Assembly: GCA_902628495.1 (NCBI GenBank)
Contig: CACONH010000001.1
Span: forward strand, 124,001-188,000
Direction of reading: 5' to 3'
Origin: an uncultured Pelagibacteraceae bacterium
Lineage (GTDB): Bacteria > Pseudomonadota > Alphaproteobacteria > Pelagibacterales > Pelagibacteraceae
DNA: 64,000 bases
Positions within the stretch are counted from its first letter, which is position 1. Each line of letters begins with the position of its first letter. The notes beneath the pieces were generated by a model. The model saw only the letters and a program-made list of their open reading frames with translations, had not been told where the DNA came from and made no database searches. A program made the position numbers and the translations under genes. Positions 1-64,000 of the stretch are shown here, piece by piece.

Positions 1-2
1 TT

Positions 3-962
3 AAATATTTTCCTAATGACCATGGTGTTATATCTATTATGTACCATAGATTTAATGAAAATAAATATCCATCGACAAATATTAAAATAGATGTTTTTGA
101 AAAGCAACTCGAACTAATTGAGAAAAATAATATAGAATATTATGATCCATCTATGTTCGATAATGAATTTAATAATCCAAAGAAAAATAAAAAAATCTTA
201 ATAACTGTGGATGATGCGTTTACATCCTTTTATGATAATGCATGGCCAATTCTTAAGAAAAAAAAGATACCATTTATATTATTTGTCTCTACAGAACCGG
301 TAGGAAAGCCTGGATACATGAACTGGGACCAAATTAAAGAGGTATCAAGTTATGATTTTGCATTTATAGGTAATCATTCACATACTCATGAATATTTGTT
401 GGATTTTTCATACGATGAGTTCGAAAGAGATATTAAAAATTCTATAAAAATTTTTGAGGAAAAATTGGGATATAACCCAATTTTTTTTTCCTACCCATTT
501 GGAGAATTTAATTTAAAGCAAACAGAATTTATTAAAGGTAATTTTAAATATGGTTTTGGTCAACATTCTGGGGTAATTGATTTAACTAAAAATCGTTTTG
601 AGCTACCTAGATTTCCAATAAATGAAAAATATGGCGAATTAGAAAGATTTGATTTTATTCTAAAATTATTTCCAATTGCATATAAAAATTTAAAACCTAG
701 TGATAAATTTATAAGTAAAGATCAAAATCCTCCAACTATTGAGATTGAATTTTTTAAGGAACAAAAAAATATCCAAAAAATTAATTGTTTTTCAAACGAA
801 GGAAATGAATGGAGAAATTCAATCATGAAATTTGAGGATAATATTCTCAAAATTGACTTTAGAGAAAAATTTACATTCAGGAGAGGTAGAATAAATTGCT
901 CACTTAATGATGGAGATATTTGGAGATGGTTAGGTATTCAAATGTCAATTGAAGTAAATTAG
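3..962 (+). CDS. Polysaccharide deacetylase family protein, 5' end cut by window edge
   Basis: The frame is open to the left edge. The ATG at 39 used by the ORF track is internal, because the codons before it read KYFPNDHGVISI and run straight into the MYH strand that opens this family's barrel. The NodB-type metal site is visible: the aspartate pair of TVDDAF (near residue 58 of the tracked ORF), HSHTH (near 113) and SYPFGEF (near 151). Members remove acetyl groups from sugars in polysaccharides; the substrate here is unknown. About 100 residues after the catalytic barrel are not recognised. The stop codon interlocks with that of the convergent Bax-like gene (shared TTAG). A second deacetylase lies at 23.5 kb. 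Confidence 0.85.
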   Translation, partial: KYFPNDHGVISIMYHRFNENKYPSTNIKIDVFEKQLELIEKNNIEYYDPSMFDNEFNNPKKNKKILITVDDAFTSFYDNAWPILKKKKIPFILFVSTEPVGKPGYMNWDQIKEVSSYDFAFIGNHSHTHEYLLDFSYDEFERDIKNSIKIFEEKLGYNPIFFSYPFGEFNLKQTEFIKGNFKYGFGQHSGVIDLTKNRFELPRFPINEKYGELERFDFILKLFPIAYKNLKPSDKFISKDQNPPTIEIEFFKEQKNIQKINCFSNEGNEWRNSIMKFEDNILKIDFREKFTFRRGRINCSLNDGDIWRWLGIQMSIEVN

Positions 963-2116
963 ATCAAATTTTTGTATTTAACACTAAGAGGCATTAATTT
1001 TACATCATCAAAATCTTTTAAAGAATTCTGATTTATAATTTGTTTAAGTATTTTAGTGTACTCTTTGCCTGTCTCAGCGTAATTATCTAATTGATCAGCG
1101 AGCAATAAACTATCAAGAGATGCACTGTCATCTCTCAATTGAGCCCTTAATTGTCTAAAATTTTTGTAACTTGAATGAGTGTTTAAATTTCTTTGATAAG
1201 CTCTTACAGATGCTTTTAACACTCTAAATTTCATTACTTTATGCTTAGTGTCACTGTCAGCACCGGCAGGTTTAATACCATCTCCAGACCATGTCCATTG
1301 ACCAAACAGTGCGTTTCCTTCAAGAGCGAACCTAGATGTTCCCCACCCAGTTTCTTTTGCTGCTTGAGCTATAGCTAATGAGACAGGAACAATATCCATT
1401 CGCACTTTTAAAGTGGGTATATCCTTATTTAAAACTCCATATTGTCTAAATTTTCGATTTAACCAATTTATTTCTTTTTTTGAATTTTTATTTTTGTTTA
1501 AAATACTAAACAGTTTTTTTCTATCTAACAAAATTAAATTATTTTCCTCTAATATAAGTGGCAAAATAATTTGAATAAATAAGCTTTTCCTTTTTTTTGA
1601 ACTTTCGATCTGCTTGATTTCATTTGGTAAAAGTGAAAGCCTTATTGGTTTAACCTTTTTACTTTTTCTTACTTCACTTAATGAATAGTTAGTATCCTCA
1701 AAAAGTTGTTCTATTGTAGATGCGCTAAGCCGAACGGTGTCTTCAGGCAAATCCTCAAATTTAAAAACATCCTCCAAAATATTTGATAAATCTAGCCCCT
1801 CATCTATCTTTGAATTATTTTCTAACTCCCCACCTTCTAAAATCTTTTTAAATTTTTTATTTGAGTCATTAATTTTAAAATTTTTGGCAACCTGCGGACT
1901 CATATCTGATAACAATGGCATTATAGTAGAAATTACAATTATAAATAAACTGGATAGTCCTGTTAAATATAAAGTTTTAAATTTTTCAAAACCAAATTTA
2001 AAAGTTGTTTTTTTTTTAATAATTATACCTTGAGATGATAAAAATTTTTTAAGCTTTAAAAATTGATTAATATTAAAGTTTTTTTTAATTAATTTATTTG
2101 GAAAAATTTTTTTCAA
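959..2116 (-). CDS. Bax-like glucosaminidase-domain protein, membrane anchored
   Basis: The C-terminal half (about residues 235-375) matches the Bax/mannosyl-glycoprotein endo-beta-N-acetylglucosaminidase family, a lysozyme-like fold acting on peptidoglycan. SLAIAQAAKETGWGTSRFA carries the expected catalytic Glu (near residue 255), followed by GNALFGQWTW and later YAETGKEYTKIL. A single hydrophobic segment at about 49-68 probably anchors it in the inner membrane with the enzyme domain in the periplasm. Residues 80-230 form a charged linker of no recognised family. The start ATG overlaps the stop of the upstream Nfu-like gene by 4 bases, suggesting translational coupling. Enzyme family is firm; the physiological role is inferred. 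Confidence 0.85.
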   Translation of the reverse strand: MKKIFPNKLIKKNFNINQFLKLKKFLSSQGIIIKKKTTFKFGFEKFKTLYLTGLSSLFIIVISTIMPLLSDMSPQVAKNFKINDSNKKFKKILEGGELENNSKIDEGLDLSNILEDVFKFEDLPEDTVRLSASTIEQLFEDTNYSLSEVRKSKKVKPIRLSLLPNEIKQIESSKKRKSLFIQIILPLILEENNLILLDRKKLFSILNKNKNSKKEINWLNRKFRQYGVLNKDIPTLKVRMDIVPVSLAIAQAAKETGWGTSRFALEGNALFGQWTWSGDGIKPAGADSDTKHKVMKFRVLKASVRAYQRNLNTHSSYKNFRQLRAQLRDDSASLDSLLLADQLDNYAETGKEYTKILKQIINQNSLKDFDDVKLMPLSVKYKNLI

Positions 2117-2652
2117 ACAGCCTCAACTTCTCTTACTTCAGGTATGTAATGACATAGCAAATTTTGAACCCCTTGTTTCAAAGTTAATGCAGCGCTGGGA
2201 CATCCAGAACATGCGCCCTGAAGTTCTACTCGGACTATGCCATCTTTAAATTCTTTAAATTTAATGTCGCCTCCATCCCTTGCAACAGCAGGTCTAATTT
2301 TAGTCTCCAATATTTTAATAATTTGACCCTCTACAGTTGAAGTATCTAACTCCTTCGTTTCTTCTTTTTTTGAAATAACATTTTCATTTCCATTAGCAAA
2401 ATAATCATTAATAAATGATATGATAATATGTTTTAAATCCTCCCAATCAAACTCATTGTGTTTATTTACAGAAATGAAGTTATCAGAAAGAAAAACACCT
2501 CTTACTCCATCTATTGACAATATATTCCTAATAAGATCATTGCTAGTTTTGCTAATATCTGTAATTTCTATCGGTCCAATTAAAGATACACTTTTCCCAG
2601 GAAGAAATTTTAATGAATTTGGATTAGGGGTTATTTCAGTTTGTACGAACAT
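2113..2652 (-). CDS. Nfu-type iron-sulfur cluster carrier (NifU N-terminal-like plus NifU C-terminal domain)
   Basis: Delivers Fe-S clusters to apo-proteins in the cytoplasm. The N-terminal part (1-85) is the Nfu N domain, opening with QTEITPNPNSLKFLPG. The C-terminal part (about 110-175) is the NifU thioredoxin-like domain with RPAVARDGGDI and the cluster-binding pair CSGC (C148, C151). At 179 residues it has the usual alphaproteobacterial length and lacks the A-type domain of gammaproteobacterial NfuA. It lies downstream of trpS on the same strand and overlaps the Bax-like gene by ATGA. No unusual features. Confidence 0.9.
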   Translation of the reverse strand: MFVQTEITPNPNSLKFLPGKSVSLIGPIEITDISKTSNDLIRNILSIDGVRGVFLSDNFISVNKHNEFDWEDLKHIIISFINDYFANGNENVISKKEETKELDTSTVEGQIIKILETKIRPAVARDGGDIKFKEFKDGIVRVELQGACSGCPSAALTLKQGVQNLLCHYIPEVREVEAV

Positions 2653-2697
2653 ACAATAAATATAAGTATTACATATAATTTTTAAAGCAAATAATAC

Positions 2698-3699
2698 TCA
2701 AAAACCGAATTTTTTCTTAATATCATGTATTTTTTTTGATGATAATTCATAAGCTTTTTCGCTACCATCTCGTAAAACTTGGTCAATATAAGAATTATCT
2801 TGATTTAATTTTCTAATTTCTTTTGAGATAGGTGAAATTTTTTCAACTATAACTTCTGATAATTTTTCCTTGAAAAAAGAAAAGTTTTTGTCTTTAAATT
2901 CATTAAATAAAAGATCAATTGTTTTTCCTGATAAGGATGAATAAATCCCAATTAAATTCTCTATCTCAGGCCTAGACTTTAAATTATTAATATTTGTTGG
3001 AAAAGGACTGGTGTCTGTTTTTGCTTTTTTAATTTTATTAATTATCTCTGAATCTGAGTCAGTTAAGTTTATTCTGCTTAATTCAGACGGGTCTGATTTA
3101 CTCATTTTTTTTTTACCATCTTTTAAGCTCATAATTCTTGCAAAGTTTTTTTGAATTAATGGTTCTGGAATTTTAAAAAAATCAGGTATATCAAAGTCTG
3201 TATTAAATTTTTTTGAAATATCTCTAGCTAATTCTAAGTGCTGTTTTTGATCCTCCCCCACAGGTACGTGAGTTGCATCATATAAAAGAATATCTGCAGC
3301 CATCAAAATAGGATAAATATAAAGGCCAACACTTGCCTTTTCTTTATCTTTTCCAGCCTTTTCTTTGAATTGTGTCATTCGATTTAACCAACCCATTCTA
3401 GCTACACAACTTAACAACCAAGAAAGCTCTGAATGTGCTGATACAGACGACTGATTAAAAATTATACTCTTTTGTGGATTTATACCACATGCTAAAAATG
3501 TTGCGGCTGTTTTTCTGGTATTTTGTTTTAAAATTTCAGGATCTTGTTTTACGGTGACTGCGTGTAAATCTACTACACAAAATATACACTCGTTGTTTTC
3601 ATTCTGTAGATCAACAAAGTTCTTGATAGCTCCTATATAGTTCCCCAAATGTAGATTACCAGTAGGTTGAACACCTGAAAAAATTTTTTTAACTCCCAT
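2698..3699 (-). CDS. trpS: Tryptophan--tRNA ligase
   Basis: Charges tRNA-Trp with tryptophan in the cytoplasm. This class I synthetase shows the HIGH-type signature PTGNLHLGNY at the N-terminus and the KMSKS loop (GKKKMSKSDPSE) near residue 198; the length, 333 residues, is normal. It begins one base after the murJ stop on the same strand, so murJ-trpS-nfu-bax reads as one minus-strand run. This is the usual alphaproteobacterial murJ-trpS neighbourhood. Confidence 0.97.
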   Translation of the reverse strand: MGVKKIFSGVQPTGNLHLGNYIGAIKNFVDLQNENNECIFCVVDLHAVTVKQDPEILKQNTRKTAATFLACGINPQKSIIFNQSSVSAHSELSWLLSCVARMGWLNRMTQFKEKAGKDKEKASVGLYIYPILMAADILLYDATHVPVGEDQKQHLELARDISKKFNTDFDIPDFFKIPEPLIQKNFARIMSLKDGKKKMSKSDPSELSRINLTDSDSEIINKIKKAKTDTSPFPTNINNLKSRPEIENLIGIYSSLSGKTIDLLFNEFKDKNFSFFKEKLSEVIVEKISPISKEIRKLNQDNSYIDQVLRDGSEKAYELSSKKIHDIKKKFGF

Positions 3700-3700
3700 A

Positions 3701-5230
3701 CTAATACTTTATTTTAATATCACTCAATTTGAAAGCTTTAGTAATTAACGATACTACAAAATAGATTAAGATACTCAATATTACTATAACAAAAAGATAG
3801 ATAAATTTATAATTATTTTCAAAAGACAGTTCACTGTCAAAATAAGATATTAAGTTTTGGAGTAATATACCCATTATTATAGTTGAAATAGCAACTCTAA
3901 TAATTTGTATAATTAATTTTTTATTAATTTTAAAATAATCTTCTTTATGTAAATAAATATATAAAAAAATAGAGTTAACCCATGATGATATTGAAGTTGC
4001 AATCGGTATTATAATGAAACCTATATCCTTAAAATAATAAACGCTAATTAAAATATTTATAAATACAGATACGGTAGAAAAATAAAAAGGAATTTTAGTA
4101 TTATCTCTTGCAAAAATAAAACTTGAAAATATTTTTATTAAAGCAAACGCGGGGAGACCTATAGAAAAATATAGCAGAGCTTTTGCAGAATTTTTTACGC
4201 TTATTTCATCAAATGATCCATAACCAAATAATGATGATACAATTTCTTCGTTTGCAATAATTAATGCCAACATCGCAGGAAGGCTCAAGAGCAATGACAA
4301 TTCCAGAGATTTGTTTTGTATTTTATCTATATCTAATTTTTTATTTTGTTGAATGTAAAAAGACAATTTAGGTAGTATAACAGTCCCTATTGCTATGCCT
4401 GCGATCGCAAGATTTATTTGATATATCCTGTCTGCATAATATAAAATAGACACTGCACTTGCCTGAAAAGAGGCAATAATTGTTCCTACTAAAATATTTA
4501 TTTGGGTAACGCCGGAAGAAAATATACTTGGTAAAAGTTTTTTGAAAAATAATTTAACATTTTTTGAAATGTTGAAATTGAATTTTAATTTTGGTTCAAA
4601 AAATCTTTTAACAAATATCACTAAAAAAAAGGCTTGAATAAATCCCGCAATTGATACGCCATAGGATAAAAATATGACTAATTTTTCACCTAAAATTTTA
4701 CCAAAAACTAATATTCCTATCATTACAAGATTTAGAATAATTGGTGCAGCCGAAGCTGCTGCAAAACGATTATGTGAGTTTAAAATAGCCGAAAAAAAAG
4801 ATGCTAAACTAACAAATAGTATAAAAGGAAACGTAATTTTTGTTAACTGAGTTGCCAAAGCAAATTTTTCTGGATTAGATTTAAAACCGGGCGCAATTAA
4901 TGACACAAAAACAGGCATAAATAACTCTACTAGGAGCACTAATGCTAAAAGAAAAATTGTTAAAAGGTTAAAAATATTATTAGCAAAGCTCTCTGATTTT
5001 CTTTTTCCTTTAACTAATTCTTTGGAATAACTTGGAACAAATGCAGCATTGAATGATCCTTCGCCAAACAATCTTCTAAAAGTATTTGGAATTCTAAAAG
5101 CAACAAAAAAAGCATCGGCAACAGGTCCGGAGCCAAGAAATATTGCAATAAGAATATCTCTTAAATAACCTGAAATACGACTTATTAAAGTATAAAAACT
5201 AAAAGTCCCAGTTGACTTAATTATATTCAT
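3701..5230 (-). CDS. murJ: Lipid II flippase MurJ (MviN)
   Basis: Moves the peptidoglycan precursor lipid II across the inner membrane. The 509-residue protein is polytopic with about 14 hydrophobic segments. The N-terminal motif with SGYLRDILIA, then ADAFFVAFRIPNTFRRLFGEGSFNAAFVPSY, is the hallmark of the MurJ family, with the conserved arginine and charged cavity residues in place. It is the first gene of the minus-strand run continuing into trpS. A 50-base spacer separates it from the divergent maeB, so the promoters of both must lie there. Confidence 0.96.
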   Translation of the reverse strand: MNIIKSTGTFSFYTLISRISGYLRDILIAIFLGSGPVADAFFVAFRIPNTFRRLFGEGSFNAAFVPSYSKELVKGKRKSESFANNIFNLLTIFLLALVLLVELFMPVFVSLIAPGFKSNPEKFALATQLTKITFPFILFVSLASFFSAILNSHNRFAAASAAPIILNLVMIGILVFGKILGEKLVIFLSYGVSIAGFIQAFFLVIFVKRFFEPKLKFNFNISKNVKLFFKKLLPSIFSSGVTQINILVGTIIASFQASAVSILYYADRIYQINLAIAGIAIGTVILPKLSFYIQQNKKLDIDKIQNKSLELSLLLSLPAMLALIIANEEIVSSLFGYGSFDEISVKNSAKALLYFSIGLPAFALIKIFSSFIFARDNTKIPFYFSTVSVFINILISVYYFKDIGFIIIPIATSISSWVNSIFLYIYLHKEDYFKINKKLIIQIIRVAISTIIMGILLQNLISYFDSELSFENNYKFIYLFVIVILSILIYFVVSLITKAFKLSDIKIKY

Positions 5231-5280
5231 AAATCATATTAGTCTTAATATTGGCTCAATTGTATACATAAATAATAACA

Positions 5281-7566
5281 ATGAAAAAAAATAAAATTGA
5301 ACATTACTCGGATAAAGAAGCATTAGAATTTCATAATAGCAATAAATCAGGCAAGATTGAGATTATCTCATCAAAACCGATGACTTCAAAAAGGGACCTA
5401 GCCCTTGCTTACTCACCTGGTGTTGCTGCACCAGTAAAAGCAATTGCTGAGAATCCTGACCGAGCATACGATTACACAACTAAAGGAAATTTAGTAGCAG
5501 TAATTAGTAATGGTTCAGCAATTTTAGGTCTGGGTAATTTAGGAGCCATAGCATCGAAACCTGTTATGGAAGGAAAAGCTGTTTTATTTAAAAGATTTGC
5601 AGATATAGATTCGATTGATATAGAAATTGACACTAACGATACTGAAGAAATAATTAAATCAATAAAAAATATTTCTAAAAGTTTCGGGGGAATTAACCTC
5701 GAAGATATAAAGGCACCTGAGTGTTTCATTATAGAAAAAAAATTAAAAGAAATATTAGATATTCCAGTTTTTCACGATGACCAACATGGTACTGCAATAA
5801 TAACTAGTGCAGCATTAATTAATGCCTGCGATATTGCAAAAAAAAAGCTAAATGAAATAAATGTAGTTATCAATGGTGCAGGCGCATCTGCAATGGCATG
5901 CGCAAAACTTTTTATAAACTCAGGCGTAGATAAAAATAAAATCAAAATGCTTGATTCAAAAGGAGTTATTTATAAAGGTAGAGATAACTTAAATGAATGG
6001 AAAAATAAATTCGCAATTAAAACAAATGATAGAAGTTTAAATGATGCTATTAAAAATGCCGATGTTTTTTTAGGTTTATCTCAAGCAGGAGCTCTCAAAA
6101 AAGATATGGTAAAATGTATGGCAAAAAAGCCCATAATTTTTGCTTGTGCTAATCCTGATCCAGAAATTACTCCTGAAGAAATTGAAGAAGTAAGAGATGA
6201 TGCAATTATTGCAACTGGAAGATCAGATTATCCTAATCAAGTAAATAATTTAATTGGCTTTCCATATATTTTTAGAGGAGCTCTTGATGTTAGATCAAAA
6301 ACCATCAATGAGGAAATGAAAGTTGCTGCAGTACATGCTATCGCTTCATTAGCAAGAGAGAGAGTTCCTGATGAAGTAGTCGCTGCAATGGGTGGTGAAA
6401 GACCAGTTTATGGAAAAGACTATATTATTCCGTCAACTTTTGATCCAAGACTTATAAGCGTTATACCACTCGCAGTTGCTAAAGCTGCAATTAAAACTGG
6501 TGTTGCAAGAATAGGAATTGAAAATTTTGAGAATTACTCAGAACAATTAAAAAATAGACTTGATCCAACTGTAGCTGTTATGCAAGGTATAAATTCGCAA
6601 ATTAAAAAAAATCAAAAAAAAGTTGTGTTTGCAGATGGAGAAGATGAAAACAATCTTAAAGCTGCAATTTCATTCAAAAACAGTGGATTGGGTATCCCTA
6701 TTTTAATTGCTAAAGAAGAGATAGTTAGAAAAAAATTAAATGAAATTGGATATGGAGAAAACTTTGACATTGAAATTATTAATTCAACAAACGAAAAATT
6801 AAGAAATAAATACACAGAGTTTTTATTTAAACGTCTTCAAAGAACAGACGGATTATTAGAGCGAGATTGTGATAAACTTGTTAGAAATGACAGAGTTACT
6901 TTTGGCGCTTGTATGGTTTCATGTGGAGATGCAGATGCAATGGTTACTGGGAATACCAGAAGATATTCAGCATCTCTTGAAAAAATTTCCAAAGTTGTTG
7001 ACCCAAGGCCAGGTGAAATAATGTTTGGTTTAAATATGATAGTTAATAGAGGAAAAACCATCTTTATTTGTGATACTACGGTAATTGAATACCCTGACGA
7101 AAAACAACTTGCCGAAATGGCAATTTCAGCTGCTAGAGTTGTAAGACTATTTGGATTTGATCCAAAAATTGCTTTTTTATCTCATTCCACTTTTGGCCAA
7201 CCAACAACAGACAGAACAAAAAGAATAAGTGATGCTGTTGAAATGCTTAAGAAGAAAAATGTTGACTTTAAATTTGATGGTGAGATGCAGCCAGATGTTG
7301 CCTTAGAGGATATGTTTCAAGAACTATATCCGTTTTCTGAAATTGTTGGCAATGCAAACGTTTTGATTATGCCAAGTCAACACAGTGCTGCGATATCTTA
7401 TAAGATGATACAGTCCATGAGTAGAGCAAAATTAATTGGACCACTTTTAATAGGTTTGGGTCAAGCTATTGAAATTGCTCCATTAAGAAGCTCAACATCA
7501 GATATACTAAATTTAGCATCAGTTGCGGCTTATTCAGCTGAGATAATTGATTATAAAAAAAATTAA
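5281..7566 (+). CDS. maeB: NADP-dependent malic enzyme with C-terminal phosphotransacetylase-like domain
   Basis: Oxidatively decarboxylates malate to pyruvate, making NADPH. The 761 residues fall into a malic enzyme part (about 1-430: SPGVAAPVKAI, FHDDQHGTA metal-binding region, NAD-fold INGAGASAMACAKL) and a phosphotransacetylase-like part (about 440-755), the standard MaeB fusion. In this family the second domain is regulatory, sensing acetyl-CoA, and is not thought to be catalytic. A single-gene transcription unit; its stop interlocks with the convergent BON-lipoprotein gene at TTAA. Confidence 0.96.
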   Translation: MKKNKIEHYSDKEALEFHNSNKSGKIEIISSKPMTSKRDLALAYSPGVAAPVKAIAENPDRAYDYTTKGNLVAVISNGSAILGLGNLGAIASKPVMEGKAVLFKRFADIDSIDIEIDTNDTEEIIKSIKNISKSFGGINLEDIKAPECFIIEKKLKEILDIPVFHDDQHGTAIITSAALINACDIAKKKLNEINVVINGAGASAMACAKLFINSGVDKNKIKMLDSKGVIYKGRDNLNEWKNKFAIKTNDRSLNDAIKNADVFLGLSQAGALKKDMVKCMAKKPIIFACANPDPEITPEEIEEVRDDAIIATGRSDYPNQVNNLIGFPYIFRGALDVRSKTINEEMKVAAVHAIASLARERVPDEVVAAMGGERPVYGKDYIIPSTFDPRLISVIPLAVAKAAIKTGVARIGIENFENYSEQLKNRLDPTVAVMQGINSQIKKNQKKVVFADGEDENNLKAAISFKNSGLGIPILIAKEEIVRKKLNEIGYGENFDIEIINSTNEKLRNKYTEFLFKRLQRTDGLLERDCDKLVRNDRVTFGACMVSCGDADAMVTGNTRRYSASLEKISKVVDPRPGEIMFGLNMIVNRGKTIFICDTTVIEYPDEKQLAEMAISAARVVRLFGFDPKIAFLSHSTFGQPTTDRTKRISDAVEMLKKKNVDFKFDGEMQPDVALEDMFQELYPFSEIVGNANVLIMPSQHSAAISYKMIQSMSRAKLIGPLLIGLGQAIEIAPLRSSTSDILNLASVAAYSAEIIDYKKN

Positions 7567-8159
7567 TCTTTTTGGATTCTTAAATCTTCCACTAAGAGAA
7601 TGCTGGCAATGATTTTATTTACATCCAAGATAGAATTTGCTTCATCAACAACTATCTCTAGTTCATCTCTATCTCTTGCTATTCCATATATGTAAATATT
7701 TTTTTTGTAAGTATCTATTTGATAATTGCTAGATTTTATATTTTTATTTACAATTAATGCAGCTCGTAATTGAGAAGTTATCAGCGTATCCTTTGCTGAT
7801 TGTTTAAAATTGAATTTTTCTCTAATTTTTATATCGTTTCTTACAGACCTAACCCCACTAGTTTCCCATGCGATTTTAGTTATTTTTAACTTTTCCTCTG
7901 GATTATCAACTTTACCAGTAATAAATATTCTGCCATCTAAAACCTTAGTTTTGATGGATAAGAAATATTTCTTTTCTTCCATCGTGAGTCTAGTTATTAG
8001 GTTTTTTTCCATAATAGAATCATCAATTTGTGTTCCTAGAGATCTTGGGTCAATTGCCACGGAAACTCCTGTCCCAAATAATCCTCTTGAGCTAGTGCCT
8101 GAACAACTGTTTAAGAGAACAAGTAATATTAAAAGAAAAAAAAGATTTTTATTTATCAT
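7563..8159 (-). CDS. BON-domain lipoprotein
   Basis: The N-terminal hydrophobic stretch ends in a lipobox (LLNSCSG), so a lipidated envelope protein is expected. Two BON (OsmY-type) domains follow: one around residues 60-115 with DGRIFITGKVDNPEE, and one around 125-195. This architecture matches the DolP/OsmY-like outer-membrane proteins that bind phospholipid and help envelope integrity. The last codons of the upstream rsmI overlap its start by 11 bases. Family call is firm; the cellular role is inferred from DolP. Confidence 0.85.
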   Translation of the reverse strand: MINKNLFFLLILLVLLNSCSGTSSRGLFGTGVSVAIDPRSLGTQIDDSIMEKNLITRLTMEEKKYFLSIKTKVLDGRIFITGKVDNPEEKLKITKIAWETSGVRSVRNDIKIREKFNFKQSAKDTLITSQLRAALIVNKNIKSSNYQIDTYKKNIYIYGIARDRDELEIVVDEANSILDVNKIIASILLVEDLRIQKD

Positions 8160-8991
8160 TTTTAACTTCTAGACAATAATCGTAGATTATTTTTTTTTGA
8201 ATTCCTTTGTGAGAAAGACTTTTAATTATATCTCTAATACTTTTATTTTTTAGCATTCTTTTAATTATTTTTTTATCAGATTCGCTCAAAAAACCTAAAG
8301 GATTTATATTTTCTTTTACCTCAGAGATAACAACAGTAAGTTCACCTTTATCGAAAATTTTAATTTTTTTTAAGTCTTCAACCTTACATCTAATGAATTC
8401 CTCGTGTAATTTTGTCATTTCTCTGCAAAGAACAATTTCTCTTTTGCTAAAAAAATTTATTAAAGTTTCTACATTTTTAATTAATTTTTTTGGTGGAATA
8501 AATATGACTATTGAACAATCAATTTTGGAAAGAAATTCTAATTCTTTAATTAATTTATTTTTTTTTTCTTCTAAAAAACCATAAAAAATAAACTTGTCGG
8601 AAAAACCGCTTATTGATAAAGAAGTTATAACCGATGAAGCTCCTGGTATTGGAGTAACCGGAATATCCTTATTTATACACTCTTTCACTAATATTTTGCC
8701 TGGATCTGATATTGCAGGGGTTCCTGCGTCAGAAATAAGTGAAATTATTTTACCTCCCATTAAATTGATTAATATATCTTCAGTCTTTTTTTTTTCGTTA
8801 AATTTGTGGAATGATAAGAGTTGAGTTTTTATATTATAATAATTCAAAAGTTTTATAGAAACACGGGTATCTTCGCAAAGAATTAGATCTGAATTTTTAA
8901 GAATTTCTAACGCTCTTATTGTTAAATCACCTAAATTTCCTATCGGAGTAGAAACCAGATAAAGACCTTTTTTTTGTGATTGTGATATCAT
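8149..8991 (-). CDS. rsmI: 16S rRNA (cytidine1402-2'-O)-methyltransferase
   Basis: Methylates the 2'-OH of C1402 in the decoding centre using SAM. The tetrapyrrole-methylase fold is clear: LYLVSTPIGNLGDLTIRALE at the N-terminus, LCEDTR, and LISDAGTPAISDPG near residue 85. At 280 residues it has normal length. As in many proteobacteria it is divergent from a gene for a PBP-activator-like periplasmic protein; only 31 bases separate the two starts. It precedes the BON-lipoprotein gene, an arrangement also common elsewhere. Confidence 0.96.
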   Translation of the reverse strand: MISQSQKKGLYLVSTPIGNLGDLTIRALEILKNSDLILCEDTRVSIKLLNYYNIKTQLLSFHKFNEKKKTEDILINLMGGKIISLISDAGTPAISDPGKILVKECINKDIPVTPIPGASSVITSLSISGFSDKFIFYGFLEEKKNKLIKELEFLSKIDCSIVIFIPPKKLIKNVETLINFFSKREIVLCREMTKLHEEFIRCKVEDLKKIKIFDKGELTVVISEVKENINPLGFLSESDKKIIKRMLKNKSIRDIIKSLSHKGIQKKIIYDYCLEVKNDK

Positions 8992-9022
8992 TAAATTAAG
9001 AGTTTATTATATATTATATAAT

Positions 9023-10174
9023 ATGAAAAAATTACTTAATTTAATATTTTTTATATCCATAACTTTTATTTTTACTAGCAAGCTTTTTGCAATCGAAGAA
9101 AAGATTAAAATTGGTTTGTTGTTGCCTTTGGATGGTCAAAACCATAATATAGGAAAGTCAGTATTAAGAGCTGTAAATTTGGCAGTTAATAAAATAGATG
9201 ATCCAATTTTAGAAGTTTATCCAAAAAACAATTTTGATAATCCTGAAGATAATATTAAAGCGGCACAAGAGCTATACGATCAAGGTGTTAGAATATTTAT
9301 TGGACCTATTTTTGATAAAAATACAAAAAATTTAGGAAAATTTGATGATGCTATTTTTATAACTTTTTCAAATAAGGATAAGAACTCTCAAAAAAATTTA
9401 ATATACGCGGGGGTGAATGCTACTTCACAGATAGCAACAATTAAAAAATTTCTTGAGGACAATGATATTAAAAAAACTATCTGTCTTATTCCTGAATCTG
9501 ACTTCAAAGAGGAGATTAAAAAAGGGATTTCACAGACAAAAATTAATTTAAAAAAAGTTTTTTATTATAAAACTGAGCCAACAGAGATTACAAAGAGAAT
9601 TGAGAAAATCACGAGGTATGAAGTTAGAAAACAAAATCTGCTTGATGAAATTAAAAGGATAGAAAACTCTGATGATCCAAATAAAGAAAAAAAAATAAAA
9701 AATCTTGAAAAAAAGGATACAATAGGAAAATTAGGTTTCGACTCAGTTATAATTTCAGATTTTGATGAGTCATTAAAAAGCGTAATTACATCGCTTATTT
9801 ACACAGATGTGTCTACAAAAAGGGTTTATTTTATAACTCTTAATCAGTGGTTCGATGATAGTTTGCTTAAAGAAGATAGTTCACAAAATATTTACTTCCC
9901 ATCAATTAACAAAAAAAATTATGATACCTTTTCTAAATTATTTTTTAAAAAATTTAATAGTTACCCAAACCAGATTTCATTTTTAAGTTATGACTTAGTT
10001 GGACTAGTTTACTATTTGACAAAAAAAAATAATTTAGAAAATACAAATAAAATTTTTGATCAAAAAAATATATTTAAAGGTAAAACTGGTATTTTTGAGA
10101 TCAAAGACAAAAAAATCAGTCATATCCTCAACTTCTACAAAGTTGAGAATGGTAAGTTTATAAAAATTTTTTAA
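9023..10174 (+). CDS. Periplasmic binding-fold protein, penicillin-binding protein activator (LpoA-like)
   Basis: A signal peptide (about 1-23) precedes a type-1 periplasmic-binding-protein fold: IKIGLLLPLDGQNHNIG, then an AAQELYDQGVRIFIGP motif near residue 90. Divergent neighbours rsmI on one side and this protein on the other match the place of LpoA-like or LivK-like proteins in proteobacteria, where LpoA activates PBP1A. Residues 190-225 form a highly charged, probably helical insert (repeated Lys/Glu). Its C-terminal codons overlap the convergent rdgB by 17 bases. The fold is secure; the PBP-activator role is inferred from context. Confidence 0.7.
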   Translation: MKKLLNLIFFISITFIFTSKLFAIEEKIKIGLLLPLDGQNHNIGKSVLRAVNLAVNKIDDPILEVYPKNNFDNPEDNIKAAQELYDQGVRIFIGPIFDKNTKNLGKFDDAIFITFSNKDKNSQKNLIYAGVNATSQIATIKKFLEDNDIKKTICLIPESDFKEEIKKGISQTKINLKKVFYYKTEPTEITKRIEKITRYEVRKQNLLDEIKRIENSDDPNKEKKIKNLEKKDTIGKLGFDSVIISDFDESLKSVITSLIYTDVSTKRVYFITLNQWFDDSLLKEDSSQNIYFPSINKKNYDTFSKLFFKKFNSYPNQISFLSYDLVGLVYYLTKKNNLENTNKIFDQKNIFKGKTGIFEIKDKKISHILNFYKVENGKFIKIF

Positions 10175-10760
10175 TTTTTTGAAAAGCTTTAAATCTATGA
10201 TCAATTTTATATTTTTTTTTTGGTGAAATTTGACCAAATGTTTTCTTTGATCCATAAGGAATAAAAATTGGATCATATCCAAATCCTTTTGTGCCGACCT
10301 TAATATTTGATATTCTACCGTCAATTTTCCCAATTGTTGTTTTATATTTTCCACTTGGCCAATAAATTGTTAAGGCACAGATAAAATTAGCTTTTATTTT
10401 TTTGTTTCTCCAACTGGGCATTCTTTTATCTAATTTTTTAAATACTTTTTTAATTGCTAGATCAAAATCATTATTTTTTCCGCCCCATCGAGCTGAGTAA
10501 ATACCAGGTTGATTATTTAAAATTTTAATTTCTAATCCAGAGTCGTCTGAGATACAAATTTGATCACTTTTTTTTGAAAAAAACTTGGCTTTTATAAAAG
10601 AATTTTCTTTAAAGGTTTTACCATTTTCCTTAGGGCTTTTTAAATTAAAGTCAGATGTTGAAAAAATCTTAATGTTTTTTGGCAATAAAGCTTTAATTTC
10701 TCTTAATTTACCTTTGTTATTGGTGCCAATTAGTAGTTTTGAAATTTTTTTGGGTCTCAT
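10158..10760 (-). CDS. rdgB: XTP/dITP diphosphatase (RdgB/HAM1)
   Basis: Removes deaminated purine nucleotides (dITP, XTP) from the pool by hydrolysis to the monophosphate. The family opening LLIGTNNKGKLREIK, the SDDSGLEI metal site and GFGYDPIFIPYG near the C-terminus are all present; length 200 is typical. It is divergent from grpE with a 36-base spacer that also carries the grpE promoter. Its 3' end overlaps the convergent LpoA-like gene. Confidence 0.96.
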   Translation of the reverse strand: MRPKKISKLLIGTNNKGKLREIKALLPKNIKIFSTSDFNLKSPKENGKTFKENSFIKAKFFSKKSDQICISDDSGLEIKILNNQPGIYSARWGGKNNDFDLAIKKVFKKLDKRMPSWRNKKIKANFICALTIYWPSGKYKTTIGKIDGRISNIKVGTKGFGYDPIFIPYGSKKTFGQISPKKKYKIDHRFKAFQKIKKFL

Positions 10761-10788
10761 CTGGAAATATCCATTTTACATACCATAT
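10761..10788 (+). promoter_or_regulatory. Candidate sigma-32 promoter of grpE
   Basis: CTGG (10761-10764), 18 bases, then CCATAT (10783-10788). The same layout, CT[T/G]G-N18-YYATNT, occurs before dnaK and hslV in this window and fits the RpoH consensus (CTTGAA...CCCCATNT). The -35 directly abuts the rdgB start codon. Only 8 bases separate the -10 from the grpE ATG, so transcription would begin at or very near the start codon. Confidence 0.55.
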
Positions 10789-10796
10789 AAATAACT

Positions 10797-11387
10797 ATGG
10801 AAAAAGAAAACGAAAATACCTCAAAGATAGAAAATGAAGAAGAAATAGTTAATGACGAAAAGAACTCTAAAAGTGAGCAAAAGGAGGAGTTGACTATAGA
10901 AGAGAAATTAAAAGAGACAGAGGATAAGTTAACTAGAAGCTATGCTGAATTAGAAAACCAAAGAAGAAGATATGAAAAAGAAAAAGAAGAGGCTTATGAA
11001 TATGGAGGTATGGCACTTGCGAAAGAATGTTTAAATCTCACAGACAACTTGGAGAGATCTAAATTATCTATTATTAGTGATGAAAGTCTTGAAAAAAGCA
11101 ATAAAGATAAAATAATTGAGCATCTTGATGTTATTTATAAGGATATCTTATCAATTTTTAAAAAAAATCAGATCGACGAAATTTCTGCCCTTGGTGAAAA
11201 ATTGGATCCAAACAAACATCAGGCCATGCTTGAAATTGAAGATGCAGAAAAAGAACAAGGTATAGTTGTTCAAGAAATTCAAAAAGGATTTACGTTAAAA
11301 GGAAGATTACTAAGACCTTCATTAGTTGGGGTCTCCAAAAAACCTCAAAAAAATGAGGAAAAACAGCAAAAAAAGGAGAAAAATTAA
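10797..11387 (+). CDS. grpE: Nucleotide exchange factor GrpE
   Basis: Releases ADP from DnaK in the DnaK-DnaJ-GrpE chaperone cycle. A long acidic coiled coil occupies residues 1-75, followed by ENQRRRYEKEKEEAYEYGG, the four-helix part and the C-terminal beta domain with LDPNKHQAMLEI and KGFTLKGRLLRPSLVGVSK. Length 196 is normal. It is followed after 60 bases by dnaK on the same strand; the 5' spacer holds a sigma-32-like promoter. HrcA, often upstream of grpE, is not in the window. Confidence 0.96.
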   Translation: MEKENENTSKIENEEEIVNDEKNSKSEQKEELTIEEKLKETEDKLTRSYAELENQRRRYEKEKEEAYEYGGMALAKECLNLTDNLERSKLSIISDESLEKSNKDKIIEHLDVIYKDILSIFKKNQIDEISALGEKLDPNKHQAMLEIEDAEKEQGIVVQEIQKGFTLKGRLLRPSLVGVSKKPQKNEEKQQKKEKN

Positions 11388-11399
11388 TATTAGTTATAA

Positions 11400-11427
11400 C
11401 TTGTAGATTAGGAATTAACACTTATAT
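11400..11427 (+). promoter_or_regulatory. Candidate sigma-32 promoter of dnaK
   Basis: CTTG (11400-11403), 18 bases, then TTATAT (11422-11427); with one more base the element reads CTTG-N17-CTTATAT, a very good match to the alphaproteobacterial RpoH consensus. It lies in the 60-base grpE-dnaK spacer. A start site about 7 bases past the -10 would leave a leader of about 14 bases with no evident Shine-Dalgarno. Confidence 0.7.
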
Positions 11428-11447
11428 GACCATTATTATTTAAGAAT

Positions 11448-13370
11448 ATGAGCAAAGTAATTGGAATAGATTTAGGAACAACGAATTCTTGCGTGGCAAT
11501 TATGGATGGCACACAAGCAAAAGTTTTAGAAAATGCTGAAGGTGCTAGAACTACACCTTCGGTTGTTGCTTTTACAGATAATGATGAAAAACTAATTGGA
11601 CAACCAGCAAAAAGACAGGCTGTAACCAATCCTGAAAATACAGTATTTGCCGTTAAAAGATTGATTGGAAGAAATTTTGATGATCCATCAGTAAAAAAAG
11701 ATATAGAAACATCTCCTTTTAAAATAGTAAATTCAGAAAAAGGTGACGCATGGATTGAGGCTAAAGGAAATAAATATTCCCCATCTCAAATTTCAGCTTT
11801 TATTCTTCAAAAAATGAAAGAGACAGCAGAAAAATATTTAGGTCAAGAAGTAAAAAAAGCCGTTATAACTGTTCCAGCGTACTTTAACGATGCCCAAAGA
11901 CAAGCAACTAAAGATGCTGGAAAAATAGCTGGTTTAGAAGTTTTAAGAATTATAAATGAGCCTACCGCAGCCTCACTTGCTTATGGTTTAGATAAGAAAA
12001 CTAACAAGAAAATTGCAGTTTATGATTTAGGTGGCGGAACATTTGATGTTTCAATACTTGAATTAGGTGATGGTGTATTTGAAGTTAAGTCTACTAATGG
12101 TGATACTTTTTTAGGTGGTGAAGATTTCGATAATACAATTGTTGAATATTTATTATCTGAGTTTAAAAAAGATAGTGGAATAGACTTAAAATCTGATAAA
12201 CTTGCACTTCAAAGATTAAAAGAAGCTGCAGAAAAGGCAAAAATTGAACTTTCATCAGCAGCACAAACGGAGATAAATCTTCCTTTTATTACAGCAGATA
12301 AGACTGGACCGAAACACATAAACTTAAAAATGACCAGAGCTAAACTAGAAGCCCTAGTTGAAGATTTAATTAAAAGGACTATGCCACCGTGTGAAACAGC
12401 TCTTAAAGATGCTGGTCTTTCAGCGGGTGAAATAGATGAGATAGTGCTAGTTGGTGGTATGACTAGAATGCCTAAAATAATAGAAGAAGTTAAAAACTTT
12501 TTTGGTAAAGAGCCAAATAAATCTGTGAACCCTGATGAGGTTGTTGCTATGGGTGCAGCTATTCAAGCTGGAGTATTGCAAGGAGATGTGAAGGATGTTT
12601 TATTGTTAGATGTTACACCTCTATCTCTTGGAATTGAGACACTAGGTGGAGTGTCAACGAAGTTAATTGATAAAAACACAACTATTCCAACTAAAAAGAG
12701 CCAGGTATTCTCAACAGCTGAAGATAATCAGCCAGCTGTATCCATCAGAGTTCTCCAAGGTGAAAGAGAAATGGCATCTGATAATAAAGTTTTAGGTAAT
12801 TTTGAATTAGTTGGTATTGCACCAGCACCTAGGGGTGTTCCTCAAATTGAAGTTACATTTGATATTGACGCTAATGGCATAGTAAATGTTTCTGCTAAAG
12901 ATAAGGGCACAGGTAAAGAACAAAAAATTCAAATTCAAGCATCAGGCGGCTTAAGTGAAGAAGAAATTAATAAAATGGTTAAGGAAGCTGAAGCTAACAA
13001 AGATGCTGATAAAAAGAAGAGGGAAGCTGTTGATGCAAGAAATCAAGCAGATACATTATTGCACTCAACTGAGAAAAATTTAAAAGAGCATGGAAGTAAA
13101 GTATCTGAGGCAGATAAAAAAGCTATCGAAACTGCATGTTCAGATTTAAGAAATTCTTTGAAAGGAACTGATGTCGAAGATCTTAAAAAGAAAACACAAG
13201 ATTTAGTTCAAGCATCTATGAAATTAGGTGAAGCTATCTATAAGTCACAACAAAGCGCTAAACCAGACGATGGTGCAAAAGACAAAAAAGAAGAAGGAAA
13301 AAAAGACGATAACGTTGTTGACGCAGACTTTGAGGAAGTAAAAGACGAGAATAAAGAAAAAAGTGCCTAA
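11448..13370 (+). CDS. dnaK: Molecular chaperone DnaK (Hsp70)
   Basis: ATP-driven folding chaperone. The 640 residues show the nucleotide-binding domain ([16 protein letters not shown] at the N-terminus, [15 protein letters not shown] near 195, [10 protein letters not shown] near 338), the linker [19 protein letters not shown] near 388, the substrate-binding domain and the helical lid, ending in an acidic tail [10 protein letters not shown]. Canonical length and motifs. Sits between grpE and dnaJ and is preceded by its own sigma-32-like promoter, so it can be induced apart from grpE. Confidence 0.99.
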
Positions 13371-13398
13371 GAGCTAACAACTGTTTGTCTAATTAGTT

Positions 13399-14523
13399 AT
13401 GGCAAAAAGAGATTACTACGAAGTCTTAGGTGTAAATAAATCAGCATCGGCAGATCAAATAAAAGCTGCCTATAGAAAACTAGCTGTAAAACATCATCCA
13501 GATAAAAATAAGGGAGACAAAACTTCTGAAGAAAAGTTCAAAGAGGCATCAGAAGCATATCACGTTTTATCAAATGCGGAGAGAAAACAAAATTATGATA
13601 ATTTTGGTCATGCTGCGTTTGAGAACGGGGGGGGTGGTAGAGGAGGTTTTAGCAATTTTGATTTTTCTAGTCACTTCTCTGATATTTTTGAGGATTTCTT
13701 TGGTGATTTTGGTGGAGGCGGAAGAAGAAGTAGAAAAGCAAATTTTAGAGGGTCTGATTTAAGATATGATTTATCTATTTCACTTGAGGAGGCTTATACA
13801 GGAAAAAAACAAGACATAAAATTTTCAACATCTGAAAAATGTGAGATTTGCAATGGTAGTGGCTCTAAACCTGGCACTAATATAGGCTCTTGCTCTATGT
13901 GTGGAGGTAATGGTCAAGTAAGGTCGAGCCAAGGTTTTTTCACTGTACAACAGACGTGCCCTCAATGTTCAGGCACTGGCGAACAAATTACTAATCCATG
14001 CGGTAGTTGTGGTGGTCAAGGAAAGAAACAAGCATCAAAAAGATTATCAGTGACAATTCCAAAAGGTGTCGATGATGGTACTAGAATTAGATTAGCAGGT
14101 AAAGGGGAGGCTGGTTCTAGAGGTGCATCAAGTGGGGACTTGTATCTTTTTATAAATGTTTATTCCCATGATTTATTTAAAAGAAGTGAGGAAAATTTAT
14201 TTTTTGAATGTCCAATATCTATTGCAGATGCAGCACTAGGAGCATCCATAGAAATACCAACTATCGATGGAGGAAAAGCAAAAATTAAAATTCCATCTGG
14301 TACACAAAGTGGTAAACAATTTCGATTAAAAGGTAAGGGAATGCCTTTAATGAGAGGAGGTGGCATTGGAGATTTATATGTTCAAGTAAATACCGAAGTA
14401 CCAGTTAACCTCAACAAAGAGCAAAAAGAACTTCTTGAAAAATTCAGAGAAATTGAAAATGAAAAATCTAATCCTAGTATCAAAAAGTTCTTCCAAAAGG
14501 CAAAAAATTTCTGGAAAAGCTGA
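13399..14523 (+). CDS. dnaJ: Chaperone protein DnaJ (Hsp40)
   Basis: Co-chaperone that stimulates DnaK ATPase and delivers substrates. The J domain (1-70) has the HPD motif in KHHPDKNKG. A Gly/Phe region follows (about 75-110, with GGGGRGGF), then four zinc-finger repeats CEICNGSG, CSMCGGNG, CPQCSGTG, CGSCGGQG (about 148-215) and the two C-terminal beta domains. Length 374 is standard for full-type DnaJ. It follows dnaK by 28 bases with no separate promoter seen. Confidence 0.98.
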   Translation: MAKRDYYEVLGVNKSASADQIKAAYRKLAVKHHPDKNKGDKTSEEKFKEASEAYHVLSNAERKQNYDNFGHAAFENGGGGRGGFSNFDFSSHFSDIFEDFFGDFGGGGRRSRKANFRGSDLRYDLSISLEEAYTGKKQDIKFSTSEKCEICNGSGSKPGTNIGSCSMCGGNGQVRSSQGFFTVQQTCPQCSGTGEQITNPCGSCGGQGKKQASKRLSVTIPKGVDDGTRIRLAGKGEAGSRGASSGDLYLFINVYSHDLFKRSEENLFFECPISIADAALGASIEIPTIDGGKAKIKIPSGTQSGKQFRLKGKGMPLMRGGGIGDLYVQVNTEVPVNLNKEQKELLEKFREIENEKSNPSIKKFFQKAKNFWKS

Positions 14524-14552
14524 AACTAATAAAATAAAAACTGTTTTTTTAA

Positions 14553-15386
14553 ATGATATCTTTATCAACAAAATTAAAAATTAAATGTGCATCATTAATA
14601 AGTAATCTTTTGGTTTTATTTCTTGGAGACAAAAACAAAATAATAAACAGAAGTAATATTAATTATTGTATTAATCTCAGAGAAGGCATAGACCTAGGAA
14701 TTTTTCTTGGTATTAACAATGAGACTTCTATTTTAAATATAGATAAAATTATGAATATTAACAAAAAAAAAACAATAATTGATATTGGTGCAAATATAGG
14801 ATCTGTATCCCTTCCATTAGCAAAAACATTTAAAAATTCTACAATAATTTCTATTGAACCAACAGTTTATGCATTTTCTAAACTGAAAAAAAATGTAAAT
14901 TTAAATCCTTATTTAAAAAAAAGAATTATTCTTCAAAATATTTTTATTTCAAATAAAAAAAAAATAATCAAGGAAGTTCATTCATCATGGAATTTTTTAG
15001 ATAGTGGTAAAAAACACCAGGTTCATATGGGTATTTTAAAGAAAACATCATTAAAAACAAAAAAACTTGATCAAATTTGCTCAAAACTTGAAAATATTGA
15101 TCTCATTAAAATTGATGTAGATGGACATGAACTAGATGTATTAAAAAGTGGTAAAACAACAATTATGAAACACAAACCCTTTATATATTTTGAATTTGCT
15201 CCTTATTTATATAAGGAGTTTGGATACACACCGGAAAATTTGATAAATTATATTAAAAAAGATTTAGATTATTTATTTTTTGACGAAAATTTAAAAAGAG
15301 TTTTTAATATTGAAAATTTTATAAAAAAACTTCAGGGTAGATCACAAAACTTTTTTTTATTTCATAAAAGTATTAAGGTAAAATAG
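14553..15386 (+). CDS. FkbM-family SAM-dependent methyltransferase
   Basis: The class I methyltransferase motif I is TIIDIGANIGSVSLPLA (near residue 75), followed by an acidic motif II at ISIEPT and the FkbM-typical LDQICSK...IDLIKIDVDGHELDVLKSG (near 175-200). FkbM enzymes methylate hydroxyl groups of sugars or secondary metabolites; this substrate is unknown. It sits 29 bases after dnaJ and interrupts the dnaJ-dapB adjacency found in many alphaproteobacteria, so it is probably an accessory insertion, perhaps for a surface glycan. Confidence 0.85.
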   Translation: MISLSTKLKIKCASLISNLLVLFLGDKNKIINRSNINYCINLREGIDLGIFLGINNETSILNIDKIMNINKKKTIIDIGANIGSVSLPLAKTFKNSTIISIEPTVYAFSKLKKNVNLNPYLKKRIILQNIFISNKKKIIKEVHSSWNFLDSGKKHQVHMGILKKTSLKTKKLDQICSKLENIDLIKIDVDGHELDVLKSGKTTIMKHKPFIYFEFAPYLYKEFGYTPENLINYIKKDLDYLFFDENLKRVFNIENFIKKLQGRSQNFFLFHKSIKVK

Positions 15387-15388
15387 CT

Positions 15389-15556
15389 ATGAGTCTTGAA
15401 ATTATTGTCCCTATAATAGCTTTAATAGGTGTTTTAGTATTAGTATTACCAGAGTTTATACGCACTAATTACAATATTAAAATATTAATTAAAAACTTAT
15501 CAATATGGATTATTGTAATCCTAATGATACTAATATTTATATATTTTATATTATAA
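15389..15556 (+). CDS. Small hydrophobic membrane protein, 55 residues
   Basis: Too short for the ORF track. The ATG lies 2 bases after the FkbM stop and is preceded by AAGGTA. The 55 residues begin MSLEIIVPIIALIGVLVLVLP and form two transmembrane segments (about 5-21 and 37-55) separated by a short polar stretch with one Arg and three Lys. The tight junction to the methyltransferase gene and the clean two-helix pattern support a real gene. I do not recognise the family. It could be a remnant of a longer membrane protein. Confidence 0.5.
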   Translation: MSLEIIVPIIALIGVLVLVLPEFIRTNYNIKILIKNLSIWIIVILMILIFIYFIL

Positions 15557-15567
15557 ATATTTATTAA

Positions 15568-15747
15568 TTATTTATTTTCAGCGCAGATATCCTTAATCAC
15601 AGGAACACTTGCACAATCACCACATTTGGTAACTTGTACCAAACATCCGCTATCAAGCATTTTCACGTCTACAACTCTATCACACTTAGAGCAAACCGAC
15701 GAAATAGTTAATCCGCACTTTTTACAACTAAATTTTTGTGTTTGCAT
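15568..15747 (-). CDS. Cysteine-rich zinc-ribbon-like miniprotein, 59 residues
   Basis: Missed by the ORF track. It begins MQTQKFSCKKCG and has eight cysteines in 59 residues: CKKC (8-11), CSKC (19-22), C35, CGDC (42-45) and C55. Two or three CxxC knuckles suggest a zinc ribbon or a small metal or Fe-S site. The gene faces away from dapB. A Fur-box-like palindrome starts 53 bases upstream of the start codon and a TATTAT -10-like hexamer abuts it. The family is not recognised; iron-linked regulation is an inference. Confidence 0.6.
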   Translation of the reverse strand: MQTQKFSCKKCGLTISSVCSKCDRVVDVKMLDSGCLVQVTKCGDCASVPVIKDICAENK

Positions 15748-15799
15748 GTAGTTAAGATAAAAAATTAAAAAAAATTATTCAAGAAATAACGTATAATAT

Positions 15800-15814
15800 T
15801 GATTATCATTATCA
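15800..15814. promoter_or_regulatory. Fur-box-like site 1
   Basis: TGATTATCATTATCA differs by one base from the 7-1-7 Fur consensus TGATAATNATTATCA. On the minus strand a TATTAT hexamer (15793-15798) lies just downstream, so a bound regulator would cover the spacer or -35 of a promoter for the Cys-rich miniprotein. Confidence 0.55.
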
Positions 15815-15859
15815 CAAAAAAACCAATTAAAATCATCTCTTTAAAAAAATCTTTATGAA

Positions 15860-15874
15860 TGATAATCATTATCA
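15860..15874. promoter_or_regulatory. Fur-box-like site 2
   Basis: TGATAATCATTATCA is a perfect match to the 7-1-7 Fur consensus TGATAATNATTATCA and an exact inverted repeat around the central base. It lies 60 bases from site 1 and ends 13 bases before the dapB start at 15888, overlapping the ORF-track start at 15855. Confidence 0.6.
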
Positions 15875-15887
15875 ACAAAATCTTTAT

Positions 15888-16661
15888 ATGAAAATAAATT
15901 TAACTATCACAGGATGTATGGGAAGAATGGGTCAACAGCTTATTAAATCTTCAAATAAAAATAAAAACTTCAAATTAGTTTCGCTTACAGAAAACTTTAA
16001 AATTAATAGAAAAATAAACAATGTTTTACCTGAATTTAATAACGTTAATTCTTTTAAAAAAACTAATGTCATCATAGATTTTACAGTACCTAAATGTACG
16101 CTGGAAGTCCTTAAAATTGCCTCAAAATTAAAAAAAAGGGTTGTTATAGGCACTACTGGTTTTACTAAAAATCAGGAAAATACAATAAAAAGATATTCTA
16201 AAAAAATTCCAATATTAAAAGCTGGGAACATGAGCTTAGGTATTAATTTATTAATGTATTTGACAGAAATTACCTCCAAATCTCTTGGAAGCAATTTTTT
16301 GAGTAAAGTTTTTGAAATTCATCATAAACATAAAAAAGATCACCCGTCTGGCACAGCTTTAATGCTTGGAAAAGGAATAGCTATTGGGAAGAATAAAGAT
16401 CTAAATAGATTGATAGGAAAAAAATATCTAAATAAAAAATCTTTTCCTTACGGAAAAAAAATAAATTTTAATTCGATGAGAAAAGGTGAAGTAATTGGTG
16501 AACATGAAGTTAAATTTTCTAGTGGTAAAGAAATCATAACTTTAAATCACGAAGCATTTGATAGAGCCTTATACTCTGAGGGTGCTTTAACCGCAGCAAA
16601 GTGGTTGATGAAGAAGAGACCAGGCCTTTATTCAATGAGAGATATATTGAACTTTAAATGA
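15888..16661 (+). CDS. dapB: 4-hydroxy-tetrahydrodipicolinate reductase
   Basis: NAD(P)H-dependent reduction step of the lysine/diaminopimelate pathway. The start at 15888 is chosen because MKINLTITGCMGRMGQ is the normal DapB opening; the tracked start at 15855 would add 11 residues encoded by a Fur-box-like palindrome. The protein is then 257 residues, with the nucleotide-binding GCMGRMG loop, FTVP, GTTGFT, and the catalytic HHKHKKDHPSGTA segment near 150. Overlaps nth by 4 bases, forming a plus-strand run with nth and the PfkB kinase. Confidence 0.95.
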   Translation: MKINLTITGCMGRMGQQLIKSSNKNKNFKLVSLTENFKINRKINNVLPEFNNVNSFKKTNVIIDFTVPKCTLEVLKIASKLKKRVVIGTTGFTKNQENTIKRYSKKIPILKAGNMSLGINLLMYLTEITSKSLGSNFLSKVFEIHHKHKKDHPSGTALMLGKGIAIGKNKDLNRLIGKKYLNKKSFPYGKKINFNSMRKGEVIGEHEVKFSSGKEIITLNHEAFDRALYSEGALTAAKWLMKKRPGLYSMRDILNFK

Positions 16662-17326
16662 GTTCAAAAAATGCTGACAAAATCAAAAGAGCTAAAATAG
16701 TATTAAAAATACTTAATAAGACTTATCCACACATTAATGTCCCTCTTGAAAGTAGAAATGTGTTTACTTTATTAATTTCAGTTCTTTTGTCTGCACAATG
16801 TACAGATGTGAATGTAAATAATGTGACAAAAGATATTTATCCAAAATATTATAAGCCTATTCATTTTGTAAAGCTTGGGAGAAAAAAAATTGAAAGGTTA
16901 ATAAGAAGAATAGGAATATTTAGAATAAAAGCTAAAAGTATTTATTACTTGTCTAAAACCTTAGTAGAAAAATATAATAGTAAAGTTCCAAGCACCTTTG
17001 AACAATTAGAGGAACTTCCTGGAGTTGGTCACAAAACTGCAAGTGTAGTCATGTCTCAAGGTTTTGGTCATCCCGCTTTCCCAGTAGACACTCATATTCA
17101 CCGGCTTGCTCAAAGATGGGGATTAACAAATGGTAAAAATGTTGTTCAAACCGAGGAAGATCTAAAGAGTTTATTTCCAAAAAAATCTTGGAACAAACTT
17201 CATTTACAGATTATTTTTTATGGTAGAGAATATTGTAAGGCTCGAGATTGTTACGGTATTTCTTGTAAAATTTGCACGAGTTGTTATCCTAATAGAAAAA
17301 AACCAATTAAAACTAAAAAGGCTTAG
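16658..17326 (+). CDS. nth: Endonuclease III
   Basis: DNA glycosylase/AP lyase for oxidised pyrimidines. It has the helix-hairpin-helix ELPGVGHKTASVV with the catalytic Lys (near residue 125) and the catalytic Asp in FPVDTHIHRLAQRWG. The Fe-S cysteine region near the C-terminus reads CKARDCYGISCKICTSC, whose spacing differs from the usual C-x6-C-x2-C-x5-C, so cluster ligation may be rearranged. Length 222 is normal. It overlaps dapB by ATGA and the kinase gene starts 1 base after its stop. Confidence 0.94.
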   Translation: MSSKNADKIKRAKIVLKILNKTYPHINVPLESRNVFTLLISVLLSAQCTDVNVNNVTKDIYPKYYKPIHFVKLGRKKIERLIRRIGIFRIKAKSIYYLSKTLVEKYNSKVPSTFEQLEELPGVGHKTASVVMSQGFGHPAFPVDTHIHRLAQRWGLTNGKNVVQTEEDLKSLFPKKSWNKLHLQIIFYGREYCKARDCYGISCKICTSCYPNRKKPIKTKKA

Positions 17327-17327
17327 C

Positions 17328-18257
17328 ATGAAAATATTAGGTATAGGCAATGCAATTGTAGATGTAATTTGCAAAGTTGAGGATGATTTTATTCAAAAAA
17401 ATGGTCTTACTAAAAGTACAATGAAGCTCATTTTTGAGGAAAAAGAATTTAAACAACTATTATCTAATTTAAAAATTGAAAAAACTGTGTCAGGCGGATC
17501 TGTGGCAAATTCTATAGTTGGTATTTCACAGCTCAAAAACAAAGTTGGTTTTATAGGTAAAGTGAGTGATGATGAATTAGGCGGAAAGTATGAAGAAGGA
17601 CTTAAACAAGAAAATGTTGAATATTTTTACTCGAAGAAAAAGGAGGAGTTACCAACAGGCACTTGTTTAATTTTAGTAACACCAGACTCTGAGAGAACAA
17701 TGTGTACTTTTCTTGGAACAGCGGGAAAAATAAATGAAAATGATGTTGATACAAATGCCGTAAAACAAAGTGAACTTATTCTATTGGAAGGATACCTGTG
17801 GGATGAGGGAGATCCTAAAAAAGCTTTTGATAAAGCAATAACTAATGCAAATAAAGTTGCAATGTCTTTATCAGATCAATTTTGTGTTGATAGACATAAG
17901 CCTCATTTTTTAAATTTAGTTAAAAATAAATTAGATATAACATTTGCTAATGAACAAGAAATTATGTCTTTAATTGATGCTAAAAACTTTGATGAGGTAA
18001 TTAATTTTGGAAAAGGTCTTAAAAAATTATTGGTTATCACTAGGGGTGAAAAAGGTGCAATCTCAATTAACGGTGATGAAGTTACAGAATGTGGTATTCA
18101 AAAAAATCTCAAAATAATTGATTTGACTGGTGCTGGAGATTTATTCGCCGCAGGATTTTTACATGGTCATGTAAACGGTCTATCTCAAAAAGAATGCTTA
18201 GAAAAAGGTACTGAAATGTCTTCTAAAGTTATTCAACAAATTGGTGCAAGAATATAA
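17328..18257 (+). CDS. PfkB-family sugar/nucleoside kinase (adenosine kinase-like)
   Basis: The tracked start at 17220 lies inside nth; the ATG at 17328 gives the proper family opening MKILGIGNAIVDVICKVEDDF and 309 residues. The PfkB signature 2 DLTGAGDLFAAGFLHG carries the catalytic Asp near the C-terminus, and SGGSVANSIVGIS near residue 55 fits the adenosine kinase/ribokinase substrate loop. Alphaproteobacterial homologues are annotated as adenosine kinase; the exact substrate cannot be read from the sequence. Confidence 0.9.
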   Translation: MKILGIGNAIVDVICKVEDDFIQKNGLTKSTMKLIFEEKEFKQLLSNLKIEKTVSGGSVANSIVGISQLKNKVGFIGKVSDDELGGKYEEGLKQENVEYFYSKKKEELPTGTCLILVTPDSERTMCTFLGTAGKINENDVDTNAVKQSELILLEGYLWDEGDPKKAFDKAITNANKVAMSLSDQFCVDRHKPHFLNLVKNKLDITFANEQEIMSLIDAKNFDEVINFGKGLKKLLVITRGEKGAISINGDEVTECGIQKNLKIIDLTGAGDLFAAGFLHGHVNGLSQKECLEKGTEMSSKVIQQIGARI

Positions 18258-18269
18258 TAATTAGTCGTA

Positions 18270-19250
18270 ATGATTGATTTTGCTGTAATAGGATCAGGAA
18301 TATCAGGTGCCACAATATCTAACAAGTTAGTTAAAAAATACCCAATTAAAGTTTTTGAAAAAGCCAGAGGGGTTGGTGGGAGGAGTTCTTTTAAAAGATT
18401 TAAGGGCAAGATTGGGTTTGATCATGGTCTTCAATATCTATCTCCAAGATCTAGAGAGTTTAAATCTTTTACTAATAAGCTAATTAGAAAAAGAGTTATC
18501 AAACATTGGAAAGGCAATCACGAATTTTTAAATGAAAAAGTAAAAAGAGACAAAAAACACATCAAATTAATAGGAGTAAGAGGTAATAACGACATTAGTA
18601 AACATTTATTAAAAAAGATAAATTGTAAATTCCAATCAGAATTGTCAGAGATACAAAGAAAAAAAAATTGCTGGTTTCTTAAATTTAAGAATAACACTAG
18701 CGCTTATGCAAAAAACTTAATTATTACAGCTCCATTTCCACAAGTTAAAAAGTTAACATCTAGGTTCGTTAAAACAAAACTTTTTAAAAATAAAGTAACA
18801 ATGAATTCAAGTCTGACTGTATTAATAATGACCAATAAAACTGATAGTAATGTCAGTAGTTTTTTTACCAATGATAATATTTTAGGTTGGGTTTCAAATG
18901 AAAATTCAAAGAAAAGATTTAAGTATAATAAGGATTTATGGGTACTTCAGAGCACTTATGAATATGGTAAAAAACATACTGATAATTATAAAAATAAAAA
19001 AAAGTTTTACACGAACATTTTAGTTAATAAATTTAAAAAATTATGTAAAGTAAAAATAAGAAAAGTTTATTTCACACATATTCACGGTTGGAAATACTCG
19101 TCTAATTCAAAACCTTTAAAAATATTAAGTTATTGGGATAAAAGTTTAGGACTAGGAATTTGTGGAGATTGGTTTGGAGGTCCAAGACTAGAGAATGGCT
19201 GGCTAAGCGCTAATAATTTGTACAAAAAAATTAATAAAAATTTAAAATAA
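18270..19250 (+). CDS. FAD-dependent amine oxidoreductase (renalase-like)
   Basis: Starts with a Rossmann dinucleotide-binding loop (VIGSGISGATISNKL) followed by VFEKARGVGGRSSFKRF, the second FAD contact of the amine-oxidase superfamily, and GFDHGLQYLSPRS. The C-terminal FAD motif is GLGICGDWFGGPRLENGWLSANNL. At 326 residues it fits the small bacterial renalase-like NAD(P)/FAD oxidoreductases, whose substrates are mostly unknown. It follows the PfkB kinase by 12 bases and precedes a polytopic membrane protein by 6, so it probably shares their transcript. Confidence 0.85.
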   Translation: MIDFAVIGSGISGATISNKLVKKYPIKVFEKARGVGGRSSFKRFKGKIGFDHGLQYLSPRSREFKSFTNKLIRKRVIKHWKGNHEFLNEKVKRDKKHIKLIGVRGNNDISKHLLKKINCKFQSELSEIQRKKNCWFLKFKNNTSAYAKNLIITAPFPQVKKLTSRFVKTKLFKNKVTMNSSLTVLIMTNKTDSNVSSFFTNDNILGWVSNENSKKRFKYNKDLWVLQSTYEYGKKHTDNYKNKKKFYTNILVNKFKKLCKVKIRKVYFTHIHGWKYSSNSKPLKILSYWDKSLGLGICGDWFGGPRLENGWLSANNLYKKINKNLK

Positions 19251-19256
19251 TTTCAT

Positions 19257-20525
19257 ATGACAATATTTTTTTTTAACAATAAAGATTATCAAAAAGAAGT
19301 TATTTTTTTTATTATTCTTTATTTCACTTTAATAATAAGTTTCTTTTTTGGTGAGGATTCAACAGGAGGAGCATTTAGAGATTACGCTAATCAAAAAAAA
19401 GCGGTCCAAAGTTTCGCTACACAATTTTTAAATACTTTTTACGAATATGATTCATTTCAAACAAGACATTCCCCTATTTTGATAATCTTTCTATCTTTAT
19501 TTAAAAAGATTAATCTAGCAGATACCCTAACGAGACTAATTCATCTTCATATATGTTTGTTGTTACCTTTTTTCTTTTATAAGTGCTTAACGATAAAATT
19601 TAATAAAATAGATAGAAAAGTTTTATTTTTTTTATCAAGCTTGATTTTCTTATCGCCAACATTTAGAAGTTTGGCTATTTGGCCTGATAGTAGATTACTT
19701 GGTCTCACTTTATTTACGCTCAGTATTTATTATTTTTTAAAATTTGAGGATAGTAAAAATTTTAAATTTGCTATTAAAAATGTTTTGGTTTTAGCTCTAA
19801 GCGCTTACATCAGTCCTAATTTTTCTGTTTTTTCGATATTTTTTTTTATTAATTTCATTTTATATTACGGTTTTTTATCAAGGCAAAATTTATACTTGGT
19901 TATTATAAATGTAGTGTTGGCGTTTCCTGCCTTCTATTACGTATTTATTCTCGATGTAAATTTTTTATTAAAATCAGCTGCAATAGGAATTGGGAGTAAC
20001 GAAAAAATTATCTTTAATAATATTTTTAATGATATTTTGATTACATTTTCAATTGTTTTCTTTTACTTAATACCATTTATTTTTTTTAGAATAATTAAAA
20101 TAAATAATGTTTTAGATATTAAAAATATTTTAATTTCCTTAATTATCTTTTTAATTTGCGTGTTAAATTTTAATTATAATTATTCATATAGTGGTGGTGG
20201 TATATTTTTTAAGTTGTCTAATTATTTCTTTAAAAATAATTATTTATTTTATTTTATATCATTTTTCGCAATTCTAGTGATCTGCTCATTAATTAAAAAA
20301 AAATATTTAAATATTTTACTCATGGTATTAATTATTTTGAATAATCCACAATATACAATTTATCACAAATATTTTGATCCTTTTATTCTTATAGCATTTC
20401 TTACAATTTTCTCTTTTAATCTCGATTTAAAAAAAGTTTATTATAAAAAAAACTATTTGCTTATTTTTACATATTTTTTAGTTTTTTTGATTATAAGTAA
20501 CTTAAAATTAATATTATTAGTCTAA
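19257..20525 (+). CDS. Polytopic membrane protein, possibly GT-C-type glycosyltransferase
   Basis: The 422 residues have about ten to eleven hydrophobic segments. After the first helix there is a soluble loop with FFGEDSTGGAFRDYANQ, and later YDSFQTRHSPI. An acidic residue in the first extracytoplasmic loop is typical of GT-C transferases that use polyprenyl-phosphate sugars, but the rest is not diagnostic and I do not claim the family. It opens the accessory envelope region that continues with an SGNH hydrolase and secreted glycan-related proteins. Confidence 0.6.
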   Translation: MTIFFFNNKDYQKEVIFFIILYFTLIISFFFGEDSTGGAFRDYANQKKAVQSFATQFLNTFYEYDSFQTRHSPILIIFLSLFKKINLADTLTRLIHLHICLLLPFFFYKCLTIKFNKIDRKVLFFLSSLIFLSPTFRSLAIWPDSRLLGLTLFTLSIYYFLKFEDSKNFKFAIKNVLVLALSAYISPNFSVFSIFFFINFILYYGFLSRQNLYLVIINVVLAFPAFYYVFILDVNFLLKSAAIGIGSNEKIIFNNIFNDILITFSIVFFYLIPFIFFRIIKINNVLDIKNILISLIIFLICVLNFNYNYSYSGGGIFFKLSNYFFKNNYLFYFISFFAILVICSLIKKKYLNILLMVLIILNNPQYTIYHKYFDPFILIAFLTIFSFNLDLKKVYYKKNYLLIFTYFLVFLIISNLKLILLV

Positions 20526-20555
20526 AGTTATCTAATTAGATATTGTTATTAATAT

Positions 20556-20678
20556 ATGTCAAAAAGATACAGTGGAAAATCATTCAAAGATTCTAGTGTC
20601 ATGAAGAGACCTAAATTATCCTTTAAAGAAAAAAGGAAACTTAAAAGGGAAAAAAGAAAAACAAAAATTGAGAAATAA
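20556..20678 (+). CDS. Very basic 40-residue protein
   Basis: Below the ORF-track limit. Reads MSKRYSGKSFKDSSVMKRPK and continues to 40 residues, half of them Lys or Arg; its last 11 bases overlap the SGNH-hydrolase gene, which would start at a TTG. Composition resembles small nucleic-acid or ribosome-binding proteins. No Shine-Dalgarno is evident, and AT-rich DNA can produce Lys-rich frames by chance, so confidence is limited. No family recognised. Confidence 0.4.
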   Translation: MSKRYSGKSFKDSSVMKRPKLSFKEKRKLKREKRKTKIEK

Positions 20679-21300
20679 ATTATTAATATCTTTCAAAATA
20701 ATATTGGTTATTTTAATTTTAGTTAGCTGTAGTAAAACCAATAAATTAAAAAACGTAGATAAAATTCTATTGTTTGGAGATAGTTTAATGTCAGGGTATG
20801 GTTTGAAGGAAAACCAAGTGCTTTCGGCGATACTAGAAAATGATTTAAGAGAAGCTGGATATAATATTAAAATAATTAATGGAAGTGTTTCTGGAGATAC
20901 TTCGGAAGATGGATTAGATAGAATTGGAGAATATACCTCTGGTGGTGATATTGATTTGATAGTTTTAGGATTAGGTGCAAATGACATGCTTAGGAGAATT
21001 AATCCAGATCGAACTGAGCGTAATCTAAGAAATATTATAGAAATTATAAAAACTAATAACATAGAAATAATTTTAGCGGGCATGAGGGCGTCTCCAACAA
21101 ATGGATTGGCATATAAGAAAAAATTTGATGATATTTTTCCTAAATTAGCAAAAGAATATGATTTAATTTTGATACCTTTTTTACTAAAAAAAGTGGCTTT
21201 AAATCCAAAGCTTAATCAAAGTGATGGAATTCATCCAAACTATGAGGGTGCTAAGGTGATTTCAAAAACAATAAAAGAAAGTATAATTAATTTAGAATGA
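20668..21300 (+). CDS. SGNH/GDSL-family hydrolase, TesA-like lipoprotein
   Basis: Esterase/thioesterase of the TesA (lysophospholipase L1, arylesterase) group. The blocks are clear: FGDSLMSGYGL with the nucleophile Ser (near residue 40), the NGSVSGDTSEDG oxyanion-hole Gly, GLGANDMLR, and DGIHPNYEG with the catalytic Asp and His near the C-terminus. The N-terminus is a signal sequence with a lipobox-like end (ILILVSCS), so the enzyme is probably lipid-anchored in the periplasm. The start is a TTG codon within the preceding small ORF. Its stop overlaps the next gene by 4 bases. Confidence 0.88.
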   Translation: MRNKLLISFKIILVILILVSCSKTNKLKNVDKILLFGDSLMSGYGLKENQVLSAILENDLREAGYNIKIINGSVSGDTSEDGLDRIGEYTSGGDIDLIVLGLGANDMLRRINPDRTERNLRNIIEIIKTNNIEIILAGMRASPTNGLAYKKKFDDIFPKLAKEYDLILIPFLLKKVALNPKLNQSDGIHPNYEGAKVISKTIKESIINLE

Positions 21301-22331
21301 AACAACCTTATCTGTGCATAATTCTTGTTTTGATGTTTTCTCTTTTTACATCGCATTCGTTTTCAGAAAAATACTCAATTACAAATCCTGAAAAATTTCA
21401 AGATGAAAAACAAAAAGGTTATCATTGTAATTTAAGCAACGATATAAATAAAGAAAGTTGTAGTGGTTGCGAAAATTATTCTACACGGACTATCTGTTGC
21501 TATGATGAGGATGGAAAAGAAATATGGAAAGATCCGCAATATAGTAATTCAAAAGTAAAATATTTTGGTGAGGTCAATAAAAACGAAAATATCGATACAG
21601 ATTGGTATCTTTTTGATGCTTGGGGGATTAAACATAAAAGAGGAATAGAAAAAAAATATAAGCATGGCAAAAGTTTAGGGGTATGTATAAAGAAAGATGG
21701 GACTGGATTTTATTATACTGCTGTAAAATCATATTCAACAAAAGCAGGAAAAAAACAATCCTGGGTAAATATTACATCTCTTATCGGTAAAAGAGCATGG
21801 TCAGGAAATCCTGGGAATGTTTATGGAGAGTCAAATAAAGATTTTCCTATATCCATCGGAGAAATTAAGAAATTCCAACTTGCCTACGATTATAATTTTA
21901 AATCTAAAGGAACATATAATAATAATATAACTTTTTGGTTGAAGCATCCTAATGATAAACAACCTTTTATAGAGATCATGTTAAAATTTGATGCTACTGC
22001 AAGAAAGCATGCAAAAAAAAGATTAAAGAATCTTAAAACTGATAATTATGAATTTTATGTTTATTCTAGCAAAGGGCAAGAATTTAGAAGAAAACACGAA
22101 GGTTTAGATTATTTTTTTAGCATTAGTGCTTTCGAAAAGAATACAAAAATTAATAAAGATGGAAACTATTCTATAGATATCAATCTAAAACAGATTTTTG
22201 ATTATTTAGTAGAGAGAAAATTAATTGAAAATAATGATATCGTGCCAGGAATAGAGGTTACTACCGAAATGTGGGATGGCATTGGAGAAATGAAAATCAA
22301 AAAATTGAAATATGAGATTGTTAAGGAATGA
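21297..22331 (+). CDS. Secreted protein of unknown function, Cys-rich N-terminal part
   Basis: A signal peptide (about 1-23) is followed by a short cysteine-rich section with CSGC and a CC pair (residues 43-65), then by a mostly beta-rich region with many aromatic residues. WVNITSLIG and IEIMLKFDA suggest a jelly-roll, lectin- or glycosidase-like fold, but I do not recognise the family. It overlaps both neighbours by 4 bases (the SGNH hydrolase before, a polysaccharide-lyase-like protein after), which ties it to a glycan-processing set outside the cytoplasm. Confidence 0.6.
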   Translation: MKQPYLCIILVLMFSLFTSHSFSEKYSITNPEKFQDEKQKGYHCNLSNDINKESCSGCENYSTRTICCYDEDGKEIWKDPQYSNSKVKYFGEVNKNENIDTDWYLFDAWGIKHKRGIEKKYKHGKSLGVCIKKDGTGFYYTAVKSYSTKAGKKQSWVNITSLIGKRAWSGNPGNVYGESNKDFPISIGEIKKFQLAYDYNFKSKGTYNNNITFWLKHPNDKQPFIEIMLKFDATARKHAKKRLKNLKTDNYEFYVYSSKGQEFRRKHEGLDYFFSISAFEKNTKINKDGNYSIDINLKQIFDYLVERKLIENNDIVPGIEVTTEMWDGIGEMKIKKLKYEIVKE

Positions 22332-23311
22332 AAAAACTATCTTTGTTCATTTCTTTAGTTTTGATAATTTTTTCCATTAATAATTTAAATGCATGGGAAA
22401 AAGTACCTGTTCCAGATTATATAGATAAAAAAACTAAATCACCCTGGAACTTTTATGAAAATTTTGAAGATCAAAAAATAGGAAAAATAAAATTAAATAA
22501 ATTCGATATTAATGATAAAGGAAAAGGCAAAAAACCTTTCAAAATTAAACAAGATACTGATGGCAATAAGTTTTTAGAGATAACTGTTAAACACGGTTGG
22601 AATAAGGGAAAATATTATAAAACTGAAAGATCAGAATTTCAGACAAAAGGAAAAAGAGCACTAAATAAAGAAATATGGTATGGATTTAAATTAAGATTTC
22701 CAAAAGATTTTAAACATATTAATGACAGAGTTTTAATAAATCAGTTTAAAAATAATTTTGATAATATGAAAAAAAGTCCTCTAATGGGTATTCGATTTTA
22801 TGAGGATGGCAATACTTTAGATATCGGAGGAGAAACAGGGGGTATTGCAACCAAAAAATGGAATAAAGAAGAGAATAAAAAACATGGGATAAGAGTTAGA
22901 TATTTTAAAAAAAATAAAAATTGGAATTTATTGGAGGTGAAAACAAGAGGAGAAGATAAAAAGAAAGCATGGAAATGTGAGGGAGAACAAGAACCAGAAT
23001 ATTGTAAAAATTTTAATATAGAAAAAATTTTAGATATTAAAGAATTAGGCGATTGGACAACTTTTAAGGTTGGCATTAAGAATTCAAAAAAAAATGATGG
23101 ATTTGTTAAAGTTTTTAAAGATGACAAATTAATTATGAATTATAATGGAATTACTTTTGACTGGAGTGGAAGTTATTATTCTAGTCATATAAGATTAGGT
23201 ATTTATAGAGACTCTGATCCAAGTGGAGCAGGATATCCAGACCAAGTAGCACACTTTGATGATTTTATTGTCGTTTCTGATAAAAAAACTTTAGACAAAT
23301 ATTTGGATTAA
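22328..23311 (+). CDS. Secreted polysaccharide-lyase-like protein (heparin lyase I fold)
   Basis: Signal peptide (1-22, ending LNA), then a jelly-roll domain resembling the Polysacc_lyase (PF14099) group: FYENFEDQKIG at the start, KTERSEFQTKGKRA, EIWYGFKLRFPKDF, and near the end SSHIRLGIYRD with a DQVAHFDDFIVV strand. In that family these conserved strands bind and cleave uronic-acid-containing polysaccharides. ATGA overlap with the preceding secreted protein implies they are made together. A hairpin-forming repeat begins on the last base of its stop codon. Fold call is reasonable; activity is inferred. Confidence 0.65.
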   Translation: MKKLSLFISLVLIIFSINNLNAWEKVPVPDYIDKKTKSPWNFYENFEDQKIGKIKLNKFDINDKGKGKKPFKIKQDTDGNKFLEITVKHGWNKGKYYKTERSEFQTKGKRALNKEIWYGFKLRFPKDFKHINDRVLINQFKNNFDNMKKSPLMGIRFYEDGNTLDIGGETGGIATKKWNKEENKKHGIRVRYFKKNKNWNLLEVKTRGEDKKKAWKCEGEQEPEYCKNFNIEKILDIKELGDWTTFKVGIKNSKKNDGFVKVFKDDKLIMNYNGITFDWSGSYYSSHIRLGIYRDSDPSGAGYPDQVAHFDDFIVVSDKKTLDKYLD

Positions 23312-23336
23312 AGGGGCGTTCTGTTTCTCGTCCCTT
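23311..23336 (+). repeat. Hairpin repeat, copy 1 (shares AAGGGGCGTTCTGTT)
   Basis: The 15-mer AAGGGGCGTTCTGTT (23311-23325) recurs exactly at 25299-25313. Here the left arm AAGGGGCG pairs with CGTCCCTT (23329-23336) around a 10-base loop, with one G-U pair. It directly follows the stop of the lyase-like gene and has no T-tract, so it is not a standard terminator. GC-rich 15-mers are rare in such AT-rich DNA. Confidence 0.6.
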
Positions 23337-23371
23337 GATTAATAATATACAGAATATAACACTTTTTCAAA

Positions 23372-23427
23372 AACTTCGTGTAGTGTTTTGCTCATTTTGC
23401 CGATTTCTTGACTTTCAACTTCGTGTA
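23372..23427 (+). repeat. Two copies of the 11-mer AACTTCGTGTA
   Basis: Copies at 23372-23382 and 23417-23427, 45 bases apart start to start. The same 11-mer is tandemly repeated at 25220-25251, on the other side of the deacetylase-formyltransferase pair. The remainder of the 168-base spacer shows no gene I can support. Confidence 0.6.
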
Positions 23428-23479
23428 TTGGTCTTTAAATAATTTTTCCCCTTCAGCGATAATGTGGTAAAAACTTTTA

Positions 23480-24367
23480 ATGAAATCAATTATGTATCAT
23501 TATATTAGAAACAAGAGCAAATTGTTTCCAAATTATAATATATTGGAAAAAAAAGATTATATTAATCAAATAAAAAAATTTTCTAAAACTGGTCTAATAA
23601 ATTCCTATGAAGAATTATTTATTTCTTCTGATAAGTTTTTACCAACATTTGACGATGGTTTTAAAGACCATATTTTTGCTGCTGAAGTTTTAAAAAAACA
23701 CAATTCTATTGGTATTTTTTTTATTCCCACATCACCACTTAAAAATAATATAATGCTTGATGTTCACAAAACCCATTTAATTTTGGGTAAAGTAAAAAGT
23801 TCAAAAGCATTAAATGAACTAGAAAAATACTTATACAAAAATAAAATTACTAAATTTTACAACTATAATGAAAAGTCAAAATATAAATCGGCATATCAAA
23901 GACATAATGACGAAGATGATAAGAAACAATTTAAAAAGATTATGAATTACTATGGTGATTTAAAATTAAAACATAAAATTTTAGATTATTTATTAAAAAA
24001 ATTTGAAATTAATATTAAACCCAAAGATTATTATCTTAATAAAAAAGAAATTAAATATCTTAAATCTATAGGAATGTTAATAGGTTCTCATAGTGAGAGT
24101 CACACTTTATTATCAAGACTTTCTTATAGAGAACAATTTAAAGAATTAAATAATAGTAAAATTTTTTTAGAAAAAATAATTAATAAAAATATTGATACCT
24201 TTTGTTATCCCTATGGTGGAAGAATTTCTTACAATGATAATACTTTAAAAATATTAAAAAAATTAAAATATAAACTTGCTTATAGTGTACAATACAGAGA
24301 TATATCCTTAAAAGATATTCAAAGAAAACCTTACGAATTACCAAGATATGATTGTAATTTATTTTAA
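23480..24367 (+). CDS. Polysaccharide deacetylase family protein
   Basis: NodB-type deacetylase: MYHYIRN strand at the N-terminus, metal-binding aspartates in LPTFDDGFKD (near residue 57), HSESHTLLSRLSY (near 203) and FCYPYGG (near 242). A long Lys-rich insert (about 85-180) separates the first two motifs, longer than usual. Members remove acetyl groups from sugar amines. It is followed after 9 bases by a formyltransferase, which suggests deacetylation of an N-acetyl sugar followed by N-formylation. Both genes lie between repeat-bearing spacers, in an accessory setting. Confidence 0.88.
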   Translation: MKSIMYHYIRNKSKLFPNYNILEKKDYINQIKKFSKTGLINSYEELFISSDKFLPTFDDGFKDHIFAAEVLKKHNSIGIFFIPTSPLKNNIMLDVHKTHLILGKVKSSKALNELEKYLYKNKITKFYNYNEKSKYKSAYQRHNDEDDKKQFKKIMNYYGDLKLKHKILDYLLKKFEINIKPKDYYLNKKEIKYLKSIGMLIGSHSESHTLLSRLSYREQFKELNNSKIFLEKIINKNIDTFCYPYGGRISYNDNTLKILKKLKYKLAYSVQYRDISLKDIQRKPYELPRYDCNLF

Positions 24368-24376
24368 TTTTTCAAT

Positions 24377-25162
24377 ATGAAAGTCACACTATTTACTTCT
24401 AATAATCATAGGCACAATTATCTTATTAATTTATTGTCAAATTTTTGTGATGAACTCTGGGTAGTTCAAGAATGTAAAACTTTATTTACAGGAAAAAATG
24501 ATGAAAAATATCAAAACAAAAATATTATTGAAGAATATTTTAATAAAGTTTTAGAGGCGCAGAATAAAATTTTTAAAAAGGAATTTGTAAATAAAAATAA
24601 TAAAAATATTAAAACTCTTCCGGTTTTATATGGTGAACTTAATAAATTGTCTTTATCATTTTTAGAAGATTTCCTTAAAAGTGACATTTATGTTGTTTTT
24701 GGTTCTAGTTATATCAAAGGTGACCTTGTAGATTTTTTAGTTAAGCAAAGAGCAATAAACATTCATGCCGGTGTATCACCTTACTACAGAGGTACTGATT
24801 GTAATTTTTGGGCATTGTATGATGATAATCCTCATTTAGTGGGTTCCACAATTCATTTACTTTCTAAAGGATTGGATAGCGGACCAATGCTGTACCACGC
24901 TATGTCAAATTTAAAAATAAACCCTTTTGAATACACAATGTCTACCCTTAAGTCAGCATTTCACTCCATTGCTGAAAGAATCAAAGACGGTTCTATTCTT
25001 ACAATTGAACCACTAGTTCAGGATAACAGTAAAGAGGTAAGATATTCAAAGAAAAGTGAATTTAACGAAGAGATAGTTAAAAAATATTTTAAAAAACAAA
25101 TTAATTTGAATAAGAAAAAATTTGATAATTCTTTACTAAAGAATCCATTTTTTTTAAACTAA
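24377..25162 (+). CDS. Formyltransferase-domain protein (sugar N-formyltransferase-like)
   Basis: The catalytic triad region of 10-formyl-THF-dependent transferases is present: NIHAGVSPYYRGTD (Asn and His near residue 133) and GSTIHLLSKGLDSGPML with the catalytic Asp (near 168). The N-terminal half is a divergent Rossmann part. The 261 residues lack the C-terminal tRNA-binding domain of Fmt, so a sugar-amine acceptor for a surface polysaccharide is more likely than methionyl-tRNA. Adjacent to the deacetylase, which could generate the free amine. Confidence 0.82.
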   Translation: MKVTLFTSNNHRHNYLINLLSNFCDELWVVQECKTLFTGKNDEKYQNKNIIEEYFNKVLEAQNKIFKKEFVNKNNKNIKTLPVLYGELNKLSLSFLEDFLKSDIYVVFGSSYIKGDLVDFLVKQRAINIHAGVSPYYRGTDCNFWALYDDNPHLVGSTIHLLSKGLDSGPMLYHAMSNLKINPFEYTMSTLKSAFHSIAERIKDGSILTIEPLVQDNSKEVRYSKKSEFNEEIVKKYFKKQINLNKKKFDNSLLKNPFFLN

Positions 25163-25174
25163 TTTTTAAATACT

Positions 25175-25200
25175 GTTATACTCGCAAATGCGACTATAAC
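25175..25200. repeat. 26-base near-perfect palindrome
   Basis: GTTATA C TCGCA AA TGCGA C TATAAC: eleven pairs with a single C-C mismatch and a two-base centre. It lies 13 bases after the formyltransferase stop. No T-tract follows on the plus strand, so it is not a canonical terminator; it could be a protein-binding palindrome or a cruciform-type element end. Confidence 0.6.
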
Positions 25201-25219
25201 GGTTCGGAACGAGACTTCA

Positions 25220-25251
25220 AACTTCGTGTAAACTTCGTGTAAAACTTCGTG
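25220..25251 (+). repeat. Tandem array of the 11-mer AACTTCGTGTA
   Basis: Two perfect head-to-tail units (25220-25230, 25231-25241) and a third, partial unit (AACTTCGTG, 25243-25251). Identical units occur at 23372 and 23417 in the spacer before the deacetylase. The tandem period of 11 bases is not compatible with a coding repeat. Confidence 0.65.
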
Positions 25252-25298
25252 CTGTCTTTTATTTGATATTTTAATTGGAATAACGTTTTCCGTTGGTT

Positions 25299-25325
25299 AA
25301 GGGGCGTTCTGTTGCCAGGTGCCCC
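25299..25325 (+). repeat. Hairpin repeat, copy 2 (shares AAGGGGCGTTCTGTT)
   Basis: Second exact copy of the 15-mer (25299-25313), 1988 bases after copy 1 and in the same orientation. The right arm differs (GGTGCCCC instead of CGTCCCTT) yet still pairs with the common left arm, through GGGGC/GCCCC plus three G-U pairs. It lies between the formyltransferase and the convergent small secreted protein. Confidence 0.6.
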
Positions 25326-25339
25326 AAACCCCAAAGAAT

Positions 25340-25546
25340 TTATCCTTTAAACATTTCTAATGCTTTATTAAGAAGATCTACTGATTTTTTGTGTTCACCA
25401 CTGTCGTGAGCCTTCATTCCAGCATCTCTTAATTCTTGAGCTTCTGCAATTTTTGCATCAAGGTTTTTTGCCATCATTGGGCATGAACCTGCAAAAACAG
25501 AACTCGAAAATAATACAAAAGATAAAATTAACGCTAATTTTTTCAT
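25340..25546 (-). CDS. Small secreted protein, 68 residues
   Basis: A clear signal peptide (MKKLALILSFVLFSSSVFAGS) precedes a mature part of about 48 residues that is helical, with Cys22 near its N-terminus and HDSGEHKKSVDLLNKALEMF resembling one tetratricopeptide-like helix pair. It has a good Shine-Dalgarno (AAAGGA, 5 bases before the ATG), uncommon in this window and suggestive of strong expression. The protein is probably periplasmic. Function unknown. It converges with the formyltransferase across a 177-base repeat-bearing spacer. Confidence 0.75.
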   Translation of the reverse strand: MKKLALILSFVLFSSSVFAGSCPMMAKNLDAKIAEAQELRDAGMKAHDSGEHKKSVDLLNKALEMFKG

Positions 25547-25658
25547 TGTTTTCCTTTCGTTTATTTAGATATGGTTATTTATTTATAATTTTTAAGCAAC
25601 AGAGTGTCACACTGATTAAGCTATAAAACCATATGTAATAAATATATATATAGTCACA

Positions 25659-25961
25659 ATGTTTATAGCGATGAATAGATTTAAGATTGTTCTTGGTAAG
25701 GAACGAGACTTTGAGAGTGTTTGGAAAAACAGAGATACTCATCTAAAAGGTGTACCAGGTTTTAAAGAATTTCATTTAGTTAAGGGAAATACTAATAAAG
25801 AATTTACCTTGTATGCATCACATAGTATATGGAATTCTAAAGAGGACTTTATTAATTGGACTAAATCGGAAGCCTTCAGATTAGCTCACAAAAATGCTGG
25901 TCAACATCAAGATCTTTATTTGGGTGCACCTAATTTTGAGGGATTTGAAGTTGTTTTATAA
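25659..25961 (+). CDS. Antibiotic biosynthesis monooxygenase (ABM) domain protein, IsdG/HmoB-like
   Basis: A single ferredoxin-like ABM domain of 100 residues. MFIAMNRFKIVLGKERDFE at the N-terminus has the Asn found in heme-degrading IsdG-type enzymes, with further candidates in the Trp of FINWTKSEAF and the His of RLAHKNAG. Such proteins open the heme ring or act as small oxygenases; the heme role here is inferred and unproven. It overlaps the next membrane-protein gene by one base of its stop, so the two are co-translated. Confidence 0.7.
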   Translation: MFIAMNRFKIVLGKERDFESVWKNRDTHLKGVPGFKEFHLVKGNTNKEFTLYASHSIWNSKEDFINWTKSEAFRLAHKNAGQHQDLYLGAPNFEGFEVVL

Positions 25962-26353
25962 TGATTGAACAAAGCATTACATATTTAACTGCGATACTTT
26001 TGGGGATTATGCTCTTTTTTTCATTTGTTGTTGCACCATCTACATTTAGATTTTTAAATGAAGAATATGCTAGAAAATTTATTAGAGGTATATTTCCTTT
26101 ATATTACTTACTAAATCTTAGTATCAGCCTAATTGCTGTTTTATTGATCGCTTACTTAAGTGATTTTAGTCTTAAATTTTATTTAATGCTGTCTATTTGT
26201 ATTTTATTTTTTATCTCTAATTTTTTTTTAATGCCATTAATAAATAAATTTAAAGATAAGGGAGAAGAAAAAAATTTCAAAATATCGCACTTTGTATCTG
26301 TACTGATAAACCTAGTGCAGATGATATTTCTTATAATAATATTAATAAAATAA
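25961..26353 (+). CDS. DUF4149-like four-helix membrane protein
   Basis: Four transmembrane segments in 130 residues; the second motif FSFVVAPSTFRFLNEEYARKFIRGIFPLYY resembles the DUF4149/TMEM205 family, whose function is unknown. Start ATG overlaps the ABM stop (TAATG) and its own stop overlaps another ATG at 26353, the beginning of a signal-like leader before msrB. The whole set is probably one transcript. Confidence 0.7.
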   Translation: MIEQSITYLTAILLGIMLFFSFVVAPSTFRFLNEEYARKFIRGIFPLYYLLNLSISLIAVLLIAYLSDFSLKFYLMLSICILFFISNFFLMPLINKFKDKGEEKNFKISHFVSVLINLVQMIFLIIILIK

Positions 26354-26433
26354 TGAAATCTAATTTAAATAAAAGAACTTTTATAAAATTGTTAGGTATC
26401 ACATTTTTTTTCTTTTTTCTTAATGCCATTTAA
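26353..26433 (+). pseudogene. Signal-like leader out of frame with msrB (possible frameshift)
   Basis: A 26-codon ORF, MKSNLNKRTFIKLLGITF followed by a poly-Phe stretch, starts on the stop codon of the membrane-protein gene and ends at 26433 inside the msrB start region. KRTFIKLLG resembles the twin-arginine-like leader seen on secreted MsrB proteins. Deleting one T from the run of eight (26404-26411) would join it in frame to MPFKFAKAV of msrB, giving an N-terminally anchored enzyme. It is either a real or sequencing frameshift, or a short upstream ORF. Confidence 0.45.
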
Positions 26434-26824
26434 GTTTGCAAAAGCTGTTGCAAAAAAAGTTATAAATGAAAATCTCACAAAAAAACAAAAAGAAATAATG
26501 TTTAATGAGGGAACAGAAAGGCCATTTACAAGTGATCTTTTGAATGAAAAAAGAGAAGGTTTTTATCATTGTGCAAACTGCGGTGCAAAATTGTTTGCAT
26601 CCACTGCTAAGTTTGACAGTGGTACTGGTTGGCCATCTTTTACCGAAGCTTTGCCAGGTGCATTTAAAACTAAAGTTGATTACTCATTTGGAATGAAAAG
26701 AATTGAATATCATTGTGCAAATTGTGGTGTTCATCATGGACATGTTTTTGCAGATGGTCCTAGTGAAACTGGAAAAAGGTTTTGTAATAACGGTCTTTGT
26801 TTAATTTTTAAACCTTTAAATTAA
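26423..26824 (+). CDS. msrB: Peptide-methionine (R)-S-oxide reductase
   Basis: Repairs methionine-R-sulfoxide in proteins. The zinc-binding pairs are HCANCGAKLF and HCANCGVHHGHVF, the substrate pocket is in FDSGTGWPSF, and the catalytic Cys is in KRFCNNGLCLIF at the C-terminus, with a second Cys nearby that could serve in resolution. The annotated start gives 133 residues and a cytoplasmic enzyme; the upstream frame suggests a lost or shifted leader. Stop codons of msrB and the convergent pilin gene interlock at TTAA. Confidence 0.95.
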   Translation: MPFKFAKAVAKKVINENLTKKQKEIMFNEGTERPFTSDLLNEKREGFYHCANCGAKLFASTAKFDSGTGWPSFTEALPGAFKTKVDYSFGMKRIEYHCANCGVHHGHVFADGPSETGKRFCNNGLCLIFKPLN

Positions 26825-27339
26825 TCAATATCTATAACTGTACTTAAGTTATTTTCTGCATCTGTACATGGTTCCTTAAAACAACTCGTCAATCTTATAT
26901 CATTATTGTCTAGTGCCGGGGTAGCACCAGGATTAAATGTAGTATCATGAGATATTCCATTTAAATGTATTGAACCAATACTTGATTTGTTTGTGGAAGG
27001 TCCAGTATTTCTTACATAAGTTAATTTTGTATATATACTTTTGTATTCTTTCTCTGTGTTGAATACTACTTGCAAGTGGGGAATAATTAGACCGTATGTG
27101 ATTCCAGAACAATTTAGACCAGAACCATCTCTCTTTTTCATTATCACTGCTTGATCGTCTAACCCGCATTTTGCCAACTCGTTTTGCATATATTTTTCCA
27201 TTATTTTAAAATTTGCTTTAGTTGTGTTGGCTTTAGCAGCACTTGTATACCCAGAATAAGCAACTGTTCCTACAGCAGCTAAAATCCCAATAATAGCTAC
27301 AACAACTAATAGCTCAATAAGTGTGAAGCCTTTATTCAT
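26821..27339 (-). CDS. Type IV pilin-like protein (distal copy)
   Basis: The start is set at 27339, where MNKGFTLIELLVVVAIIGIL gives the class III leader; the tracked GTG start 45 bases upstream is inside the previous pilin gene. Prepilin peptidase would cut after Gly4, leaving FTLIE with the conserved Glu5. Mature part about 168 residues; two cysteines flank a C-terminal loop (CFKEPC). It overlaps the preceding pilin by 8 bases. Similar leaders but different tails suggest a major/minor pilin pair or pseudopilins for DNA uptake or twitching. Confidence 0.9.
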   Translation of the reverse strand: MNKGFTLIELLVVVAIIGILAAVGTVAYSGYTSAAKANTTKANFKIMEKYMQNELAKCGLDDQAVIMKKRDGSGLNCSGITYGLIIPHLQVVFNTEKEYKSIYTKLTYVRNTGPSTNKSSIGSIHLNGISHDTTFNPGATPALDNNDIRLTSCFKEPCTDAENNLSTVIDID

Positions 27340-27856
27340 AATTAACCGTGGACTCCAAATACTTGGTTGAACCGGTGCTATCACCTAGATTAGAACATAT
27401 TTTTATAGTGTTTGAATTTATTTTAAACACTGAAATGTATCCACCTTGTTTAGAGTGAGATGGACATGCGCTCATATATCCTGGGGGTGAGCAGTTCGTA
27501 ACATTTAGTCTGCACCATGATCCATAAGGAGGATTTCGACTATAAAAAGGACTTTTCCAATTCATTCCGTAAATATCTTCATTCATGTAAGTAATAAAAT
27601 CATCAATATCGACAGGACAATTAAATGCTTGGGGTATACCATTTGTGTCTAGATATTGAATTTTTTCACCTATAGTGCACAGGGCTGCTTTTGCTCCTAT
27701 CATTTTAGCTATAGTTGCATGGTTTGCTTTCGTAGCAGAAATTTTTGCACTCATTGTATATCCATTATATGCAACAGATCCTACAGCAGCTAAAATACCA
27801 ATGATAGCTACAACAACCAAAAGTTCTATAAGTGTAAAACCGTTTTTTTTTTTCAT
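27332..27856 (-). CDS. Type IV pilin-like protein (proximal copy)
   Basis: MKKKNGFTLIELLVVVAIIGILAAVG is a textbook type IV prepilin leader with cleavage after Gly6 and Glu at +5. The leader and helix are almost identical to the next pilin while the globular part differs, with several Cys residues (for example C111 and C118 in SWCRLNVTNCS) for a disulfide loop. The ATG overlaps the stop of the ArfA-like miniprotein (ATGA). No assembly ATPase, PilC or PilD lies in the window. Confidence 0.92.
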   Translation of the reverse strand: MKKKNGFTLIELLVVVAIIGILAAVGSVAYNGYTMSAKISATKANHATIAKMIGAKAALCTIGEKIQYLDTNGIPQAFNCPVDIDDFITYMNEDIYGMNWKSPFYSRNPPYGSWCRLNVTNCSPPGYMSACPSHSKQGGYISVFKINSNTIKICSNLGDSTGSTKYLESTVNYE

Positions 27857-27960
27857 TTTTTTTTTCTTTTAAAACTACCTTTGCCCTTTTTAGGTTTGAT
27901 AATTCTAGGTTTATATTTTTTTGTAAATAGGTCTTTTTTTAAAGGATTTTTCTTACTCAT
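27853..27960 (-). CDS. ArfA-like ribosome-rescue miniprotein, 35 residues
   Basis: Missed by the ORF track. Begins MSKKNPLKKDLFTKKYKPRI and ends in KPKKGKGSFKRKKK. The NPL...F...KY-R-I-KPKKGKGSFKRK pattern resembles the core of ArfA (PF03889), where DPLF-R-V-KKGKGSY-RK binds the empty mRNA channel and recruits RF2 to release stalled ribosomes. Its start lies within the end of the response-regulator gene (8-base overlap) and its TGA overlaps the pilin ATG. The overlaps on both sides argue that it is translated. Chance Lys-rich sequence is the main alternative. Confidence 0.6.
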   Translation of the reverse strand: MSKKNPLKKDLFTKKYKPRIIKPKKGKGSFKRKKK

Positions 27961-28555
27961 TGATTATATATCCATCTTTTTTACTTTCTATAAATGAGTC
28001 GTCGTTGAATGTGTCTTTGATTTTTTTTCTTAATCTATAAATATGTGTCTCAACTGTATGGGTTTCTAAATCTTCACCATATTTCCAAACTTTTTTTTGA
28101 AGGATATTCACATTAACTGGTTTATTTTCATTTTTAAGAAATAAAACAGTATCAATTTCTCGTTCAGTTAATTTTAACTCTTTATCAGATTTTTTTAACA
28201 TTCTAGAATTAATATCTAATATATATTTGCTTATATTAATATTTGATTGAACTGAGTAATTTTGTTGTATTAATCTTGCGTTTAATTGATCAACTAAATT
28301 AGAGATTTTTATTGGAAATTTTGTAATACAATGAATTTGTTTTTCATTGGTTTTGTTTTTTAATGAAGAAAAGTCTTTCCAATTAACAATAATTATTGAA
28401 TTTTCTAGAAATTTTCCATCTTCGTTAATTTTTTTTATCAAATCTTTTTTTTCAGTGAAGTAATTAATCTCGTAGTTAAAATAATCTTTAATTTCTATAA
28501 TAATTTTATCTAATTCTGGTATATTTAAAATATGCAACTTTTGTGAATGCATCAA
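27953..28555 (-). CDS. OmpR-type winged-helix regulator with degenerate receiver domain
   Basis: The C-terminal part (about 120-200) is an OmpR/PhoB winged helix: ELKLTEREIDTVLFL, VWKYGEDLETHTVETHIYRLRKKI and the wing DGYIINE. The N-terminal 110 residues have receiver-like alternation, but the expected phosphoacceptor Asp and acidic pocket are absent (IIIVNWKDF where a D-x-x-L-P would be expected), so phosphorylation-independent control is likely. It heads a minus-strand set with the ArfA-like protein and two pilins. Its start lies 8 bases from the divergent L,D-transpeptidase start at 28564, implying overlapping promoters. Confidence 0.85.
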   Translation of the reverse strand: MMHSQKLHILNIPELDKIIIEIKDYFNYEINYFTEKKDLIKKINEDGKFLENSIIIVNWKDFSSLKNKTNEKQIHCITKFPIKISNLVDQLNARLIQQNYSVQSNINISKYILDINSRMLKKSDKELKLTEREIDTVLFLKNENKPVNVNILQKKVWKYGEDLETHTVETHIYRLRKKIKDTFNDDSFIESKKDGYIINE

Positions 28556-28563
28556 ATTATATT

Positions 28564-29055
28564 ATGTTATTAAGATTAAAAAATAAAGAATACTTAATTG
28601 TTGATGAATTTAAGTTCAAATGCTCTATTGGTAAAAAAGGTTTAAAATCAAAAAAAAAGGAGGGAGATAAATGCACTCCGATAGGAATTTTTAAGATTGG
28701 TAAGGTTTATTACCGATCAGATAGAATTAAGAAACTAGAAACAGTATTAAAAACTAAAAAAATTACAAAAAATATGGGTTGGTGCGATGATCCGTATAAT
28801 AAGAAATATAATAAAGAAATTGTTTTGGATAAAAAAAATAAAGGTGAAAAACTTTATAGAAGAGATAACACCTATGATGTTTTAATTGTTATAGAGTATA
28901 ATACAAAAAAAATAAAACCATTTAAAGGAAGTGCAATTTTTATTCATTTAACGAAAAATTATAGTCCTACTGAAGGTTGTATAGCTCTAAAAAAAAACGA
29001 CTTATTAATACTATTAAAAATAATTAATAAAAATTCAAAAATTAAAATTTGTTAA
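28564..29055 (+). CDS. L,D-transpeptidase (YkuD) domain protein
   Basis: YkuD domain with the catalytic motif FIHLTKNYSPTEGCIAL (His, then S/T-x-G-C nucleophile Cys) near the C-terminus and TPIGIFKIGK near residue 37. The start at 28564 (MLLRLKNKEYLIV) is preferred; the tracked start at 28543 would overlap the divergent regulator gene. No signal peptide is seen, which is unusual for an enzyme cross-linking peptidoglycan or attaching lipoproteins. Its stop interlocks with yggS at TTAA. Confidence 0.85.
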   Translation: MLLRLKNKEYLIVDEFKFKCSIGKKGLKSKKKEGDKCTPIGIFKIGKVYYRSDRIKKLETVLKTKKITKNMGWCDDPYNKKYNKEIVLDKKNKGEKLYRRDNTYDVLIVIEYNTKKIKPFKGSAIFIHLTKNYSPTEGCIALKKNDLLILLKIINKNSKIKIC

Positions 29056-29693
29056 CCTCTTGCACCGAATATTTTTGAGCCTACTCTTATAAATGTTGAT
29101 CCTTGTTTTATAGCCTCCATATAATCATCTGACATGCCCATACTTATATCTTTTAAATTTAAATTTTCAGATAATTCTCTCATTTTTACAAAATAAGTTT
29201 TAGAATCTTTATCAAATGGTGGAATACACATTAGCCCAATAATATCTAATTTAAAATCCTCGATGCATTTTTTATAAAAATTTTCTAAATTATTAATTTC
29301 AATTCCACCTTTTTGAGCTTCCTCGCCAATATTAACTTGAATAAATATTTTAGGTTTAAAATTTTTTTTTATTTGCTCCTCTGCAATCTTATTTGCCAAT
29401 TTAAGATTGTCCAATGAATGTATGTAGTCAAACAAAGGTAACACAAACTTAACCTTATTAGTTTGCAATTTTCCTATTAGGTGTAAATTGATCTTTGGAA
29501 AATCTTGCTTGATGCTTGTCCATTTCTCCATAGCTTCCTGAACTTTATTCTCACCAAAATGCGTGTGTCCTTCGTTAATTACTGGCAATATATGACTAAT
29601 TGGGAATGTTTTAGTAACTGCAACTAATTTAACGTTTTTTTTATCTTCAATTTCTTGCTTTATTAAATTAAAATTTTTAACTACGTTTTCCAT
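29052..29693 (-). CDS. yggS: Pyridoxal-5'-phosphate homeostasis protein (YggS/PLPBP)
   Basis: PLP-binding TIM-barrel protein that buffers vitamin B6. The PLP-lysine motif LVAVTKTFP lies near residue 25, followed by FGENKVQEA, LHLIGKLQTNKV, IQVNIGEEAQKGG and the phosphate-binding GMSDDYMEAIKQGSTFIRVGSKIFG at the C-terminus. Length 213 is typical. Its start codon abuts that of the divergent ThiE-like gene, so the two share the hexamer CATATG with no spacer. Confidence 0.96.
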   Translation of the reverse strand: MENVVKNFNLIKQEIEDKKNVKLVAVTKTFPISHILPVINEGHTHFGENKVQEAMEKWTSIKQDFPKINLHLIGKLQTNKVKFVLPLFDYIHSLDNLKLANKIAEEQIKKNFKPKIFIQVNIGEEAQKGGIEINNLENFYKKCIEDFKLDIIGLMCIPPFDKDSKTYFVKMRELSENLNLKDISMGMSDDYMEAIKQGSTFIRVGSKIFGARG

Positions 29694-30248
29694 ATGTTTA
29701 AATCTATTTACTATTATATAGACAAATTTAATAGAGAAGAAATCTATAAATTAAACAAATCAATAAATATTATATATAGAAATTATTCGAACAAATTTAA
29801 TACTAAAGAACTTTTACAGTTAGTGATTTTTTGCAAGAAGCAGAGAAGAAAAGTTTATATAAGTAATAACTTTAAATTAGCTTTAAAATTTAATTTTGAT
29901 GGGGTTTATATACCTTCTTTTAACAAATCTTTAAGATATAAAAAAATTATAAAAAAAAATTTTGATGTGATTGGGTCTGCACACAATATTAAAGAGGTTA
30001 TTAATAAAGAATTACAAGGTTGCACTAAGATTTTTTTATGTCCAATATTTAGAACTAAAAAAAATAGGAGTCATTTAGGGGTTACTAAATTTAACTTGAT
30101 TAAATTAAGCACGAAAAAGGATATTATTGCTCTTGGCGGAATAAACGAAAAAAATATTAAATATTTGAGAATGTGTAATGTCAAAGGTTTAGCGGGGATA
30201 ACTTGGGTAAAAAAAAACGGCCCGAGTATAAATACTGGGCCGTTTTAA
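29694..30248 (+). CDS. ThiE/TenI-like TIM-barrel protein, divergent
   Basis: Weakly similar to thiamine-phosphate synthase and its relative TenI: DGVYIPS where ThiE has GVHLGQ, GSAHN, a phosphate loop CPIFRTKKNRSHLGVTKF, and ALGGI with a C-terminal KGLAGITWV. The GxHLGQ motif is lost and the residues contacting the pyrimidine are not conserved, so synthase activity is doubtful. 184 residues. Its last eleven codons are part of the porin terminator. The start faces yggS back to back; a downstream start cannot be ruled out. Confidence 0.65.
   Translation: MFKSIYYYIDKFNREEIYKLNKSINIIYRNYSNKFNTKELLQLVIFCKKQRRKVYISNNFKLALKFNFDGVYIPSFNKSLRYKKIIKKNFDVIGSAHNIKEVINKELQGCTKIFLCPIFRTKKNRSHLGVTKFNLIKLSTKKDIIALGGINEKNIKYLRMCNVKGLAGITWVKKNGPSINTGPF
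30209..30246 (-). terminator. Intrinsic terminator of the porin gene, inside the ThiE-like coding end
   Basis: AAAACGGCCC (30214-30223) pairs perfectly with GGGCCGTTTT (30237-30246); inside, AGTAT pairs with ATACT, leaving one bulged G and an AA loop. On the minus strand it is followed by nine T (complement of A at 30209-30217), a strong rho-independent terminator 22 bases after the porin stop. On the plus strand the T-tract is weaker (TTTTAAATTTT). Confidence 0.88.
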
Positions 30249-30267
30249 ATTTTAATCTAAAATTAAA

Positions 30268-31353
30268 TTAGAACGCAAGTCCTAAAGCAATTTCAGTTAT
30301 TTTTGAATCATCTGCATCTGAATCCATATGAGGATTTTCGATCTCTATTTGATACGCTTTGATCGACATACCACCCATTGAATATGCAAATTGAATTGCA
30401 TCTGTCTTCTGGTCTACGTCCATATTTGCAGCTTCTGACTGAGCATTGTACGTTTCAGTTGACTCTGAGTATGAAACTGAGAAATTGTCATTTACGTTAA
30501 ACGCAATACCAATTTGCTCACCTTCAAAGATACCACCTGATGTTCTAAGACCTTTTGCAGTAGTAGTTGCTACTGTAGCAGTTTCTGAAACACCTGAATC
30601 TAAGTAAGACTCTGAGTAACCAACTGATACTGGACCAAATGAGTATTTAGCATACCAAACACCGTTGAACTCATCTCTTACAGCGTCTGAACCAGCAGCT
30701 GTTTTAGTTCTATTTTCTCTTTCAGCACCGTATACACCGACTTTAAGAGCATCGTAACTTATTGTTATACCAGCTTCTTGACCAGTTCCGTATACACCAG
30801 AATCTTCTCCTGGAACACCACCGTCACCTGTTTCAGTGTCATTTGCATCTGACGCGTAACCTAAGTCAAACGTAATTGATGCACCACCTAAATCAAATGT
30901 TGGAGACGTGTATGTAACGTGGTTATTGTCCATAAAGTCACCGACTTTGTTTGCAGGCATAAGATTATCAGATGGATCTGATAGTTGCTCGTATGCTGTT
31001 GGAACTTCTTCGTCATATTTGTAATGTGCCGCACCACTGTGATTACCGAACAAGAACGAACCAAATGATGGTGTCGCAATTGAAATGTAACCAGACGTTA
31101 AGTCAGTTTGGCTATCGTTTGTAGCTGTTACAACAGAAAAAGTTGTTCCGTTGTCTAGCTCACCAGAACCCTTGAAGGTAACGTCTTTGTCTGCACCGAT
31201 ACCTCTTCCAGATACGTTGGTTGCTGTTTTTGCTGTACCACTTTTCAAAGTGATGTTCGCACCACCTGAAACTGATAGTTCACCAGCTTGAGCTGATACT
31301 GCAACTAACGAACTTGCTAGCGCTGTAAGCCCAATTTTTTTAAATTTATTCAT
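30268..31353 (-). CDS. Outer-membrane porin
   Basis: Start at 31353 gives MNKFKKIGLTALASSLVAVSAQAGEL, a clean signal peptide cut after AQA; the tracked start 27 bases upstream would place residues before it. The mature ~338 residues are rich in Gly/Ser/Thr/Asp, with alternating beta strands (for example GSFLFGNHSG, ITFDLGYASD), and end in IALGLAF with a terminal Phe as required for BAM insertion. Matches general diffusion porins of alphaproteobacteria (Porin_4 type). Strong Shine-Dalgarno, strong terminator and distinct codon use indicate very high expression. Confidence 0.92.
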   Translation of the reverse strand: MNKFKKIGLTALASSLVAVSAQAGELSVSGGANITLKSGTAKTATNVSGRGIGADKDVTFKGSGELDNGTTFSVVTATNDSQTDLTSGYISIATPSFGSFLFGNHSGAAHYKYDEEVPTAYEQLSDPSDNLMPANKVGDFMDNNHVTYTSPTFDLGGASITFDLGYASDANDTETGDGGVPGEDSGVYGTGQEAGITISYDALKVGVYGAERENRTKTAAGSDAVRDEFNGVWYAKYSFGPVSVGYSESYLDSGVSETATVATTTAKGLRTSGGIFEGEQIGIAFNVNDNFSVSYSESTETYNAQSEAANMDVDQKTDAIQFAYSMGGMSIKAYQIEIENPHMDSDADDSKITEIALGLAF

Positions 31354-31358
31354 AAAGT

Positions 31359-31365
31359 ACTCCTT
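31359..31365 (-). promoter_or_regulatory. Strong Shine-Dalgarno of the porin gene
   Basis: On the minus strand AAGGAGT lies 5 bases before the ATG at 31353. It is the best ribosome-binding site I see in the window and decides the start in favour of MNKFKK over the upstream in-frame ATG at 31380. Confidence 0.85.
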
Positions 31366-31543
31366 ATTGTTTGTATTCATATGAATGAAAGCTTTTTATC
31401 AAAAAATTTGCCTAAAACGCTAATAATCATTAAAAAATAAGTATTTTTAATTAATGTGTGATAAAAAAGTCACAATAAAAACATTGGATTTTCATACATT
31501 TTACTATATTTCATGAACCTTATATCATTTAACCATTTTTTGT

Positions 31544-32116
31544 ATGATTAGATCTAAGTTTTTAAATGTAATTTTTGCACTGCTTATTTTAGCTATCCTA
31601 AATTCTTGCGGATTTTATAAAAGATCTGATGTCAAAGATAATCCTGTAAATATTGATGAAAGAGTTAGAAAAAACATTCAAGAAGGAAGAGGTATAAGAT
31701 TTGGAAAAGGGGCAACTCGAGGTGGTGACTTTGATTTTGCATCTTCTAACCCATTGTGGAGAGCATCAATTGAGATATTTGATTTTGTTCCTTTGACGAA
31801 CGCAAGCTATTCTGGAGGAATACTTATTACAGATTGGTTTTCAGCTGAAAATAAAAACCCAGAGAGTACCAGAGATTTAAAAATAACTGTTAAATTTTTA
31901 ACAAATGAAATTAGAGCTGATGCAGTGGATGTAACCATATTTGAAAAAATTTGTAAAAATACAAATTGTAAAACAAGTAAAATCCAATCAAAACTTGAGA
32001 AAGAAATTAAACTTGCAATTTTAAAAAAAGCAGCAGTCATGGAAAAAGAGGGATTTCAACGTTATTACGAAAAAGTAGGAAAAAATAAAGGCGTAATACT
32101 AGAGAAGAAAGAATAA
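31544..32116 (+). CDS. DUF3576 lipoprotein
   Basis: Signal sequence with lipobox ([10 protein letters not shown], lipidated Cys near residue 22), then [34 protein letters not shown], the conserved core of DUF3576. In alphaproteobacteria this family sits directly before leuS, as here (23 bases). Probably a periplasmic lipoprotein of outer-membrane biogenesis; molecular function unknown. It starts the plus-strand run DUF3576-leuS-lptE-holA. The 190-base region between it and the porin start must hold promoters for both directions. Confidence 0.88.
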
Positions 32117-32139
32117 GTTTTTATATTTTAAATATTTTT

Positions 32140-34683
32140 GTGGAAAGATATAATTTTAAAATTGTAGAAGAAAAATGGCAAAAATTTTGGCAAAAAAATA
32201 AAAGTTTTAAAACAGAGCTAGATAAAAAAAAGAAAAAATTTTATTGCCTTGAAATGTTCCCCTACCCATCTGGCAAGATACATATGGGACACGTAAGAAA
32301 TTATACGATAGGTGATGTCCTAGCCAGATACAAGTCACTTCAAAATTATAATGTCCTTCATCCAATGGGTTGGGATTCTTTTGGAATGCCAGCAGAAAAT
32401 GCAGCAAAAGAAAATAATCTAGATCCAAAAGATTGGACAGAAAGGAATATTTCAGTCATGAAAACTCAATTAAAAAAATTAGGTTTATCCATAGACTGGG
32501 ATCGAGAAATTTCGACGTGCTCACCAGAGTACTATAAACATCAACAATTATTTTTTTTGGAACTCTTTAATAAAGGGTTAATTTATAAAAAAGAAAACTA
32601 TGTTAATTGGGATCCAATTGAGCAAACTGTTTTAGCGAATGAACAAGTCATTGATGGTAAAGGATGGCGTTCTGGAGCAACAGTTGAGAGAAAAAAATTA
32701 AGCCAATGGTTTTTTAAAATCTCTCAATTTTCTGAAGAGCTATTAACTGGTTTAGATGATTTGGATAAATGGCCTAATAAAGTTAAAGTTATGCAAAAAA
32801 ACTGGATAGGCAAATCTTTTGGTTGTGAAATAGATTTTAAAATTGAGGGAAACTCATCTGTAGATAAAATCAAATGCTTTACCACAAGACCAGATACGTT
32901 ATTTGGGTTCTCTTTTCTGGCAGTATCAGCGGATCATCCTATCTCAAAGTTTTACGAAAAAGATAAAGAATTTCAAAAATTTAAACAACTATGTTCAAAA
33001 ACAGGAACTACGGAAGAGTCTATTGCGCAAGCGGAGAAAATTGGTTTTAAGACCAATCTTATAGCTATAAATCCTTTTGATGAAAATTCTAAAGTTCCAG
33101 TTTATTTTGCAAATTTTGTATTGATGGACTATGGTTTTGGTGCGGTTTTTGGGTGTCCAGCGCATGATCAAAGAGATTTCGAATTTGCAAAAAAATACAA
33201 TCTACCAATTAAAACTGTTGTAAAACCTAAAAATGTTAATGGAGATTTCGAGGTAGAAGATGAAGCTTATGTTGGTGATGGTATAATGGTTAATTCTTCC
33301 TTTTTAGACGGATTAAATACTCCAAATGAAGCTATATCTAAAGCAATTGCTAAGATTGAGGAAATAAAGTCTGGCAAAAAAAAAATTAATTTTAGATTAA
33401 AAGACTGGGGAATATCTAGACAGAGATATTGGGGCTGTCCAATACCTATTGCCTATGATGATCAAGGAAATTATGAAACTGTCCCGGAAGATCAATTGCC
33501 AATTAAACTACCTGAAAATATAAATCTTAAAACGAGAGGAAATCCTTTAGACCATCAAGCAGAATGGAGAGAAATTACAATTAGGGGGAAAAAATATAAA
33601 TTAGAAACAGATACACTCGATACTTTTGTAGACTCGTCTTGGTATTATCTTCGTTTCTGCTCTCCAAATAATAAGTCTTACGGGTATGATCTCGAGGAAA
33701 TTAAATATTGGATGCCAGTGGATCAATATATTGGTGGTGTTGAACACGCGATATTGCACTTATTATATTCTAGATTTTTTATGTTAGCACTTGATCATAA
33801 AAATAAAAATTTTATATCAAAAGAACCATTTGATGGATTATTTACTCAAGGTATGGTTTGCCATGAAACATATAAGGATAAAAATAATAATTGGTTAAGT
33901 CCCAACGAAGTATTTTCTGAAGATGGAAAGAATTTTTTTAAGGTTAGCAATAAAAAAGAAAAGATTATTGTTGGATCTTCAGAATCAATGTCAAAATCAA
34001 AAAAAAATGTTATTGACCCAGAAAAAATAATCGAGACATACGGAACTGATGCAGTAAGGCTTTTTATATTATCTGATAGTCCGCCAGAAAAGGATATACA
34101 ATGGTCAGAACAAGGCATGATTGCTTCATATAAATTTGTTAATAAATTTTGGACACTGCACAATAAAATTTTAGAAAAAATTAAATTAAACAAAAATGGC
34201 AAAGATATTAATGATCTTACAATATTTACAAATAGATTAATTCAAAAAATTTCATTAAATCTTGAAAAATTTAATTACAATGTAATTATTGCTAATATTT
34301 ATGAAACTTATAACTTTTTAGTTAAAGAGATTGATAAAGATTATAAAGCCGTAATAATTAAAGAAAATTACATAAAAATTTTAATTTTAATGATGCCAGT
34401 AATACCTCATATAATTTCAGAGGCAATTAATGATTTAGAATATGACAAAAAAATTGAATGGCCTAAAGCTGAGTCAAAATATTTAGAGGATAAATTTGTA
34501 AATATTGTAATTCAAGTTAATGGGAAAAAAAAATCGTTAATTAAAATTGAGAGAGATTTACAGGATAGAGAAGTTATCAACAAAATTAAAAATGATGAAA
34601 AAATATCAAATATTTTAAGTGATAAAAATTTATTAAAGCATATTATAGTAAAAAATAGATTAGTTAATCTTATTGTAAAATGA
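32140..34683 (+). CDS. leuS: Leucine--tRNA ligase
   Basis: Class I aminoacyl-tRNA synthetase, 847 residues from a GTG start ([14 protein letters not shown]). HIGH-type motif [15 protein letters not shown] near residue 42; the CP1 editing domain includes TTRPDTLFG near 249; the KMSKS loop is in [14 protein letters not shown] near 620; anticodon-binding and C-terminal domains follow. Normal length. Its stop overlaps lptE by 4 bases. Confidence 0.98.
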
Positions 34684-35135
34684 AGAAAATTTTTTTAATT
34701 TTTTTGATATTCTTATTAAACAGTTGTGGATACACACCAATATACTCATCGAAAGATAGTAATTACAAAATTATAAATTTTCAAAAAAATATTAATAATA
34801 ACCTTACGAACTACATTCAAAATACAATAAATGCTTTTTCAAACGATGAAGCTAATAAAAGTTTAAATATACAATTTGAATTCAAAGAAGAAATTATTAC
34901 GGTATTAAAAGATTCAAAAGGTGATCCCTCAAAAAGTAGGTTAAATATTACAGTTAATTTATCTGTTTTAGATACTAATCAAAATTTAATAGCATCAAAT
35001 GTCTTCTCGGAAAACTTTGAATATAATATTGATGATAATAAGTTTAATTTAAAACAATACGAAAAAAATATTAAGTTTAATCTAGTTGAACAAATTACCC
35101 AAGAAATACTTGTATTTTTGGCTAATATTAAATGA
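34680..35135 (+). CDS. lptE: LPS-assembly lipoprotein LptE
   Basis: Small lipoprotein that plugs LptD and helps place lipopolysaccharide in the outer membrane. Lipobox in [12 protein letters not shown] is the typical alphaproteobacterial LptE opening (C-G-[FY]-x-P-[LI]-Y). The remaining 130 residues have the alternating beta/alpha pattern and a C-terminal helix. Assignment rests on motif plus the conserved leuS-lptE-holA order, which also holds in gammaproteobacteria. Overlaps both neighbours by 4 bases. Confidence 0.85.
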
Positions 35136-36133
35136 TATTAAAAACCTTCGAATTAAGCAAAAATAATATTGATAAATTTAAATTCTTTCTTCTCTATGGT
35201 GAAAATGAAGGTTTAAAAGAAGAAATAATAAATAAAATAAAAAAAAATCAAAATGGAAAAGAAATTAAGTACGAGGAAGCGCAAATTTTAAAAAATAAAA
35301 GTGAGTTTTATAATGAAATAAAAAACAAATCTTTATTTGAAGAAAAAAGAATTTTTTTTTTAGGAAGATGCACAGAAAAAATATCGGAACTATTAATAGA
35401 AATATTTGAGGATACCTCTGATGATATATTTATAATAAATTGTAGTATATTAGAAAAAAAATCAAAGTTAAGAAATTATGCAGAAAGATCTAGCAATGTG
35501 GTAGTTATACCAACCTACAAAGATAATTCTCAATCTTTAATAAATATTGCAAGAAAATTTTTTAATGAGGAAAAAATCAGTATTTCCGCAGAAACATTAA
35601 ATTTGTTAGTTAATAGGTGTATGGGTGACAGGGGTATTTTAAATAAAGAATTGGACAAAATTTCAAATTACATATCAGAAAAAAAAATTATATCATTGAA
35701 AGAAATAGCTGTATTAACGAATTTATCTGAAAATTACAGTGCTTCAGAATTAGTTGATGCCTCTTTGACAAAAAATTATATAAAAGTAAAAGAAATATTG
35801 AATGAAAATATATATTCTCAAGAAGATACATTCTTAATATTAAGAGTTTTTTTGCAAAAAGCCAAAAAGCTATTAAGTTTATTAGAGATTATTAATAGCG
35901 AAAACAATGTAGAAAAAGCAATCAACGAATATAAACCACCCATATTTTGGAAGGATAAGCCAGTTTTAAAGAAACAACTTCAACTTTGGTCTTTTGAAAA
36001 TATTATAAATTTGATTTGTGAATTAAATGACATTGAAATTAAAATTAAAAAAAATAGTTCTCAAAATATAATTTTAATGAAAAATTTCATATATGAAATA
36101 TTAGATCGAAAAACTAATAACTCTTTTTTATAG
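35132..36133 (+). CDS. holA: DNA polymerase III delta subunit
   Basis: Clamp-loader subunit that opens the beta clamp. KFFLLYGENEGLKEEII at the N-terminus is the degenerate Walker-type region, NIARKFFNEEKISISAETLNLLVNRCMGDRGILNKELDKI the HolA core, and the C-terminal helices bind the other loader subunits. 333 residues, normal. It follows lptE with ATGA overlap and converges with parB, with which it shares 20 bases of coding sequence at the 3' ends. Confidence 0.93.
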   Translation: MILKTFELSKNNIDKFKFFLLYGENEGLKEEIINKIKKNQNGKEIKYEEAQILKNKSEFYNEIKNKSLFEEKRIFFLGRCTEKISELLIEIFEDTSDDIFIINCSILEKKSKLRNYAERSSNVVVIPTYKDNSQSLINIARKFFNEEKISISAETLNLLVNRCMGDRGILNKELDKISNYISEKKIISLKEIAVLTNLSENYSASELVDASLTKNYIKVKEILNENIYSQEDTFLILRVFLQKAKKLLSLLEIINSENNVEKAINEYKPPIFWKDKPVLKKQLQLWSFENIINLICELNDIEIKIKKNSSQNIILMKNFIYEILDRKTNNSFL

Positions 36134-36956
36134 ACTCTATAATTCTATTTAATTGATCTAATTCCTTATAATGAAAAGTTATTGATCCTTTATTATTTTT
36201 TTTATTATTTATCTCAATATTCATTCCAATTTTTTCCATTAGATTATGCTCTAAAACCTTTATGTTAGGATCTTTTTTGCTTATATGTTTTTTTCTAGGA
36301 GCTTTATAAGCTTTTACTAAAGTTTCAGCTTGTCTAACTGACAATCTCTTAGAAATTATTTTTTTTGCAATAAAAATAGAATTTTCCAGACCAACCAGGA
36401 TTTTTGCATGACCTGGGGATATTTTGTTATCTTTAACAAATTCAATAAGTTCAACAGGTAAGCTTAACAATCTCAAACAATTTGTTATGTGGCTTCGGCT
36501 TTTCCCTATAAATTTGGCAACTTGTTCTTGATCATAAGAAAATTCATCAATAAGTCTTTTATAACCTTCTGCTTCTTCTATTGCATTCAAATCATGTCTT
36601 TGAACATTTTCAACTATTCCAAACTCTAATGCTTTTTTATCATCTGCCTCTATAACAACAATTGGTACTTCATGTAACCCAGCTCGCTGTGCAGCAAGCC
36701 ATCTTCTTTCACCTGCAATAATTTCGTATTTGGTGTCTGTATTTGAATTTCTAACTATTATTGGCTGAATAATTCCTCTTGATTTAATAGATTCTGTTAA
36801 TTCGTCTAAGCTTATTTCATCAAACTTTTTTCTCGGTTGGTATTTATTTCTTTTAAGGTCACTTATATTAGCTTTAGTGCTCTCTGCAAATTTACCTTCT
36901 CCAATTAAAGATGAAAGGCCTCTGCCAAGTCCCTTTTTATTTTTAAAGTTAATCAT
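36114..36956 (-). CDS. parB: Chromosome partitioning protein ParB
   Basis: CTPase and parS-binding protein. Opens with the ParA-contact peptide GLGRGLSSLIGE, followed by the CTP-binding part (YQPRKKFDE, GERRWLAAQRAGL) and the helix-turn-helix YDQEQVAKFIGKSRSHITNCLRLLSLP near residue 140; the C-terminal ~50 residues are the dimerisation domain. 280 residues, normal. Overlaps parA by 4 bases. A parS-like site lies 1.4 kb away in rsmG. Confidence 0.97.
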   Translation of the reverse strand: MINFKNKKGLGRGLSSLIGEGKFAESTKANISDLKRNKYQPRKKFDEISLDELTESIKSRGIIQPIIVRNSNTDTKYEIIAGERRWLAAQRAGLHEVPIVVIEADDKKALEFGIVENVQRHDLNAIEEAEGYKRLIDEFSYDQEQVAKFIGKSRSHITNCLRLLSLPVELIEFVKDNKISPGHAKILVGLENSIFIAKKIISKRLSVRQAETLVKAYKAPRKKHISKKDPNIKVLEHNLMEKIGMNIEINNKKNNKGSITFHYKELDQLNRIIESIKKSY

Positions 36957-37753
36957 GCTGCTGTTTCAAAACTTTCTTCCTGAGCTAAAAACTCTTCTGT
37001 AAAACTAATATATGACTTGCTCCCAGGACAAGTTTTATCATAAAATATAACAGGCATACCGTGAGAAGGTGCTTCAGATAATCTAACATTTCTTGGTACA
37101 ACATTTTTGTAAACTTTTTCTTTAAAATAATTTCTTGCTTCAGTTTCAACCTCGCCGGAAAGCTTGTTTCTCTTATCATACATAGTCAAAAGTATTCCTC
37201 TAATCGTTAGTTCTTGATTTAATCCCACTTTAATTCTATCGATAGTTTTGATCAGTTGAGTTATACCCTCCAAAGCAAAGAATTCTGTTTGAAGAGGCAC
37301 TAATAGAGAGTGAGAAGCTACTAAGGCCATGACAGTTAACAAACTAAGAGATGGAGGGCAGTCTATAAGCACATAATCATATGAAGCTCTAGAATCATTT
37401 AAATATGCGGTCAATTTCTCCTTTAGAATATAAGCTCTACGACCATCATCTGCTGTTTCCACCTCCAATCCAGATAAATCAACATTTGAAGTGACTATAT
37501 CTAGATTAGAAAAATTAGTTTTAGTAATTGCTTCATCAATTTTTTTTTTTCCAACCAAAACTTGATAAATTGAATTAGATGTTTGATCTATATTAGATAA
37601 ACCTAAACCAGTTGTAGCATTTCCTTGGGGATCTAAATCAATTACCAAAACTTTTTTATTATTCAAAGAAAGTCCTGCTGCTAAATTGATTACAGTTGTT
37701 GTTTTGCCAACCCCGCCCTTTTGATTTATTATTGAAATGATTTTTTCTTTCAT
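36953..37753 (-). CDS. parA: Chromosome partitioning ATPase ParA (Soj)
   Basis: Deviant Walker A ATPase (INQKGGVGKTTTVINLAAGL) near the N-terminus, with LVIDLDPQGNAT and VLIDCPPSLSLLTVMAL as the other nucleotide-site motifs. Binds nonspecific DNA and moves ParB-parS complexes. 266 residues, typical chromosomal type without an N-terminal HTH. In the conserved order mnmG-rsmG-parA-parB, with 4-base overlaps on both sides, so one transcript is expected. Confidence 0.98.
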   Translation of the reverse strand: MKEKIISIINQKGGVGKTTTVINLAAGLSLNNKKVLVIDLDPQGNATTGLGLSNIDQTSNSIYQVLVGKKKIDEAITKTNFSNLDIVTSNVDLSGLEVETADDGRRAYILKEKLTAYLNDSRASYDYVLIDCPPSLSLLTVMALVASHSLLVPLQTEFFALEGITQLIKTIDRIKVGLNQELTIRGILLTMYDKRNKLSGEVETEARNYFKEKVYKNVVPRNVRLSEAPSHGMPVIFYDKTCPGSKSYISFTEEFLAQEESFETAA

Positions 37754-38385
37754 ATTCTTTTTAAATTATTTATTTTTACAATAACTGAATTCACATCTGT
37801 TAAACTTTTTACAATTTCATAATCAAACTTCCATAATTTTAAACATTCATTAATGTTGTCTCTGCCACTTTTTCCTAAAAAAAGTATCAATCTGTTATAA
37901 TGAGCAAAATTATTGTTTATTAATTCGAATATTGTTTGAAGTGGTTTAAATGCTCTAGCCACTATTATGTCCGCCTCTAATTCCTTCTGTTCAAAAATAT
38001 TTTTTTGCTTTACTTCAGCATTTAATTCGAAGTGCTTGATCATTTTTCTTAAAAAATTACTTTTCTTTTGACTTTTCTCATAAAGTTCAAATTTTATTTT
38101 TGATCCCTTTTTTTTAAATATAATTGCTAAAACTACACCTGGAAGACCAGAACCAGACCCTATATCTAAGCAAGTTTTTGTATTTTTATCAATAATATCA
38201 ATAATTTGGGCTGAGTCTATTATATGTCTTTTTATTGAGTCTTTCTCAGTTGATTTGCTGATTAAGTTTATTTTTTTGTTTTCGGTCAATAATAACGATC
38301 TGAACTCCTCTAAGGCAGGAAATGTTTCACGTGAAACGTTTAATGTTTCTAATTGAGAATATTTTTTAAGATTTGATTCGATCAA
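37750..38385 (-). CDS. rsmG: 16S rRNA (guanine527-N7)-methyltransferase RsmG (GidB)
   Basis: SAM-dependent methylation of G527. Motif I is [17 protein letters not shown] near residue 85, preceded by [21 protein letters not shown], both standard for RsmG. Residues 17-22, NVSRETF, are encoded by the parS-like palindrome; this VSRETF peptide is found in many RsmG proteins for that reason. 211 residues. Overlaps mnmG and parA by 4 bases. Confidence 0.97.
38323..38338. promoter_or_regulatory. parS-like centromere site inside rsmG
   Basis: TGTTTCACGTGAAACG matches the bacterial parS consensus TGTTTCACGTGAAACA at 15 of 16 positions. It is within the first codons of rsmG, about 1.4 kb from parB and 8.5 kb from the candidate origin, the usual origin-proximal location. 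I noticed no second CACGTG-centred match in the window. Confidence 0.88.
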
Positions 38386-40253
38386 GCTATATGCTTAATA
38401 GACTTTCTTTTGAGATGTGACAATAGAATAAATACAGCTGCCGGGGTAATTCCGTCTATTCTCAAAGCCTGGCCCATTGTTTTTGGCCTAATTTGCTTAA
38501 ATTTAGACTTAACTTCATTAGAAAGCCCTGAAAAATTGTCGTAATTAATATCTGATGGTATTTTAAGGCTCTCATCTCTTTTAAAAGCTAAAATATCAGC
38601 TTTTTGTTTCTTCATGTAACCTTTATAGTGAGCTTTAATTTCAATCTGCTCCTCAATTTCACGGCTATAATCGCCTATTTCAGGCCAAATATCCTTGATT
38701 TTACTAAAATTTACACCTTTTTGAGCTAAAACAGAGTTGGCTGACCTATAAACCCCATCTTTTGCGATTTTAACTCCATGTTTTTCAGCTTCCGACGGTG
38801 ATATTTTCAATTTATCCATTTTTTTATTCAGTTTCTCCAATTCTATTGATTTATCCTCGAATAATTTCTTCCTCTCTGATTTGACTAAGCCGAACTTAAT
38901 TCCAACAGGTGTAAGTCTCAAGTCAGCATTATCACACCTTAAGGATAATCTGTATTCTGCTCTCGAGGTAAACATCCTGTAAGGTTCAGCAACTCCTTTT
39001 GTAACTAAATCGTCTATCATCACGCCAATATATGCCTGAGACCTGTCTAGAATTAATGGTTCTTTGCCCATTATAGATAAAGCAGCATTTGCTCCAGCTA
39101 TTAGTCCTTGAGCAGCAGCCTCTTCATAACCTGTTGTTCCGTTAATTTGGCCGGCGAAGTAAAAGTTTTTTATCTTCTTCGTCTCTAATGTTAAAAAAAG
39201 TTCCCTTGGATCAACATAATCATATTCTATTGCGTATCCTGGCCGTAATATTTTAACATTTTCTAAACCATTGATATTATTACATATTTCTTGTTGAAGA
39301 TCATCTGGTAGTGATGTTGAAATTCCGTTGGGATAGACCGTGTTATCTTCAAGCCCTTCGGGTTCTAGAAAAATTTGATGCCTAGTCTTGTCCTTAAATT
39401 TATAGATTTTATCCTCTATGGAAGGACAATACCTCGGTCCTACTCCCTTGATGCTTCCCGAATACATTGCGCTTCGTTGAATATTTTTTGAAATCAATTC
39501 ATGAACCTTTTCATTGGTGTAAGTAATTCCACAACTAATTTGTTTATTGGTATTTTTTTTTGTTAAGAAAGAGAAAAAAGATACTTCATCATCTGGATGT
39601 TGTTCTTCTAAATTTGAGTAATTAATAGTACGTCCATCTAACCTAGGTGGAGTCCCTGTTTTTAACCTTCCAATTTTAAAATTATATTTTTGTAGCTGTT
39701 CACTTAAACCAGTAGTGGGCTTTTCATTATATCTACCTGCGGGAGTTCTTTTATCTCCAATATGTATCATTCCATTCAAAAAAGTACCTGTCGTAAGTAT
39801 TACCTTGTTAGAGTGAATTTCTTTTCCAGATGAAGTTAATACACCGTTTATACTATTTCTATTAAATATAAATCCAATTACAGAATCAGAAAAAATGCTT
39901 AAATTACAATAGTTTACAAGTTTTTCTTGTATATGTTTTTTGTATAATGATCTATCACTTTGTGTTCGAGGCCCTCTGACAGCTGGACCTCTACTTCTAT
40001 TTAATAGCTTAAATTGTATACCAGATCTGTCAGCCACATCTCCCATAATACCATCTAAAGCATCTATTTCTCTAACTAAATGGCCTTTACCTAATCCACC
40101 AATTGCTGGGTTACAAGACATTTCACCAATAGAAGATTTATCATTAGTAAAGAGAGCTGTATTTACTCCTAATCTTGCAGAGGCAGCTGCAGCTTCACAG
40201 CCCGCATGGCCTCCACCGATTACTATAACGTCATAATGTTTATTCTTTTCCAT
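38382..40253 (-). CDS. mnmG: tRNA uridine 5-carboxymethylaminomethyl modification enzyme MnmG (GidA)
   Basis: FAD protein that with MnmE modifies U34 of several tRNAs. FAD loop [21 protein letters not shown] at the N-terminus; [24 protein letters not shown] near 45; [10 protein letters not shown] near 275; [21 protein letters not shown] near 370; C-terminal helical domain ending in [10 protein letters not shown]. 623 residues, normal. First gene of the rsmG-parA-parB run; 96 bases separate it from mnmE upstream. Confidence 0.98.
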
Positions 40254-40349
40254 TACTTGAATTTATATTTGAAATCTTTTTTTACAAGACTATCTTAAAT
40301 TTTATTAATTTAATTGTAAAATATGCTAATAAGATAGATAAATAGCGGT

Positions 40350-41681
40350 TTATTTGCCTATGCAAAAATCATTGAAAATACTCGATAAGATCTCCTCTAC
40401 ATCAACTTTACCAACAACTTTACCCAAAGTTCTTACAGCAACTCTTAAGTCCTCAGTGGCTTTATCGAAATCTTCGTTTATATTTTTATTTTTAAAATCT
40501 TGTAAAGATTGAATACAATTATTTAGATCAATCCTGTGTCGTTCTCTAGTAATAAAAACATCTGTACTTGTATATAATGATTTTTTTAAAATAAATTTAA
40601 TTTCTGATACTACTTTATCAATGTTCGTTTCTTTAAGGACTGAAATAGAAAAAGGATTATATTTTTTTAATTGCTCAGGAACTTTAAAATCATATAAATC
40701 TGTTTTATTAACTAATAAAATTGAGCTTTTATCGAATAAATCATTCAAAAACCCAAAGAATTCAACGTTTTTTGGCTCTATTATTACTATTCTTAGATCT
40801 GCTTCCTCTGCTTTTTTAAACGCTAGTTTTATACCTTCTTTCTCTATTATATCTTTTGAGGCCCTAATACCCGCAGTATCTGAAATTATAACTGGATATC
40901 CATCAAAATTTAAATGGGTTTCTAGAACATCTCTTGTTGTACCAGCTATTTCTGAAACAATTGAAACATCTCTTTTAGAAAAGTAATTCATTAAACTTGA
41001 TTTCCCTGAATTTGGAGGACCAACTATAGCAATTTTAAAGCCAGTTCTTATTTTTTCACCAACTTTATTATCATCAAGAATTTTTTTAATTTCTATTTCG
41101 ATATTTTCGACTTTACTTTTTATATTTACAATCACATTTTCGGGAATATCTTCTTCGGGAAAGTCTATTTTAGCTTCCATAGTCCCTAATATTTTAATAA
41201 TTTGTTCTCTAATATTTTCAAATTTTAAAAAACTTTTTCCTCTTATAATACTTTGCGCTTGATCAATCTGAATTTGTGTTTCTGCGGCTATTAAATCTCC
41301 TATTGCTTCTGCTTTTAGTATATTAATTTTACCGTTTACAAAAGCAAGCTTGGTAAATTCTCCTGGCTCGGCCAATCTACATTTTTGTGTTTCTAAAATT
41401 GTGTTTTGTACACTTTTGATAATAGCTCTACTACCATGCACGTGTAGTTCTGCCATATCCTCTCCTGTGTAGCTATTTGGTCCCGGAAACCATAAAACGA
41501 TAGCCTCATCTATCAAGCTAGAAGTGTTGATATTATACAATTTTAAAAGGCTTGCCATTCTTGGTCGTGGTAATTCCTTTTTAATTAGTTTTTTTATTAA
41601 ATTTTTTGTTTCTGGACCTGATATTCTGATGACGGCTACACCGGAAGAACCTGAAGCTGAAGATAAAGCACATATTGTCAT
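40350..41681 (-). CDS. mnmE: tRNA modification GTPase MnmE (TrmE)
   Basis: Partner of MnmG. N-terminal folate-binding domain (ALSSASGSSGVAVIRISGP), central helical domain, and an inserted G domain with G1 GPPNSGKSSLMN (near residue 217), G2/G3 TTRDVLETHLNFDG...DTAG and NKTD. The essential C-terminal motif is FCIGK, complete here. 443 residues. Divergent from the sulfotransferase gene with 49 bases between the starts. Confidence 0.98.
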   Translation of the reverse strand: MTICALSSASGSSGVAVIRISGPETKNLIKKLIKKELPRPRMASLLKLYNINTSSLIDEAIVLWFPGPNSYTGEDMAELHVHGSRAIIKSVQNTILETQKCRLAEPGEFTKLAFVNGKINILKAEAIGDLIAAETQIQIDQAQSIIRGKSFLKFENIREQIIKILGTMEAKIDFPEEDIPENVIVNIKSKVENIEIEIKKILDDNKVGEKIRTGFKIAIVGPPNSGKSSLMNYFSKRDVSIVSEIAGTTRDVLETHLNFDGYPVIISDTAGIRASKDIIEKEGIKLAFKKAEEADLRIVIIEPKNVEFFGFLNDLFDKSSILLVNKTDLYDFKVPEQLKKYNPFSISVLKETNIDKVVSEIKFILKKSLYTSTDVFITRERHRIDLNNCIQSLQDFKNKNINEDFDKATEDLRVAVRTLGKVVGKVDVEEILSSIFNDFCIGK

Positions 41682-41730
41682 ATCAATATTATATATTTAA
41701 AATTAGCAATGGATATAATTAAAATTTAGT

Positions 41731-42564
41731 ATGATTATATGGTTGGCTTCATACCCTAAAAGTGGAAATACATGGATGTGGTTTTTTATAAAATCATACT
41801 TTAACCCGCCAAACAAAAAATTTTCTATAAATCACGATAAAGACGATCCATATTTATTGGAGACATTTCCTACAGAAAGAGGGTTTAATGAATTAAATAT
41901 AAATTATCAAGATTTTTTTGATATCTCGAAAAACTGGATAAATTTACAATCTTTAATAAATTTGAATAATAAAACCAATTATTTAAAAACACACAATGCA
42001 ATGTGTACAATTAATAATAATAAATTTACAGATTTAAACAATACCTTGGGTGCAATCCATATCGTTAGAGATCCAAGAGATGTTTTGGTGTCATATTCTA
42101 GTTATAAAAGTGAAAATATTGATAAAACTTTAGAAATTTTACTTTCAAATGATTCTTATGAATATTCAAAGTTTAACGATAAATTTTATAAAAGAAGCTT
42201 AATGGGAAGTTGGTCTAGTCATTATAATTCTTGGAAAAACTATAAATCAAAGGAAACATTGTTAGTAAAATATGAAGATATGGTAAATAAATCAAATACA
42301 ACTTTTTTAAAAGTTTTAAACTATCTTAAAAAAATTACTAAAATTGAAATTAATCATAATAAGTTAAACCGTGCAATTGATGAAACATCATTTGAAAATC
42401 TTAAAAACTTAGAGATAAAGGAAGGTTTTAAAGTAAATCCATCAAAAAAACCTTTTTTTAGAAAAGGCAAAGTTGGTGATTGGAAAGAGAAATTAAATAA
42501 AGATCAGACTCAGAAAATTGAGAAAGCTTTTAAAGCTGAAATGATTGAACTTGGTTATTTATAA
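41731..42564 (+). CDS. PAPS-dependent sulfotransferase
   Basis: Transfers sulfate from PAPS to an alcohol or amine. The 5'-phosphosulfate loop is ASYPKSGNTWMWFFIKSY at residues 4-21 and the 3'-phosphate site is VRDPRDVLVSYSSY near 113; SFENLKN near 223 and RKGKVGDWKEKL near 250 are the later conserved blocks of the Sulfotransfer_1 family. 277 residues, complete. It is an isolated plus-strand gene in the origin-proximal minus-strand series mnmE/rho, so probably an insertion. The acceptor is unknown. Confidence 0.9.
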   Translation: MIIWLASYPKSGNTWMWFFIKSYFNPPNKKFSINHDKDDPYLLETFPTERGFNELNINYQDFFDISKNWINLQSLINLNNKTNYLKTHNAMCTINNNKFTDLNNTLGAIHIVRDPRDVLVSYSSYKSENIDKTLEILLSNDSYEYSKFNDKFYKRSLMGSWSSHYNSWKNYKSKETLLVKYEDMVNKSNTTFLKVLNYLKKITKIEINHNKLNRAIDETSFENLKNLEIKEGFKVNPSKKPFFRKGKVGDWKEKLNKDQTQKIEKAFKAEMIELGYL

Positions 42565-42567
42565 ATT

Positions 42568-43839
42568 TTAAGCAGGTTTATTCATTGAAGTAAAAAACTC
42601 TGAATTAGATTTAGTAGCTTTTAACTTTGAATTAATAAACTCTATAGCATCCATAGATCCCATTGGAGCAATTATTCTTCTTAAAACATTCATTTTTTGA
42701 AGATCATTTTTGTCAAATAATAATTCTTCTCTTCTTGTTCCAGATTTAGTTATGTCTATAGCTGGGAAAATTCTTTTTTCTGAAATCTTTCTATCAAGTA
42801 TTGTTTCACTATTTCCTGTTCCTTTAAATTCTTCAAAAATTACCTCATCCATTCTGCTTCCAGTATCAATTAATGCTGTAGCTATAATTGTTAAAGATCC
42901 TCCTTCTTCGATGTTTCTTGCAGCACCAAAAAATCTTTTTGGTCTTTGAAGAGCATTAGCATCAACACCTCCTGTTAAAACTTTTCCTGAGCTTGGAACA
43001 ACTGCATTATAAGCTCTGCCTAAACGAGTGATAGAATCTAGTAAAATAATTACATCTTTTTTATGCTCTGTTAGTCTTTTAGCTTTTTCAATTACCATTT
43101 CTGCAACAGCAACGTGTCTTTGAGCTGGCTCATCAAAAGTGGAACTAATAACTTCTCCTTTAACTGTTCTTTGCATGTCTGTAACCTCCTCAGGTCTTTC
43201 ATCGATCAATAATACCATCAACGAACACTCGGGATGATTTGCTGTTATTGAATTTGCAATACTTTGGAGTATCATGGTTTTCCCAGCCTTAGGTGGAGAG
43301 ATAATTAATGATCTTTGACCTTTCCCTATGGGGCTGACTAGATCAATTAATCTTGATGTTAAATCAGGTTTTTTTTCAGTTTTATTACTTTCGATTTCCA
43401 TAACTAATTGTTTATTAGGGTACAGAGGAGTTAAGTTATCAAAAGCTATTTTGTGTCTAGACTTTGCAGGATCTTCATTATTTATTTTGCTAACTTGTAA
43501 TAGAGCAAAATACCTTTCACCCTCTTTAGGAGCTCTCACAGGGCCTTCCACAGTATCTCCAGTTCTAAGACCAAATTTTCTTATTTGGCTCGGGCTTACG
43601 TAAATATCATCTGCGCCTGGTAAATAATTTGATTCCAGTGCTCTAAGAAAACCAAATCCATCTTGTAATAATTGTAAAACACCCATACCAGTTATTTCCT
43701 CGCCTTTTTCAGCAAGCTTTTTAAGTATGGCAAATAAAATTTCTTGTTTTCTTAAAGTGCTGGCATTTTCTATTCCAAGCTCTTCTGCTTGTGTAATAAG
43801 CTGTGCTGGGGGATTTTTTTTAAGTTCTTCGATTTTCAT
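42568..43839 (-). CDS. rho: Transcription termination factor Rho
   Basis: Hexameric RNA helicase. N-terminal RNA-binding domain with [14 protein letters not shown], Walker [16 protein letters not shown] near residue 180, Walker [18 protein letters not shown]-loop and R-loop in [11 protein letters not shown] and [29 protein letters not shown]. 423 residues, complete. Since most convergent genes here lack hairpin terminators, Rho may be central to transcript ending. It is 3 bases from the end of the convergent sulfotransferase. Confidence 0.98.
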
Positions 43840-43947
43840 AATGAGGATTTAATTAAGATTTGATAATACTAATATATATGATTATTGTGTTTTTTCAACC
43901 TTTTAAGAAAATAAAAATTCTGATAAAATCATATTAAACGTTAAAAA

Positions 43948-44364
43948 ATGGAACAACAAACAGAATTTACAGTTTTTGGTAAAAATATAGAGCAATTATC
44001 TATTTATTATGGATTTTTTTTATTTTTGTGGGGAGTGATAGTAAGTCTAATATCTGGCAGCACATCTTTTACATCTTATATCCCAAGTTATTTTGGAAGT
44101 GTTGTTGTCTTATTTTCATATCTATCTATAAAATTTAGCAATAGGAAAAAATTATTTATGCATATAGTTGCTCTGACAGGATTTTTAATAGTGCTTGGAG
44201 GAATTGATGTAATACGAACAACATTAAATGGCAAATTGTTTGATAATTACTGGGCGGATATGTCTAAAATAATGATGTTAATAACTGGAGTTTTATTTGT
44301 TTATTTTTGTTTTATGTCATTTAGGTACGCACGAAAAATGGCAAACAAAGAAATTAATAATTAG
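43948..44364 (+). CDS. Four-helix membrane protein of unknown function
   Basis: 138 residues with four transmembrane segments (about 20-40, 47-65, 72-92, 105-127) and a soluble N-terminal tail. Not recognised; it lacks HemJ features such as the early conserved His, although in many alphaproteobacteria hemJ lies in this very rho-hem neighbourhood. It overlaps hemG by 11 bases at their 3' ends. Divergent from rho with a 108-base spacer. Confidence 0.7.
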   Translation: MEQQTEFTVFGKNIEQLSIYYGFFLFLWGVIVSLISGSTSFTSYIPSYFGSVVVLFSYLSIKFSNRKKLFMHIVALTGFLIVLGGIDVIRTTLNGKLFDNYWADMSKIMMLITGVLFVYFCFMSFRYARKMANKEINN

Positions 44365-44875
44365 ATAATTCTTTAGAAAATTTTTTGACCTTTGCCCAAT
44401 CTGTAAATTCATAAGAATGACTAATATCAGTCGGACCTTTTGTTATAAACATTATAAGCCTTATCACTAATTTATTAAAAAGGTTATAATTAGGATAGTC
44501 TACTTTTCCGGCAAATACCTCAATTTTTTTTGGTCTCCAATTTGTTTTTTTTAAAAATTTCTTTATGTAAGGATTTGTGTCTGGTGTGTTTTTTTCATTT
44601 TTGCGAGCTACTACATTCACTGAAAAGAATGCATTTTTTTTTGTTTCTAGTATTTTAATATTGTACTTTATAAATTTGAATAAATTTGATTTATAATTTC
44701 CATATCTTATACTTGCCCCCAGTATAATTTGATCATAATTATTAATATTAAGATGAAAGGCGTCTTCTAGAGGTAATATTTCGACAAACTCTTTATTATT
44801 AAAATTTTCTCTAATAACTTCACAAATTTTTTTTGTTTGACCGTCTGTGCTTGAGTATATTATTAACGATTTCAT
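44354..44875 (-). CDS. hemG: Menaquinone/ubiquinone-dependent protoporphyrinogen IX oxidase HemG
   Basis: Flavodoxin-fold enzyme oxidising protoporphyrinogen IX. MKSLIIYSSTDGQTKKI is the FMN-phosphate loop; YDQIILGASIRYGNY, AFFSVNVVARKNEKNTPDTN and the long-chain insert with KKTNWRPKKIEVFAGKVDYP match Escherichia HemG closely, including VARK-EK-TP-TN. 173 residues. It directly follows hemH (1-base junction) and so forms the last steps of the heme pathway with hemH and hemE. Alphaproteobacteria usually have HemJ here. Confidence 0.93.
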   Translation of the reverse strand: MKSLIIYSSTDGQTKKICEVIRENFNNKEFVEILPLEDAFHLNINNYDQIILGASIRYGNYKSNLFKFIKYNIKILETKKNAFFSVNVVARKNEKNTPDTNPYIKKFLKKTNWRPKKIEVFAGKVDYPNYNLFNKLVIRLIMFITKGPTDISHSYEFTDWAKVKKFSKELSNY

Positions 44876-45876
44876 TAACTATTTATAATATATTTATTCA
44901 CCAAATGGTTAAGAAGGTCTATGTGATCAGGATCATCATTTAGGCACGGCACAGTATCAAAATTTAAACCTCCTGCTTTTAGAAAGCTTTCTTTGCCTTG
45001 TATTGAAATTTCCTCTAAAGTCTCTACACAATCTGAAGAAAATCCAGGGCAAATAACTAGTAAATTCTTAACTCCTTCATTGGGTAGACTTTCTAGAGTT
45101 TTATCTGTGTATGGCTGTAACCATTCCTGTGGTCCAAATCTAGATTGGAAAGTTGTCATAATTTTTATATCCGTATAACTCTCCGATAAAAGTCTAGAAG
45201 TTTTTTGACAATAACACTGATAAGGATCACCTTTATCAAAATATTTTTTTGGGATACCATGATAAGATGCAAGTATTAAATCAGGCTTCCAATTAATTTT
45301 GGATAATTTTTTTTGAATACTTTTAGCAAGTGCTTTTATATAAAGTGGTTCAGACTCATAATGTGGAATAATTTGCAAGCTTGGCTGCCAGCGCATCTGC
45401 ATCAAAGTTTTATAGACCTCATCACAAACTGTTGCAGTAGTAGCTGCTGCATACTGAGGATATAATGGTAAAATAACAAGATTTTCGCAACCTTTGTCTT
45501 TAAGCTCGTCGATCTTGCTTCTGATGCTTGGAGATCCATACCTCATAGCATATTCTACAATTTTATTTTTGTTATTTAATTTTTCAGATAATTTTTGTGA
45601 TTGCATAATTGTGTAGTGTCTGAGCGGTGACATATTTTTGTCTTTCATCCAGATTTCTTTATAAGCTTTGGCCGTTTTAGATGGTCTAAATGTCAAAATA
45701 AATAGATTTAATATTATCTTCCATATAAAAGGGTTGACTTCAATGACTCGTCTATCTGACAAAAATTCTTTGAGATATTTTCTGATGTCCCACCAGCCAG
45801 TGCTATCTGGCGTACCAAGGTTAATTAATAATATGCCTGTTTTTCCGTATTTAACTTCTGGATGTTTATTGTTCAT
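44875..45876 (-). CDS. hemH: Ferrochelatase
   Basis: Inserts Fe2+ into protoporphyrin IX. Opens with GILLINLGTPDS; NPFIWKIILN, LPLYPQYAAATTATVCDEV and the catalytic His in ASYHGIPKKYFDKGDPYQCYC follow, with the conserved Glu in VETLEEISIQGKE near the C-terminus. 333 residues, no truncation. Starts on the base where hemE ends and ends where hemG starts, giving the tight order hemE-hemH-hemG. Confidence 0.97.
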   Translation of the reverse strand: MNNKHPEVKYGKTGILLINLGTPDSTGWWDIRKYLKEFLSDRRVIEVNPFIWKIILNLFILTFRPSKTAKAYKEIWMKDKNMSPLRHYTIMQSQKLSEKLNNKNKIVEYAMRYGSPSIRSKIDELKDKGCENLVILPLYPQYAAATTATVCDEVYKTLMQMRWQPSLQIIPHYESEPLYIKALAKSIQKKLSKINWKPDLILASYHGIPKKYFDKGDPYQCYCQKTSRLLSESYTDIKIMTTFQSRFGPQEWLQPYTDKTLESLPNEGVKNLLVICPGFSSDCVETLEEISIQGKESFLKAGGLNFDTVPCLNDDPDHIDLLNHLVNKYIINS

Positions 45877-46874
45877 TAGTAATTTTTAATTAATTTCACT
45901 AAATAATCTACCATACTTGGATCTGTATTAGGAAGAACACCATGTCCTAGATTGAAAATGTAAGGTTTATCTTTAAAAATATCCAAATATTTAAGAGTAT
46001 TTCTTTTTAACTCCTCTTTATTTCCAAGTAACAAATTTGGGTTTAAGCCTCCTTGAACCGTTATATCTATCGTATTAGCAATTTCTATAGGGTTTACATT
46101 GTAGTCTATACTGACAACATTTGGCTTAACTAATGCAACATATTTTTTATAATTTTTGATATCCTTTGGAAAACATATTGATGGAATTTTCTTAGATTTA
46201 ATGAAATTGACTAGATTATTTGTTGGTTTATAAACATAATTTTCTAAATCTTCTTCATTTAGAAGTCCTGCCCAGCTATCAAAAATCTGGATAATTGTTG
46301 CGCCACTTTTGATTTGATTATCTATATGTATTTTTAAAAATTTTATAATAATTTCTAATAATTCATTAACAAATATCTTGTCACTTAGATGTTTTTTAAA
46401 GTTACCGTCTTTAGGAGATTTTTTGTGTAACATATAAACAAGAATTGTCCACGGAGCACCAACAAATCCAATGAGATCCTTATCTTGAAGCTCTTTCTTC
46501 ATTTTGGTTATTTTTAAGGAATTATAAACTGGTTGTAGTTTTTTAATATAATCATTTTCACTAATTTTAGATAATTTACTAATATTTATTTCACCTAATT
46601 CTGGCCCAAAATCTTTTTTAAAATTTACTGGCTGACCTAATGCATATGGTAGCAATAAAATATCAGAAAAAATGATTGCTGCATCAAAGTTAAATCTTTT
46701 TAGTGGTTGTACTGTAATTTCGGAAGATAAATTTTCATTTAAACACAAATCTATAAAATTAGGATTTTTAGATCTTATTTCCCTAAACTCAGGTAAATAT
46801 CTACCTGCTTGTCTCATCAACCAAATGCAATTATTTCTAGATTTCTTATTTATACAATTTTGTATAGGTGTCAT
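45876..46874 (-). CDS. hemE: Uroporphyrinogen decarboxylase
   Basis: Converts uroporphyrinogen III to coproporphyrinogen III. Signature WLMRQAGRYLPEFREIR near residue 18 and FVGAPWTILVYML, DSWAG, and GGLNPNLLLG near 275 are present. 332 residues. Its start borders the 283-base candidate origin; in Caulobacter and Rickettsia hemE is the gene that flanks oriC on one side. Confidence 0.97.
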   Translation of the reverse strand: MTPIQNCINKKSRNNCIWLMRQAGRYLPEFREIRSKNPNFIDLCLNENLSSEITVQPLKRFNFDAAIIFSDILLLPYALGQPVNFKKDFGPELGEINISKLSKISENDYIKKLQPVYNSLKITKMKKELQDKDLIGFVGAPWTILVYMLHKKSPKDGNFKKHLSDKIFVNELLEIIIKFLKIHIDNQIKSGATIIQIFDSWAGLLNEEDLENYVYKPTNNLVNFIKSKKIPSICFPKDIKNYKKYVALVKPNVVSIDYNVNPIEIANTIDITVQGGLNPNLLLGNKEELKRNTLKYLDIFKDKPYIFNLGHGVLPNTDPSMVDYLVKLIKNY

Positions 46875-47157
46875 AATTAAGATTAAGTAATATTTATATT
46901 ATTTGTAGTAGAGATGTTAATATTGAATATTACTATTTTTTAACACTTTTATAACATTTTTTTCACAATTAATTTGTTTAAAAAAAACCTTAAAAATAAG
47001 GGTGATCTTGATTAATACAAATTTATTCAAAAAGCAGTATATTGGTTATAAACATGTTTTAAAATGTTATTAAAAAGCTTTTTTTTGATTTTAGATGCTA
47101 GAATTTGCAAGTTTGTTAATAAGCTAATATTAATACAAAATTCTTTATTAATTATAC
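46875..47157. other. Candidate chromosomal replication origin (oriC)
   Basis: The longest gene-free stretch of the window, extremely AT-rich, between hemE (leftward) and ppsR (rightward). The Caulobacter and Rickettsia origins lie beside hemE in this same gene context. One degenerate DnaA-box match (TTTTTCACA, 46959) and three one-mismatch sites (TTATTCAAA at 47023, TTATAAACA at 47046, TGTTAATAA at 47114 for the other strand) occur, plus an AACAT/ATGTT inverted repeat at about 47051-47068. Nearby parAB and parS, and genes pointing away on both sides, agree. No CtrA TTAA-N7-TTAA pair found by eye. Confidence 0.7.
46959..46967 (+). promoter_or_regulatory. DnaA-box-like site in candidate oriC
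   Basis: TTTTTCACA fits the degenerate DnaA box TTWTNCACA exactly and the strict TTATNCACA with one mismatch. It sits next to a run of T-rich sequence that could serve as the unwinding element. Confidence 0.45.
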
Positions 47158-47982
47158 ATGAGTAATACATATGAAATTTATTTAGTCTCAGATTCAACTG
47201 GTGAGACACTGGAAAGAATATTCTTAGCCATTAGGGCTCAGTTTAAAAATTTCAATTATAAAATGCATTATTTTTCTTTTACACGAACTGAAAACCAGAT
47301 TTTAAAAATTATAGAAAACTCTGCTAAAAATAAGAATTCTATTTTCTTGTATACAATAGTAGATAATAAGCTTGCTCAATTTTTATCAACAGAATGTAAC
47401 AAAAAAAAAATTCCTTGTTTTGGCGTATTAGGTGATCTCATTTTAACTTTCTCAAAATTATTAAATCAAGAAGCAAGCCACATTCCAAGTGGACAATATA
47501 CTATGAACGAAGATTATTATAAAAAGATCGAAGCTATCCAATTTACTATGAACCATGATGATGGAAACTCATTAGATGATATAGGCAAATCTGATATAAT
47601 TTTACTAGGAGTTAGTAGAACAAGTAAAACACCTACTTCAATTTACTTAGCAAACAAAGGTATGAAAATTTCTAATATACCATTAGTAAACGAGCAATCA
47701 GTTCCAGAATTTTTAAAAGAAAAACCAAACTTGACTTGTGTCATAGGCCTAACAGCAGAGCCAGATAGATTAGTAGATTTAAGAAAAAATAGGATGCAAT
47801 CTATAAAAGAGAATGAAAATAAAAATTACATTGATTTTGAAAAAATTAAAAATGAAATAGAAATTTCAAAAAAACTTTTTCAAAAATACAATTGGCCGAC
47901 AATAGATGTCACAAGAAAATCAGTAGAAGAAACTGCAGCCTCTATACTTAAAATTCACGATATATTTAATCATAATGAATAA
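47158..47982 (+). CDS. ppsR: PEP synthase/PPDK regulatory protein (DUF299 kinase-pyrophosphorylase)
   Basis: Bifunctional ADP-dependent kinase and Pi-dependent pyrophosphorylase that switches PEP synthase or pyruvate phosphate dikinase. IYLVSDSTGETLERI at the N-terminus and the P-loop LLGVSRTSKTPTSIYLANKG near residue 155 are diagnostic. 274 residues. First gene right of the candidate origin, as in other alphaproteobacteria, and overlapping maf by 8 bases. Its target enzyme is not in the window. Confidence 0.95.
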   Translation: MSNTYEIYLVSDSTGETLERIFLAIRAQFKNFNYKMHYFSFTRTENQILKIIENSAKNKNSIFLYTIVDNKLAQFLSTECNKKKIPCFGVLGDLILTFSKLLNQEASHIPSGQYTMNEDYYKKIEAIQFTMNHDDGNSLDDIGKSDIILLGVSRTSKTPTSIYLANKGMKISNIPLVNEQSVPEFLKEKPNLTCVIGLTAEPDRLVDLRKNRMQSIKENENKNYIDFEKIKNEIEISKKLFQKYNWPTIDVTRKSVEETAASILKIHDIFNHNE

Positions 47983-48559
47983 AATAATATTAGCTTCAAA
48001 AAGTGAGGTTAGAAAAAAAATCTTATTAGAGAATGGTATTTCTTGTAATGTTGAACCTTCTAGAATTGATGAGGATGTTATTAAGGAGTCGCTTTTAAAA
48101 GATGGCGCAACACCAGAAATAATTTCTAAGAATCTTGCAGAATTAAAAGCAAATAAAATAAGCGACAAAAACCCAGATGAGCTAGTTTTAGGTGCAGACA
48201 GCGTAATAGATTTAGATGGTCAAATTATCTCAAAACCTAAAACACGAGAAGAAGCCTTTAATATTTTGAAAAAAATGAACGGCAAAAGTCACTTTTTAAT
48301 CAGTTCAGTTTGTATTTCTAAAAAGGGAAATATGATATGGAATTACACTGATAAGGCAGAATTAGTTATGAAAGACTTTAATGAAAATGAGTTAAAAAAT
48401 TATTTGTCCAAAATATCTGACAAGAATCTTTACGCATATAATGTTTATCAAATAGAAGGCGAAGGAAAAAAATTATTTAGTGAAATAAAGGGTGACAAAA
48501 ATACCATAATGGGACTACCGATAACAAAAATTAAAAGTTATCTACAGGAGCATAAATGA
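47975..48559 (+). CDS. maf: Maf-family nucleoside triphosphate pyrophosphatase
   Basis: Hydrolyses non-canonical or modified NTPs. ILASKSEVRKKILLENGI at the N-terminus, the EDV and K...A region, LGADSVIDLDGQIISKP with the catalytic Asp near residue 68, and NVYQIEGEGKKLFSEIKGDKNTIMGLPI. 194 residues. Which subfamily (dTTP/UTP or m7GTP) cannot be decided by eye. Between ppsR and aroE with overlapping ends. Confidence 0.94.
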   Translation: MNKIILASKSEVRKKILLENGISCNVEPSRIDEDVIKESLLKDGATPEIISKNLAELKANKISDKNPDELVLGADSVIDLDGQIISKPKTREEAFNILKKMNGKSHFLISSVCISKKGNMIWNYTDKAELVMKDFNENELKNYLSKISDKNLYAYNVYQIEGEGKKLFSEIKGDKNTIMGLPITKIKSYLQEHK

Positions 48560-49338
48560 AAAAATTTTTTGTAGTTGGTAACCCTATAAGCCATTCTCTT
48601 TCTCCCGAATTACATAATTTTTGGATTAAAAAAAATAAAATTAATGCTGTTTATGACAAAATTAAATTAGAAGAGTCAGAATTGAAAGATTTTATTAATA
48701 AATTAAGAAATGATGAGATACACGGAATAAACGTAACAGTTCCTTTTAAAAATAAAGTTATAAAATATTTAGATAAATTAAGTCTAGAAGTTGAAACAAC
48801 TGACTCTGTTAATACTATTTATAAAAGTGGAGACGATATAATTGGGCACAATACAGATGTTGCTGGGTTTGAATTAGGTTTAAGACACTCGAAAATTAAT
48901 GTTCTACATAAATCAATTTTAATTTTGGGAGCAGGCGGCGTTGTTCCCTCAATTATTTATTCTTTACTAAGTATGGGATGTAAAAAAATATTTTTATCAA
49001 ACAGAACTATTGAGAAGGCTGAAAATATTAAAAAGAAATTTAATGAAGTCGAAGTATTAAAATGGGGAAAAATACCTGATTTCGATATAGTTATAAATGC
49101 TACAAGCGTCGGTCTAAAAGATGATAGTTTAGATTTAGATCTTAAGACAAAGGATAAAATTTTCTACGATATAATTTACAATCCAAAAGAAACCCAATTT
49201 TTAAAAAAAGCTAAAGAAAATGGTAACAGAATTGAGAACGGTATGTTTATGTTTATTTATCAGGCCAACCAATCTTTTTCAATATGGAACAACGTAATAC
49301 CAAAAATTGATGAGGAAGTTTTAAATTTAATAGGATGA
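48556..49338 (+). CDS. aroE: Shikimate dehydrogenase
   Basis: NADPH-dependent step of aromatic amino-acid synthesis. VGNPISHSLSPELHNFW, INVTVPFKNKVIKYLD with the catalytic Lys near residue 65, HNTDVAGF with the Asp near 100, the NADP loop LGAGGVVPSIIYSL and NRT are in place. 260 residues, normal. Overlaps maf and coaE by 4 bases each. Confidence 0.96.
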   Translation: MKKFFVVGNPISHSLSPELHNFWIKKNKINAVYDKIKLEESELKDFINKLRNDEIHGINVTVPFKNKVIKYLDKLSLEVETTDSVNTIYKSGDDIIGHNTDVAGFELGLRHSKINVLHKSILILGAGGVVPSIIYSLLSMGCKKIFLSNRTIEKAENIKKKFNEVEVLKWGKIPDFDIVINATSVGLKDDSLDLDLKTKDKIFYDIIYNPKETQFLKKAKENGNRIENGMFMFIYQANQSFSIWNNVIPKIDEEVLNLIG

Positions 49339-49922
49339 TCAAAATTAGCTTAGTAGGGGATATTGGTTCAGGCAAAACGTACATTTCAAAACTATTTAGA
49401 GCCCCTTGTTTTTTTGCAGATATAGAGGTCGAAAGACTTTACAAAAGCGGGAGACAGTGCTTCAATAAATTGAAAAAAAAATTTCCTCAATTTATAAAAA
49501 CTTTTCCAATTAAAAAAATTGAACTATCAAATACGATCAAAAGTAATTCTTCCAACCTAAAAAGTATTGGTTTGATAGTTCATCCTTTTATTAGAAAAAA
49601 GCTAAATATTTTTTTAAAAAAAAATAGAAAAAAGAAAATTGTTGTTCTAGACATACCGTTATATTTAGAAAATAAAATGTGCAAAAGTGATGACGTTATC
49701 ATATTTCTTAAAACTAAAAAAAAAGATGTGGATAAAAAATTAAAAAAGAGAAAAAACTTTAATCAAAAGTTAATAAATATTCTTAGAAAATCCCAATTTA
49801 CATTGAAACAAAAAAAAAATAAATCAAACTATGTTTTGGTGAATAATTATAATAGTGCTATTATGAAGAGAAAAGTTAGAATACTTAAAGCTAAGATATT
49901 AAATGATAGAAGTAGTACTTGA
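49335..49922 (+). CDS. coaE: Dephospho-CoA kinase
   Basis: Last step of coenzyme A synthesis. P-loop VGDIGSGKTYISKLF at the N-terminus, DIEVERLY as the DADxxxR-like site in altered form, IVHPFIRKKL, VVLDIPLYLENKM and a Lys-rich lid. 195 residues. Compared with typical CoaE the DAD motif is relaxed (FADIEV), but all segments are present. Overlaps dnaQ by 20 bases. Confidence 0.92.
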   Translation: MIKISLVGDIGSGKTYISKLFRAPCFFADIEVERLYKSGRQCFNKLKKKFPQFIKTFPIKKIELSNTIKSNSSNLKSIGLIVHPFIRKKLNIFLKKNRKKKIVVLDIPLYLENKMCKSDDVIIFLKTKKKDVDKKLKKRKNFNQKLINILRKSQFTLKQKKNKSNYVLVNNYNSAIMKRKVRILKAKILNDRSST

Positions 49923-50562
49923 TACGGAAACAACAGGCTTGTCAGTTGCCAAAGGTCACCGTATTGTTGAAATAGGCTGCATCGAATTAAAAAATCAATT
50001 ACCAACTAACAAAACTTTCCATTGTTATTTAAATCCACAAAGAAAAGTATCTGAAGATGCTATTAAAGTTCACGGTTATACAGATGAATTTCTTGCTGAT
50101 AAAAAGAAATTTTTTGATGTTGTTGATGATTTTCTAAAATTTATACAAAATAAAAAACTAGTAATACATAACGCAGAATTTGATATTTCACACATTAATA
50201 ATGAGCTTAAATTAATAGGTAAGCCCACAATATCCAAAGATAATGTTATTGATACTTTAGACATAGCAAGAGAAAAATTTCCCGGATCTTCAATAAGCTT
50301 GGATGCATTATGTAAAAGGTTCAGGATTGACAATTCTAGAAGAAAATTTCACACAGCATTAATCGACTGTGAGCTTTTATCTAAAGTTTATATTAATTTA
50401 ACTGATCAGAAAGAACCTAGATTAAATTTTCATACAGAAGAAATTATTAATACAAATAATTCTAATAAAATAGACTATTGTAAAAAAATAATTCAACCAA
50501 CAGAAGATGAATTAGAAAATCACAAAGTTTTCATGAAAAAATCTTTAAAAAAAATTGTTTAA
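49903..50562 (+). CDS. dnaQ: DNA polymerase III epsilon subunit (3'-5' exonuclease)
   Basis: Proofreading exonuclease of the replicase. DEDDh motifs: VVLDTETTGL (ExoI) at residues 4-13, LVIHNAEFDISHINNEL (ExoII) near 88 and HTALIDCELLSKVY (ExoIII) near 151. 219 residues, with the C-terminal tail that binds the alpha subunit. Last gene of ppsR-maf-aroE-coaE-dnaQ; its stop interlocks with convergent secB at TTAA. Confidence 0.96.
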   Translation: MIEVVLDTETTGLSVAKGHRIVEIGCIELKNQLPTNKTFHCYLNPQRKVSEDAIKVHGYTDEFLADKKKFFDVVDDFLKFIQNKKLVIHNAEFDISHINNELKLIGKPTISKDNVIDTLDIAREKFPGSSISLDALCKRFRIDNSRRKFHTALIDCELLSKVYINLTDQKEPRLNFHTEEIINTNNSNKIDYCKKIIQPTEDELENHKVFMKKSLKKIV

Positions 50563-50981
50563 TTCCCTCTATTTTTATAAAGCTCGTAAAAGTCTACTTT
50601 ATTCTCAAACTTCACATTTGGATAACCAGAATGTTTAAGTAAGTCTAGTAAAATTTTTTCAATTTTAGGATAAACTTCTGTGGGAACTTCTTTTAAAAAA
50701 ATGGGCTCTAAAATTTCTTTAGTATTTACATCTTCATCTATTTTAACAATAACAGCATAAATCATTTCAAAATAGGTATTTTTTTTATTATCATCTGTCT
50801 CCTTGAACTTTGTTGATATTGAAACCTCTGCCATTTTATTTTTTAAAGGTTTAGTGTTTATATCAATAAATAATTTAAACTTTGAAATATTTTCCTTAGT
50901 GTATATATAACTTTCAACGTCTTTAGTTTCTGCTGATATATCTTTTATAAATTCTCCTAGAATTTTATATTTTTTTTCCAT
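50559..50981 (-). CDS. secB: Protein-export chaperone SecB
   Basis: Tetrameric chaperone passing unfolded preproteins to SecA. LGEFIKDISAETKDVE at the N-terminus replaces the usual IKDLSFE motif, the four-strand core follows, and the C-terminal LLKHSGYPNVKFENKVDFYELY matches the SecB ending (GGFPPL-L-PVNF-ALY). 140 residues, slightly short. Quite divergent, but position after dnaQ and before fxsA supports it. Shares a base with fxsA at the junction. Confidence 0.88.
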   Translation of the reverse strand: MEKKYKILGEFIKDISAETKDVESYIYTKENISKFKLFIDINTKPLKNKMAEVSISTKFKETDDNKKNTYFEMIYAVIVKIDEDVNTKEILEPIFLKEVPTEVYPKIEKILLDLLKHSGYPNVKFENKVDFYELYKNRGN

Positions 50982-51385
50982 TATTTATCCTTATCCTCAT
51001 ATTCCCCTTCTATCAAATCATCTTTAACTTTTTCTTTTTTGTATTTTCTTCCTAAATATTTAAATATTAAACTTCTAGTTACTGGAAGAATTAAAAGAAA
51101 CCCGATTACATCCGTTGCAAATCCTGGAATGATCAAAAGCAAAGCCGCGAAGGCCAAAGCAGCTCCGGACATCATTTCATAAACAGGTATCTGGTTTCTA
51201 TAAAGTTGTGTAACCCCTGATTTTATTGTGCTCAAACCCTGCAACCTAACAAAGTAGATACCAATAACTGCGGTCAAAAGAATTATCAGGATAGTGTTAA
51301 AAGCTCCTATTTGAGCTCCAATTTGAATGAAAAGGTAAATTTCAACAAGAGGAATAAATAAAATAATTAATAAAAGTGTGTTCAT
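50981..51385 (-). CDS. fxsA: FxsA-family membrane protein
   Basis: Small inner-membrane protein; in Escherichia overexpression prevents phage T7 exclusion by F, native role unclear. LLIILFIPLVEIYLFIQIGAQIGAFNTILIILLT begins the family, followed by GIYFVRLQG and LAFAALLLIIPGFATDVIGFLLILP. Four hydrophobic segments, charged C-terminal tail. 134 residues. In the same place as in Caulobacter, beside secB. Confidence 0.93.
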   Translation of the reverse strand: MNTLLLIILFIPLVEIYLFIQIGAQIGAFNTILIILLTAVIGIYFVRLQGLSTIKSGVTQLYRNQIPVYEMMSGAALAFAALLLIIPGFATDVIGFLLILPVTRSLIFKYLGRKYKKEKVKDDLIEGEYEDKDK

Positions 51386-51443
51386 TTGTCATTAATCTAA
51401 TTTGCTAGTTGAAATTAAGCAATAGAGTAAATAATATATATGT

Positions 51444-52034
51444 ATGAGTTATAGCTTTGAATACATAGACATAATACTTTTGGCCATGATTGCAGGTTTC
51501 ATATTTTTGAGACTAAGAGGCATTCTAGGTAAAAAATCTGGATTTGAAGAAGACATTGCTCAAAGTTTTCCACACGAATTTCCAAATGTAAATCCAGTCA
51601 AAAAAGCAAACTTTGACGTCTTTGATGAAAAAGCTAAAACAGAATTTTTATCAGGTGCAAAAATTGCGTATGAGAATATAATAACTGATTTTTCAAAAGG
51701 TAATTTAAAGGGCATTAAAAACCTTTTAGAAAAAAATGTATTCAAACAATTTGAGGCAGCAATAAACGAAAGAGAAAAACAAGGCAATAAATCCGAAACA
51801 ACTTTTATAGGAATAAATTCAGCAGAAATTAAAAATCACGAGAGAAATGGAAATTTTCTTGAAGTTACTGTGGATTTCGTTAGTGAAATTATTTCATGTG
51901 TTAAAGATAAAAATTCTAAAATAATAGCCGGAGATCCAGAAAAAGTAAAAAAAGTTTACGATACCTGGAAATTTTCTAAAAACGTGAAATCAAGTGATCC
52001 AAATTGGGCTTTGATTGAGACAAACATTAATTGA
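51444..52034 (+). CDS. Tim44-like domain protein
   Basis: One N-terminal transmembrane helix (IDIILLAMIAGFIFLRLRGILG) then a Tim44-like domain (about 60-190) with FLSGAKIAYENIITDFSKGNLKGIKNLLEKNVFKQFEAAI. Alphaproteobacterial relatives (TimA) are the likely ancestors of the mitochondrial import subunit; their bacterial role is in envelope or translocase function. 196 residues. Divergent from fxsA across 58 bases and overlapping the Smr gene by 4. Confidence 0.9.
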   Translation: MSYSFEYIDIILLAMIAGFIFLRLRGILGKKSGFEEDIAQSFPHEFPNVNPVKKANFDVFDEKAKTEFLSGAKIAYENIITDFSKGNLKGIKNLLEKNVFKQFEAAINEREKQGNKSETTFIGINSAEIKNHERNGNFLEVTVDFVSEIISCVKDKNSKIIAGDPEKVKKVYDTWKFSKNVKSSDPNWALIETNIN

Positions 52035-52444
52035 ATAAAAAGTTATCCAAAAAAGATCTAAAAGTTTGGAAAAACTTTATTGAAGGAAAAGAGAAGCTTT
52101 ACAACAAAGATAATATTAATAAAGACACTAAATTTAAAAAAAAAGAATCAACAATAGATCTTCATGGTTTTTCTCTAGACCAAGCTAATAGCAAAATTGA
52201 AAAATTTATAACAAGTTGCTTTGAAAAAAAAATTGAAAAGTTGAAAATAATTACTGGAAAAGGACTACGATCTAAAGTTGAGCAGAATCCTTATCAATCA
52301 AAAGATTTGGGCATTTTGAAATATTCAGTTCCTGAATTTATTAAATCTAACTCAGAATTAATGAGGATTATAAAAAAAATTGAGGATAATACTGAAAATA
52401 AAAATTCAGGTTTCTTTACTCTATTTTTAAAAATTAAAGAATAA
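52031..52444 (+). CDS. Smr-domain protein
   Basis: Starts at TTG overlapping the Tim44-like stop. Smr domain from about residue 40: [21 protein letters not shown] (the LDLHG motif), then [12 protein letters not shown] (TGKG motif) and a C-terminal GFFTLFLKI strand. Smr proteins are nucleases or nucleic-acid binders; catalytic status here is unknown. In related genomes a lytic transglycosylase MltA gene lies between timA and smr; it is absent here. Overlaps hslU by 11 bases. Confidence 0.85.
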
Positions 52445-53798
52445 ATTTTGACAAATCATTATCTTTAACTAGCTGCCCAAGATTCTCTTTAACATATTCA
52501 GAATCTATTACAATTTTTTCTCCAGATCTGTCAGTTGCTGTAAAACTAATTTCGTCAAGAATTCTCTCGATTATCGTATGAAGTCTTCTGGCACCAATAT
52601 TTTCTACAGATGAGTTAACCTCTGTTGCAAGATTTGCAATGGTCTCAATGCCATCTTCAGAGAATTCAAGGTCTACATTTTCTGTTTTAAGCAATGCTTG
52701 GTATTGTTTGATTAAACTATTATCTGGTTCTTTTAGAATTCTTTTAAAGTCCTCACTTGTAAGTGCATCTAATTCTACTCTAATTGGCAATCTACCTTGA
52801 AGCTCAGGCAATAAGTCTGATGGTTTCGCTAATTGAAATGCTCCAGATGCAATAAACAAAATGTGATCAGTTTTAATAGGTCCATATTTCGTGCTAACCG
52901 TTGTGCCCTCAATTAATGGAAGCAAGTCTCTTTGAACACCTTCTCGTGAAACATCTCCACCAACTCTATCTGTTCTTCCAGAGATTTTATCTATTTCATC
53001 TAAGAAAACTATGCCATTGTTCTCAGTTACATTTTTTGCTGATTTTATAATTTTGTCTTGCTCGATTAATTTATCTGCTTCTTCATTAAGTAAAATTTCA
53101 TGGGATTCTTTAACAGTCATTTTTTTCTTTTTTGTCTTACCACCCATCGATTTACCTAACATCTCACCAATATTTATCATTCCAATGTTAGCGCCAGGCA
53201 TTCCTGGAATTTCAAAACTTGGCATATTGTTAGATTCGTTTGTTGCAATTTCAATTTCATTATCATCTAAATCTCCATCTCTTAATCTTTTTCTAAAACT
53301 CTCTCTTGTTGCAACAGACGCTTTATTTCCAACTAAAGCATCTAATACTCTTTCCTCTGCTAATTTTTGGGCTTTAGCATGAACCTCTTTTCTTTTTTTA
53401 ACTTTTTCCATTGCTATAGCTATTTCAAGCAAATCTCTGATAATTTGTTCTACGTCTCTTCCTACATATCCAACCTCAGTAAATCTTGTAGCTTCAACTT
53501 TTACAAAAGGTGCCTCAGCTAACTTTGATAATCTTCTAGATATTTCTGTTTTACCAACTCCTGTTGGACCAATCATTAAAATATTTTTGGGAAGTACTTC
53601 ATCTCGCATATCTCCTGTTAAGGCTTGTCTTCTCCACCTATTTCTTAATGCTATAGCTACAGCTCTTTTAGCTTTATTTTGACCAACAACATATCTATCT
53701 AATTCAGAGACAATTTCTCTTGGTGACAATGAATCTATGTAATTTTGTTTTTTTTCGTCAGTTTTCTTTGGAAATTTTTTTACGTTTGATTTCTCCAT
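52434..53798 (-). CDS. hslU: ATP-dependent protease ATPase subunit HslU
   Basis: Unfolds substrates for the HslV peptidase. [33 protein letters not shown] at the N-terminus, Walker [17 protein letters not shown] near residue 75, I domain (about 120-250), Walker [12 protein letters not shown], sensor regions and the C-terminal [12 protein letters not shown] that inserts into HslV. 454 residues. One base overlap with hslV upstream. Confidence 0.98.
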
Positions 53799-54313
53799 TA
53801 AATTTTCTCTACTCTAATGTTATTATTTGTAAATACACATATATCAGCTGCAACTTGTATAGCTTTTTTTGCAACTTCTTCTGCTTTTAATTCTGTATCC
53901 ATTAAAACTTTTGCAGCTGCTAAAGCATAATTTCCACCTGAACCAATTCCAATGACATCTCCTTCAGGCTCTAAAACGTCTCCAGTTCCTGAAATAATAA
54001 AACTTTTTTCTTTATCGCCAATCGCCATAAGAGCTTCTAATCTTCTTAAGTATTTATCTGTTCTCCAATCTTTAGCTAATTCAACAGCAGCTCTTGTTAA
54101 ATTTCCTGCATGCTTTTCTAGTTTAGCCTCTAATCTTTCAAACAAAGTTAATGCATCTGCTGTGGATCCAGCAAACCCAGCGATCACATTTCGTTTCTCA
54201 ATTTTACGAACTTTGTTGGCATTACTTTTGATCACTGTATTTCCCATACTTACTTGACCATCGCTTGCCACAACTACGTCATTATTTTTTCTTACTAGTA
54301 CTATCGTTGTCAT
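53798..54313 (-). CDS. hslV: ATP-dependent protease peptidase subunit HslV
   Basis: Proteasome-like threonine peptidase. [22 protein letters not shown] exposes the catalytic Thr after removal of Met; the Lys of the active site is in [16 protein letters not shown]. 171 residues. The start has no leader to speak of: a sigma-32-like -10 lies 7 bases before the ATG. First gene of the hslVU operon, divergent from hisB. Confidence 0.97.
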
Positions 54314-54320
54314 TTTAGTT

Positions 54321-54348
54321 AAATGGATATTAATTTTAAATGTTCAAG
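54321..54348 (-). promoter_or_regulatory. Candidate sigma-32 promoter of hslVU
   Basis: On the minus strand CTTGAA begins at 54348 and CCATTTA at 54326, giving CTTG-N18-CCATTT, the same layout as at grpE and dnaK and a good fit to the RpoH consensus. The -10 is 7 bases before the hslV ATG, so the transcript should be leaderless or nearly so. Confidence 0.7.
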
Positions 54349-54403
54349 TGGTAAATTAACTGTTATTGATATCAATAGATAATGCATATATATCTAAAGT
54401 AAT

Positions 54404-54994
54404 ATGAAGCGAAAAGCAGAGATAAGTCGAAAAACTAAGGAAACCAAAATTGATGTAGCTATAAATATCGATGGTAAAGGCAAGTTTAAAATAGACACTG
54501 GTATTGGTTTTCTGGACCACATGTTAGAACAACTATCAAAGCACTCTTCAATTGATTTAAAAGTAAAAGCCAAAGGCGATACGCATATTGATCTTCATCA
54601 CACAACTGAGGATACAGGTATTGCAATTGGTGAATGTTTAAAAAAAGCATCAAAAAAATTTTTAGGTATAAAAAGATATGCTCATGCAATGATTCCAATG
54701 GATGAAACTTTAACAAGAGTTGCCTTAGATGTTTCAAATAGACCATACTTAATTTGGAAAGTTGATTTAAAGGTAGAAAAGTTAGGTGAAATGGATACTG
54801 AATTATTTAAAGAGTGGTTCCAAGCATTTTCACAAGCAGCAGGTATCACGCTACACATAGAAAATCTATATGGTGATAATAGTCATCATAAAGTGGAGTC
54901 TTGTTTTAAAGGATTAGCAAGATCTTTAAGAAGTGCACTTGAAATTGATCCACGAAATAAGAACGTAATACCATCGACTAAGGGTTCTTTATAA
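54404..54994 (+). CDS. hisB: Imidazoleglycerol-phosphate dehydratase
   Basis: Histidine pathway step 6. Metal-binding repeats [14 protein letters not shown] and [19 protein letters not shown] near residues 30-75 and [16 protein letters not shown] near 165. 196 residues, monofunctional (no phosphatase domain as in Escherichia). Heads hisB-hisH-hisA-hisF-hisE; hisG, hisD, hisC and hisI are not in the window. Confidence 0.97.
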
Positions 54995-55000
54995 GAATTA

Positions 55001-55627
55001 ATGAACGTAACAATTGTTGATTACAAATCAGGGAATATAAGTTCCGTTATAAATTCATTCAAAGAAGTAGCTAAAGATAAAGTTAAAATTGAAGTCACTG
55101 CTGATTTTAAAAAAATAAAATCAAGCGACAAGGTTGTATTGCCAGGGCAAGGCTCCTTCAAGAGTTGTATTAATGCTTTAAATACAATTAATGGCCTTGT
55201 TGAAACTTTAAATGATTTTGCCATAAACAACAAAAAACCATTACTTGGAATTTGTGTAGGCTTACAAATGTTCGCAGATATTGGATACGAGGAAACAGAA
55301 ACAAAGGGGTTAGGTTGGATACCTGGAAAAGTTACAAAGATAGATAATCAAAATGGAAAATACAAATTACCTCACATAGGTTGGAATGAAATTAATATTA
55401 TGAAAGACAGCAAAATTTTCAAAGATATAAAAGATAAATCACATATGTACTTTGTACATAGTTATGAATTTATACCTAATGATAAAAATACTATTTCTGC
55501 AACAACAAATTATTCTTCGAGCCACGTCTGTGCTATAGAAATGGAAAATATATTTGGCACCCAATTTCATCCAGAAAAAAGTGATAAAGTAGGATTAAAG
55601 ATAATTAATAATTTTATAAATTTATAA
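55001..55627 (+). CDS. hisH: Imidazole glycerol phosphate synthase glutaminase subunit HisH
   Basis: Class I amidotransferase that supplies ammonia to HisF. VVLPGQGSFKSC oxyanion region, LLGICVGLQMFAD with the nucleophile Cys near residue 84, and the His-Glu pair in GTQFHPEKSDKVG near 190. 208 residues, complete. Followed directly by hisA. Confidence 0.97.
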   Translation: MNVTIVDYKSGNISSVINSFKEVAKDKVKIEVTADFKKIKSSDKVVLPGQGSFKSCINALNTINGLVETLNDFAINNKKPLLGICVGLQMFADIGYEETETKGLGWIPGKVTKIDNQNGKYKLPHIGWNEINIMKDSKIFKDIKDKSHMYFVHSYEFIPNDKNTISATTNYSSSHVCAIEMENIFGTQFHPEKSDKVGLKIINNFINL

Positions 55628-56344
55628 ATGAAAATATTCCCAGCCATAGATATTAAAGATAAAAAATGTGTACGCTTAATTAAGGGTGATTTTGACAATA
55701 AAACAGAATACAAAAATTCACCTGTAGATCAGGCTAATATTTATAAGAACCACGGCTTTAAAAATCTACACATTGTTGATTTAGATGGAGCTTTAACTGG
55801 AGAAACAATTAACGCAGATATTATTCAAGAAATAGTAAAAAACTCTAATCTTAAGGTAGAGATAGGTGGAGGTATTAGAAATTTTAATAGTATACAAAAA
55901 TATATTGGTGCTGGTGTTGATAAAGTAATTTTAGGAAGTGCTGCAATCAAAGATAAAAAATTTTTAAAAGAAGCGTGTGAAAAATTTCCAGGAAAGATTG
56001 CTCTTGGTTTAGATGCAAAGGACGGTAAACTTTCGGTGTCTGGATGGAAAGAAAGCTCAAATAAATCTATTTTAGATTTTCTAAAAGAAGTAAATGATTA
56101 TGGTGTGAGTAGGTTAATTTTTACAGATATTAATAGAGATGGAACTAAAGAAAGCCCAAATTTTGATGAAACATCAAAAGTTGCAAGTGTTTCTAGTTGT
56201 CCAGTTATTATCTCTGGTGGGGTTTCATCTATTAGAGATATTAAAAAGGCGAAGAGTTTGAAAAATATTGAAGGTATAATAGTTGGTAAAGCTATTTATG
56301 ATGGTGATATTAAACTGGAGGAGTTAGTAAAAGAGGATGCTTAA
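55628..56344 (+). CDS. hisA: ProFAR isomerase HisA
   Basis: (beta/alpha)8 isomerase of the histidine pathway. [19 protein letters not shown] at the N-terminus with the catalytic Asp, [23 protein letters not shown] with the second Asp, and [13 protein letters not shown]. 238 residues. Starts on the base after hisH ends and overlaps hisF by 8 bases. Confidence 0.97.
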
Positions 56345-57092
56345 AAATCGAATTATACCTTGTTTAGACGTTAAAAATGGACGTGTTGTAAAAGGTATTA
56401 ACTTCGTCGACTTAAAGGATGCAGGCGATCCAGTCGAGCAAGCAAAAATCTATAGTGATGGTGGAGCAGATGAAATTTGCTTTTTAGATATTACTGCTTC
56501 AAACGAAAATAGAGACACAATCTACGAAGTAGTAGAAAAAACTTCGAAAAAATGTTTTGTTCCTTTAACAGTTGGTGGCGGAATAAGGAGTATAGAAGAT
56601 ATCAATAAGTTACTTAATTGTGGTGCTGATAAAGTTTCGATTAATACTGCGGCAGTTCAAAATTCAAAAGTAGTTGCCGACAGTTCAAAAAAATTTGGAT
56701 CACAATGTATTGTAGTTGCTATAGATGCTAAACAATATGGAAAAAAATGGGAAATATTTACCCATGGTGGAAGAAATAGCACAGGCATAGATGCTATTGA
56801 ATACGCAAAAAAAATGGAAGAGTGTGGTGCTGGAGAGTTACTTGTTACCTCTATGGACAGAGATGGGACTCAAGTTGGTTATGATATTAAATTAATGTCT
56901 AAAATATCATCCATGGTAAATATACCAGTAATTGCATCTGGAGGAGTTGGCAATCTTAATCATTTGTTAGAGGGGATTAAATTAGGAGGAGCAAGTGCTG
57001 TTCTTGCAGCGTCAATATTCCATTATGGAAAACACTCAATAAAAGAAGCAAAGGAATATTTGGATTCAAAAGGGATTCCTGTTAGAATTTAG
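56337..57092 (+). CDS. hisF: Imidazole glycerol phosphate synthase cyclase subunit HisF
   Basis: Cyclase partner of His[20 protein letters not shown] with the catalytic Asp at residue 10, [34 protein letters not shown] with the second Asp near 130-170, and [11 protein letters not shown]. 251 residues. hisE begins 1 base after its stop. Confidence 0.98.
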
Positions 57093-57093
57093 A

Positions 57094-57366
57094 ATGCTCA
57101 ATGTCTTAGAGGATCTGATTAATCTTGCAAGAACAAGAAAAAAAAATCCAATTAAAGATTCATATACAAATAAATTATTAAAAGATAAAAATTTAAGTAA
57201 AGAAAAAGTTTTAGAAGAAATCAATGAACTTATTGAATCTGTAGACAAAAATAGTAATAAAATTCACGAGGCTGCAGATGTTTTGTACCATTTAATCATA
57301 TATTTAGAATCTAATGATATCAAAATTGAAGACATAATGTCTGAACTAAAAAGTAGAAAAAAATAG
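57094..57366 (+). CDS. hisE: Phosphoribosyl-ATP pyrophosphatase
   Basis: Histidine step 2, all-alpha MazG-like fold. VLEDLINLARTRKKNPIKDSYTNKLL and VLEEINELIESVDKNSNKIHEAADVLYHLIIYLE carry the Glu/Asp metal ligands (EE--E and EAAD). 90 residues, slightly short. Separate from HisI, as in most alphaproteobacteria. Confidence 0.93.
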   Translation: MLNVLEDLINLARTRKKNPIKDSYTNKLLKDKNLSKEKVLEEINELIESVDKNSNKIHEAADVLYHLIIYLESNDIKIEDIMSELKSRKK

Positions 57367-57371
57367 TAACT

Positions 57372-57716
57372 ATGAGAATAACAAAAATTATATTCCTTAC
57401 TATTTTAGGATTTGTTATTTATAAAGGATATGTTGCATTTACAGAATTTGAAATCGGTGTAGGAGATAGAGTAGCTATACTTGAAGAAAGCGCAGGAGTT
57501 GAGAGAGAAGATGAGGTTATAGGATTGATGATGTATCTAGGAGACCCTCCACAATTAAAAGAACATTTGTACACTAAAAATAAATCTAAATGTTTAGAAA
57601 TGAAGCAAATCGCAGAGGAAACTTCGTTTGCTTATTATGAGTGTGCCAGAGTTGAGGCAGTATTAGTTGGTAAGAAAATCGTAAGTATTATTAACGAACT
57701 TGAAATATTAGAATGA
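57372..57716 (+). CDS. Small N-terminally anchored protein of unknown function
   Basis: 114 residues with one hydrophobic segment (about 4-20), then a soluble part rich in Glu with two Cys residues (C74 and C91). It follows hisE by 5 bases and overlaps the HIT gene by 4, so it is likely cotranscribed. The family is not recognised. The N-terminus could be a signal peptide or an anchor. Confidence 0.6.
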   Translation: MRITKIIFLTILGFVIYKGYVAFTEFEIGVGDRVAILEESAGVEREDEVIGLMMYLGDPPQLKEHLYTKNKSKCLEMKQIAEETSFAYYECARVEAVLVGKKIVSIINELEILE

Positions 57717-58078
57717 TTTACGATGATAATAACATATTTGCAAAAATTTTAAGAGGTGAAATACCCTGTGAAAAAATTTATGAAGATGAATATGTTTTAT
57801 CTTTTTACGACATTAATCCTCAAAAAAAAATTCATGCATTAGTAATACCAAAAGGTAAATATATTGATTTAGATGATTTTGCGTCTAAAGCTTCAGAAAA
57901 AGAGATTTCAGGATTGATAAAAGGAATAAATTTAGTTGCACAAAAATTGCAAATTTCATCTGATACGGGAAAAGGTTATCGAGCTTTGGCAAATATAAGT
58001 GAAAACGGTGGACAAGAAGTACCTCACTTACATTTTCATCTTTTTGGCGGTGAAAAAGTTGGTAAAATGGTCGAATGA
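57713..58078 (+). CDS. HIT-family nucleotide-binding protein (HinT-like)
   Basis: Histidine-triad hydrolase of purine phosphoramidates. The triad is PHLHFHLFGG near residue 107; the opening NIFAKILRGEIPCEKIYEDEYVLSFYDINPQKKIHALVIPKGKY is characteristic of HinT. 121 residues. Follows the his operon, a frequent arrangement in alphaproteobacteria. Confidence 0.95.
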   Translation: MIYDDNNIFAKILRGEIPCEKIYEDEYVLSFYDINPQKKIHALVIPKGKYIDLDDFASKASEKEISGLIKGINLVAQKLQISSDTGKGYRALANISENGGQEVPHLHFHLFGGEKVGKMVE

Positions 58079-58584
58079 TGATTCCTGTTCAAAGAAACTT
58101 TCTAGAACTAAAAGACTTAAAAAATCTCAAAACCAATTCAATAAATGAAAAAAAATACCTAGTAAAAAAAATTAAACCTGATTTTCAATTGAATAAATTT
58201 TTTTATAAACAAGTTGGGAAAAAACATAGATGGATAGATAGACTAAGCTGGTCAGATGTAAAATGGATAAATTATATTTCAAATAAAAACCTTGAGACTT
58301 ATATTATTAGTGAATCTGAAGAATTAGCGGGTTTCTTTGAATTATTATATAATCCAGAATTAAAAGAAACTGAAATTTCTTATTTTGGTTTGCTAGAGGA
58401 ATATATTGGAAAAGGAATTGGTGGCTACGCTCTAAGTGTAGCAATAAAAAAGTCTTTTGAAAAAAACATTAAAAGAGTTTGGCTTCACACATGTACTTTG
58501 GATCATCCTAATGCTTTAAAAAATTATATAGCAAGAGGGATGACAGTATTTAAAAAAGAAAATATCAATATACTAGATAGCTAA
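58075..58584 (+). CDS. GNAT-family N-acetyltransferase
   Basis: Acetyl-CoA-dependent transferase. Core motif with YIGKGIGGYALSVAIKKSF (the Q/R-x-x-G-x-G/A loop) near residue 121 and a C-terminal motif VWLHTCTLDHPNALKNYIARGM. 169 residues. Similar genes follow the HIT gene in other alphaproteobacteria. Substrate unknown. Its stop interlocks with lolA at CTAA. Confidence 0.85.
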   Translation: MMIPVQRNFLELKDLKNLKTNSINEKKYLVKKIKPDFQLNKFFYKQVGKKHRWIDRLSWSDVKWINYISNKNLETYIISESEELAGFFELLYNPELKETEISYFGLLEEYIGKGIGGYALSVAIKKSFEKNIKRVWLHTCTLDHPNALKNYIARGMTVFKKENINILDS

Positions 58585-59132
58585 TTATATTTACTTGTAT
58601 TAAATAAATTTTCATCAATAATTTTATTCACTTCTTGAATGTATATTTCAGTAGACACAGAATTGTTATAAATATCTGTAGTTTTCCAACCTTTAAGGTA
58701 TAGTTTTTCCCTATCAAAAAAAACTTTTATATCTAAATTTTGATAATTTAAATCAATAAATAAATTATCATTTTCTGTATTAACATTTTTAACTTTAAGT
58801 TGGTCAATTAAAAATTTTTTATCTAAGACTCTATAAAACAATGTATTTTTTAATTTGTAAAAGTTTGAGATATCTGAATTATTATTTTTGATTATTAGAT
58901 TTTTTCCATCAGAAATAAGAATTTTATTAGAATTATCATATTTACAATTAATTTTTCTATTAAATACTAAAATACAATTTCCAGTTTCTTTTTTCTTATT
59001 AATTTTTTGAATAAATTTAAAAGTATAATTATTTGATTTTTCTAAAGTTTTGACTACTTCTTTTGTTATATCTGAATTTGCTTTAGAGATTATTAAAAAT
59101 AAAAATAAAAAAGATATTAAAACGAATCTCAT
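58581..59132 (-). CDS. lolA: Outer-membrane lipoprotein carrier LolA
   Basis: Periplasmic chaperone that ferries lipoproteins. Signal peptide (1-20), then an unclosed beta-barrel pattern: VVKTLEKSNNYTFKFIQKI, GNCILVFNRKINCKYDN, NLIIKNNNSDISNFYKLKNT. 183 residues, mature ~165. Two Cys (in GNCILVF and INCKYD) form a possible disulfide. Divergent in sequence; the ftsK-lolA order supports it. Starts one base into the end of ftsK. Confidence 0.82.
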   Translation of the reverse strand: MRFVLISFLFLFLIISKANSDITKEVVKTLEKSNNYTFKFIQKINKKKETGNCILVFNRKINCKYDNSNKILISDGKNLIIKNNNSDISNFYKLKNTLFYRVLDKKFLIDQLKVKNVNTENDNLFIDLNYQNLDIKVFFDREKLYLKGWKTTDIYNNSVSTEIYIQEVNKIIDENLFNTSKYN

Positions 59133-61201
59133 TAGAGAACTTCTCTTTTGCCGACATGATTTGCCTTGCTTACTACTCCCTTTTCCTCCATTACATCAAT
59201 TATTCTAGCTGCTCTGTTGTAACCAATTTGCAGTTTTCGTTGTAGAAATGATGTTGAGGCTTTTCCCTCGGACTTAACAATATTCAATGCAGTTTCATAT
59301 AATTCATCTAATTGATCACTGTTCTCGCCATCAGATAAATTTTTTTCATCTTTATCAGATAGATTTAATATTTCATCGACATATTCTGGTTCACCCTGAG
59401 ACCTCAAAAAATTATTAATCTTTTCAATTTCATTTTCAGACACAAAAGGAGCGTGAATTCTAGTTATTCGGTTTGCAGAGGACATATATAACATGTCGCC
59501 TTTACCTAAAAGTTGTTCTGCACCTTGTTCACCTAGTATAGTTCTACTATCTATCTTTGAGGAAACTTGAAAAGATACTCTTGTTGGAAAATTTGCTTTA
59601 ATGGTTCCGGTTATAACATCAACACTTGGTCTCTGAGTAGCCATTATTATATGTATTCCTGCTGCTCTAGCCATTTGTGATAGTTTTTGAATGTAACTTT
59701 CGATCTCTTTACCTGCGACCAACATTAAATCTGACATTTCATCAACTATGACAACAATATATGGCATAGGGAATTTATGTTTAGAATTATATCCTCCAAT
59801 ATTTCTAACACCAACCTTTGTCATTAATTTGTACCTATTTTCCATTTCTTTAACTACCCAACCTAAAACCGTTGCGGCTTTTTTAGCTTCAGTGATTACT
59901 GGACATAAAAGGTGTGGAATCCCTTCATAGGTTGAAAGCTCAAGCATTTTAGGATCGATCAATATAAATTTACATAAATCTGGTTTATGTCTGTACAAAA
60001 GAGAAAGAAGAATAGTATTTATACATACTGATTTACCTGAGCCTGTAGTGCCCGCAATTAGCAAGTGAGGCATTGCTGATAAGTCACTGACTATAGGTTG
60101 GCCAGAAATACTTTTTCCGAGCGCTATAGGTAAAATTAAATCTTTGTTGTTAAACTTTGAACTGCTCAAAATTTCTCTTAATAACACGTTATCCCTTTCT
60201 AAATTTGGCAATTCGATACCAATAGAACTTGACCCCGGGATAACCGAAATTCTTGCAGACTCCGAACTTGTATTTCTAGCTATATCATCAGATAAATTTA
60301 CAATTTTCGAAACTTTAACACCAGCTGCAGGCTCAAACTCATTTAATGTCACAACCGGTCCTGAGCTAATTTTTTTAATTTTTCCCTCTACACCAAAATC
60401 TAAAAGTATCTTTTCAAGAAAATCCTCATTTATGTTACTTCTTAAATTATTTTTTTTATTTTTTATTTTAGGTTGTTCCAGTAATTCAAGTTTTGGTAAA
60501 CTAAATATTTTTTTATGATTATCTTTTATTTCACTTTTTTCCTCAAAAGAGAAAGTTTCTTGAATATTATCGTTGTTAACCAAAACTTCTTTTTCGATTT
60601 TTTGACTTTGTTCCTGACCAATCGTTTTTTTGGTTTTAAAAATTTTTTTGAAAAAAGATAGCCAAATTAATTTAAAATTAATACTTATAAGAAATAAAAA
60701 AATGAATAGCAATATTTGCAAATAATACGATAATTCAGTGTTAAAATTTACAATTTTAAAAAATATTTTATTGTAGAAGTAGTTTCCAACAAAACCTCCA
60801 TTTCCATTTATTATTAGAAAAAAAGCATCTGTATAAAATTGTGTCAGAAAAATAGTTCCAACAATCGAATAACAAACAATGTAAAATAAACTACTAAAAA
60901 TATGTGCTAAATTTTTTTGATAAATTATAGATACTGACAGAAATATTAAAGTTATTGGTAAAAAATAAGATACTAGACCAATAGACTGAAATAAAAAATC
61001 AGCCCCAACACTTCCATTTATGCCTAAAATATTATTTATCTCTTGATTTTCTGGGTAAATAAAATTTGGATCATTAGGACTATAACTAATTAAGGCTATT
61101 AATAAAAGAACTGAGACTATTAGTATTAAAATCCCACTAAGTTCAATTAATCTTTTTAGCGCGAAATCCTTAACTTTTTCAATACTATTTTTAATATTCA
61201 T
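59132..61201 (-). CDS. ftsK: DNA translocase FtsK
   Basis: Pumps DNA at the septum and activates XerCD. Four N-terminal transmembrane segments (about 20-170), a short linker (about 190-250), then the motor: LIAGTTGSGKSVCINTILLSLLYR Walker A near residue 395, VVIVDEMSDLMLVAGKE Walker B, and the winged-helix gamma domain at the C-terminus (KASTSFLQRKLQIGYNRAARIIDVMEEKGVV). 689 residues; the linker is much shorter than in Escherichia. Confidence 0.97.
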   Translation of the reverse strand: MNIKNSIEKVKDFALKRLIELSGILILIVSVLLLIALISYSPNDPNFIYPENQEINNILGINGSVGADFLFQSIGLVSYFLPITLIFLSVSIIYQKNLAHIFSSLFYIVCYSIVGTIFLTQFYTDAFFLIINGNGGFVGNYFYNKIFFKIVNFNTELSYYLQILLFIFLFLISINFKLIWLSFFKKIFKTKKTIGQEQSQKIEKEVLVNNDNIQETFSFEEKSEIKDNHKKIFSLPKLELLEQPKIKNKKNNLRSNINEDFLEKILLDFGVEGKIKKISSGPVVTLNEFEPAAGVKVSKIVNLSDDIARNTSSESARISVIPGSSSIGIELPNLERDNVLLREILSSSKFNNKDLILPIALGKSISGQPIVSDLSAMPHLLIAGTTGSGKSVCINTILLSLLYRHKPDLCKFILIDPKMLELSTYEGIPHLLCPVITEAKKAATVLGWVVKEMENRYKLMTKVGVRNIGGYNSKHKFPMPYIVVIVDEMSDLMLVAGKEIESYIQKLSQMARAAGIHIIMATQRPSVDVITGTIKANFPTRVSFQVSSKIDSRTILGEQGAEQLLGKGDMLYMSSANRITRIHAPFVSENEIEKINNFLRSQGEPEYVDEILNLSDKDEKNLSDGENSDQLDELYETALNIVKSEGKASTSFLQRKLQIGYNRAARIIDVMEEKGVVSKANHVGKREVL

Positions 61202-61259
61202 AAAGAATCAAATTTATCACTTTGTATCATTTAATATTTATTGTTAAAATTAAAAAAAA

Positions 61260-62357
61260 ATGACGATTTGTTTAATAGGAAAAAATTTAACAACATTGGT
61301 GTTGTCAAAAATTTTAATTAATAAAGGTATTAATGTAGATTTGTATTACTCAGATAATAATATATCTATAAATAGGTCTAATACAATTTCTAGAACGATT
61401 GGATTATCTAATGACAGCATTGAATTTTTAGAAAGCCATAATATTTTATTAAAAAAAAATTGTTGGAGCATAAAAAACATTAATTTATACAAAGGTGAAA
61501 ACCCAACAAAAAGTTTTTTAAATTTTGAATCTAAAAAAAATAGTTTTTTTATGGTTTCATATAATAATTTTTTTAGGTCATTGGAAACCGCAATTAAAAA
61601 AAAAAAACTAATTAAAATTAAAAAAAAAAATGATCAAAAATCCTTTTTGAATCTACTTAAAAAAAATTATGAAATTATTATTATTAGTGATACGAATAAT
61701 TTTTTATTTAAAAAATATTTTAGTAAACATATTAAAAAAAATTACAACAGTATGGCATTTACTGCTATGATTGATCATGACTATGTAAAAAATAATACGG
61801 CAGAACAATACTTTACTGGTGTTGGGCCTTTGGCCTTTTTGCCCATGTCAAATAATAAAACTTCAATTGTTTTTTCTGTATTTGATAAAGATCTAATAAA
61901 AGACAATGCTAAAATTGTAAAATTGATTAAACATTACAACCGTTTATATAATATTAATAAAATTAGTGAATTACAAAAATTCCCGATAAATTTATCTCTC
62001 TCACGTAATTATTTTTATAGAAACATGCTATCATTTGGAGACGCACTTCATAAAATTCATCCTCTTGCTGGCCAAGGTTTCAATATGACTCTTAGAGATA
62101 CTAAAATTCTATCAAAGTTAATTCAGGAGAATTTAGACCTTGGAATAAATTTAGATACTATTCTAGATAAATTTGAGATTAACAGAAAAAACTCGAATTT
62201 TGTTTTTGCAATGGGAGTAGATTTTGTGCATGAATTTTTTAAATTTAATAACAAATATAATATGAAATCCATTGATAATTTTTTTAAACTTATGAACAAA
62301 AATTTGTATATTAAAAAGAAAGTAGAAAATTTTGCCAACAAAGGATTTGTTATCTAA
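61260..62357 (+). CDS. UbiH/UbiF-like FAD-dependent monooxygenase
   Basis: Aromatic-ring hydroxylase family used in ubiquinone synthesis. The C-terminal FAD motif FGDALHKIHPLAGQGFNMTLRDTKIL is strong (near residue 262). The N-terminal dinucleotide loop (ICLIGKNLTTLVLSKIL) is degenerate, with the GxGxxG pattern lost. 365 residues, Lys/Asn-rich insertions of AT-driven type. Its stop directly abuts the LON-domain gene. The ring position hydroxylated cannot be inferred. Confidence 0.8.
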   Translation: MTICLIGKNLTTLVLSKILINKGINVDLYYSDNNISINRSNTISRTIGLSNDSIEFLESHNILLKKNCWSIKNINLYKGENPTKSFLNFESKKNSFFMVSYNNFFRSLETAIKKKKLIKIKKKNDQKSFLNLLKKNYEIIIISDTNNFLFKKYFSKHIKKNYNSMAFTAMIDHDYVKNNTAEQYFTGVGPLAFLPMSNNKTSIVFSVFDKDLIKDNAKIVKLIKHYNRLYNINKISELQKFPINLSLSRNYFYRNMLSFGDALHKIHPLAGQGFNMTLRDTKILSKLIQENLDLGINLDTILDKFEINRKNSNFVFAMGVDFVHEFFKFNNKYNMKSIDNFFKLMNKNLYIKKKVENFANKGFVI

Positions 62358-63002
62358 TTATTGTATAGTCTTGTTGCTGAAATTATCTGAAGAATAAAGT
62401 TTAATTATCTGTTCTAATTTTTTTTTTCTTAACTCTAAACTTTTGGCTTCTAAAAGCATTTGCTTTTCCTCTTTCGAAAATGGAGAGGCCATTGAAAGAG
62501 TATTTATGGTTTGATCCAAATTTTGTTTTTCAAGCTCGCTCCAATTTATTACATAACCTTGTTTTTCAAAAATTTTTTTAAGATCATTAAAGATAAGATT
62601 TAGATCGGAAAAATTTATATCTGTTTCGTCAATCTTTAAATCGTTTTCAAATCCTTTGTAATTTATTTGAAATTCTCTAAAAGGTTTTCCATTATCTACT
62701 TCTTCAACTATGTTGAATCTAGATATTCCATTAAGTATTATTACATATCTACCATCATCTGTTTCATTAAAGCTAGATATTTTTCCTAAGCTTCCAACTT
62801 TAAAAAGTTCATTTTTTTGTGGATTTGAAAATCCTTTTGGCTGAATCATCCCAATCATTCGATTTGATTTTATGCTTTGGTCAATCATTTGAATGTATCT
62901 TGGCTCAAAAATATTTAGTGGCGCGGAAGTGTTAGGAAAAAAAATAAAATTTGAAAGAGGAAAAATCGGGATTATATCAGGTAAATCATTAATTTTATTC
63001 AT
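62358..63002 (-). CDS. LON substrate-binding-domain protein
   Basis: PF02190-type domain without an AAA or protease part: DIIPIFPLSNFIFFPNTSAPLNIFEPRYIQMI at the N-terminus and GSLGKISSFNETDDGRYVIILNGISRFNI near 80. C-terminal helical part about 130-214. 214 residues, typical of stand-alone alphaproteobacterial LON-domain proteins. Role unclear. It faces the TPR-sulfotransferase across a 100-base AT-rich spacer. Confidence 0.9.
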   Translation of the reverse strand: MNKINDLPDIIPIFPLSNFIFFPNTSAPLNIFEPRYIQMIDQSIKSNRMIGMIQPKGFSNPQKNELFKVGSLGKISSFNETDDGRYVIILNGISRFNIVEEVDNGKPFREFQINYKGFENDLKIDETDINFSDLNLIFNDLKKIFEKQGYVINWSELEKQNLDQTINTLSMASPFSKEEKQMLLEAKSLELRKKKLEQIIKLYSSDNFSNKTIQ

Positions 63003-63102
63003 TTAATAAAAGCTAACAAATTATTATTAAAAGATCTATGTTCATATTGATGCATTATTATATTAAAAAAGGTTATTTATTATTAAAAAAATATCTTAAT
63101 TC

Positions 63103-64000
63103 ATGAATAGTATAAATGATGATAAATTATATTCTTTAGGCTTAGAACATTATAAGAAAAATAAGCTAGATAATTCGTATGATTTCCTAGTTAAAATTAA
63201 AAATAAAAATTTAAACACATACAAATTAATTTCAAATATACACATAAAAAAAAATGATTTTAAGAATGCAGAGATAACTTTAAATCAAATTCTATGTTTA
63301 GATAAAGAGAACTTATTTGCACTAAATTCTTTGGGAGATTTAAACAAGCTTGAAAAAAATTATAATGTAGCGGAGAAATTTTATAAAAAAACAATTTTTT
63401 ACAACAAAAATTTTGTTCCAGGATATTTTAATTTAGCATCACTTTATGAAGATAAAGGAGAGTTAAAACTTGCAAAAGATCTTTATCTTAAAGTCGTTGA
63501 AATTGACAATAAAAATTATGCAGCATATTTTAATTTACAAAGACTTGATGACAATTCAGTAACAGAAGAAATAATTATAAAAATTAAGAATGAAATAAAA
63601 TTTAATAAAGACTCACATGATAAGAATATTGCATACGGTCATTTTGTACTTGCAAAATATTATAGAAAAAAAAATAAAATAAATATGGAGATAAAAGAAT
63701 TATCTAAAGGGCATAAAATGTTTTTTGACTCAGATCCAATTAATAAAAATGCTGTTAATTATTGGTTGGAAGAAGTTCCTAAAAAAATGAATAAAAAAAT
63801 TTTTTTTAATAATACCGACAAAGATAAATTTAAATCTAGCAATTTTGAACCAATATTTATTTTTGGAATACCAAGATCAGGAACAACTTTAGTTGAGACT
63901 ATAATTACTTCTGGAGAAGAAAAAATTTATAATGCTGGTGAAAATTTTATTATACAAAAAGCCTTACAAAATTCTCAACTTAATAAAAAAATACATGAGA
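63103..64000 (+). CDS. TPR-repeat sulfotransferase, 3' end cut by window edge
   Basis: Not in the ORF track because it runs off the end. From the ATG at 63103, about 299 codons are open. Residues about 10-145 are tetratricopeptide-type helices (FALNSLGDLNKLEKNYN, PGYFNLASLYEDKGELKLAK). The sulfotransferase 5'-PSB loop follows at FIFGIPRSGTTLVETII near residue 252. This TPR-plus-sulfotransferase architecture is common in marine alphaproteobacteria and is also seen in protein or lipid sulfation systems; the acceptor is unknown. Confidence 0.9.
   Translation, partial: MNSINDDKLYSLGLEHYKKNKLDNSYDFLVKIKNKNLNTYKLISNIHIKKNDFKNAEITLNQILCLDKENLFALNSLGDLNKLEKNYNVAEKFYKKTIFYNKNFVPGYFNLASLYEDKGELKLAKDLYLKVVEIDNKNYAAYFNLQRLDDNSVTEEIIIKIKNEIKFNKDSHDKNIAYGHFVLAKYYRKKNKINMEIKELSKGHKMFFDSDPINKNAVNYWLEEVPKKMNKKIFFNNTDKDKFKSSNFEPIFIFGIPRSGTTLVETIITSGEEKIYNAGENFIIQKALQNSQLNKKIHE

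Follow-up and report, generated by a model that had tools for sequence, protein, structure and literature searches.

The hemE–ppsR spacer of a SAR11 bacterium as a compact candidate replication origin

The hemE–ppsR spacer and its neighborhood

We analyzed a window of 64,000 nucleotides (contig 1, positions 124001–188000, of a 1.0-Mb, 17-contig, 92% complete genome) whose named relatives are uncultured Pelagibacteraceae. An initial annotation had proposed a candidate oriC in the spacer between hemE and ppsR at 46875–47157, and these coordinates proved exact: hemE (45876–46874, minus strand; TIGR01464 above cutoff) has its start codon at 46874, ppsR (COG1806/DUF299; NF003742 above cutoff) occupies 47158–47982 on the plus strand, and 283 bp, to which no strand is assigned, lie between them. 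The gene context was confirmed by NCBIfam, with hemH and hemE on one side and ppsR, maf, aroE, coaE, and dnaQ, then secB and fxsA, on the other; the hemE side also carries rho, mnmE, mnmG, rsmG, parA, and parB. The last two are on the minus strand (parB: 36114–36956; parA: 36953–37753, both by NCBIfam), and a parS site (TGTTTCACGTGAAACG, 38323–38338, one mismatch), the sole match within two mismatches in the genome, stands 8.5 kb from the spacer, as had been claimed. Scanning the window for Rfam families and tRNAs returned no matches, and no viral relative of ppsR was found.

The spacer has 17.3% GC, compared with 28.4% for the window, and of the 6372 sliding windows of 283 bp only 64 have less GC, in agreement with its description as among the most AT-rich parts of the stretch. 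To call it the longest gene-free stretch is likewise fair, the longer ORF-free interval at 15387–15854 seeming by eye to contain short ORFs. Fur-box-like sequences (tgataatcattatca) occur in repeats at 15780–15900, upstream of ~15890. Within the 64 kb, GC is lowest (14.5% in 283-bp windows) at 20001–20343, not at the candidate origin.

Conservation of the spacer across SAR11, one of the checks proposed with the annotation, was borne out in 91 distinct relatives of the same genus, where the spacer is near-constant in length (261–290 bp), very AT-rich (12–19.5% GC in the first 56 relatives measured), and organized in conserved blocks. In the sister family of the same order (L182–L203), ppsR was not found in the listed genomes; it is gone from the origin neighborhood, where maf adjoins hemE instead and faces it across a spacer of 268–281 bp (22 genomes where hemE was found). 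This hemE–maf spacer holds strong DnaA boxes, TTATCCACA and TTATACACA.

The window itself seems recombinant around the candidate origin (44001–47000), with a switch point at or close to hemE and the spacer. Its identity to three relatives (L032, L035, and L046) is ~0.9 right of the spacer, ~0.7 across hemE, and <0.65 left of 45 kb; the pattern is reversed with L042 (0.9 left, ~0.82 right).

DnaA boxes and a DnaA-trio-like repeat

DnaA is canonical in this genome (TIGR00362, with the DHTTV signature in domain IV), so that ordinary boxes are expected. DnaA-box-like sites are present in the window's spacer, with TTTTTCACA at 46959–46967 and exact TTATNNACA at 47046 on the plus and 47114 on the minus strand. 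There is no TTATNCACA or other strict DnaA box in it, and its enrichment in near-boxes is modest (10 vs. 4.5 expected, P ~ 0.02). A strict scan confined to the window came close to overlooking the signal, and it is the comparison across lineages that shows the boxes. For this comparison we used 22 diverged lineages with pairwise identities <70%. Exact TTATNNACA occurs 2.36 times per spacer; dinucleotide shuffles averaged 0.36, none of 200 reaching the observed value, and sister-family spacers show a like enrichment. Furthermore, in the 640–693 kb sampled from two complete relatives, no 300-bp window has more TTATNNACA than the spacer, which leads outright in G037 and ties for first place in G003. 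The DnaA-box scan, also proposed with the annotation, thus favors an origin, with strong enrichment across the 22 lineages. The impression of few strong DnaA boxes held for the window, whose boxes looked weak because the sites there have drifted, and failed for the lineages taken together, which share at least six conserved box positions, boxes arrayed in 11-bp phase, and a DnaA-trio module.

Information content over the 22 lineages is highest at TGTGAATAA, a reversed DnaA box (B1, 46915–46923, minus strand; ATATTAACA in the window, lineage consensus TTATTCACA) that is the most conserved 9-mer of the spacer. Further peaks coincide with plus-strand boxes at 46937, 46948, and 46959 and with a minus-strand box at 47065. 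The three plus-strand boxes are arranged head to tail with an 11-bp period: B2 (46937–46945; TTTTTAACA, consensus near TTATTAACA), B3 (46948–46956; TTTATAACA), and B4 (46959–46967; consensus TTATTCACA). This phasing is also visible in the spacing of MAC, the 3′ core of the box, which is 11 bp in 27 cases and 22 bp in 16, with other spacings at most 6 each (22 lineages). Additional boxes lie downstream of these three, near ppsR. Box B5 (47046–47054, plus strand; TTATAAACA) runs into a conserved AACATGTTT, and B6 (47065–47073, minus strand) reads TTAATAACA, with consensus TTATTAACA. The TTATTAACA site at 47114–47122 (minus strand), where the second exact match lies, is outside the conserved blocks and may be due to chance. 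In two class-level comparators inspected by eye (L178 and L180), strong boxes are found near ppsR and the trio is not clear.

Upstream of B1, the relatives carry TAG and TAT triplets that are phase-locked to the box across a fixed 4-nt gap (e.g., TAG TAT TAG TAT TAT). In the window this module has drifted to TAT TAT TTG TAG TAG (46897–46911, where DnaA would contact the plus strand), followed by the 3-nt gap of the window's own lineage (AGA, 46912–46914) and the box TGTTAATAT, with two mismatches to TGTGAATAA; its run of central-A triplets is broken by TTG, and at least three such triplets are consecutive in many lineages. The proportion of TAN triplets is 66% in the trio phase, whereas the two remaining phases have 2% and 14%; TAG occurs at 0.099 per nucleotide in the trio region vs. 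0.008 downstream, and the 4-nt gap has 35% GC vs. 16% overall. The sister family shows TAG TAG TAG TAG TTG in two genomes, others being less regular. The pattern TAN-TAN-TAN-N4-TGTGAATAA was matched perfectly 13 times among 61 whole genomes, and every one of these matches fell within the hemE–ppsR spacer; with one mismatch allowed, it was found in the spacer of 18 further genomes, amid scattered matches elsewhere. Because the pattern was derived from the same spacers, its presence in them was to be expected, and it is only through its absence elsewhere that it has evidential weight.

In the basal unwinding system known as BUS, a gap of ~4 bp separates a DnaA box from the 3′-GAT-5′ triplets that come after it (PMC8287927); we took the polarity of the triplets relative to the box from PMC8235120. 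The strand, order, and gap of the SAR11 triplets match this published DnaA-trio module. The sequence likeness to BUS as described from Bacillus subtilis and other bacteria (PMC8287927, PMC10721633, PMC8235120) extends to the box, the ~4-bp gap, the central-A triplets, and the expected strand and polarity. With its 4-nt gap in the relatives, the box is well inside the 16 bp from the trios that BUS allows. The SAR11 triplets differ in mixing TAG with TAT and in being imperfect in the window, and, unlike BUS, the SAR11 genus has no clear tandem box pair beside the trio. We infer that trio-based opening of the DNA in the SAR11 spacer is likely.

It is also conceivable, if rather unlikely, that the origin is real and the triplets are a coincidence of AT-rich DNA, with the strands parting elsewhere in the spacer, where DnaA and a bending protein would act on an unwinding element of the E. 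coli type. In AT-rich DNA the published search for trios is permissive, central-T triplets (TTG, TTT) occur in the window and in the sister family, and the spacer has other AT-rich stretches. Coincidence would not, however, readily account for the strong phase lock over 22 lineages, a TAG density twelve-fold that downstream, a strand and an order that are right with respect to the box, or a gap so much richer in GC than the overall figure; nor are sites for IHF conserved (see below).

Chromosome-scale signals and placement of the origin

We measured GC skew and gene strand, the former a check that the initial annotation had suggested, in sampled 20-kb stretches of the two complete relatives, G003 and G037. 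Both reverse within ~30 kb of the locus: skew changes from −0.070 on the left to +0.037 on the right in G003 (plus-strand coding: 37% and 60%) and from −0.074 to +0.050 in G037 (28% and 64%). By the best circular split, the G003 origin falls between −2 and +91 kb (P = 0.0045). For G037 the split gave −130 to −60 kb but was not significant (P = 0.07), and 0 to +60 kb was nearly equal. A finer step fit put the best break at −30 to −32 kb in both relatives; 0 kb fitted almost as well, and −62 kb, the position of dnaA, fitted worse. Skew in these genomes is mostly tied to gene strand and places the origin only to approximately ±30 kb. One strong parS (at most one mismatch) was found per genome, 7.4–8.6 kb from the spacer, in all four genomes tested. 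We dropped dif as a terminus marker because Pelagibacter has been reported to lack dif/Xer (PMC2731167).

The hemE–ppsR spacer is very probably the chromosomal replication origin, given its position and conservation, the phase and spacing of its motifs, the genome-wide uniqueness of the perfect trio-and-box pattern, the skew reversal, and the single parS nearby. The candidate of the initial annotation was thus strengthened by the skew of relatives, the box scan, and spacer conservation alike.

An origin at or beside dnaA, ~62 kb away in the complete relatives and 74 kb in this genome, with the spacer as a relic, is highly improbable. Skew by itself permits displacements of tens of kilobases, but a break at −62 kb fits worse than one at 0 kb in both relatives; box clusters, the perfect trio-and-box pattern, and parS all indicate hemE–ppsR, and a relic is not expected to retain its length and boxes in two families. 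That the spacer is only the shared regulatory region of hemE and ppsR, perhaps regulated by DnaA, is scarcely credible: the divergent genes must have their promoters in it, and the start of ppsR has a conserved TATAC motif, but spacer length and DnaA boxes outlast the loss of ppsR in the sister family, which argues against a mere promoter region, and the trio-and-box pattern, the nearby parS, and the skew reversal would have no role in one.

Relation to known origins and proposed working

As an origin, the SAR11 spacer is a compact example added to the known hemE type. It resembles the origins of Caulobacter crescentus and Rickettsia prowazekii, from the same bacterial class, in its hemE and COG1806 flanks, its AT-rich spacer, and its DnaA boxes, and differs from them in its length (~280 bp vs. 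384–404 bp), in having no conserved CtrA or IHF sites, and in its mostly looser boxes (TTATTMACA) (PMC1914354). We found no sequence-level description of a SAR11 origin in the searchable literature; the reports we found place the origin by rule or state it, without sequence anatomy. Prediction databases such as DoriC may list a SAR11 origin. The origin of E. coli contains phased arrays of low-affinity DnaA boxes. The SAR11 array is similar in its weak, head-to-tail boxes 2 bp apart, suited to a cooperative filament; it has three boxes only.

The statement that the spacer has no CtrA pair is not literally true, as one TTAA-N7-TTAA occurs in it at 47059. There are 38 matches to this pattern on both strands of the window, and it is common in such AT-rich DNA, so the single copy carries no weight. 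It is present in the spacers of 35 of 91 relatives and in 0 of 22 of the sister family. CtrA sites are not universal in alphaproteobacterial hemE-type origins (PMC1914354), and their lack of conservation in these spacers is consistent with the reported absence of a ctrA ortholog in Pelagibacter (PMC2877005). The IHF consensus WATCAN5WTR is absent from the window's spacer and not conserved (19 of 91 relatives, 0 of 22 in the sister family), and neither is GANTC (5 of 91 and 0 of 22). The genome encodes three HU/IHF-type proteins, one of which most resembles IHF alpha without reaching the cutoff for it. A CcrM homolog in SAR11 has been described as an exception among the Alphaproteobacteria classed with the Rickettsiales (PMC3973325). 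The origin had been called very reduced; it is indeed compact and without conserved CtrA, IHF, or GANTC sites. In DnaA sites, however, it is not lacking, and the spacer is a compact hemE-type origin rather than an empty one.

We propose that DnaA would bind B1 and the 11-bp-phased array B2–B4, that a filament would grow from B1 toward hemE onto the TAG/TAT triplets of the plus strand, and that this filament would open the AT-rich DNA on the hemE side. Helicase would then be loaded and forks would depart both ways, parS on the hemE side, 8.5 kb off, being copied and segregated soon after. A minimal, DnaA-only origin, built from the trio-and-box opening module and a short run of weak, phased boxes and free of input through CtrA, IHF, or CcrM sites, is a possibility that we raise tentatively, with the balance somewhat against it; if it were true, initiation would be set by the level of DnaA alone. 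SAR11 cells are among the most abundant cell types of the ocean, and their natural growth rates are estimated through origin-to-terminus read ratios. A base-level site map, conserved in the genus and its sister family, gives such estimates a fixed point, and it offers a short list of mutable sites for work on initiation control without CtrA.

The genome's two OmpR-type regulators both fell short of the NCBIfam cutoffs, and CtrA was not recognized in either. At 27900–28560, L111 (200 aa) has an OmpR-type DNA-binding domain behind a poorly recognizable receiver. Two pilin-like genes adjoin it, and their gene starts read NGFTLIELLVVVAIIGILA.
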